DNA of 32,867 bases, taken from positions 1 through 32,867 of the forward strand of contig SXXL01000007.1 in NCBI GenBank assembly GCA_005789565.1, written 5' to 3'. The stretch is from Bacteroidota bacterium (GTDB taxonomy: Bacteria; Bacteroidota; Bacteroidia; Chitinophagales; Chitinophagaceae). The translations under genes and the position numbers were made by a program. Below, piece after piece: positions 1 to 32,867 of this stretch (its first letter is position 1; the number at the start of each line of letters is the position of its first letter). The notes beneath the pieces were generated by a model. The model made no database searches. It saw only the letters and a list, made by a program, of their open reading frames with translations, and was not told the origin of the DNA.

Positions 1-281
1 AAATGGACGAGGTGATCTTTGAGGAATTCAAAGGAACCGGTAACATGGAATTGCAACTCGATCGCAAGCTGGCCAACAAACGGATCTACCCGGCCATCGA
101 TCTTACCTCTTCCTCCACCCGCCGCGACGACCTCCTGCTCGACAAAGACGTGTTGCAGCGCATGAATCTTCTTCGTGTCTATTTGACCGACATGAATACG
201 GAAGAAGCCATGCGCGAACTACAGAACCGAATGAAAGGCACGAAGAGCAACGAGGAGTTTCTGGCTTCGATGAATCGATAA
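1..281 (+). CDS. rho: Transcription termination factor Rho, C-terminal fragment
   Basis: This is the last ~93 codons of Rho, the hexameric RNA-dependent ATPase/helicase that terminates transcription; the gene begins before the window. The segment [17 protein letters not shown]-type ([16 protein letters not shown] here) followed by a basic L-D-R-K, then [18 protein letters not shown], matches the conserved end of the ATPase domain that carries the R-loop and arginine-finger region. The C-terminus ends in the usual short helix ([15 protein letters not shown]). The Walker motifs and the RNA-binding domain lie outside the window. A strong intrinsic terminator follows directly. Confidence 0.96.
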
Positions 282-301
282 ACCAAAACGATACCACAGT
301 A

Positions 302-333
302 AAACCCGGACTCCCAAAAGGTTCGGGTTTTTT
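302..333 (+). terminator. Intrinsic terminator after rho
   Basis: A 10-bp stem pairs 302-311 with 321-330 (AAACCCGGAC / GTTCGGGTTT, one G-U pair) around a 9-nt loop, and the T run continues to 333. It lies 21 nt after the rho stop codon and separates rho from mnmH. Confidence 0.88.
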
Positions 334-365
334 CATGCACTCAATTCAAAGTAACTTCACCCGTA

Positions 366-1409
366 ATGGCGGTTCGTCCAATTGATATTGAAAATTTCCT
401 CGAATTGTCCGAATTACACCCGGTATTGGATGTACGGAGTCCGGGAGAATACAATCACGCCCACATCCCGGGTGCGCATTCGTTTCCATTGTTTGACGAC
501 AATGAACGAAAAGAGGTCGGCACCACATACAAACAGCAAAGCCGCGAACAGGCGATCAAGGTTGGATTGGATTTTTTTGGTCCGAAAATGAGACCGCTGG
601 TCGAACAGGCAGAAGCCATTGCAGAAAAAAACGGCTCGCGCACCTTGTTGGTGCATTGCTGGCGCGGTGGCATGCGCAGCGGTGGGGTGGCCTGGTTGCT
701 GGACCTCTATGGATTCAACGTACACACGCTAGTGGGCGGATACAAAAGTTTTCGTCGCTGGGCGCTCGAGCAATTTGAAAAAGAATACCCCCTGCAATTG
801 ATCGGCGGCTATACCGGTTCGGGAAAAACCGACTTGCTAAATGCCTTGGTGAAAAAAGGTGAAGCGGTATTGGATCTGGAGGGATTGGCACATCACAAGG
901 GATCGGCGTTTGGGAACATTGGTCAGCCCGAACAACCTTCTCAAGAGCATTTTGAAAACAAACTCGCGTTATCGCTTCGTAACATTCAAAAAAATGCGCC
1001 GAATCGAATTTGGGTGGAGGATGAATCGCAGCGGATCGGGCGCGTGAACATTCCCGGTACATTCTGGAATTTGATGCGTCGTTCGGTGGTTCACTTTCTC
1101 GACATCCCGTTTGAAAAAAGATTGTCCTACATCGTAGAAGGATATGGATCGCTGGATGCACAACGATTGTCCGATGCTACCGATCGCATCCGAAAAAAAC
1201 TGGGTGATAAAAATGCCACCGAAGCGATCGAATTCATCGCAAACGGTCAGATAACCGAGGCCTTTGACATATTGCTTCGGTATTACGACAAGCTGTATAA
1301 AAAATCGTTGCACAACCGAGAGCAAGCCGATGAGTTGATCCGGTTGATCGAGGCTTCTGAGGTCAGTGAAGAAAATGCAACCTTATTGTTGAATACAAAA
1401 ACATCATGA
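366..1409 (+). CDS. mnmH: tRNA 2-selenouridine(34) synthase MnmH/SelU
   Basis: The enzyme replaces sulfur by selenium in 2-thiouridine at the wobble position of certain tRNAs, via a geranylated intermediate, using selenophosphate from SelD. The product is 347 aa (E. coli enzyme 364 aa). The N-terminal rhodanese domain (about 1-130) carries the catalytic Cys98 in LLVHCWRGGMRSGG. A P-loop (GYTGSGKT, residues 148-155) opens the C-terminal nucleotide-binding domain. The stop overlaps the selD start by 4 nt (ATGA), so the two genes are translationally coupled. A weak -7-like element (TAACTTCA, 352-359) lies 6 nt before the ATG. Confidence 0.95.
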   Translation: MAVRPIDIENFLELSELHPVLDVRSPGEYNHAHIPGAHSFPLFDDNERKEVGTTYKQQSREQAIKVGLDFFGPKMRPLVEQAEAIAEKNGSRTLLVHCWRGGMRSGGVAWLLDLYGFNVHTLVGGYKSFRRWALEQFEKEYPLQLIGGYTGSGKTDLLNALVKKGEAVLDLEGLAHHKGSAFGNIGQPEQPSQEHFENKLALSLRNIQKNAPNRIWVEDESQRIGRVNIPGTFWNLMRRSVVHFLDIPFEKRLSYIVEGYGSLDAQRLSDATDRIRKKLGDKNATEAIEFIANGQITEAFDILLRYYDKLYKKSLHNREQADELIRLIEASEVSEENATLLLNTKTS

Positions 1410-2482
1410 ATCAACTTCCTGAAACACCGCTAACGTCGTTTACCCGAAATACCGGTTGCAGTTGCAAGATCGCGCCGCAGGTATTGGAGCAGATCATCAA
1501 ACCCGGGTCTGCCTTGGATGTGTTTCCGCAGTTGCTGGTGGGAAATGAATCACTCGATGATGCTGCGGTGATGGACCTGGGGGATGGTAATGCGTTGATC
1601 TCTACGACTGATTTTTTTACGCCCATCGTGGATGAGCCATTTGAATATGGTCGCATCGCGGCGGCGAATGCAATCAGTGATGTATATGCGATGGGGGGCA
1701 AACCGATCATGGCGCTGGCGATCTTGGGGTGGCCGGTTGATAAACTGCCTGCTGAACTGGCGGCACAAGTGATCGAAGGCGCGCGGGCTGCTTGTAAGGA
1801 GGCGGGTATTCCGTTAGCGGGCGGACATAGCATTGATTCCACCGATCCCATTTTTGGATTGTCTGTAAATGGAATCTGCCGTGTTGAACAGATCAAAAAA
1901 AACAGTGGTGGCAAGCCCGGTGATCAGCTTTTTCTGACCAAGCCACTTGGCAGCGGCATTTTGTCGACCGCTAGAAAAAGAGGATTGCTCGATCCCGCAC
2001 ATTGTGAAGCACTCTTGAACACCATGGGTTCTTTGAATAAGATCGGAGAAGCGTTGGGAAAAATGAGTGGGGTGAGTGCCCTCACCGACGTAACAGGCTT
2101 TGGATTGATTGGTCATTTAGGTGAGATGGTGGTCGGCAGTGATTGCGGGGCCGAGATCTGGTATGATCGATTGAAACTATTGCCGGGTGTATCACAATAT
2201 ATACAGCAGCGGGTCTTTCCGGATTCGACCACCCGCAACTGGAGTCGGTATCAGGCGGATGTTCAATTTGAAAAGGGTGTGCCGGTAGCGGAAGCATTCA
2301 CGTTGTTGCCCGATCCACAGACCAATGGCGGCTTGCTGATTGCCGTGGCGAAAGATTCGGTTGATGCATTAAAAAAACAACTACAAGCGTGCGGGCTGAA
2401 CGATCACCTGTTGCCCATCGGGGCGCTCACGGCGCCGGGTGCTAAGCGGATCGTGATCCGCTCGTCCGACCAGATATCATAA
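1406..2482 (+). CDS. selD: Selenide, water dikinase SelD (Cys form)
   Basis: SelD makes selenophosphate from selenide and ATP. The 358-aa protein has the N-terminal active-site loop NTGCSCKI. Cys18 and Lys21 align with catalytic Cys17 and Lys20 of the E. coli enzyme, so this is a cysteine, not selenocysteine, version. The metal/ATP-binding stretch DDAAVMDLGDG, then STTDFFTPIVD and AAANAISDVYAMGG, is typical of the AIRS/PurM fold, as is the later AGGHSID. It overlaps mnmH by 4 nt. Its 3' end overlaps the convergent pterin dehydratase gene by 6 nt. Pairing with mnmH points to tRNA selenation as its main job; no selA or selB is visible here. Confidence 0.96.
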   Translation: MNQLPETPLTSFTRNTGCSCKIAPQVLEQIIKPGSALDVFPQLLVGNESLDDAAVMDLGDGNALISTTDFFTPIVDEPFEYGRIAAANAISDVYAMGGKPIMALAILGWPVDKLPAELAAQVIEGARAACKEAGIPLAGGHSIDSTDPIFGLSVNGICRVEQIKKNSGGKPGDQLFLTKPLGSGILSTARKRGLLDPAHCEALLNTMGSLNKIGEALGKMSGVSALTDVTGFGLIGHLGEMVVGSDCGAEIWYDRLKLLPGVSQYIQQRVFPDSTTRNWSRYQADVQFEKGVPVAEAFTLLPDPQTNGGLLIAVAKDSVDALKKQLQACGLNDHLLPIGALTAPGAKRIVIRSSDQIS

Positions 2483-2707
2483 TAGGGAGTCGATCGCTTT
2501 TGCGAGTGCGTGATCTTTTTCTGTAACGATGTTTCCCGCATCGTGTGTGTTGAGCCAGATCTCCACGGTATTCCACACATTGGTCCATTTCGGATGATGC
2601 TGTTGCTGTTCGGCCAGCATTGCTACGCGACTCATAAAGGCGAAAGCCTCCGAAAAATCACGGAATTGAAATTTTCGATAGAGGGTGTTGTCGGTTTCCG
2701 TCCACAT
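2477..2707 (-). CDS. 4a-hydroxytetrahydrobiopterin dehydratase (PCD/PhhB family)
   Basis: This small enzyme (76 aa) dehydrates the 4a-carbinolamine formed by pterin-dependent aromatic amino acid hydroxylases so that the cofactor can be recycled. The family signature is complete: HHPKW at 37-41, an Asn-x-Val strand, then LNTHDAG at 52-58, with the active-site His pair and the His-Asp. It is shorter at the N-terminus than many homologues (about 95-105 aa) and begins at the first conserved Trp. It lies 4 nt after the IPExxxVDY gene, so the two are probably co-transcribed. No aromatic hydroxylase is in the window. Confidence 0.93.
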   Translation of the reverse strand: MWTETDNTLYRKFQFRDFSEAFAFMSRVAMLAEQQQHHPKWTNVWNTVEIWLNTHDAGNIVTEKDHALAKAIDSLL

Positions 2708-2711
2708 ACGA

Positions 2712-3158
2712 TCAGAATAAAAGGTTTTCGCGGTGCTTGACTTGGTCGATGGCGAGTTTCACGACCATCTGAACGGAGTGCGTGCTGCGGATGGCTTGCA
2801 TGGTTTCCTCCAGCCAGGCCGGTTCGATCTCATCTCCTTTCATCAGCCAGAGGTAATCCATGTGCTTTAATTCGGGCAGGAGATATTCGCCGTCAAACTG
2901 GTTGACATATAAATAATGTTCGAGCATCGAATCGCGGCGGCGATATTCATAGACCTTGAAAAAATATTCGCGCTTTTTTCTGACCAGTCCGATCTCCAGG
3001 TCGTTGATGCGAAAGTCGAGTTGCAGTTGGGCGTTCAGGTGCCACACGAACTGATAATCACGAATGGGGGCCATGATCCCGAGCAGACAGGCCTCGTCGA
3101 AAAACATTTCGTTGAGGGCTGCCGTATCGAGAATGAGTTTTTGTCCCCTTTCCGCCAT
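2712..3158 (-). CDS. IPExxxVDY family protein
   Basis: A 148-aa protein of a Bacteroidota-specific family of unknown function, named after a conserved motif that appears here in variant form as LPELKHMDY (about residues 95-103), followed by LWLMKGDE. It has no signal peptide or membrane segment and looks cytoplasmic, with an aromatic-rich beta-type middle (DYQFVWHLNAQLQLDFRI). It is followed after 4 nt by the pterin dehydratase gene and lies 11 nt downstream of the M28 peptidase stop, suggesting one minus-strand transcript. The family call is fairly firm; the function is unknown. Confidence 0.8.
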   Translation of the reverse strand: MAERGQKLILDTAALNEMFFDEACLLGIMAPIRDYQFVWHLNAQLQLDFRINDLEIGLVRKKREYFFKVYEYRRRDSMLEHYLYVNQFDGEYLLPELKHMDYLWLMKGDEIEPAWLEETMQAIRSTHSVQMVVKLAIDQVKHRENLLF

Positions 3159-3169
3159 GATGGTTCTTT

Positions 3170-4819
3170 CTAGAAAGTTACGCTGACTTCTTCGGTTTTA
3201 TCGCCCCGCTGATAAACAACTTTTACGGTTTGTCCTTTTTTGAATTTCCCCAGCGTCTGCATGTAGCTTTCCATTGAGCTGATGTTGTATTCGCCGATCT
3301 GAAGTACGATATCGCCAGCCTTGAGTCCGGCTTTTTGGGCCGGTTTTCCTTCACCGACGCCATCGGCCCGCACACCTTTTCCGGAATAGGTATAGTCGGG
3401 CATGATACCCATCGTTACGCTAAAACGGGCCGTGGTGGTGGTTTGTGCTTCGCGGGTTTTCAAAAACGCGAGCTTGGGTTCTTCGTTCAATCCGCCGATC
3501 GTGCGCTCGATGTGTCGAAGGATGCGGACCATACCGGAATAATTGATCCGATCGGCATCATCGGAGGGTTTGTGATAGTCGGTGTGCAGTCCGGTGAAAT
3601 AGAAAAGCACCGGAATGTCTTTGCGATAAAAGGAAGAGTGGTCGCTGGGACCCGTGCCGCTGGAATCGATGCGGATACCGAGCAGATCATTCTTTTTTGG
3701 ATCGATCACTTTGGACCAGGCCGGAGAGGTTCCATATCCGCCAAGAGTGATGGTTTGGCTACTGTCTGGCAGTCGTCCCACCATATCCATGTTGATCATA
3801 TAATTAATCGACTTCAGGTCAACCGTGGGCTTCTCCGTAAAATATTTTGAGCCATACAATCCCAGCTCCTCTCCGGAAAAGGCAATGAAGAGATAATTAT
3901 TCTTTTGCGCGGATTTCCCTTTCAGGAGTCGAGCCAGCTCGAAGAGCATGGAGGTGCCGCTGGCATTGTCGTCGGCTCCATTGTGTATATCGGGGGTGCC
4001 GGTGTGGCGGGAGTTATTGTCTTCTCCGTAGCCGAGGTGATCGTAATGTGCGCCGAGCACAACGGTCTTTTCGGCGCGATTATCGAGGTAGCCGATCACG
4101 TTGTATCCGCGTCGGATGTTTTCTTCAAAAGAGACCCTTGCTTCTACGTAAATAGGTCCCTTCGAAACCTGAATGGCTCGGATGGCCGCTTCGTTGCGCA
4201 GGTACGCGGCGGGAACGGCCAGGGTTTCCGTACGGTCTTTGGGCTGAAACGAGAGTTTGTCGCCCGACGGATGCGTGTTGTACAAAAGCAGGGCGGTGGC
4301 CCCGGAGCTGGCCGCTTTTTTGGTCTGCTCGTATATATAACTGCCCAGGTCGAAGTGGGGATTTCCGGCATTATCGGTAATGCCCTCGTGGAGATCGATG
4401 ATCCACAAAGTATTCACCTCCCGAACGCCGGGAAGGGATTTGTCTTTTATCTCCGCTTTAGCGCTCCAGGGAAAGAAGAAATAATCCTTATCCGCCTTTA
4501 GCGTATCGCCCAGAACAAGCAGGTAAGAACCGGTCTGCGGTTTTTTACCCTCATTTACCTCGAATGGTTGAATATATCCCTCAAGGCCTTTGGGCAACAA
4601 CCCCGCCTGCCGAAATTGTTCCGCTATATAATTACGGGCCAGCCATTCGCCCCGGGTACCGGTCCTTCTGCCCTCCAGCGAATCGGAGGCGAGATACGAA
4701 ACATGTTGCTGAAAGCGGACTTGAGCGGCCCGATCGGCTCGCATTAACTTTTTTGCACCCGGTACGCAGGCAGATAATAATAGAAGAGAAGCGAAGAAAA
4801 GGGTCGACTGCTTGAACAT
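3170..4819 (-). CDS. M28 family metallopeptidase with PA-like and PDZ domains, lipoprotein
   Basis: A secreted zinc aminopeptidase-type enzyme of 549 aa. The chosen start at 4819 gives a clean lipoprotein signal peptide with lipobox LSAC (Cys18); an upstream in-frame codon at 4861 would put 14 unlikely residues before it. An N-terminal region with a PA-like insert (about 126-226) precedes the catalytic domain. All M28 zinc ligands and the catalytic Glu are visible: H258 in GAHYDHLG, D283 in NGADDNASG, E317/E318 in FSGEELGL, D345 in NMDMVGR and H416 in TDYHKPSDD. A PDZ domain (about 465-549) ends the protein, with GKPAQKAGLKAGDIVLQIG. It is probably periplasmic-facing. An exact -7 element lies upstream at 4837-4844. 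Confidence 0.93.
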   Translation of the reverse strand: MFKQSTLFFASLLLLSACVPGAKKLMRADRAAQVRFQQHVSYLASDSLEGRRTGTRGEWLARNYIAEQFRQAGLLPKGLEGYIQPFEVNEGKKPQTGSYLLVLGDTLKADKDYFFFPWSAKAEIKDKSLPGVREVNTLWIIDLHEGITDNAGNPHFDLGSYIYEQTKKAASSGATALLLYNTHPSGDKLSFQPKDRTETLAVPAAYLRNEAAIRAIQVSKGPIYVEARVSFEENIRRGYNVIGYLDNRAEKTVVLGAHYDHLGYGEDNNSRHTGTPDIHNGADDNASGTSMLFELARLLKGKSAQKNNYLFIAFSGEELGLYGSKYFTEKPTVDLKSINYMINMDMVGRLPDSSQTITLGGYGTSPAWSKVIDPKKNDLLGIRIDSSGTGPSDHSSFYRKDIPVLFYFTGLHTDYHKPSDDADRINYSGMVRILRHIERTIGGLNEEPKLAFLKTREAQTTTTARFSVTMGIMPDYTYSGKGVRADGVGEGKPAQKAGLKAGDIVLQIGEYNISSMESYMQTLGKFKKGQTVKVVYQRGDKTEEVSVTF

Positions 4820-4836
4820 GGATATAGAATTGACTG

Positions 4837-4844
4837 CAAAGTTA
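4837..4844 (-). promoter_or_regulatory. -7 promoter element for the M28 peptidase gene
   Basis: On the minus strand this reads TAACTTTG, an exact match to the Bacteroidota -7 consensus TAnnTTTG. It ends 17 nt before the ATG at 4819, so the leader would be about 10-13 nt. It is divergent from the feoB element at 4899-4906. No convincing -33 TTG is seen. Confidence 0.55.
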
Positions 4845-4898
4845 CCGGGTATCGGATTCAAAAACCGGAAATGATACGGGGAGTTCGCAATTCCGGTC

Positions 4899-4906
4899 TA
4901 CTTTTG
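4899..4906 (+). promoter_or_regulatory. -7 promoter element for feoB
   Basis: TACTTTTG is an exact match to TAnnTTTG. It ends 5 nt before the TTG start codon at 4912, so transcription would begin at or next to the start codon and the message would be essentially leaderless. There is no room for a Shine-Dalgarno site. Confidence 0.55.
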
Positions 4907-4911
4907 CCGAA

Positions 4912-7023
4912 TTGAAATCCGCTCCTCTTCATATCGCCCTGGTCGGTAATCCTAACAGCGGAAAAAGTTCGTTGTTCAACTGCCTGACAGGCCTGAATCA
5001 ACAAGTCGGCAATTTTCCAGGGGTTACGGTCGATAAGACCACCGGGCAATTTTCGATCGGCGAGGGTCCCGCAGAAGCGATCGACCTACCCGGCACCTAT
5101 TCGCTTTATCCTAAACGAGTGGATGAGTGGGTGAGTTATCGGGTGGTGATCGGAGACGATGAGGGTTTTCGGCCCGACTTGGTGATCGCGGTGGCCGATG
5201 CCAGCAACCTGAAACGGAATCTGCTGCTTTGCTCCCAACTGATCGACCTGAATGTACCGGTGGTGATCGCGCTGACCATGATGGACCTGGCGCGGAAAAA
5301 AGGAATCCAGATCGACATCCCCGCATTGGAACGCGAGCTTGGTGTACCGGTCGTGGCTGTGAATCCCCGCAAAAACAAAGGCATCCAGGAGCTGAAAAAA
5401 ACGATCCAGCTCTGTACCAAACAACCCATCAAAACGGCCGCTCGACCCATCATTGCTGCAAACACACTGGCTCCTGTGGCGGTGGCACAAACCCAATCAC
5501 TGTTTCCGGAGATCGCCGACTACAAAGCCATTCACTACCTGATCCACCACAGATCGCTGGCCCTCCCCCATCAGGAAGCACTGAAAGCCATTGAGGAAAA
5601 AAATAAATTCAATCCCACCAAAACACAGGCCGAAGAGATCCTGCAACGCTACGCTCGGATTCGGGAGGTCATGCAGGCGGCCGTGTCCGAGCCGGATCCC
5701 CTGAAAAAGAAGATGATCACCGAGCGGCTCGATAATATCTTTTTGCATCGCCGCTGGGGAAATCTGATCCTGTTGACGGTTTTGTTTCTGATGTTCCAGG
5801 CCGTTTTCTGGTTGGCGAAGTATCCGATGGACTGGATCGAAAGCTGGTTTGGTATTTTCTCGGGATGGCTGGGAGAAAGCTTGCCCGTGAATGCCTGGAG
5901 CGACCTGTTGATCAATGGTGTGGTGGCGGGACTGGGCGGGATCTTCGTGTTCGTACCCCAGATCATGATCTTGTTTGGCATCATTACGTTGCTGGAGGAC
6001 TCCGGTTACATGGCCCGGATCAGTTTTTTGACCGATCGGTTGATGCGAAGCGTTGGACTCAACGGAAAAAGCGTCATGCCCATGATCAGCGGTTTTGCCT
6101 GCGCCGTTCCTGCGATCATGAGTGCACGAAACATTGAAAATCGAAAAGAGCGACTGCTGACCATCCTGATCACCCCGCTGATGAGTTGTTCGGCTCGCTT
6201 GCCGGTTTATTCGATCCTGACGGGATTGGTGATCCCGGAGCAATACGTGTTCGGACTGCTGAGCCTGCAGGGGTTGGTGATGATGGGCTTGTATGTGTTC
6301 GGCGTGGTGATCGCCTTGGTCGTGTCCAATATCGCTAAATGGTTTATCCGCATTCAGGAAAAAAGCTTTTTCATTCTGGAACTCCCCGATTACCGGATGC
6401 CCCGCTGGGGAAACACCGTTACCGTCATGTTTAATAAAGCCAAGATCTTCTTGTTCGATGCTGGAAAGGTGATCATGATCATCAGTTTGGTGTTGTGGGC
6501 GCTTTCCTCTTTCGGACCAAGCAACAGCATGCAAGCTGTCGAGCAGCGTTACCTCGAAGCCAAAGCAGCCTCGACCAAGCCTGCCGAACAGATCGAGCGG
6601 GAATATCATAGCGAAAAACTGGAATTCTCTTACGCCGGTATGTTGGGTCATGCGATCGAACCGGCGATCGCGCCCCTGAGTTTTGATTGGAAGATCGGTA
6701 TTGCGTTGATCACCTCCTTTGCTGCACGCGAAGTGTTTGTCGGCACCATGGCTACCTTATATAGTGTAGGGGAAGACGAGCCCAGCAGCAAGGTTTTGAA
6801 AGATAAGATGCGCAGTGCTACGCGGCCCGACGGCTCGGTCGTGTTCACACTGGCCACGGGTGTGTCTTTGTTGATCTTCTACGCGTTGGCCATGCAGTGC
6901 ATGAGCACCCTGGCAGTGGTGCGTCGGGAAACCCGTAGCTGGAAGTGGCCGGCGATACAGCTGGTATACATGACCGGTTTGGCCTGGATCATGAGCTGGC
7001 TGGCTTATTTACTGTTGCGCTGA
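4912..7023 (+). CDS. feoB: Ferrous iron transporter FeoB
   Basis: FeoB is the inner-membrane Fe(II) importer: an N-terminal G domain fused to a polytopic membrane domain. The product is 703 aa (E. coli 773). Visible motifs are G1 GNPNSGKS (12-19), G2 in VGNFPGVTVD, G3 DLPG (58-61) and a G4 that reads TMMD (122-125) rather than the usual N-x-x-D. The membrane half has the gate-like motif FACAVPAIMSARNIENRKERL and the conserved FAAREVFVGTMATLYSV. The start is TTG; no in-frame ATG lies nearby, and the homology begins immediately. Its 3' end overlaps the convergent beta-lactamase-like gene by 19 nt. FeoA is encoded separately, 4 kb away. Confidence 0.96.
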   Translation: MKSAPLHIALVGNPNSGKSSLFNCLTGLNQQVGNFPGVTVDKTTGQFSIGEGPAEAIDLPGTYSLYPKRVDEWVSYRVVIGDDEGFRPDLVIAVADASNLKRNLLLCSQLIDLNVPVVIALTMMDLARKKGIQIDIPALERELGVPVVAVNPRKNKGIQELKKTIQLCTKQPIKTAARPIIAANTLAPVAVAQTQSLFPEIADYKAIHYLIHHRSLALPHQEALKAIEEKNKFNPTKTQAEEILQRYARIREVMQAAVSEPDPLKKKMITERLDNIFLHRRWGNLILLTVLFLMFQAVFWLAKYPMDWIESWFGIFSGWLGESLPVNAWSDLLINGVVAGLGGIFVFVPQIMILFGIITLLEDSGYMARISFLTDRLMRSVGLNGKSVMPMISGFACAVPAIMSARNIENRKERLLTILITPLMSCSARLPVYSILTGLVIPEQYVFGLLSLQGLVMMGLYVFGVVIALVVSNIAKWFIRIQEKSFFILELPDYRMPRWGNTVTVMFNKAKIFLFDAGKVIMIISLVLWALSSFGPSNSMQAVEQRYLEAKAASTKPAEQIEREYHSEKLEFSYAGMLGHAIEPAIAPLSFDWKIGIALITSFAAREVFVGTMATLYSVGEDEPSSKVLKDKMRSATRPDGSVVFTLATGVSLLIFYALAMQCMSTLAVVRRETRSWKWPAIQLVYMTGLAWIMSWLAYLLLR

Positions 7024-7907
7024 TCGATCCCCCATCGATCATTCGGTTCAAAATGTTCCCATAGTATATCGGCTACCTTTCGAGCGAGGGTCCACGCTTC
7101 ATTTTCGTGCGTCCACCGCTGGTCTTTGTTATTCTTCGTAAAGACGCAGAATACAAAAGGTCGGTTGGGAGCATTTACGATCATTGCCTCGCTTCGGGAC
7201 GCGTTGACACATCCGTTTTTGCTGAACACCTCGATGTAGGGGGGAAAGCGAGAGAGCGCTTCATCCTCATCCCAAATATTTCTTCCCATGCAGCGAAGCA
7301 TTCGGTCGTCGATTACAGGTGAGAAGAGTTGATTTCGGTAAACCCGCTCGAACAACTCGCCCATTTCGCGGGGGGTGGTTTGTCCCCAGCCGAATTGCAG
7401 TCGGTTAGCTTCCCGTCCGGCCGTGCGGGAATTTACCCGGGTGTTTTTAAATCCCAGACTATCGAGCAGTTGATTGATGCGGGTGCCGGTTCCGGCGATG
7501 GATTGAAGCCACAGGCTGGCGGTGTTGTCGCTCGTTGTCATCATCAGCATGATGATCTTTTTCAGGGCGATCTTTTCGTTGGACTTAAAAGATCCCAGAA
7601 TATCCTCTCCGGTATAGAGCAGGGAGTCTTTATAAACAAAGCTGGAATCGTAGCTCAATTCTCCGCGGTGGAGGCGGTCCATGATCCCCAACAGAATCGG
7701 CACCTTAACAATACTCGCCGTTGGAAAGAGGGTGTCGGCCTGATAGGTTGCCGTTTTTCCGGAGCGAAGGTCCTTTACATATACGCCTATCTGTCCCTGA
7801 AATCCGGCGACCGCCTGTTCGATCTTGCGATACAGCTTGGCATCGGTGCGCTGGGCGATAACGGGATCGCCTGCGAGGAGTAGAAATAGAATTATCCAGC
7901 GATTCAT
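7005..7907 (-). CDS. Class A beta-lactamase-like serine hydrolase
   Basis: An exported 300-aa protein of the Beta-lactamase2/PenP fold. The signal peptide ends near residue 18 (VIAQ). The Ser-x-x-Lys motif is S65-IVK68, and the SDN loop is S126-D-N in TTSDNTAS. The K-T/S-G box reads KNG (230-232). The omega-loop is not a clear ExxLN; Glu166 in GREAN is the only nearby candidate for the deacylating residue. It could be a genuine beta-lactamase or a penicillin-binding/peptidase-like relative, so resistance should not be assumed. It starts 1 nt after the stop of the M20 amidohydrolase gene, which implies an operon. It overlaps feoB convergently. Confidence 0.85.
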   Translation of the reverse strand: MNRWIILFLLLAGDPVIAQRTDAKLYRKIEQAVAGFQGQIGVYVKDLRSGKTATYQADTLFPTASIVKVPILLGIMDRLHRGELSYDSSFVYKDSLLYTGEDILGSFKSNEKIALKKIIMLMMTTSDNTASLWLQSIAGTGTRINQLLDSLGFKNTRVNSRTAGREANRLQFGWGQTTPREMGELFERVYRNQLFSPVIDDRMLRCMGRNIWDEDEALSRFPPYIEVFSKNGCVNASRSEAMIVNAPNRPFVFCVFTKNNKDQRWTHENEAWTLARKVADILWEHFEPNDRWGIDQRNSK

Positions 7908-7908
7908 A

Positions 7909-9213
7909 TTATTTAGGTTGCATCATATCCAGCACCATACTGCAGAATGCCCGAATGCCGGTGGGCATGCCGCTATTGTCGACATAAAAATCGGCCGTGT
8001 GGTGGGGCGGCGCTTTGGCCGGATCGTTTCCTTTGGGCATTCCTCCGAGATAGAGAAACACCGCCGGGGCCTTGGTACCGTAATAAGAAAAATCCTCTGC
8101 TCCCGTCACCCATTCACGGGGCATCACCTTTTCGGTGCCCGCAGCTTTTTCCAATGAGGGTATAATTTTTTTCAATAGTTCTGGGTTGTTGTAGGTGACC
8201 AAGGTTTTGGTCTCTATCGTTACCTCCGCTTTGGCGCCCGATGCTTCGGCAATATGTTTGGCCGTGTGCCGGATCTTCTCGTGCACTTCTTTTTGCATCT
8301 CCGAGTCAAGCGTGCGTATGGTACCAGCCATGGAACAGCTTTCGGGAATGATATTTTGGCGAACCCCTCCGTTGATCTTGCCAACGGTGATCACAACGGG
8401 CGCTTTGGTTAGGTCGGATTGGCGGCTAACAATAGCTTGTAATCCCTCAATGATCTGCGCAGAAACCTGAATGGGATCCACCCCCTTCCAGGGTTGGGAA
8501 CCGTGACTTCCCTTACCCTTTACCTCGATCGAGAACCAATCGGCAGCAGCCATGAAGGCGCCGGGCTTATAGTGGATTTGTCCGGCCTCGATATCCGACT
8601 CAATGTGGAAGCCAAGGGTCATATCGACCTTGGGGTTTTCCATCACGCCTTCTTTGACCATCAGGGCTGCTCCGCCCTCCTCTCCCTCAGGGGCTCCCTC
8701 TTCCGCCGGCTGGAAAATAAATTTCACGGATCCGGCGATCTCGTTTTTAAAGGAGGTTAGCACTTCTGCAGTTGCCATCAGCATGGCCACGTGTGTATCG
8801 TGACCACAAGCATGCATCACACCCACTTCTTGTCCGTTATACGTGGTTCGCGCCTTAGATGCAAATGGAATATTCACGCGCTCGGTTACCGGCAAAGCAT
8901 CTATATCCGCCCGAAGGGCGATACAGGGACCGGGCTTTGCGCCTTTCAACAAACCAACCACGCCCGTATACGCAACGCCCTCCTGCACCTCCATACCCAA
9001 TGATCGTAAGTGTGCTGCAATCAGTTTGGATGTTCGAAACTCGCGGTTGCCGAGCTCGGGGTTTTGGTGGATATCCTCTCGCCAGGCATTCGTCTTCGGA
9101 ATGATCGTTTCCACTTTTTGAAACATTCGTTGACGTAGCTGTTCTTTTTTGTCCTGGGCCGATGTGTTCAGCGCCACGAACCAGAAGAACAAAGCGATGG
9201 GGAAAGCACGCAT
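7909..9213 (-). CDS. M20 family (M20D) amidohydrolase, exported
   Basis: A 434-aa zinc-dependent amidohydrolase/aminoacylase-type peptidase with a signal peptide ([20 protein letters not shown]). Metal-binding and catalytic residues of the M20D group are in place: HACGHDTH with Cys136 and His138, QPAEEG with Glu171/172, GFHI with His203 and a C-terminal PPHHTADF. A lid/dimerisation segment lies between ([17 protein letters not shown]). Family members remove N-acyl groups from amino acids or act on hippurate- or indole-conjugate-like amides; the substrate cannot be read from the sequence. It is followed after 1 nt by the beta-lactamase-like gene and is divergent from the chromate transporter. 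Confidence 0.92.
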
Positions 9214-9218
9214 GCGTA

Positions 9219-9226
9219 TAGATTTG
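9219..9226 (+). promoter_or_regulatory. -7 promoter element upstream of the chromate transporter gene
   Basis: TAGATTTG is an exact TAnnTTTG match, 35 nt before the ATG at 9262. A second, weaker element (TATATTTA, 9251-9258) ends 3 nt before the ATG, so either could be used. Confidence 0.4.
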
Positions 9227-9261
9227 CCTCAAAATACTTCGTTTTTCTGCTATATTTAAAT

Positions 9262-10491
9262 ATGCTCCTTCGGCACATCCCCTTTCTACGCTCCGTGGCT
9301 TGGCACAGCGTGACCGCCTTTGGTGGTCCCCAGGCCCACTTGGGCTTGATGCTTCGCCGATTTGTCCGGAACCGGCCGTATGTCAGCGAGACCGAGTTGA
9401 TGGAGTACAATTCTTTTTGCCAATTGCTCCCGGGCGCCTCCTCGACCCAAACCCTGACCCTCATTGGATACAAAAGAGGAGGTGTGCCGCTGGCAGTACT
9501 GACACTTTTGATCTGGATCTTGCCGGCCTCTGTGTTGATGGGTGGGCTGACCTTTCTGATCGATCGGGGTCGGGGACTGGAGCATTCGGCCTTTGAATAT
9601 GTAGCGCCTATGGCCGCGGGGTTTTTGGGATATGCAGCCCTTCAATTGTTTCCGCTGGCGGTCAAGAATACGATCACGTGGATCATTTTTTTCATTTCAG
9701 CGATAATCTGCTTCTGGTTTTTTGGAAGTCCCTGGATGATCCCGGTACTGATGGTGGCCGGTGGCATCGCAACCAACTTCAGCAACAAACGAATTCCGCA
9801 ACAAAGTGATAAACCCAAAACGATCCGCTGGTGGAACTTTTGGTTATTCGGCATCCTTTTTCTGTTGGCAGGTTTTTTTAGTGAGGTGGCCAGAAAACAG
9901 GAATGGCCGGAACGAAAGCCCATTAACCTGTTCGAGAATACCTATCGGATGGGTAGTTTGGTGTTTGGCGGTGGGCAAGTATTGTTGCCGCTGATGTATG
10001 AGCAATGGAGTGTGCGACCGGGTCGTGTGCAGGAAAACAATCCGGGTGCGATCCGAATCGATCAAAAAGATATGCTGGTTGGAATGGGTATGGTACGCGC
10101 CGTTCCTGGTCCCGTTTTTTCCATCGGCGCATTCACCGGTGGAATGGCCCTGAGGTCTGAGGGTGTTTTTTGGCAACTGCTCGGCTGTATTATTGGGATG
10201 GTGGCGATCTTTCTTCCCAGCGCCTTGCTGGTTCTATTCTTTTATCCCATCTGGCACAACCTGAAAAAATATGCCGTGATCTATCGTTCTGTCGAGGGCA
10301 TCAACGCCGTCGTCATGGGCGTATTGGCCGGCTCGCTGTTTTTTATTCTGATGGATGTAGTGGGCACTCCGACATCAATTCAACTCTATCCGCTGTTGGT
10401 GTTTCTTGCCACCGTGGGCTTGCTGCAGTTCACCAACATACCCGCGCCCCTATTGGTGGGCGCCTGCCTGGCACTGGGCTATTTTTTATAA
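9262..10491 (+). CDS. chrA: Chromate transporter (CHR family, two-domain)
   Basis: A 409-aa inner-membrane protein of the CHR family, long form with two homologous halves. The first half has [11 protein letters not shown] and [19 protein letters not shown]. The second repeats the pattern as [11 protein letters not shown] and [20 protein letters not shown]. About 10-12 hydrophobic segments are visible. Family members export chromate by proton-coupled antiport, but many chromosomal homologues have unproven substrates. It is divergent from the M20 gene, and its 3' end overlaps nadD convergently by 13 nt. No chromate-responsive regulator is adjacent. Confidence 0.92.
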
Positions 10492-11051
10492 TACCCTCCG
10501 CGCTCGATCTCGTCCAAAACCTTTTCGGGAACCAAATAACGAACCGATTTACCGACCCGCAATAAAGATCGTATCTGCGTGGCCGACACCGGAAGCAACG
10601 GCGCCTCCAGTCGAAGAATATTCGCACCGTGCGTTTCTTCGATGAAATGACCCGGTCGGTCATATATATAGATCGGAAAATGTTTCGTAATGAATGTAAA
10701 ATTCTTCCAACGATGAATGTTTTGAAAACTATCACCCCCCATGATCACCACCCACTCGTAGGTCGGATGTTTCTCTTGCAAATGGATCAGCGTATCGCTG
10801 GTGTATGACGGGCGCGGTAACGAAAACTCTATGTCCGAAGCTTTGATGCGACTATCGCCCTCGGTGGCCAACTGAACCAAGTGCAGTCGGTCGTACTCAT
10901 TCAATAAAGAGTGCTCCGCCTTCAGGGGATTGTGCGGACTCACCACCATCCATACCCTATCCAGATCGGTCTCATTCAAAAAATGGTTGGCAATGATCAA
11001 ATGACCAACGTGGATGGGATTGAAAGAACCGAAAAAGAGTCCGACCTTCAT
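10479..11051 (-). CDS. nadD: Nicotinate-nucleotide adenylyltransferase NadD
   Basis: Converts nicotinate mononucleotide and ATP to nicotinate adenine dinucleotide in NAD synthesis. The 190-aa protein has the nucleotidyltransferase signature [11 protein letters not shown] (8-18, with the HxGH motif), the substrate-specific segment VVSPHNPLK, the central [10 protein letters not shown] and the C-terminal SATQIRSLL box. The length fits the family. It lies 17 nt downstream of feoA on the same strand, so the two are probably co-transcribed, and it converges with the chromate transporter. Confidence 0.95.
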
Positions 11052-11068
11052 TTATAATACATTGATTG

Positions 11069-11293
11069 TCATTGTTTTACATCAACAATGATCTGCTCTG
11101 CCTCGCTCAGTCTAAGACTCAGGTGATAGCCCGAAACATTCACAGATATCGGATCCCCCATCGGCGCCACCTGCTCCATTAATACAGCCTCTCCGGGAAC
11201 CAACCCCATTTCCATGAGCTTAATGGAGATCTCCTCGCCGGTGAATTCAGCGATCACCGCCTCCTGGCCCGGTTTTAATTCAGATAGTTTCAC
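11069..11293 (-). CDS. feoA: FeoA family ferrous iron transport accessory protein
   Basis: A 74-aa SH3-fold protein that assists FeoB in Fe(II) import. The conserved pattern MKLSELKPGQ, then IKLMEMGLVPGEAV and a C-terminal LRLSEAEQIIV, is typical. The start is GTG. It is separated from feoB by about 4 kb and instead precedes nadD by 17 nt. An exact -7 element ends 4 nt before the start codon. It is divergent from ybeY. Confidence 0.93.
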   Translation of the reverse strand: MKLSELKPGQEAVIAEFTGEEISIKLMEMGLVPGEAVLMEQVAPMGDPISVNVSGYHLSLRLSEAEQIIVDVKQ

Positions 11294-11297
11294 ACCG

Positions 11298-11305
11298 CAA
11301 ATCTA
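11298..11305 (-). promoter_or_regulatory. -7 promoter element for feoA-nadD
   Basis: On the minus strand this reads TAGATTTG, an exact TAnnTTTG match. Only 4 nt separate it from the GTG start at 11293, which implies a leaderless message. No Shine-Dalgarno sequence fits. Confidence 0.55.
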
Positions 11306-11345
11306 CATCCTTGATGGTCCGCTTTTCTTTACGATTTTTGAAATA

Positions 11346-11786
11346 ATGAAGACCCTCCCTACCATTCGATTCTTCTTTGAGAATAAGTCGGTTAGCCTGC
11401 TTCAGCGAACCCGACTCAAGAAGTTCCTGCTGGCCCTTTTCAAAAAAGAAGGAAAGCGGGTGGATTCCATCAATTATATCTTCTGCTCCGACAAAAGACT
11501 ACTGGAAATCAACCGCCAATTCCTTCAACACGACTTTTACACCGATATCATCACATTCGACCTTTCCGAGTCGGACCACCTCAGCGCTGAAATCTATATA
11601 AGCCTCGACCGAGTGCGAGAAAACGCCCAAACCCACAAAACCACCCTGAAATCGGAACTTCTTCGGGTCATTTTCCACGGCGCCCTCCATTTGTGCGGGT
11701 ACGGAGATAAGACCAAGAGGGAAAAGATGCTCATGCGGGAGAAGGAAAACCAATACTTGGGTGAGGTTGAGAAAATGAGGAGATGA
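11346..11786 (+). CDS. ybeY: Endoribonuclease YbeY (rRNA maturation)
   Basis: A metal-dependent RNase acting in 16S rRNA 3'-end maturation and ribosome quality control. The ATG at 11346 is chosen because homology begins there; upstream in-frame codons run into the divergent feoA region. The 146-aa protein has DIITFDLSES and the zinc-binding motif HGALHLCGYGDKTK. The third His of the usual HGxLHLxGYxH is Asp, the common form in Bacteroidota. The C-terminus carries the usual MLMREKE. A near-match -7 element (GATTTTTG, 11333-11340) ends 5 nt before the ATG. It is followed by the parS-like sites and mnmG. Confidence 0.93.
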   Translation: MKTLPTIRFFFENKSVSLLQRTRLKKFLLALFKKEGKRVDSINYIFCSDKRLLEINRQFLQHDFYTDIITFDLSESDHLSAEIYISLDRVRENAQTHKTTLKSELLRVIFHGALHLCGYGDKTKREKMLMREKENQYLGEVEKMRR

Positions 11787-11827
11787 GGGGTTGATGTGTT
11801 GGGTGGCTTCCGTTTAATGTTGTCCAG

Positions 11828-11841
11828 GTTCCACGTGGAAC
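11828..11841. promoter_or_regulatory. parS-like palindrome, copy 1
   Basis: GTTCCACGTGGAAC is a perfect 14-bp palindrome. It equals the core of the Pseudomonas-type parS site and differs from the B. subtilis core (GTTTCACGTGAAAC) by one symmetrical pair. It would be a ParB nucleation site for chromosome segregation. It lies in the ybeY-mnmG gap, with its centre 38 bp from that of copy 2. An alternative is an operator for mnmG. Confidence 0.75.
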
Positions 11842-11865
11842 ACCTAAACAGTCCCTAGAACTGCG

Positions 11866-11879
11866 GTTCCACGTGGAAC
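11866..11879. promoter_or_regulatory. parS-like palindrome, copy 2
   Basis: A second perfect copy of the 14-bp palindrome GTTCCACGTGGAAC, 93 bp upstream of the mnmG start. The flanks differ from copy 1 (G before each copy; A after copy 1, G after copy 2), so the two are conserved sites rather than a recent duplication. I saw no other full copy in the window. Confidence 0.75.
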
Positions 11880-11937
11880 GCCCCTAGTTTATTTCGCTCA
11901 ATTCGCGCTCGTTTCTAATCAAATACCTCAACTCTCT

Positions 11938-11961
11938 ACCCTCTACTCTAAACCCTCTACT
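11938..11961 (+). repeat. Short direct repeat in a pyrimidine-rich leader before mnmG
   Basis: ACCCTCTACT occurs at 11938-11947 and again at 11952-11961 (14-bp period), within a C/T-rich tract that leads into the mnmG -7 element. Its role is unknown. Confidence 0.5.
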
Positions 11962-11968
11962 ATCTTCG
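11961..11968 (+). promoter_or_regulatory. -7-like promoter element for mnmG
   Basis: TATCTTCG matches TAnnTTTG at 7 of 8 positions and ends 4 nt before the ATG at 11973, again predicting a leaderless message. Confidence 0.45.
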
Positions 11969-11972
11969 CGGA

Positions 11973-13835
11973 ATGTTTCCTAGATACAATGTAATCGTGG
12001 TGGGGGCGGGTCATGCCGGTTGTGAAGCGGCGGCGGCGGCGGCGAATTTGGGTTCCAAGACGTTATTGATCACAATGAACATGCAGACCATCGCCCAGAT
12101 GAGCTGTAATCCGGCCATGGGGGGTATTGCTAAAGGACAGATTGTGAGGGAGATAGATGCCATGGGCGGGTATTCGGGAATTGTGACAGACCTTTCGATG
12201 ATTCAGTTCCGGATGTTGAACCGGAGTAAGGGTCCGGCCATGTGGAGTCCGCGCGCGCAGAACGACCGAATGCTTTTTGCTCAAAAATGGCGGGAGATGC
12301 TGGAGCAGACGCCGAATCTGGATTTCTACCAAGACATGGTCAGGGGACTATTGGTGAAGGATGGGCGTTGTCAGGGTGTTGTTACGGGAATGGGGCATGA
12401 GGTGATGGCGGATGCGGTGGTATTGACGAATGGTACCTTTTTAAACGGGGTGGTGCATATCGGGGAGAAGAATTTTGGGGGTGGGCGGATGGCGGAGCGG
12501 GCGGCTTCCGGGATAACTGAGCAGTTGGTGGGGTTGGGTTTTGAGAGCGATCGGCTTAAGACTGGCACGCCTCCCCGGATCGATGGCAGGAGCCTGGATT
12601 ATTCCAAAATGGAAGAGCAACCAGGTGATAATCAAGTGTTTGGGTTTTCTTATTTGGATGTTCAGAAGCCCAAGGAGCAGCGGAGTTGCTGGATCGCCTA
12701 CACCGATTCGGCCGTTCATGATATATTAAAAACGGGGTTTGATCGGAGTCCGATGTTCGCGGGTCGGATCGATGGGGTGGGTCCGAGGTATTGTCCCAGC
12801 ATCGAGGACAAGATCAATCGATTTGCCGATCGCGACCGGCACCAGCTTTTTATTGAACCGGAGGGATGGAATACGGTAGAGATCTATGTTAACGGATTTT
12901 CCACCTCCTTGCCCGAAGAAGTACAATATGCGGCATTGAAGAAGATCCCGGGGTTTGAGAATGTGCGGATGTTCCGGCCGGGGTATGCGATAGAATACGA
13001 CTATTTTCCGCCCACGCAACTTGACTACTCGTTGGAAACCAAGCAGTTACAAAATCTTTTCTTTGCGGGACAGATCAATGGAACTACCGGCTATGAGGAG
13101 GCTGCTTGCCAGGGTTTGATGGCGGGGATCAATGCGCATCGTAAATCAAAAGACGTGGAGCCGATCATTTTGAAAAGAAGTGATGCTTACATCGGGGTGT
13201 TGATCGATGATTTGATCAGCAAGGGAACGAAGGAGCCGTATCGAATGTTCACTTCGCGAGCGGAGTATCGAACATTGTTGCGGCAGGATAATGCAGATTT
13301 ACGATTGACGGAGATGAGTTATCGTTTTGGGTTAGCGAAACAGGAGCGAATGGATCGAGTGGAGCATAAAAAAAATTCAGTTGAGCACATTAGAGAATTA
13401 TTGCAAAACACCTCGTTGGAGCCGGAAGAGATCAACGATTGGTTGCAGCGCTTAGGCTCTGCCCCTGTCACGGAAAAGTTGAAGGCTGCGCGAATTGTCT
13501 TGCGTCCCGATGTAGAGTTGAAAGATTTTATCAACGCTTGTCCGAAGTTGAAAACCCTATTGGGGCATTACGATGAGGAGTCGATCGAGCAGGCGGGCAT
13601 ACAGATCAAGTATCAGGTCTATTTGGAAAAGGAGCGTGAGTTGGTTTCCCGAATGGCGCAAATGGAGGAATTGGAGATCCCCGAGCGATTTGATTATGCC
13701 CGCATCGCTTCTTTAGGAAATGAAGCGAGAGAGAAGTTGGAGAAAGTCCGGCCACGCACCCTTGGGCAGGCCAGTCGTATATCGGGTATCAATCCCAGTG
13801 ATGTACAGATCCTGATGGTATATATGGGCCGTTAG
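11973..13835 (+). CDS. mnmG: tRNA uridine-5-carboxymethylaminomethyl(34) synthesis enzyme MnmG (GidA)
   Basis: An FAD-dependent partner of MnmE that installs the carboxymethylaminomethyl group at C5 of the tRNA wobble uridine. The 620-aa length fits the family (about 620-630). The N-terminal dinucleotide fold carries VGAGHAGCEAA (9-19), followed by SCNPAMGGIAKGQIVREIDAMGG-type sequence. Also visible are the TGTPPRIDGRS segment, FFAGQINGTTGYEEAA and the C-terminal helical domain that binds MnmE (LGQASRISGINPSDV). Strong G-over-C bias on the coding strand contrasts with the C-rich ybeY upstream. gidA is often near oriC in bacteria. Confidence 0.97.
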   Translation: MFPRYNVIVVGAGHAGCEAAAAAANLGSKTLLITMNMQTIAQMSCNPAMGGIAKGQIVREIDAMGGYSGIVTDLSMIQFRMLNRSKGPAMWSPRAQNDRMLFAQKWREMLEQTPNLDFYQDMVRGLLVKDGRCQGVVTGMGHEVMADAVVLTNGTFLNGVVHIGEKNFGGGRMAERAASGITEQLVGLGFESDRLKTGTPPRIDGRSLDYSKMEEQPGDNQVFGFSYLDVQKPKEQRSCWIAYTDSAVHDILKTGFDRSPMFAGRIDGVGPRYCPSIEDKINRFADRDRHQLFIEPEGWNTVEIYVNGFSTSLPEEVQYAALKKIPGFENVRMFRPGYAIEYDYFPPTQLDYSLETKQLQNLFFAGQINGTTGYEEAACQGLMAGINAHRKSKDVEPIILKRSDAYIGVLIDDLISKGTKEPYRMFTSRAEYRTLLRQDNADLRLTEMSYRFGLAKQERMDRVEHKKNSVEHIRELLQNTSLEPEEINDWLQRLGSAPVTEKLKAARIVLRPDVELKDFINACPKLKTLLGHYDEESIEQAGIQIKYQVYLEKERELVSRMAQMEELEIPERFDYARIASLGNEAREKLEKVRPRTLGQASRISGINPSDVQILMVYMGR

Positions 13836-13842
13836 GTGAAAT

Positions 13843-13870
13843 AAAGAGGGCCTGTATACCGACCCCCTTT
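13843..13870. terminator. Weak hairpin between convergent mnmG and ssb
   Basis: AAAGAGGG (13843-13850) can pair with CCCCCTTT (13863-13870), with one A-C mismatch and a 12-nt loop. It is in the right place to terminate mnmG, but the T run is only 3 nt, so this is a tentative call. Confidence 0.35.
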
Positions 13871-13883
13871 ACGCGCTCGCGCA

Positions 13884-14228
13884 TTAATCCGCCGCCTTAC
13901 TACCAAGCAACAACAATTCATTCACCTGTATCTCGGTGGAATAGCGCTTGTTGCCCTCTCGGTCTTGGTAGGTTCGGTTGATCAACTTGCCCTCGATCGC
14001 CACTTCTTTTCCTTTAGCCAGAAAGCGTTCAGCGATGTCGGCCAATTTGCCCCAGGCGATCAGGTTGTGCCACTGAGTTTCGGTAATCCGTTCGCCTTCA
14101 GCGTTGCGATAGCTTTCGTTGGTCGCCATGCTGAACCGGGCCATTTTACGGCCGCTGTCGAAGGTTCGAATCTCAGGACTGTTCCCCAGATTTCCAATGA
14201 GCTGTACTTTGTTCTTTAATGCGTACAT
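13884..14228 (-). CDS. ssb: Short single-stranded DNA-binding protein (SSB family)
   Basis: An OB-fold ssDNA-binding protein of 114 aa. The ATG at 14228 is preferred: homology starts there (ALKNKVQLIGNLG). A TTG at 14246 would leave only 3 nt to the AAGGAG near 14250, which is too close. SSB hallmarks include RFSMATNESYRN, WHNLIAWGKLADIAERFLAKG and EGKLINRTYQDREG. It ends in LLLLGSKAAD and lacks the long linker and acidic DDDIPF-type tip of the main bacterial SSB, so it is probably an accessory paralogue. It converges with mnmG. Confidence 0.93.
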   Translation of the reverse strand: MYALKNKVQLIGNLGNSPEIRTFDSGRKMARFSMATNESYRNAEGERITETQWHNLIAWGKLADIAERFLAKGKEVAIEGKLINRTYQDREGNKRYSTEIQVNELLLLGSKAAD

Positions 14229-14392
14229 GATTCTTGTTTTGTGCAATCGCTCCTTACGGGGAGTGTTTGCGGTGAAGGTTTATATATTTCAATCGACACG
14301 GGCCCATGTCGACGTGGTAAAATTGAGGGGGACGAAAGATGGTACTCGTCCGAAAAGCATTTATCTGAATTTTAAGCGTAAATCCAATTAAT

Positions 14393-14776
14393 ATGGAAAC
14401 GTCTCTTAAACGAGTTTGTCGCTTTTGTGGGGATCCGCTGCGCGGAAGAACGGATAAGGCTTTTTGTGATGGTCGCTGCCGCAATCAATATCATAACCGA
14501 AAACAAAAAGTGCCGGTGTTAAGTGAATCGGCAAAGCGGGTGCAGCGGCAGTTGATCAAAAACCGGCGGGTGTTGCAGGAGTTGTTGCGAGATCGGAGCC
14601 GGTGCTTGGTGGAGAGAGATCAGCTTCTTCTGCGCGGATTTTCCTTCGATTTTTTTTCGCATTGCCGCTCCGGAAGAGGTGGTGCAGTCGTCTTCTGTCT
14701 CGACCTGGGCTACCGAAAAAAATCGGCGCGTAAGCTGGAGATCGTACGACAACCCGAAACAATAAGCGTTTTGTAG
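14393..14776 (+). CDS. Small zinc-ribbon protein, Bacteroidota-type, function unknown
   Basis: A 127-aa protein with an N-terminal treble-clef/zinc-ribbon motif: C9-x2-C12, then C25-x3-C29 in FCDGRCRNQYHNRK. A basic helical middle (KNRRVLQELLRDR) leads to a C-terminal beta-type segment (RGGAVVFCLDLGY). Similar small proteins starting with a C-x-x-C and GRTDKxFC are widespread in Bacteroidota and lack an assigned role. The ribbon and basic residues suggest nucleic acid or protein binding, which is inference. It is divergent from ssb and ends at a bidirectional terminator. Confidence 0.75.
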   Translation: METSLKRVCRFCGDPLRGRTDKAFCDGRCRNQYHNRKQKVPVLSESAKRVQRQLIKNRRVLQELLRDRSRCLVERDQLLLRGFSFDFFSHCRSGRGGAVVFCLDLGYRKKSARKLEIVRQPETISVL

Positions 14777-14919
14777 TATCTGGCTTTGGGTTGAACCCCT
14801 GCCGGTTACATTTTTCCGTCCACAAGTTTGGGTTTGGGGTGGGGCCCGCCTAAATTCCCATTGTTGTCCAATCCATATAGAAAGTCCAGTATCCTTGGGT
14901 TTTGGAAGATGAGATCCCC

Positions 14920-14950
14920 AAAAAACCCCGCTCAGGCGGGGGTTTTTTTT
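14920..14950. terminator. Bidirectional intrinsic terminator
   Basis: CCCCGC (14926-14931) pairs with GCGGGG (14936-14941) around a TCAG loop. An A run lies on the left and eight Ts on the right (14943-14950). It can terminate the zinc-ribbon gene on the plus strand and the DUF4397 gene on the minus strand. The remaining bases from 14777 to 14919 show no gene. Confidence 0.85.
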
Positions 14951-14973
14951 GTGTGTTTTGTTGTGCGGTGTCA

Positions 14974-15663
14974 CTAGTTGTGCGTGATCACCTCGGCGCC
15001 AAGCGCCTGATTGCCCGCACCCGCTACCAGTCCTTTGGCAAAAATGGTGTAGATCTTGCCCGCCTGCAATACAACGTTCGGAACGGTTAGGACGGTGTTC
15101 CCGGCCACGCGAACCTCAAATGTGTAGGTGCCGGAGGGCACCGGCGTAAAATCACGATTGGCCGTAGCGGATGCCTGGGTTTCAAAACTTCGGTCGGAAA
15201 AAACGGGACTGAATGTTCCGCCGTTCGCGACCGTTCCGACCGTTACGGTGGGGGCATCGGGACTTAAATGAAAAAAGCGAACATGCGCCCGCCCACCCGC
15301 GGGAGCCGTGAGGTCATCTTCTACCGCCAGGAGGCCGATCTGGGCAAGTACGTTATAGGCAAACAGTGAATAGTTCCTATCCTGAATAAAATTCAGCGTC
15401 GCAAAGGCAACCGTGTTCGTGGTGCCTGCGGCATTTACTCTGATGCCTCTGTTTCCGGATAATACGCTCAAATATCCCGTGGAGTTGGGGTAAGTTAGTT
15501 CGGTGTTGTTCTGTTTGGAGTTATCAACGAACAGGTCAACCCCGGGCGCGTCGGGGCTGGCGTGCACTACATTGATTCTGGAATAGGTGAGGACATCATT
15601 GTCGTCGTCGCAGGCGGTAAGTAGTCCCATTAGGATGGTTCCCAGCAGAAGGATGTTTTTCAT
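14974..15663 (-). CDS. DUF4397 domain lipoprotein
   Basis: A 229-aa predicted lipoprotein with lipobox LTAC (Cys18), followed directly by DDDND. An acidic run right after the lipidated Cys resembles the Bacteroidota lipoprotein export signal and suggests outer-leaflet display. The mature part begins with RINVVHASPDAPGVDLFVDN and repeats the theme in VRFFHLSPDAPTVTV, the signature of the DUF4397 beta-sandwich. A second, Ig-like half follows (VPSGTYTFEVRVAG). The function is unknown; it may be adhesive or structural. An A-rich leader precedes the ATG. Confidence 0.9.
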   Translation of the reverse strand: MKNILLLGTILMGLLTACDDDNDVLTYSRINVVHASPDAPGVDLFVDNSKQNNTELTYPNSTGYLSVLSGNRGIRVNAAGTTNTVAFATLNFIQDRNYSLFAYNVLAQIGLLAVEDDLTAPAGGRAHVRFFHLSPDAPTVTVGTVANGGTFSPVFSDRSFETQASATANRDFTPVPSGTYTFEVRVAGNTVLTVPNVVLQAGKIYTIFAKGLVAGAGNQALGAEVITHN

Positions 15664-15804
15664 TTTTATTTTTTATTTATTGTGAACAGGTTTGCTTTAA
15701 ATGATCGGTTAGTTGTTTTTTTGTCGGGTGGTTGATCGAGGGGTCGAAACTAGTTTTCGCCAAGGTGTGCACCTTTGATTTCCATCAGCCTGTATATTTA
15801 ACCT

Positions 15805-17457
15805 GTGGCAACACAAAACATGACCATGGTTGGGAATCGCTGGATCACCCTGTTGGCTGCGGCCTGGGTGGGGGTGGTCGGCGTGGGCTTATTCATCCCC
15901 CTAATGGATAATGACTCCGCACACCATGCTAATATTGCGCTGCGCATGTATTTGACCGGGGATTATGTAAACCTGGTCGACTATGATGGTCCGTACCTCG
16001 ACAAGCCCCACCTCCACTTCTGGTTGTCCGCTCTTTCTTATCACCTCTTCGGCGTTTCTGGTTTTGCCTATAAGTTTCCCTCTTTTATTTTCTCCTTGGT
16101 TGGCATCTGGGCCGTGTATCGGTCGGGGGTTTTGTTGATCAACCGTTCCGCGGGAATCATCGCGGCACTGATCTATGCCACCTCAGCTTCCTTTTTATTG
16201 GCGCTGAATGATGTTAGAATGGACGCCATCCTCACCGCATGTGTAGCCATCTCGGTGTGGCAAGTTGCCGGATATTGGTCAAACCAACACCTCCGATATG
16301 TCTTGGGGGTAGTACTGGGGGCAGCGATGGGATTTTGCACCAAGGGTCACGTGGGTGTTCTGGTACCGTTGTTTTTTGCCCTGTCGTATTCTTTATTTAC
16401 CAAAAACTGGAGGCCCTTGTGGAATCCAAAGATCTTATTGGGAGTGTTTTTATTCTTTCTGTTCATTTCTCCGGTTGTGTATTGTTACTATCTCCAATTC
16501 AATCTTCACCCGGAATTGCTGGTTCGGGGAAAAGACCAAATCGACGGCGTTCGGTTCATTCTTTGGGAACAATCGCTGGGAAGATATTCGGGCGAAATGG
16601 GCACCGATGCCGGCGGTGATAAGTTTTTCTTTTTTCACACCTTCTTGTGGGTGTTTGCTCCCTGGAGTTTGCTTGGATTTCTTTGTTTGTTCGGAAAAAA
16701 GTTCGGGGAACGCCTGGGGGTTGTTTCCCGTTCAGTCCTGTTGGTGCTGGTGATCTTTGGGGTGTTGGTTGGATTTTCAAGCTTTAAGCTTCCTCATTAT
16801 CTAAATGTGGTGTTACCCCTTTCTTCCTTATGGGTAGCGTCCGTTTCGCAACAACAACCCCATTCCTTTATCCGGTACTCAAGGGTTTTAGGTTGGTGTA
16901 TGTGGGGGTTGATTGGGGGGGTAGCCGGACTGGTGCTGATTGTGTGGTTCCCACAACAACCGGTTTGGTTTTGGGTAGGGTTGTTTGTTGTTTTCTTCCT
17001 TCTTTTTTATACCATTCGGGGTCGACGGGGGTTGTGCGTGGAAGATCAAGTGCTTCGATTGGGTGCGGCTGTATTGGTCATTTTTTGGATCCTTAACGCC
17101 GCATTTTACAAAAGCTTGCTTTCATATCAGGGTGGCAACCAATTGGCGCAGCAACCAGACATTCGGTCTTTGTCTGGAAAAATATATTCGCTCGAGGGTT
17201 GTTATAGCTCCTCTTTTTATTTCTATACCCGCACCACGCGGGAGGGGGTTTCGGTGGGCGATTTAAAAAATGTGAGGGGGTTTCTCTTGTTGGATAAGAA
17301 ACAGCTGGGGTTATTAGAGCGGGCGGGCGTGGTTTGGAAAAAAGAATGGTCGGTGTTGGATTATGAAATCACCAAACTTTCGCTTCCTTTTTTAGATCCG
17401 CAAAAAAGATCCAGCGTTTGTACCTCGCTGATGCTGTTGGAGCTGGGGGTTGATTAG
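15805..17457 (+). CDS. GT39/ArnT-like polyprenyl-sugar glycosyltransferase, integral membrane
   Basis: A 550-aa multi-pass membrane protein of the GT-C superfamily. The first periplasmic loop has the catalytic-type acidic DNDSAHHA (about 35-42), then LDKPHLHFWLSALSYHLFG, corresponding to the KPPLxxW motif of ArnT/PMT enzymes. About 11 hydrophobic helices follow, with a C-terminal soluble tail. Such enzymes transfer a sugar from an undecaprenyl carrier to lipid A, protein or glycan; the acceptor is unknown here. The GTG at 15805 is favoured by a -7-like TATATTTA at 15793-15800; ATGs at 15820 and 15826 are alternatives. It converges with the next gene after a 9-nt gap. Confidence 0.85.
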   Translation: MATQNMTMVGNRWITLLAAAWVGVVGVGLFIPLMDNDSAHHANIALRMYLTGDYVNLVDYDGPYLDKPHLHFWLSALSYHLFGVSGFAYKFPSFIFSLVGIWAVYRSGVLLINRSAGIIAALIYATSASFLLALNDVRMDAILTACVAISVWQVAGYWSNQHLRYVLGVVLGAAMGFCTKGHVGVLVPLFFALSYSLFTKNWRPLWNPKILLGVFLFFLFISPVVYCYYLQFNLHPELLVRGKDQIDGVRFILWEQSLGRYSGEMGTDAGGDKFFFFHTFLWVFAPWSLLGFLCLFGKKFGERLGVVSRSVLLVLVIFGVLVGFSSFKLPHYLNVVLPLSSLWVASVSQQQPHSFIRYSRVLGWCMWGLIGGVAGLVLIVWFPQQPVWFWVGLFVVFFLLFYTIRGRRGLCVEDQVLRLGAAVLVIFWILNAAFYKSLLSYQGGNQLAQQPDIRSLSGKIYSLEGCYSSSFYFYTRTTREGVSVGDLKNVRGFLLLDKKQLGLLERAGVVWKKEWSVLDYEITKLSLPFLDPQKRSSVCTSLMLLELGVD

Positions 17458-17466
17458 ACAACCCTT

Positions 17467-18039
17467 TTACTTTCGCGCAAACGAATACCCAAATTTTATT
17501 CCGAACCAAACCGGCCAGAACCCATTTTCGTTGAAGTGCGGTGTAACAGCGATGCCCCACATGATTCCACCGGCGCTGGGTTGTCGGCGATAACCGAGGG
17601 TAAGGTGTCCGAACACGGAGTTTTTTTGATCAACCGAAAGCCCTACCACATCTACCGGGTAGGGGCTGGTGGTTGTTCCGCCAGGCCAGGTGTCGATATA
17701 TGTATCCTCATAATGCAAGAAGGTGGTTCCAAAACCCATTTCAAAGAAATGCTTATTGTCTTTTGATAAAAGCCAGTTGACGCCGACGGGAAGGGTAAAC
17801 ACTTTGGTGTAGGTTCCGGTGAATCCGCCCAACCCAACCTTAAATCCCATTCCATCAGACGACCGTCGAAGCCGGCTTTCGTACATCGCGTTGAAGGCTA
17901 TGCCGTTTCCGCCCAACTCCACAAAAATGTTTTGTCGGGGTTTTGCTTCCGGAAATTTAAGGCCGGTTTGCTGGGAGAGTCCCGGCACGGTTAGAATCGT
18001 TATAAATAAGGCAACGAGGGTGGTGGGATAGGATTTCAT
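17467..18039 (-). CDS. Predicted small outer-membrane beta-barrel protein
   Basis: A 190-aa exported protein with a signal peptide (cleavage near GLSQQ, about residue 23). It has alternating aromatic/glycine strands typical of an OmpW/OmpA-like eight-strand barrel: NIFVELGGNGIAFNAMYES, FKVGLGGFTGTY, HFFEMGFGTTFLHYED and a C-terminal WFGIKFGYSFARK. I do not recognise a specific family. It lies 8 nt downstream of the DUF5723 gene on the same strand, so the two are probably co-transcribed and both envelope-located. Confidence 0.75.
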   Translation of the reverse strand: MKSYPTTLVALFITILTVPGLSQQTGLKFPEAKPRQNIFVELGGNGIAFNAMYESRLRRSSDGMGFKVGLGGFTGTYTKVFTLPVGVNWLLSKDNKHFFEMGFGTTFLHYEDTYIDTWPGGTTTSPYPVDVVGLSVDQKNSVFGHLTLGYRRQPSAGGIMWGIAVTPHFNENGFWPVWFGIKFGYSFARK

Positions 18040-18047
18040 ACTTCTTT

Positions 18048-19487
18048 TTAATTGGAGGTTTTGTTTTCCGCTTCGCTTTCGTCTGTTTTTTTCTTGGCCC
18101 TTTTTAAAATACCCAGGTGAAGACCCGCGTGGAAATCGGCCTGTTTGGAATTACTAAGAAGGGAGGAAAGAATGCTTCCTGATCCGAAGAATAGGGGGCC
18201 CAGGCGAACGGTGGTGCCCATGGTTAATTGAGTAAGTGAATTGTAATTGATCGGGAAATATAGACCCACACCTCTTCCTTCATAGCGGGGGGTTAAGGTA
18301 AATCCAGAGTATAAGAATGGGTTTTCTGGATTCTTATTGTTGGCGAGTGAGATTTGTGTTCCGGCAGATAAGTAGAGATTTCCAAAAAGACGGGCATCTC
18401 CATATAATTGGATGGTTGCAGGTAATGAAACGGTGATGGTGGTGGCATTGTTACTGGCAGCGGGGGTGAAATTTGGGTTGGTTGATAATATTTGTTTGTA
18501 ACCATCGAACGAAACGCCTTGTAGTGTTTGTAAATCAAACCCGGGTGTAGAGGTTACCAACATATTAAACGATCCGCTTTTGCTTATATCTCGGTCGTAT
18601 TTAATTGAACCGATATCTAAAACAGAAAGGGATAGTTTGTATTTATAAGGATGCCTTTTACTGTTACCGGACCGTTTTTCATAAACCAAACCAAAATCCA
18701 ACCCAAGGCCAATACTACTTGATTGTAAGAGTTGGTTGGGAGTAAAAGAGGACACCTTTCCACTAATTCCTATTCCGATTTCTCCTCTTGATCCTTGCGC
18801 TAAATAAACATTTCCGTTCGGGCTTGGGGGTTGTATTAATGTTCCGGATAGTTGATTGATTTGAGCATAACTATTTCCGGCTCCTGCCAAGAATTTAATA
18901 GTTGCCCCAATTTTCAAAAGTTTGTCCTTTTCATCCTTGATGACTCTTCCATAAGTAAGACCATACTCCGCCCATCCATTGGTGTTAATTCGCATATTAC
19001 TGCCGGATGAAATTTGATACGGGAAGGATATTCCGTTTTTTAAATCATCAAGGACCGTTTTTGCTAGTTTTCCATCAATATCGGTCACGGAAAACTGCCC
19101 TCTGATCCTGGAGCTTAAAACAATTCCGGATTTTTTATTTAGGTTAATCAATAATGAGGGGCCAAGAATATCTAGGTTTAATTGTCCACTCACTCTACCT
19201 TCCCCACTTAAAAAATTATTTAAGGTATTGGTTGAGTTAAACGTATTAAAGGTGGTGTTGAGGGAATAAGAAGCTTTATTATTTCCAAAACCCGCGTTGA
19301 TAGAAAATAGATTTAAATCAAACAGATATCTGGAATCTGCAGCATGTGATGGATTAAAAAAAACAGATTGAACGCCTGTATAATTCCCTATCCTTGTCCC
19401 GGGAAAAGAAAAACTTTGAGCCCCTGTTTCTTTTTTAAAAAATATTGTTGAAAAGCAAAGAATTGTAAAAAAACGGTAATTAATCAT
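18048..19487 (-). CDS. DUF5723-type outer-membrane protein
   Basis: A 479-aa exported protein with a signal peptide (cleavage about GAQS). The N-terminal pattern FPGTRIGNYTGVQSVFFNPSHAA-type, then DSRYLFDLNLFSINAGF, matches the DUF5723 family: Bacteroidota proteins predicted to form an outer-membrane barrel, with many Tyr/Gly strands throughout. Function is unknown. Base composition is clearly more AT-rich than in neighbouring genes, especially in its 5' half next to the 19.5-20.0 kb gap. A near-match -7 element (AATTTTTG) lies about 4 nt before the ATG on the minus strand. It is followed by another envelope gene after 8 nt. Confidence 0.72.
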   Translation of the reverse strand: MINYRFFTILCFSTIFFKKETGAQSFSFPGTRIGNYTGVQSVFFNPSHAADSRYLFDLNLFSINAGFGNNKASYSLNTTFNTFNSTNTLNNFLSGEGRVSGQLNLDILGPSLLINLNKKSGIVLSSRIRGQFSVTDIDGKLAKTVLDDLKNGISFPYQISSGSNMRINTNGWAEYGLTYGRVIKDEKDKLLKIGATIKFLAGAGNSYAQINQLSGTLIQPPSPNGNVYLAQGSRGEIGIGISGKVSSFTPNQLLQSSSIGLGLDFGLVYEKRSGNSKRHPYKYKLSLSVLDIGSIKYDRDISKSGSFNMLVTSTPGFDLQTLQGVSFDGYKQILSTNPNFTPAASNNATTITVSLPATIQLYGDARLFGNLYLSAGTQISLANNKNPENPFLYSGFTLTPRYEGRGVGLYFPINYNSLTQLTMGTTVRLGPLFFGSGSILSSLLSNSKQADFHAGLHLGILKRAKKKTDESEAENKTSN

Positions 19488-19593
19488 GTCACAAAAATTA
19501 GATAATCGACCAGAAGTAAGAAATTTATTTTAACCAACCTCTCTATAATAAAAAAAATTATTTATTTTATTAAAACTCTATTATTACTATTCG

Positions 19594-19610
19594 TGTGGAT
19601 TTGTGGATAT
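19594..19610 (-). promoter_or_regulatory. Pair of DnaA-box-like sequences
   Basis: TGTGGATTT (19594-19602) overlaps TGTGGATAT (19602-19610) by one base. On the minus strand they read AAATCCACA (7/9) and ATATCCACA (8/9) against TTATCCACA. They sit beside the T8-A7 tract. Confidence 0.5.
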
Positions 19611-19798
19611 CCTTTTTTTTAAAAAAATAAATGAGACCAATGAGTTGATAAATAGAATATTAAATAAGTAAGAAGAAAAAGAAGCTACGGTGGAGTGGTG
19701 TTGATAAAAGAGGATTAATAAACACAATCAACCCAAACGGTTTGTTTTAAAATAAAAGCTGACAAACAAATCACAATCAAAAGAGAATAATTAAACAC

Positions 19799-19816
19799 CA
19801 ATCCACACAATCCACA
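19799..19816 (+). promoter_or_regulatory. Tandem pair of DnaA-box-like sequences
   Basis: CAATCCACA occurs twice back to back, each 7/9 to TTATCCACA with the TCCACA core intact. Their orientation is opposite to the pair at 19594-19610, giving an inverted arrangement about 200 bp apart. Confidence 0.5.
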
Positions 19817-19843
19817 AGATATTAACAGACGAAATGGGGAGAA

Positions 19844-19878
19844 ATTCCTCCTTTGTTAGCTCTCCTGGGGGGAGGAAT
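19844..19878. repeat. Inverted repeat (8-bp stem) inside the AT-rich gap
   Basis: ATTCCTCC (19844-19851) pairs with GGAGGAAT (19871-19878) around a 19-nt loop, followed by seven As. It is the only GC-rich island in the gap. It is not a good plus-strand terminator because no T run follows. The left arm continues as CCTCCTTT, identical to the anti-Shine-Dalgarno end of 16S rRNA. Confidence 0.55.
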
Positions 19879-19984
19879 AAAAAAACACCCAGAAAACAAC
19901 CAAGTTGCTGTAAATCAATAACATATAAAAACAAGGTTGTTACTATTTGCCGGGTATTTATCTCTATATTAGTCTATAAAAACC

Positions 19985-19992
19985 TATTTTTG
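19985..19992 (+). promoter_or_regulatory. -7 promoter element for the PpiD-like gene
   Basis: TATTTTTG is an exact TAnnTTTG match ending 21 nt before the ATG at 20014, giving a leader of roughly 15 nt. Confidence 0.5.
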
Positions 19993-20013
19993 CCCCCCTA
20001 AATTGTTGTCTTT

Positions 20014-22161
20014 ATGTCTGTTATACAGGATATCCGGGATAAGTATGCGAAGGTGACGGTGGTGTTGATCGCCCTGGCGTTGGTTGGATTTATTCTGACC
20101 GACTATTTCTCCGGTCAATCGCGCGGGATGAGTTCTTTACCCAACAAGATTGGTTCAGTGAATGGAAAGAGTATTTTATTCGATGAGTTTAATGGCAAGG
20201 TGTTGCAGGAGGAGGAAAATCTAAAATCTCAAGGCTATCCTCAAACGGCGGCTCTTTCCCAACAAGCCTTAGATAAGTCTTGGAATCAGGAGATCAACCG
20301 AATCATACTGGAGCAGTCTTTTAATAAGCTCGGCATTCGTGTGGGGAAGAAAGAATTGAACGATCTTTTATTTGGACCCAATCCTTCCGCGATCGCCCGG
20401 CAGTATTTAAGCAACCCTCAGGAGCCCTACAATCCTTCTGCGGTACAGCAAACGATCACGCAGATAAGAAAAAGCGGCACCACCACGCAAAAGACACAAC
20501 TCAACCAGCTTTTGGATAACATGGTGTTGGAGCGCCAGTATGAAAAATTCAACTCCTTGTTATCAAGTAGCCTGAATACGCCGCGGTGGTTGGTAGAAAA
20601 ACAAAATGCGGACAACAGCCGCCTGTCTAAAATCTCTTTTGTAAAAGAACCCTATTCCAGCATCGCTGATAGCACAATAAAGATTTCAGATACAGAGATC
20701 GCTGATTACATCAAGAAGTATCCCAAACAATTCAAACAGCAGGAGTCCCGCGCCATTGCTTATGTAACCTTTTCTGCGTCTCCCTCTTCGGCCGACAGTG
20801 CCGTTGTTCTTCAGGAGGTCAGAAATCTCAAAGACAGGCTCGCGGCGGCCGACAGCGTACCCATGTTCTTAGCCAGCGAGGGGGCCTCATATTTTAACGG
20901 CTACATCAACGCCAGCACCGTTCAAATCCCGGTTAAAGACTCCATCTTCCGCCTGCCGGTGGGGGGTGTGTTTGGCCCCTATTTGGATGGCAACAGTTAT
21001 GTGGTTGCCCGGATGATGGGATCTAAGGTCTTACCCGATTCGGTCAAGTGCCGTCACGTATTGGTATCCAATGATATTGCCGGCGGAGGATTTGCCGACA
21101 GCATCGCGTCTGCCAAGATCGATAGCGTGAAAAAAGCGATCGAGGGTGGGGCGAATTGGGCTGAGATGGTCAATAGATACAATCCCGCATCGGATGGTAG
21201 TCGCCAAAACGCCGGGGAAATGACCTTTAGTTCGACTCAAATCCAAGACGAGGGGTTTGCGCCCGAGTTTGCGAAGTTTATTTTATTTGACGGTAAGCCA
21301 GGTGAGCGCAAGGTGGTTAAAACCTCGTTCGGATATCACTACATTGAAGTTCAGTCGTTCATTAAGCCAACCGTTCACTACAAGGTGGCTTACCTGCCCC
21401 GCGAGATCGTCGCCAGTCAGGAAACCGATAATAATGCGCTCAATCAAGCCAACGAGTTTGCTGCGGAGAGTCGCGATCATAAATCCTTCGAGTCAAACTA
21501 TGAAAAGAAGTGGAAGGCAAAGGGTGCCGCGCGCAATCAAGCCGCGAACATCACCTCTTGGTCTTCCGAAATTCCCGGCATTGGTCTTTCCAGAAGTTTG
21601 GTGCGCGCCGTGTACGAAGCGGATCTGGGTGAAGTGTTGAAGCCGGAGCGGGTGGAGAATAATTATGTGGTGGTGGCCGTAACGGAGGTGCTGGAAGAGG
21701 GTACTATGTCTGTTGAGAAGGCCCGCGCGTCCGTTGAGCCCCTGTTGCGCAACCCGAAGAAGGCGGGTGTTATTCAGTCTAAGATCGGAAAGGTTAGCAC
21801 CCTGGAGGCGGCAGCAACCGCTCTGGGGGGCAAGGCCATAGAAATGGCCGACAGCCTGCGGATGGCAGGAGCCCCCAACAGCGCGCTGGGATTTGAACCC
21901 CGGGTATTGGGTGCCGCCTTTAATCAGGCCAACCAAGGAAAGGTGGTGAGCGCGGCCATTCCCGGTATGGGCGGTGTTTTTGTGGTTCGCGTCGAGCAAC
22001 AGACAACCACCCCGGTCACCGCGGGTGATGTTCAAGAGCAGCGAAAGGCCCGCACCGAGCAGGCAAAACAGGCCCTTAACAACCAGTATAGCCCAAATAA
22101 TCCGATTTCTGTCCTCCGCAATGCAGCGGAAATAAAAGATTATCGGTCTAGGCGATATTAG
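20014..22161 (+). CDS. PpiD/SurA-like membrane-anchored peptidylprolyl isomerase
   Basis: A periplasmic folding factor of 715 aa. A short cytoplasmic N-terminus and one transmembrane helix (about 14-30, VTVVLIALALVGFILTDYF) anchor it. A SurA-N/PpiD-type helical chaperone region follows (about 45-240). A parvulin (PpiC/rotamase) domain lies at about 345-447, from KCRHVLVSND to SFGYHYIEV, with NAGEMTF between. A second, divergent helical/parvulin-like region fills the rest. It resembles E. coli PpiD in topology, though parvulin details differ. It is divergent from the DUF5723 gene across the AT-rich gap and ends at a strong terminator. Confidence 0.9.
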   Translation: MSVIQDIRDKYAKVTVVLIALALVGFILTDYFSGQSRGMSSLPNKIGSVNGKSILFDEFNGKVLQEEENLKSQGYPQTAALSQQALDKSWNQEINRIILEQSFNKLGIRVGKKELNDLLFGPNPSAIARQYLSNPQEPYNPSAVQQTITQIRKSGTTTQKTQLNQLLDNMVLERQYEKFNSLLSSSLNTPRWLVEKQNADNSRLSKISFVKEPYSSIADSTIKISDTEIADYIKKYPKQFKQQESRAIAYVTFSASPSSADSAVVLQEVRNLKDRLAAADSVPMFLASEGASYFNGYINASTVQIPVKDSIFRLPVGGVFGPYLDGNSYVVARMMGSKVLPDSVKCRHVLVSNDIAGGGFADSIASAKIDSVKKAIEGGANWAEMVNRYNPASDGSRQNAGEMTFSSTQIQDEGFAPEFAKFILFDGKPGERKVVKTSFGYHYIEVQSFIKPTVHYKVAYLPREIVASQETDNNALNQANEFAAESRDHKSFESNYEKKWKAKGAARNQAANITSWSSEIPGIGLSRSLVRAVYEADLGEVLKPERVENNYVVVAVTEVLEEGTMSVEKARASVEPLLRNPKKAGVIQSKIGKVSTLEAAATALGGKAIEMADSLRMAGAPNSALGFEPRVLGAAFNQANQGKVVSAAIPGMGGVFVVRVEQQTTTPVTAGDVQEQRKARTEQAKQALNNQYSPNNPISVLRNAAEIKDYRSRRY

Positions 22162-22182
22162 TCGTACCAATACTAACTGCAT

Positions 22183-22214
22183 AATCCGCCCCTTTTTAGG
22201 GGCGGGTTTATTTT
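22183..22214 (+). terminator. Intrinsic terminator after the PpiD-like gene
   Basis: CCGCCCC (22186-22192) pairs with GGGGCGG (22199-22205) around a 6-nt loop. Flanking A-T and T-G pairs extend the stem, and a T-rich tail follows to 22214. Confidence 0.88.
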
Positions 22215-22249
22215 AACAAGGCTCTGCCAAAAGGAAGGCGGGCGAGCAG

Positions 22250-22257
22250 TAATTTTG
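22250..22257 (+). promoter_or_regulatory. -7 promoter element for the DUF2480 gene
   Basis: TAATTTTG is an exact TAnnTTTG match. It ends 6 nt before the ATG at 22264, which places the transcript start at or beside the start codon. Confidence 0.55.
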
Positions 22258-22263
22258 CCGAGC

Positions 22264-22773
22264 ATGTCTGATACCATAATTAATAAGGTAGCCGAAAGCG
22301 GGCTCATCACCCTGAATCTGGAGGAGTGGTATCCGACCGAGGAGATTCGGGTTTTTGATCTGAAAGATCATTTGTTCATGGGACTCATCCTGAAAGAAAA
22401 AGATTTTAGAGAGGCCTTAAAGAATACCGACTGGTCTGCTTACCAAAACCAGCTCATTGCCGTTACCTGCTCTGCCGATGCCATCATACCCGCCTGGGCC
22501 TATATGTTAGTGGCCACCTATTTGGCCCCCATTGCTGCTGGCATCCATCAAGGCTCGCCGGACGAATACCGAAGCATTTTGTTTCGGCAGCGAATACAAG
22601 ACATCGATTTGCACCCCTTTATCGATCAGCGGGTGGTGGTGAAGGGCTGCGGCGATCTGCCCATTGGCCCCGATGCCTATCTGGAGATCACCCGTATCTT
22701 ACAACCCGTTGCCAAGAGCATTATGTACGGCGAACCCTGTAGTACTGTTCCTATTTATAAAAAACCCAAATAA
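22264..22773 (+). CDS. DUF2480 family protein
   Basis: A 169-aa cytoplasmic protein of a Bacteroidota family of unknown function. The N-terminal IINKVAESGLITLNLEEWY and the middle SADAIIPAWAYMLVATYLAP are characteristic, as is the C-terminal KGCGDLPIGPDAYLEIT. It has no signal peptide. The ATG at 22264 is chosen over a TTG at 22255, which lies inside the promoter element. The next gene begins 6 nt after its stop, so co-transcription is likely. Three Cys residues (CSA, KGCGD, EPCST) may be functional, which is a guess. Confidence 0.85.
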   Translation: MSDTIINKVAESGLITLNLEEWYPTEEIRVFDLKDHLFMGLILKEKDFREALKNTDWSAYQNQLIAVTCSADAIIPAWAYMLVATYLAPIAAGIHQGSPDEYRSILFRQRIQDIDLHPFIDQRVVVKGCGDLPIGPDAYLEITRILQPVAKSIMYGEPCSTVPIYKKPK

Positions 22774-22779
22774 ACCAAC

Positions 22780-23511
22780 ATGAAAAAGATCACCACCCTC
22801 CTATTCGCCCTGTTTACGGTCGCCCAGGGATTTTCTCAAACCGCCGAAGAGATCATCGCCGGCTATGTAAAAGCGGTTGGAGGAGAAGAGGCCATCCGAA
22901 AGAATACAACCTGGAAAATGACAGCCAAGGTTGATATGGGCGGCATGGAGCTACCAGTTTTCTTTCTGAAGGCGCCCAATAAAATGAAGGTCTATGCCAC
23001 CTTTCAGGGAATGAACTTTGTTCAGCAAGCCTATGACGGAACAACCGCCTGGAAGACCAATCAGATGACCATGAAAGCAGAAAAATCTACCACTGAAGAG
23101 GCGGACAATCTCGCGATAGACCTGCTCGAAGAGCCAGATGTGATGGTTACCTACAAGGCCCTGGGATACACGGTGGAAAAAGTAGCCGACGAAAAAGTAG
23201 ATGGCGCAGACTGTTATGCCATCAAGATGACCAAGAAACAAAAAATGTCGGAGGGAAAGCCGGTTGATAATATCGTCACCTATTTTATCGACAAATCCAC
23301 CAGCGCGTTGGTTATGAGCCGAACCGTTTCACAAGATGCCGCTTCTAAGGGCGTTGTCATTGAAACCCTGCTCAGCGACTACCAGGAGGCGGGCGGCATT
23401 TTCGTTCCTTTTTCTATGACGGTCCGCACGGCGGGTGCACCGGGACAAACCATCAAGTTCGAAAAAATTGAAGCCAACGTGTCGATCAGCGACAGCGAGT
23501 TTGCTTTCTAA
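22780..23511 (+). CDS. LolA-like exported protein (outer membrane lipoprotein-sorting family)
   Basis: A 243-aa protein with a signal peptide (MKKITTLLFALFTVAQGFSQ). The mature part begins TAEEIIAGYVKAVGGEEAIRK, then has long strands such as WKMTAKVDMGGMELPVFFLKAPNKMKV. It ends IVTYFIDKSTSALVMSR and GIFVPFSMTV, the half-barrel pattern of LolA/LolB-type lipoprotein-sorting proteins common in Bacteroidota. These paralogues often lie with secreted peptidases and are not proven carriers. It follows DUF2480 by 6 nt and precedes the Asp-box protein gene by 22 nt, so an operon of three is plausible. Confidence 0.8.
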   Translation: MKKITTLLFALFTVAQGFSQTAEEIIAGYVKAVGGEEAIRKNTTWKMTAKVDMGGMELPVFFLKAPNKMKVYATFQGMNFVQQAYDGTTAWKTNQMTMKAEKSTTEEADNLAIDLLEEPDVMVTYKALGYTVEKVADEKVDGADCYAIKMTKKQKMSEGKPVDNIVTYFIDKSTSALVMSRTVSQDAASKGVVIETLLSDYQEAGGIFVPFSMTVRTAGAPGQTIKFEKIEANVSISDSEFAF

Positions 23512-23533
23512 TTCATCCAAAAGTTATCAGCAC

Positions 23534-26500
23534 ATGCGATCATTATTTCTGGCAGCCACCGTGTTGGCTGCCCTTTTTTCTTCTGCCCAGAACGGGCTGA
23601 CCGGCGAAGATGTCTTTGGTGATATTCGTGCCCGACAGATTGGTCCCGCCGTCATGAGCGGACGCGTTACCGACCTGGAAGGTCATCCCACCAATCCGCT
23701 CAAACTGTGGGTGGCTTCCGCCGGAGGCGGTGTCTGGAAATCCGAGAATGGGGGGGTAAGCTTTCTTCCGATGTTCGATAAACACAACCAATCTATCGGG
23801 GCCATCACGCTGGACCCTAACAGTCCCGACAAGGTTATTTGGGTTGGAACCGGCGAGGTGTGGACACGAAACAGCGTATCTGTTGGGGATGGAATTTATA
23901 AGTCAACCGACGGCGGACAAACCTGGAACAAAACGGGTCTCGAGAAATCTGAGCGCATCAGCGCTATTCGGGTGAATCCCAAGAACAGCCAAGAGGTGTT
24001 CGTGGGTGTGCTCGGGAACCTCTGGGGAAACAGCAGTGAGCGCGGCGTATATAAAACAGCCGATGGCGGAAAAACATGGGACAAGATCTTTTATGTGAAC
24101 GACAGCACCGGTTGTTCCGAGCTGATCATGGACCCCTACGATCCCAACACGCTTTATGCGGCCTTTTGGGAGTTTCGGCGCACAGCGTATTCATTCAGTA
24201 GTGGCGGTTACGGAAGTGCCTTGTATAAATCCACCGATGCCGGTAAAACATGGGCCAAGATCCACGGCGGATTTCCTTCCGGTAAACTCGGGCGCATCGC
24301 CGTCGCTACCGCACCCTCCACAGCCAACCTTCTCTATGCTGTGCTCGAGTGTGAAAAGCAAGAACAAAAAGGATTGTATCGCAGCGAAGATGGCGGCGCC
24401 AACTGGAAGCACCTGAACGCAGACTTCGAATTGTCTGTTCGTCCCTTTTATTTCTCCCGCATTGTGGTCGATCCTAAAAATGCTAACATCATCACGAAGG
24501 CTGGTTTGAACGGAGCCATCAGCCGGGACGGGGGAAAAACATTTCGTTCTTTTTCGGGCATTCATGCGGATGTGCACGACATCTGGTTTGGGGTGAATAA
24601 CTCAGACGAGATCATATTGGGTGACGACGGCGGCGTGTGGAGAAGTCGCGATGCGGGCAACACCTTCGAACACGTGAAAGGGCTTCCCCTCAGCCAATAC
24701 TATCATGTTAGCATCGATACTAAAATACCCTACAATGTTTATGGGGGATTGCAGGACAATGGATCCTGGTACGGACCCTCCGCCTCCAACGGCGGCATAA
24801 CCAACGAGGATTGGAAACGCATCGGACAGGGCGATGGTTTTCGCGTACTTGCGCACCCCACCCAAAACATCACCTACAGTGAAATGCAGGGTGCCGAATC
24901 GATCTGGCGCTACGACATCGAAAAAATGTCGCTAAAGAACATTAAGCCGTATCCACAAGCCGGCGACCCTAAGCTGCGCTTCAATTGGAATACGCCGATG
25001 TCGTTGAGTCCGCACCGACCCGACCGTATTTATGTGGGCAGTCAATTTATTCACCGTTCTGACGACCGCGGCGAAACCTGGCGGCGGATCTCCCCCGACC
25101 TCACCACCAACGATCCTCAAAAACAACAGCAGGATAAGTCTGGCGGACTCTCCGCCGATAACAGCGGTGCTGAAAACCACTGTACCGTTTTCACGATCTG
25201 TGAATCACCGCTCGACGAAAAGATTATTTGGGTTGGCACGGATGACGGAAACATCCAACTCAGTGAAGATGGCGGAGCAACCTGGAACAACCGAACGCCC
25301 GGCACATCCGTGCTTCCCGCCAACACTTGGGTGTACCACCTCGAGCCAAGCCGATTCAATAAAGAGATCGCCTATGCAGCGCTGGATGGACACACCCAGA
25401 ACGACCAAACACCGTATGCACTCAAAACGACTGATGGAGGAAAAACGTGGACCCGTCTTCCCATGGGTGGTGTGAAAGGGTTTGTTCGACACATTCGCGA
25501 AGACCTAAAATCCCCCAACCTCCTGTTCCTCGGAACAGAGATGGGGCTTTACATTTCACTTAATGGGGGACAAGACTGGCTTGCTTTCACAAACAACCTG
25601 CCACCTGTTCCCATTCACTACATCACGCAAGACCCCACCACCAGCGACCTCGTGTTGGCCACCCACGGAAGGGGGATCATAATTCTGGACGACATTTCAC
25701 CGCTGCGTGCAATCAACCCCGGCGTCCTGCAACAAGAGGTAGTGATGTTTGAAAGTCCCACAGCCCTTTTCAACGACGACGCGGGATTTGGAAAAACGGC
25801 CGACGCGGGTCAATATGTGGGCGCCAACCCCAACCGCGACGCGCGCATCATTTATTACCTGAAGAACCGACACACATTCGGCAAAATGAATCTGGAGGTT
25901 CAGGACTCCTATGGTAAAAAGCTTGCGTCCATTGCTCCCGGAAAAAGAAAGGGGATCAATATGGTTTATTGGGACGGAAGAATGCAAGCCCCCAAGCTCG
26001 CAAAGGCGAAAACAATGGCACGTGGCGGATTTTTTGGTCCCCGTGTTTTACCCGGCACCTATAAAGTGGTGCTGACCAAAGGAAACCAAACCTACACCGG
26101 CACAATTTCTTATACTTTCAATCCGAAATCGGAGTTTACGCTGGCCGACCGACAGACCAACAACCGCTATTCCATCCAGCTTTATAACCTGAACGAAGAC
26201 GTGGCCTACGCCACGCATCAGGTTGATCAACTGCTGGAAACCTGCGACACGCTTTCCAAAACAAAAGAGCTGAACAAATCAGCCCAAGCCTTAAAGACAA
26301 AACTCCTCAAGCTTAAGTCCACGCTTGTGGTCACCACCGGCGACAACTATGTTGGGTCGGCCCCACCACAACTCAAGGAGAAGCTAGCCACGCTGTATAA
26401 CGAAGTGGCGGGCTACCAAGGACCTCCCAGCGCCACGGAGGTGGAAAACATCAACCTCTTGGCCGATCAAACCAAAAAGGCGACGGAAGAACTGCAAAAC

Positions 26501-26608
26501 ATTTTAGAAAAAGACTGGAAGCCGCTTTCCAAAAAGGCATCGGAGAAATCCGTTAATGCCGACCCGAAGATCAAAAGCCGAGAAGCTTTTCTTTCCGAAC
26601 GATCTTAA
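23534..26608 (+). CDS. Secreted Asp-box (BNR/sortilin-like) beta-propeller protein
   Basis: A 1024-aa exported protein; the ATG at 23534 gives a clean signal peptide (MRSLFLAATVLAALFSSAQ), and longer in-frame sequence upstream overlaps the previous gene. At least ten Asp-box-like repeats follow the S/T-x-D-x-G-x-x-W/F pattern: SENGGVSF, STDGGQTW, TADGGKTW, STDAGKTW, SEDGGANW, SRDGGKTF, SRDAGNTF, SDDRGETW, SEDGGATW, TTDGGKTW and SLNGGQDW. They form one or two propellers up to about residue 720. A Ser/Gly-rich beta domain and a Lys-rich coiled-coil tail follow. Homologues are often labelled glycosyl hydrolase, but no catalytic residues can be assigned and no T9SS sorting domain is seen. Confidence 0.88.
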   Translation: MRSLFLAATVLAALFSSAQNGLTGEDVFGDIRARQIGPAVMSGRVTDLEGHPTNPLKLWVASAGGGVWKSENGGVSFLPMFDKHNQSIGAITLDPNSPDKVIWVGTGEVWTRNSVSVGDGIYKSTDGGQTWNKTGLEKSERISAIRVNPKNSQEVFVGVLGNLWGNSSERGVYKTADGGKTWDKIFYVNDSTGCSELIMDPYDPNTLYAAFWEFRRTAYSFSSGGYGSALYKSTDAGKTWAKIHGGFPSGKLGRIAVATAPSTANLLYAVLECEKQEQKGLYRSEDGGANWKHLNADFELSVRPFYFSRIVVDPKNANIITKAGLNGAISRDGGKTFRSFSGIHADVHDIWFGVNNSDEIILGDDGGVWRSRDAGNTFEHVKGLPLSQYYHVSIDTKIPYNVYGGLQDNGSWYGPSASNGGITNEDWKRIGQGDGFRVLAHPTQNITYSEMQGAESIWRYDIEKMSLKNIKPYPQAGDPKLRFNWNTPMSLSPHRPDRIYVGSQFIHRSDDRGETWRRISPDLTTNDPQKQQQDKSGGLSADNSGAENHCTVFTICESPLDEKIIWVGTDDGNIQLSEDGGATWNNRTPGTSVLPANTWVYHLEPSRFNKEIAYAALDGHTQNDQTPYALKTTDGGKTWTRLPMGGVKGFVRHIREDLKSPNLLFLGTEMGLYISLNGGQDWLAFTNNLPPVPIHYITQDPTTSDLVLATHGRGIIILDDISPLRAINPGVLQQEVVMFESPTALFNDDAGFGKTADAGQYVGANPNRDARIIYYLKNRHTFGKMNLEVQDSYGKKLASIAPGKRKGINMVYWDGRMQAPKLAKAKTMARGGFFGPRVLPGTYKVVLTKGNQTYTGTISYTFNPKSEFTLADRQTNNRYSIQLYNLNEDVAYATHQVDQLLETCDTLSKTKELNKSAQALKTKLLKLKSTLVVTTGDNYVGSAPPQLKEKLATLYNEVAGYQGPPSATEVENINLLADQTKKATEELQNILEKDWKPLSKKASEKSVNADPKIKSREAFLSERS

Positions 26609-26629
26609 TGCCTGTAAAAATTATACCGA

Positions 26630-26661
26630 ACGGGGGTGGTCAGAACCATCCCCGTTTTTTC
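26630..26661 (+). terminator. Intrinsic terminator after the Asp-box protein gene
   Basis: ACGGGGGTGGT (26630-26640) pairs with ACCATCCCCGT (26645-26655), one G-U, around a CAGA loop, and six Ts end the run (26655-26660). The right arm overlaps the last codons of the convergent corA gene. Confidence 0.88.
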
Positions 26662-27746
26662 ATGATTACCAGCATGGCGCCCGGGATCAGAAACATCAAT
26701 CCGATGGCAGCGTAGAAACCATAAGGATGATGTGCGGCCGGGATCACATCGAAGTTCATGCCAAAGATCCCGCCGATCACGGTGGCGGGCGCCAACAAAC
26801 AGGTCACCACCGTCATCACCTTCATCACCTCGTTCAGTTTTAGGTTGACGTTGCTGATATACAGATCCTGTACGCTGATCATTACATCCCGGTAGTTATC
26901 ACTAAGATCAACAGCCAGTAAAATATGGTCGTGTACATCCTTAAAGTATTTTATAGTGCGATCGTCCAGCCAATCCGACTCACTGCGTAATATACCCGCT
27001 ACCAGGTCCCGCACCGGCGAAACATTCCGCTTGATGATGATCATTTCCTTGCGCAATTGATTGATGCGCGCCAGCGACCGCTTGTTACTTTTTCGACTCA
27101 CCTCATCTTCCAGCGATTCTACCAGATCGCCCACTTTTTCCATCACGAGATAATAGTTGTCCACGATCAAGTCCAACATGCTGTAAAGAAGATAGTCTGC
27201 CGATCGTTGCCGAAGCTGACTTTTTGGGATTGAAAGTTTGTGGCGGAGCGGATTGAACACGTCTCGGCTGGCATCTTCCTGAAAGGAGAGCACAAAATTC
27301 TTTCCCAGCACGATGCTGATTTGTTCGGATTCAATGGTTTTTTTCTCCTCGTTGAAATACAGCATATTCAGCAGGCAGAACACCTGTTCGTTCATCTCAT
27401 CCATCTTCGGACGCTGTCCGATACTTAAAATGTCCTCCGTGATCAGTGCGTGCACCCCAAAGTGGGCACAAACCGACTCCACATCTTCCTTTCGGATTCC
27501 GTCGATATTGATCCAGGAGACCGTATCCTTTTCGAGATAGGGAAAGGTGGCGTCTATTTTTTCATATTCCTGCACCTCGAGAGAATCGGCCGAATAGTCG
27601 TGAACGGAGATGTGGATCTTATCTGCTTCTTCTCGCGTGGGGGCAATGGTGGGATTGATGGATAGGATCTCTCCGGTCCGCTCGGCATCCACGCGGGCGT
27701 TTACCGATAGGTAGCGCAAATACTTGGATGGGCGATTTCCTATCAT
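26640..27746 (-). CDS. corA: CorA-type magnesium/cobalt transporter
   Basis: An inner-membrane divalent cation channel of 368 aa. A large cytoplasmic N-terminal domain, with long helices through the middle, is followed by two C-terminal transmembrane helices. The hallmark GMN motif (329-331) ends the first helix (VIGGIFGMNF). The second helix is GFYAAIGLMFLIPGAMLVIM, with a basic KKRGWF end. The acidic periplasmic loop is replaced by IPAAHHPYG. It lies 3 nt after the kdnB stop and is probably co-transcribed with kdsB-kdnB. It converges with the Asp-box gene and shares its terminator sequence. Confidence 0.95.
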   Translation of the reverse strand: MIGNRPSKYLRYLSVNARVDAERTGEILSINPTIAPTREEADKIHISVHDYSADSLEVQEYEKIDATFPYLEKDTVSWINIDGIRKEDVESVCAHFGVHALITEDILSIGQRPKMDEMNEQVFCLLNMLYFNEEKKTIESEQISIVLGKNFVLSFQEDASRDVFNPLRHKLSIPKSQLRQRSADYLLYSMLDLIVDNYYLVMEKVGDLVESLEDEVSRKSNKRSLARINQLRKEMIIIKRNVSPVRDLVAGILRSESDWLDDRTIKYFKDVHDHILLAVDLSDNYRDVMISVQDLYISNVNLKLNEVMKVMTVVTCLLAPATVIGGIFGMNFDVIPAAHHPYGFYAAIGLMFLIPGAMLVIMKKRGWF

Positions 27747-27749
27747 CGA

Positions 27750-28823
27750 TCAAAGTTTTTCATATAACGACCGCAACCGGTCGCGGGTCATCTTGGTTTC
27801 CCAATCTTTTCCCAGGGCGTTTTCCCAAAGCGGTTTCATACCCATTGATACATCGATCATTCTTTCGAATTGCTCGTCGGTCAGTCCGTGGCAAACACCT
27901 TTCGGAATATCGATCTGATTCTTTTCGACCATGTATTTGAACTCCCGAACACCGGCTGGATAAAACTCCTCGAGGTGAGCCATGACGATGCAGTTTCCTA
28001 TACCGTGTTTGGTGCCGAGCAGATAGCTCAAGCCGTAGCTCACGGCATGGGCCACCCCCACTTGTGAATAGGCAATGCTCATGCCGCCGGCATACGAGGC
28101 CATCATCAGTTGGTCATCCGACCCCTCATCCCACCGCTCCTTTTCCACAAAGACCTTCCGGCACAGCTCCAGCGCTTTTTCGCCGTAGCTCTTACTGAAC
28201 TCGTTCAGAAAGGTCCCCTCTAAGCTTTCAATGCAGTGGATGTAGCAATCCATTCCCGTGTAGAAGCGCTGGTTGACCGGGGCGTCTCGGGTAAGTTCCG
28301 GATCGAGTACGATCTGATCGAAGGGGGTGAAGTCGGAGTTCATGCCCAGTTTTTTGGTGGGACCGGTCAGCACCGTTGTTCTCGACACCTCGGCACCGGT
28401 ACCGCTAAGCGTGGGAACACCCACTTTATATACACCGGGAAATTTGACAAGGTCCCATCCCTGATAATCGGCCGACGAGCCGGGATTATTCATCATTAAC
28501 GAAACCGCCTTGGCCAGGTCGAGCGTGGAGCCGCCGCCAATGCCGATCACGCCACTCACGGAACCATATTCCTGCCGGAGTCGAGTTGCCAACTCATCGA
28601 CATAAATCGTTTTGGGTTCAGTGGTAACATCGGCAAACAGGATCACGTCGTTCTCGCGTAGGGGAATTCGGTTGGGTAATTCTTTTCCCTCAAAAAAATG
28701 ATCGACCAAGAACACCATGGGTTGTCCGGCCTTACGGTGGGGCGACAAGATCTCATCGAGTTGGTTGAAGCAGCCTCGCCCATACACCACATAACCCACC
28801 AGCTTAAAATTTCTGAATTTCAT
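27750..28823 (-). CDS. kdnB: 3-deoxy-D-manno-octulosonate 8-oxidase KdnB (iron-containing ADH family)
   Basis: The 357-aa protein is an Fe-dependent type III alcohol dehydrogenase. NAD-binding GGGST is at 96-100. The metal ligands are D192 and H196 in YTGMDCYIHCIES, then H259 and H273 in VAHAVSYGLSYLLGTKHG. The run YTGMDCYIHCIESLEGTFLN and its length match what I recall of Shewanella KdnB, which oxidises Kdo at C8 before KdnA transaminates it to Kdo8N. The adjoining kdsB, 8 nt upstream, strongly supports this over a generic alcohol dehydrogenase. No kdnA (PLP aminotransferase) is present in the window. Confidence 0.8.
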   Translation of the reverse strand: MKFRNFKLVGYVVYGRGCFNQLDEILSPHRKAGQPMVFLVDHFFEGKELPNRIPLRENDVILFADVTTEPKTIYVDELATRLRQEYGSVSGVIGIGGGSTLDLAKAVSLMMNNPGSSADYQGWDLVKFPGVYKVGVPTLSGTGAEVSRTTVLTGPTKKLGMNSDFTPFDQIVLDPELTRDAPVNQRFYTGMDCYIHCIESLEGTFLNEFSKSYGEKALELCRKVFVEKERWDEGSDDQLMMASYAGGMSIAYSQVGVAHAVSYGLSYLLGTKHGIGNCIVMAHLEEFYPAGVREFKYMVEKNQIDIPKGVCHGLTDEQFERMIDVSMGMKPLWENALGKDWETKMTRDRLRSLYEKL

Positions 28824-28831
28824 GCGCGTCC

Positions 28832-29548
28832 TTATAATAGTTTTTCAGCTTTTTTCAGATCCTCCGGCGTATCGATCTCAACCCCCAAATAATCTACCGT
28901 CAGCATCCGTATGGCCACGCCGTTTTCGAGAAAACGAAGACACTCCACTTTTTCGACGGCTTCCAGGTTTCCCGTCGGCCAGTGTACAAAATCAAGCAGG
29001 GCTTGTTTCCGAAAGGCATACACCCCGATATGTTCGTAATAGGTGATCGGAGCATTTGTGTCGCGCAGAAACGGGATGCGGCTTCGGCTGAAGAAAAGAG
29101 CATTGTTGTTTCGATCCATGGCCACTTTGACAAAATTGGGATCGTCGATCTCTTCCGGTTTTTCCAACACCTGCACCATGGAAGCAACCTGTACGGAATC
29201 ATCCGTAAAGAGGCGGATCAGTTTTTCCAGTGGGTCTTTTTTAATGAAAGGAGTATCTCCTTGAATATTGATGATCAGTTCGGTGGTTAACCCCTCGGCC
29301 GCTTCGGCGATCCGGTCCGTTCCACTTTCGTGCGGACGCTTGCTTCTGAACACGATACCACCGGCGGAGCGAATTTCTTTTTCGATCTCGTCGCTGTCGG
29401 TGGCCACGATCACATCCTGAAACAGCCCTGTGTTGCGCGCGGCTTCATAGGTGCGACGAATGACCGACATACCTCCCAGCGACTGCATGAGTTTTCCCGG
29501 GAAGCGAGTGGCATCGTAGCGGGCGGGGATCAGGGCGGTGACGAGCAT
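28832..29548 (-). CDS. kdsB: 3-deoxy-manno-octulosonate cytidylyltransferase KdsB
   Basis: Activates Kdo (or Kdo8N) as a CMP-sugar for lipopolysaccharide inner-core assembly. The 238-aa protein has IPARYDATRFPGK (7-19), VATDSDEI, HESGTDRIAEA and INIQGDTPFI, then the C-terminal AVEKVECLRFLENG and VDYLGVEIDTPEDL. The length fits the family (about 240-250). It is the first gene of a minus-strand operon with kdnB (8-nt gap) and corA (3-nt gap). Given KdnB, its real substrate may be the 8-amino sugar; this cannot be decided from sequence. Confidence 0.95.
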   Translation of the reverse strand: MLVTALIPARYDATRFPGKLMQSLGGMSVIRRTYEAARNTGLFQDVIVATDSDEIEKEIRSAGGIVFRSKRPHESGTDRIAEAAEGLTTELIINIQGDTPFIKKDPLEKLIRLFTDDSVQVASMVQVLEKPEEIDDPNFVKVAMDRNNNALFFSRSRIPFLRDTNAPITYYEHIGVYAFRKQALLDFVHWPTGNLEAVEKVECLRFLENGVAIRMLTVDYLGVEIDTPEDLKKAEKLL

Positions 29549-29552
29549 GATG

Positions 29553-29560
29553 CAAAACTA
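29553..29560 (-). promoter_or_regulatory. -7 promoter element for kdsB-kdnB-corA
   Basis: On the minus strand this reads TAGTTTTG, an exact TAnnTTTG match ending 4 nt before the ATG at 29548. It predicts a leaderless transcript for the operon. Confidence 0.55.
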
Positions 29561-29604
29561 TTGGTAACGGGGCAACCAGCCGGAGAAAATGCCCGCGATT
29601 CTGG

Positions 29605-30423
29605 TCACTTCGTTTCTTTTCGGAACGGATAGGCCATCAGGTCTGCTACCGATTCATCTTTTTCGGCCGGATAATAGCGGTCCAGTCCATATTGGATCTG
29701 ATCAGCGGGTAAATGCGACCAGGTTCCAAACAGACGATCCCACACCGAGAATACGGCCCCATAATTGGTATCCGTGTAGGGTTGTTTCCAGTGGTGATGC
29801 ACTTTGTGCATATTGGGGGACACCAGGATCCAAGACAAAACCCGGTCCAGTTTTGCGGGCAGCGAAATATTGGCGTGGGTGAAGGCGGTTGACACCACCA
29901 CCAGCGTTTGATAGATCATGACCGAATACATGGGGGCCCCGGAGAGGAAGATCAGTAGTAGGAAGAAGATCCCGCGCAGCAGGCTATCGCCCGGGTGATG
30001 CCGCAGTCCGGTCGTTACATCCACCTTGGTATCGCTGTGGTGGATCACATGGAATCGCCAGAGTGTGGGTTGATTGTGCATCACCCAATGTACCAGCCAG
30101 CTGCTGAAGTCGAGCGCGGCGACCCCGATCAAAATAGTAAGTCCGAGCCCGGCGCTTGTCCAGTATACCAACCCAAAACCTCCAGCGCGACACCAATCGG
30201 ATAGTAGAACGATCAACACAGCCAAGCCGGTATGCAAGACGAGGTGCAGGATGGTGAAGGTGAAATTCACGCCGGCATGTTGCCATTTGTTCCGCTTGTA
30301 GGAAAGTTTGGTCAGGGGAATGACCCCTTCAAGGAGCCAGAAAAAAAGCAGTCCGCCCACCAACAGACCCAACCGCTCCAGGGGTCTTTGCTCCAATGTC
30401 TGAAAGTATTCGATCCATTTCAT
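29605..30423 (-). CDS. Sterol desaturase / fatty acid hydroxylase family protein
   Basis: A 272-aa integral membrane di-iron oxygenase of the FA hydroxylase superfamily. The His clusters are HWVMH (112-116), RFHVIHH (123-129), RHHPGD (141-146) and a C-terminal NMHKVHHHW. About four to five hydrophobic segments surround them. Bacterial members hydroxylate or desaturate lipids, hopanoids or carotenoids; the substrate cannot be told. It starts 2 nt after the stop of the DUF2007 gene on the same strand, so they are co-transcribed. Lipid or lipid A modification would fit the nearby kdsB/kdnB, but that is inference. Confidence 0.92.
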   Translation of the reverse strand: MKWIEYFQTLEQRPLERLGLLVGGLLFFWLLEGVIPLTKLSYKRNKWQHAGVNFTFTILHLVLHTGLAVLIVLLSDWCRAGGFGLVYWTSAGLGLTILIGVAALDFSSWLVHWVMHNQPTLWRFHVIHHSDTKVDVTTGLRHHPGDSLLRGIFFLLLIFLSGAPMYSVMIYQTLVVVSTAFTHANISLPAKLDRVLSWILVSPNMHKVHHHWKQPYTDTNYGAVFSVWDRLFGTWSHLPADQIQYGLDRYYPAEKDESVADLMAYPFRKETK

Positions 30424-30425
30424 GG

Positions 30426-30656
30426 TCAGCCTATATTATCGGTTAGCGGATGTTCGCACAGAATTTTTTCAGCGGCTTCGACCTGTTCGTTGGGGACCAG
30501 CAGTTTGATTCCCCCCACGGCGAGGCTCAGGAGTGGGTCGATCGTGACCGTGTGTTCATCTTGCAGGTGTGCCTCCATGCCGGCCTCACGCAGTTTGGCC
30601 AGCGCAATGTGGGCGGGTACATAGGTGTCGTATCGACGGATGCAGACAAAGGCCAT
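30426..30656 (-). CDS. DUF2007 domain protein
   Basis: A 76-aa protein of the DUF2007 type (putative signal-transducing, ferredoxin-like small domain). The pattern is an N-terminal strand, then PAHIALAKLREAGMEAHLQDE and a GGIKLLVPNEQVEAAEKIL end, as in proteins often fused to or next to membrane proteins. Function is unproven. It precedes the sterol desaturase-like gene by 2 nt and follows the dnaN terminator, so it starts a short operon. Confidence 0.85.
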   Translation of the reverse strand: MAFVCIRRYDTYVPAHIALAKLREAGMEAHLQDEHTVTIDPLLSLAVGGIKLLVPNEQVEAAEKILCEHPLTDNIG

Positions 30657-30660
30657 ATCT

Positions 30661-30693
30661 AAAAATAAAAAATCCCCTCGAGTTGGAGGGGAT
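30661..30693 (-). terminator. Intrinsic terminator after dnaN
   Basis: On the minus strand ATCCCCTC (30686-30693) pairs with GAGGGGAT (30672-30679) around a 6-nt loop, followed by a T-rich run TTTTTATTTTT through 30661. It lies 18 nt after the dnaN stop. Confidence 0.88.
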
Positions 30694-30711
30694 GTATGAT
30701 CGATTGACTTC

Positions 30712-31827
30712 TTATTGATTTAACATGAGGGGCATCACCAGCATCAGTACGTCTTCGTTCTCTTCCTGGCTGGTGGGACGAATGATACCGGCTTTTGTGG
30801 GGGTGGAGAGGGATATCACCACATCATCTCCTTCGAGGGCGCCGAGCATTTCGATCAGGAATTTCGCATTGAAGGCGATCATCATATCCTCCCCGGTATA
30901 GCGACACTTCATTCGTTCGTTTCCTTCCTGACTGAAATCAACGTCCTGGGAGGCCAACTGGAGTTCGCTGCCGGAAATATTGAGGGCCACCTGGTTGGTA
31001 CTCTTGTTACTGAATACGTTGACGCGGCGGAGGGCGGATTGAAATTCATTGCGGTCGACCGTCAGCGTATACGGATTCTCAGCGGGGATCACCACTTTAT
31101 AGTCTGGGAAACGGGCGTCGATCAGCCGGCAGCTCATTTGTGTTCCGCCCTGCTTCACAAACAGGTGATTGCTGTTGTAGCTGATGGTGATCTCCTCGTT
31201 CGAATCCGGGATCGCTGCCTTCAGCAAGCTAAGGGGCTTGCGGGGTACGATGAACGAATCGCTTTTCGGACATTTTACATCGGTCCGTTTGTAGCGGACC
31301 AGCCGGTGGGCATCCGTGGCTACGCATTGCATTCCCTTTTTATCGAGCTCGAAGAACACACCGGTCATAGCCGGACGCAGGTCGTCGGTACTGGTCGCAA
31401 ACAGGGTTTTGTTGATAGCGGTAACCAGCGCATTTGCGGTCGTGGTAAAGCTGGTGGTATCATCACCCACTGGCTCCTTGGGAAAGTTGTCGGGGTTTTC
31501 ACCCATGACCTTGTATTTTCCATTATCGCTGGTGATCTCGATCCCGAAATTTTTGTCGATGTTGAATGTGAGCGGCTGATCGGAAAGATTCTTAAGGGAG
31601 TCGATCAGGATCTTGGCTGGAATACAAACGCGGCCGGTTTCTTTCGCCTCCACGTTTACTTGCACCCGCATCACAGTTTCGAGGTCGGTGGCTACCACCG
31701 TGAGCTGATTCTTGTTGATCTCGAACAGAAAATCCTCCAAAATAGGCAGGACGGTATTGGCGTTGATCACGCCGGAAATGTGCTGAAGCTGTCGAAGTAG
31801 GGTGGCTGAGTTGACGAGGAATTTCAT
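30712..31827 (-). CDS. dnaN: DNA polymerase III subunit beta (sliding clamp) DnaN
   Basis: The ring-shaped processivity clamp that tethers polymerase III and other partners to DNA. The 371-aa product starts at the ATG at 31827 (MKFLVNSATLLRQLQHISG), where family homology begins; a codon 30 nt upstream is rejected. The three clamp domains follow in order. Typical segments include LPILEDFLFEI, GVFFELDKKGMQCVATDAHRLV and FNAKFLIEMLGALEG, with the C-terminal LMLVMPLMLNQ. A near-match -7 element (TAGTTTCG on the minus strand, 31857-31864) lies 29 nt upstream. It is divergent from recX and not next to dnaA. Confidence 0.97.
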   Translation of the reverse strand: MKFLVNSATLLRQLQHISGVINANTVLPILEDFLFEINKNQLTVVATDLETVMRVQVNVEAKETGRVCIPAKILIDSLKNLSDQPLTFNIDKNFGIEITSDNGKYKVMGENPDNFPKEPVGDDTTSFTTTANALVTAINKTLFATSTDDLRPAMTGVFFELDKKGMQCVATDAHRLVRYKRTDVKCPKSDSFIVPRKPLSLLKAAIPDSNEEITISYNSNHLFVKQGGTQMSCRLIDARFPDYKVVIPAENPYTLTVDRNEFQSALRRVNVFSNKSTNQVALNISGSELQLASQDVDFSQEGNERMKCRYTGEDMMIAFNAKFLIEMLGALEGDDVVISLSTPTKAGIIRPTSQEENEDVLMLVMPLMLNQ

Positions 31828-31856
31828 ATGGACGATTTGGGGATTAACCAAGGCCA

Positions 31857-31864
31857 CGAAACTA
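31857..31864 (-). promoter_or_regulatory. -7-like promoter element for dnaN
   Basis: On the minus strand this reads TAGTTTCG (7/8 to TAnnTTTG), 29 nt before the dnaN ATG. This would give a conventional leader of about 23 nt, unlike most genes here. Confidence 0.4.
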
Positions 31865-31938
31865 CATATTTTTGACCCTTTCCCGGGGCTTGGGGGATTA
31901 CTAGTGGATTACCCTGCCCGGACCGTGAATAACACCCC

Positions 31939-32415
31939 ATGCCCCCCTTTCGACCCGCCAAAAAAGCCACCCCCGAACAAGCCCTTCAGCAGGTAAAGCA
32001 CTTCTGCGGCTTTCGGGAAAGGTGTCACGAGGAGGTCCGAGAAAAATTGAGGTCATTGGGGGTTTGGCGATCGGACCAGGAGGAGATCCTTTCCAAACTT
32101 ATTGAGACCGATTACCTAAACGAGGAACGGTTTGCCCGCGTTTTTGCCGGTGGAAAGTTTCGCGTGAATAAGTGGGGTCGCAACCGTATCCGTTACGCCT
32201 TGAAGCAAAAAAAGGTCAGCGACTATTGTATCCGAAAAGGTCTCGAGGAGATCGATGAGGCTGACTATTTAAAGGTGTTGGCTCGCCTGGCGGCGGACAA
32301 GTACAAGTCCCTCTCAGATTCGGATGCGCTGCGTCGAAAAAAAACCCAGGAGTATTTGATGGGAAGAGGCTTTGAGTTCGAGTTGATCAAATCAGCCTTG
32401 AGTTCGGTTTCCTAA
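31939..32415 (+). CDS. recX: RecX family regulatory protein
   Basis: A 158-aa, wholly alpha-helical protein that limits RecA filament growth. RecX repeats are visible: FCGFRERCHEEVREKL, then LIETDYLNEERFARVFAGGKFRVNKWG-type sequence, IRYALKQKKVSDYCIRKGLEEID and a C-terminal KTQEYLMGRGFEFELIKSAL. The length fits the family (about 150-165). recA is not in the window. It is followed by the amidase gene, whose -7-like element (TAATTTTA, 32413-32420) overlaps the recX stop. Confidence 0.93.
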   Translation: MPPFRPAKKATPEQALQQVKHFCGFRERCHEEVREKLRSLGVWRSDQEEILSKLIETDYLNEERFARVFAGGKFRVNKWGRNRIRYALKQKKVSDYCIRKGLEEIDEADYLKVLARLAADKYKSLSDSDALRRKKTQEYLMGRGFEFELIKSALSSVS

Positions 32416-32428
32416 TTTTACCAGGCAC

Positions 32429-32867
32429 ATGCAACCCCTTTCCATCAGCCTGCTCCAGACCTCCCTTTATTGGGAAGACCCCCGGCAAAATCTGCAATAC
32501 ATCGAAGAGCAGCTGACAGCTCTCCCGCCCAACACCCACCTGACCCTTCTTCCGGAAATGTTCTCTACCGGATTTTCCATGAATCCCGCCACCTATGCCG
32601 AGACGATGGAGGGGCCGACCGTACAATGGATGAAAACAATGGCTGCCGAAAAAAAAACCATACTGGTCGGCAGTGTGATGATCAAAGAAGCCGGTAAATA
32701 TTTTAATCGGCTCCTGTGGGTTTTGCCGAACGGACAAACAGGTCAATATGATAAGCGGCATCTATTCGCCTATGCCGGAGAAGACCAGCACTATACTCCC
32801 GGGAGCAAACGGCTCGTGGCATCCGTAAACGGTTGGCGACTCAACCTTCAGATCTGTTACGACCTGC
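32429..32867 (+). CDS. YafV-type omega-amidase (nitrilase superfamily), 3'-truncated by window end
   Basis: The first ~146 codons of a C-N hydrolase; the frame stays open to the window edge. The catalytic triad is in place: Glu in LTLLPEMFSTGF (about residue 43), Lys in YDKRHLF (about 110) and Cys in LQICYDL (about 143). The order and spacing, with MEGPTVQWM and EDQHYTPGS between, match the YafV/omega-amidase branch, which deaminates 2-oxoglutaramate-type omega-amides in methionine salvage or metabolite repair. The ATG at 32429 is 13 nt after the recX stop. The rest of the enzyme lies outside. Confidence 0.92.
   Translation, partial: MQPLSISLLQTSLYWEDPRQNLQYIEEQLTALPPNTHLTLLPEMFSTGFSMNPATYAETMEGPTVQWMKTMAAEKKTILVGSVMIKEAGKYFNRLLWVLPNGQTGQYDKRHLFAYAGEDQHYTPGSKRLVASVNGWRLNLQICYDL

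What the first reader, a model, noticed from the sequence alone, without database searches (positions are those of the whole stretch)
19488..20013. Candidate chromosome origin (oriC) in the AT-rich divergent gap
The window's largest non-coding stretch is very AT-rich and sits between divergent genes. It holds six DnaA-box-like 9-mers, two at 8/9 identity (19602-19610 and 19699-19707). Two boxes at 19594-19610 face a tandem pair at 19799-19816 in opposite orientation. The parS-like pair, mnmG, ssb, dnaN and recX lie within 12 kb. Known: oriC regions combine DnaA boxes with AT-rich unwinding tracts, and parS is normally close by. Inference: this is oriC, detached from dnaA.
Basis: partly seen in the sequence, partly recalled or inferred. 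Interest (0 to 1): 0.78.

Follow-up and report, generated by a model that had tools for sequence, protein, structure and literature searches.

The report
Chromosome replication origin, away from dnaA
This AT-rich gap is very probably the place where this uncultured Chitinophagaceae-like bacterium starts copying its chromosome, and the same start signal sits in the same gene neighbourhood in most relatives examined.

Summary
The gap 19488-20013 holds two tandem DnaA-box pairs in opposite orientation (four exact ATCCACA cores; 0 of 5000 shuffles reach four). This is the DnaA-box plus DnaA-trio signature of the basal unwinding system (BUS), next to the least stable DNA of the window. The exact element occurs once in this MAG. 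It lies upstream of the same peptidyl-prolyl isomerase gene in 71 of 76 loci of relatives, usually beside nadA (61 of 63 with room), and persists where either neighbour is missing. It was not found around dnaA in 14 of 14 relatives. All 15 exact parS-core sites, in 10 of 20 genomes, lie 4-18 kb from it. GC skew is mixed: the flip falls within about 100 kb in 3 of 4 long contigs (one statistically weak) and 0.5 Mb off in one; two shorter contigs are unclear. This is a new member of a known kind: an oriC detached from dnaA. Function is inferred, not shown.

The parts
19488..20013 (.). Candidate oriC: AT-rich intergenic region between divergent genes
   Evidence: 29.7% GC, box clusters; lowest-GC stretches of the window; matches nowhere else in own genome
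19524..19577 (.). Probable DNA unwinding element beyond the trios
19578..19589 (-). DnaA-trio repeats TAG-TAA-TAA-TAG (5'-3' on the minus strand)
   Evidence: Exact match of TCCACA-N4-(TAR)4 at 19578-19599; one match each in 13 of 58 genomes, 0 in the reversed control; only match in the window with up to 1 mismatch (TYCACA form), 0 of 100 shuffles
19590..19593 (-). 4-nt spacer (CGAA) between proximal DnaA box and trios
   Evidence: N4 fixed in the pattern, kept in 71 of 76 loci; published BUS gap region averages 4 bp (PMC8287927 section 13)
19594..19602 (-). DnaA box, trio-proximal (AAATCCACA)
19602..19610 (-). DnaA box, second of the tandem pair (ATATCCACA, 8/9)
   Evidence: shares base 19602 with its neighbour
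19643..19651 (-). Weak DnaA-box-like 9-mer (TTATCAACT, 7/9)
19699..19707 (-). DnaA-box-like 9-mer (TTATCAACA, 8/9)
   Evidence: the same letters stand 313 bp before the PpiD start in the closest relative, 315 here
19799..19807 (+). Distal DnaA box (CAATCCACA)
19808..19816 (+). Distal DnaA box (CAATCCACA), tandem with the previous, opposite orientation to the proximal pair
   Evidence: in the 11-row alignment seen in the window and, fully or partly, in 3 other rows
11827..11842 (.). parS-like site (1 mismatch to TGTTCCACGTGGAACA, consensus recalled)
   Evidence: exact 14-mer core, one of two in the MAG, 7.7 kb from the box-trio element
11865..11880 (.). Second parS-like site (2 mismatches)
20014..22161 (+). 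SurA_N_2/PpiC-type peptidyl-prolyl isomerase (PpiD-like) gene, the usual neighbour of the element
   Evidence: Pfam; element upstream of it in 71 of 76 loci
18048..19487 (-). DUF5723 protein gene on the other side, where most relatives have nadA
   Evidence: Pfam; no nadA match in the window

Best explanation
The gap is the chromosomal origin oriC, detached from dnaA. Proposed mechanism: DnaA binds the tandem pair 19594-19610 and is handed to the single-stranded trios (TAG-TAA-TAA-TAG, minus strand, 19578-19589). There it forms a filament that opens the very weak AT duplex at about 19524-19577. The opposed distal pair at 19799-19816, about 206 bp away centre to centre, raises local DnaA by looping, as distal boxes are proposed to do in Bacillus subtilis. 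Helicase loading and bidirectional forks follow, and the nearby parS pair lets ParB-ParA segregate the new origin. Shown here: the sequence elements, their rarity, their conservation and the closeness of parS. Inferred from work on B. subtilis and others: DnaA binding, filament growth, looping and firing.
For: Box statistics: 0 of 5000 shuffles. The exact box-N4-trio element occurs once in the MAG and once in each of the other 12 of 58 genomes that match it, 0 in the reversed control; 16 further same-genus genomes carry it at 16-17 of 18. 71 of 76 examined PpiD loci carry it at 17 or more of 18 upstream on the same strand, against 1 of 76 at 16 or more on the other strand. In 2.15 Mb of sampled sequence 6 non-origin sites reach 16 of 18. 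It stays when an S46 peptidase gene lies between it and PpiD (27 of 27 far cases, 0 of 44 near), and when nadA, its other neighbour in 61 of 63 loci with room, is gone, as in the window and two close relatives. In a genome whose PpiD locus lacks it, the one exact copy sits between S46 and nadA on another contig. Sampled dnaA neighbourhoods lack it in 14 of 14. All 15 parS cores in 10 of 20 genomes lie 4.0-18.3 kb away. GC skew flips nearby in 3 of 4 long contigs. The least stable DNA of the window adjoins the trios. The architecture fits published BUS rules: paired boxes at most 3 bp apart, gap averaging 4 bp, at least 3 trios; in B. subtilis distal boxes worked at 132, 297 and 462 bp and in either orientation.
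Against: In the window GC skew is mostly positive left of the gap and near zero, then partly negative, to its right, the wrong way for a textbook origin, though 33 kb is too short to judge. In G058 the flip is 0.5 Mb from the element; G021 and G023 show no clean flip at it; the G060 flip is weak (231 of 2000 permutations as good). On the near-single-contig genome G183 the arm difference has the right sign but p = 0.078 from 12 small samples. Five of 76 loci lack the element at 16 of 18. In the order-wide search 3 of 198 genomes gave a match to the reversed control pattern, against 33 real ones. No box is a perfect TTATCCACA. The MAG shows no DnaA match, so its own DnaA cannot be examined. The distal opposed pair is seen only in the window and, fully or partly, in 3 of the 10 other aligned loci. 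No experiment.
Confidence: 0.93

Rival explanations
1. The conserved block is a DnaA-controlled regulatory region of a neighbouring gene (PpiD-like or nadA), not an origin.
For: It lies upstream of PpiD in 71 of 76 loci and beside nadA in 61 of 63 loci with room; a separate DnaA-box-like TTTTCCACA stands just before the PpiD start in many relatives.
Against: In 27 of 71 loci a whole S46 peptidase gene lies between element and PpiD. The window and two close relatives keep the element without nadA beside it. In one genome it is kept away from PpiD. A promoter does not predict trios at fixed N4 spacing, adjacent lowest-stability DNA, or parS nearby in each of the 10 genomes with an exact parS core.
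Confidence: 0.03
2. A non-origin DnaA-binding locus (like datA or DARS, recalled) that titrates or recharges DnaA, with the true oriC elsewhere.
For: DnaA-box clusters outside oriC exist in E. coli (recalled); the G058 skew flip is 0.5 Mb from the element.
Against: Boxes beside trios are an unwinding signature; every genome with an exact match has just one; parS sits near it; no box-trio element was found near dnaA.
Confidence: 0.03
3. The true oriC lies beside dnaA, in a part missing from this MAG.
For: No DnaA match in the MAG; [quoted passage not shown]
Against: In 14 of 14 relatives the sampled dnaA surroundings (8-14 kb, clipped by contig ends in some) show no box-trio element and at most two boxes with one mismatch or fewer per 300 bp; dnaA is on another contig or, in G060, about 1.1 Mb away.
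Confidence: 0.01

Closest known systems
Basal unwinding system (BUS) of Bacillus subtilis oriC (incC: DnaA-box 6/7, GC-rich gap, DnaA-trios)
   Same: Tandem DnaA boxes, 4-nt gap, repeated TAR trinucleotides (3'-GAT-5' type), AT-rich DNA beyond, and a distal box group that may act by looping (PMC6669920 passages; PMC8287927 section 13 and section 14 part 1)
   Different: Not beside dnaA; third base of each trio varies between A and G; the distal pair is opposed; no functional test
mnmG-associated oriC predicted in Flavobacteriaceae (Algorimicrobium, Ori-Finder 2022; PMC12843772 passages)
   Same: A Bacteroidota origin placed at mnmG rather than dnaA; here mnmG is about 6 kb from the gap
   Different: Here the element sits at the PpiD-like gene, not at mnmG itself; trios are not mentioned in the passages I saw
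E. coli oriC (between gidA/mnmG and mioC; PMC10225481 passage)
   Same: Detached from dnaA (recalled), mnmG nearby
   Different: IHF, SeqA and similar sites were not sought here; the box-trio arrangement is BUS-like

Membership tests
Bacterial oriC | Cluster of DnaA boxes above chance in an intergenic region | tested here: met
   Four exact cores, 0 of 5000 shuffles; 2 of the 3 tandem-core sites of the MAG
Bacterial oriC | AT-rich, easily melted unwinding element next to the boxes | tested here: met
   Least stable 60 bp of 32,808 positions starts at 19527
Bacterial oriC | Conserved at one chromosomal place in related species | tested here: met
   71 of 76 loci; 61 of 63 beside nadA
Bacterial oriC | GC-skew minimum at the site | tested here: inconclusive
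   Near in 3 of 4 long contigs (one weak), off in 1, unclear in 2 shorter ones; G183 p = 0.078; own MAG too fragmented
Bacterial oriC | parS sites nearby | tested here: met
   15 of 15 exact cores in 10 of 20 genomes lie 4.0-18.3 kb away; the other 10 of 20 have no exact core
Bacterial oriC | Replication starts here in cells | not testable with these tools
   No reads or cultures
BUS-type origin | DnaA box with at most 2 mismatches within 16 bp of at least 3 NAN trios | tested here: met
   Sequence at 19578-19610 against the rules in PMC8287927 section 13
BUS-type origin | DnaA unwinds it dependent on boxes and trios | not testable with these tools
   Needs purified DnaA

The most novel reading that the evidence does not exclude
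The window's family shares one fixed origin module (two boxes, exactly 4 nt, four TAR trios) that has kept its geometry while dnaA sits elsewhere and its flanking genes (nadA, S46 peptidase, PpiD) were inserted, lost or moved. In the window's clade a second, opposed box pair about 206 bp away adds a looping arm, giving a Bacteroidota origin in which unwinding direction and loop can be tested separately.
Probability: 0.5. Interest if true: 0.55.

Novelty: new member of a known kind. Interest (0 to 1): 0.45.

Why it matters
It gives a sequence-level handle on oriC for a large environmental family, which allows re-starting genomes and estimating growth rate from MAG coverage. It also points to the box-trio unwinding module, so far assayed in species of other phyla, at an origin far from dnaA in Bacteroidota. 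My library searches listed no paper whose title or abstract start describes oriC or trios for Chitinophagaceae; they cover only open-licence papers, and most listed papers were not opened. The 2070-species BUS survey (PMC8287927) does not hold the word Bacteroid in its main text, but its supplementary tables, which I could not see, and the DoriC database may already list such origins.

Tried and rejected
Rfam search of the window: no family. tRNA scan: none. Sigma-70-type promoter scan of the gap: 6 hits against 3.0 expected, not informative. The exact TCCACA-N4-(TAR)4 pattern outside the genus among 58 relatives: none. The looser TYCACA pattern in 198 order members hits 33: by my count of the rows 29 of 57 in the family and 4 of 141 outside, with 3 of 198 in the reversed control. 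Of 27 new loci from that search 19 have PpiD within 1.5 kb, 5 more have S46, and 26 of 27 have nadA beside the element; the exception, L324, is from outside the family and does not look like a box pair. GC skew from G021 and G023 gave no clean flip at the element. Third-codon-position skew gave no clearer picture. The third tandem-core site of the MAG (contig C36) lies inside open reading frames and has no exact trio element. A second DnaA search of the own MAG with PF08299 also found none.

Dropped rows: of 80 PpiD loci, 4 with under 600 bp upstream were left out. The 80 were themselves the best 80 of 90 confirmed. Misses: L137 (15 of 18, a degenerate box at the expected place, nadA present), L145, L147, L150, L162. 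Six of the 35 same-genus genomes (G002, G006, G007, G016, G022, G030) were not examined for the element beyond the exact-pattern search, which found none in them.

Full report
What is in the window. The window is the whole of contig C85 of an 86-contig, 1.875 Mb MAG, 94.5% complete. Named relatives found through the PpiD-like protein are mostly titled Chitinophagaceae or Bacteroidetes bacterium, with Terrimonas, Niabella, Lacibacter, Sediminibacterium and Puia among them. The gap 19488-20013 is 29.7% GC and lies between a DUF5723 gene (minus) and a SurA_N_2/rotamase, PpiD-like gene (plus). Four exact ATCCACA cores form two tandem pairs in opposite orientation, at 19594-19610 and 19799-19816; none of 5000 dinucleotide shuffles of the gap has four cores, or even one tandem pair. 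In the whole MAG the tandem-core pattern occurs three times, two of them here.

The missed element. On the minus strand the proximal pair reads ATATCCACA and AAATCCACA (the two 9-mers share one base), then four bases (CGAA), then TAG-TAA-TAA-TAG. Published rules for the basal unwinding system ask for a DnaA box with at most 2 mismatches, a second box at most 3 bp away, a gap averaging 4 bp and at least three NAN trios; 3'-GAT-5', that is TAG, is the commonest trio (PMC8287927, section 13 and section 14 part 1 read). The element fits these rules. The least stable 60 bp of all 32,808 positions in the window begins at 19527, on the side where the trios would guide opening.

Rarity and conservation. 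TCCACA-N4-(TAR)4 matches exactly once in each of 13 of 58 genomes searched, this one included, all in the same genus and on a contig with PpiD except in one split MAG (G033); the reversed control gives 0. I then read 20 same-genus stretches: 16 from genomes without the exact hit and 4 from genomes already hit. The best match scored 16-18 of 18 in 20 of 20. Among 80 named loci found by PpiD homology, 76 had at least 600 bp upstream; 71 of 76 carry the TYCACA form at 17 or more of 18 on the same strand (49 at 18), against 1 of 76 at 16 or more on the other strand. In 2.15 Mb of sampled sequence on both strands 10 sites reach 16 of 18: 4 are the known element and 6 are not.

Neighbours come and go. 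The element lies 422-787 bp from the PpiD start in 44 loci and 2.6-3.0 kb in 27; an S46 peptidase gene (Pfam) fills the space in 27 of 27 of the latter and 0 of 44 of the former. On its other side nadA follows within 1.5 kb in 61 of 63 loci that have room; the two without it (L110, L111) are close relatives of the window, which also lacks nadA here and has DUF5723 instead. In ACE_NR_BACT11 (L150) the PpiD locus lacks the element; the one exact copy in that genome lies between an S46 gene and nadA on another contig. So the usual order appears to be nadA, origin element, (S46), PpiD, and the element persists when any one of these is missing. In the alignment of 11 close loci the box pair and CTATTATTA form, by eye, the densest run of invariant columns outside the PpiD promoter stretch; the distal opposed pair appears in the window and, fully or partly, in three others.

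Relation to dnaA and parS. dnaA was found in 14 of 14 relatives searched, on a different contig from the element or, in G060, about 1.1 Mb away. Stretches of 8-14 kb around dnaA (some clipped by contig ends) hold no box-trio element (best 14-15 of 18) and at most two boxes with one mismatch or fewer per 300 bp. The parS core GTTCCACGTGGAAC occurs in 10 of 20 genomes tested: 15 sites, all on the same contig as the element and 4.0-18.3 kb from it by my subtraction of places. The other 10 genomes have no exact core.

GC skew. Sampled skew flips from minus to plus close to the element in G060 (flip bracketed by 1.36 and 1.41 Mb, element 1.392; 231 of 2000 permutations as good, so weak), G059 (2.065-2.100 against 2.059; 15 of 2000) and G061 (1.10-1.16 against 1.065, that is 35-95 kb off; 1 of 2000). 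In G058 it is at 1.56-1.72 Mb against 2.216 (15 of 2000). G021 and G023 show a best break elsewhere (26-46 kb against 193, 18 of 2000; 367-397 kb against 451, 151 of 2000). In all six the mean skew right of the element exceeds that on the left. On the near-single-contig genome G183, six samples a side give -0.032 and +0.029, p = 0.078. The window itself trends the other way. I count this as mild support with clear exceptions.

Mechanism. In B. subtilis a box pair guides DnaA onto trios, and distal boxes act at 132, 297 and 462 bp and in either orientation, apparently by looping (PMC6669920, passages). Here the opposed pair about 206 bp away would serve as such a distal arm. DnaA binding, filament growth and looping are inferred for this organism.

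Verdict. This is oriC with high probability: a new member of a known kind. An origin assigned to mnmG rather than dnaA is already reported in a Flavobacteriaceae genome (PMC12843772 passages). What is added is the element itself, its conservation across the family and its independence from neighbouring genes.

Noticed in passing
L010, L014, L021 and others, about 46-58 bp upstream of the PpiD start: In many relatives a TTTTCCACA-like box stands just upstream of the conserved CCTATTTTTGCC stretch before PpiD, so DnaA may also touch that promoter; the window lacks this box.
   Followed up: no
L277:3399-7113: In ACE_NR_BACT11 the one exact box-trio element lies between an S46 peptidase gene and nadA, away from PpiD: a rearrangement on one flank of the origin or a moved block.
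   Followed up: partly
window 18048-19487 and L110, L111: The window and two close relatives lack nadA beside the origin element, where 61 of 63 loci with room have it.
   Followed up: partly
window 19836-19877: GGGGAGAAATTCCTCC...GGAGGAAT inverted repeat to the right of the distal boxes, with GGGGAGAAAT shared by the closest relatives; terminator-like or a protein site.
   Followed up: no
G000 (own MAG): No match to PF00308 or PF08299 in a 94.5% complete MAG, although 14 of 14 relatives searched have PF08299; probably an assembly gap.
   Followed up: partly
genus of the window: Same-genus genomes fall into small (1.5-2.1 Mb) and large (2.6-4.6 Mb) sizes; in the small ones whose upstream DNA was read the element sits about 0.4-0.5 kb from PpiD, without room for the S46 gene.
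   Followed up: no
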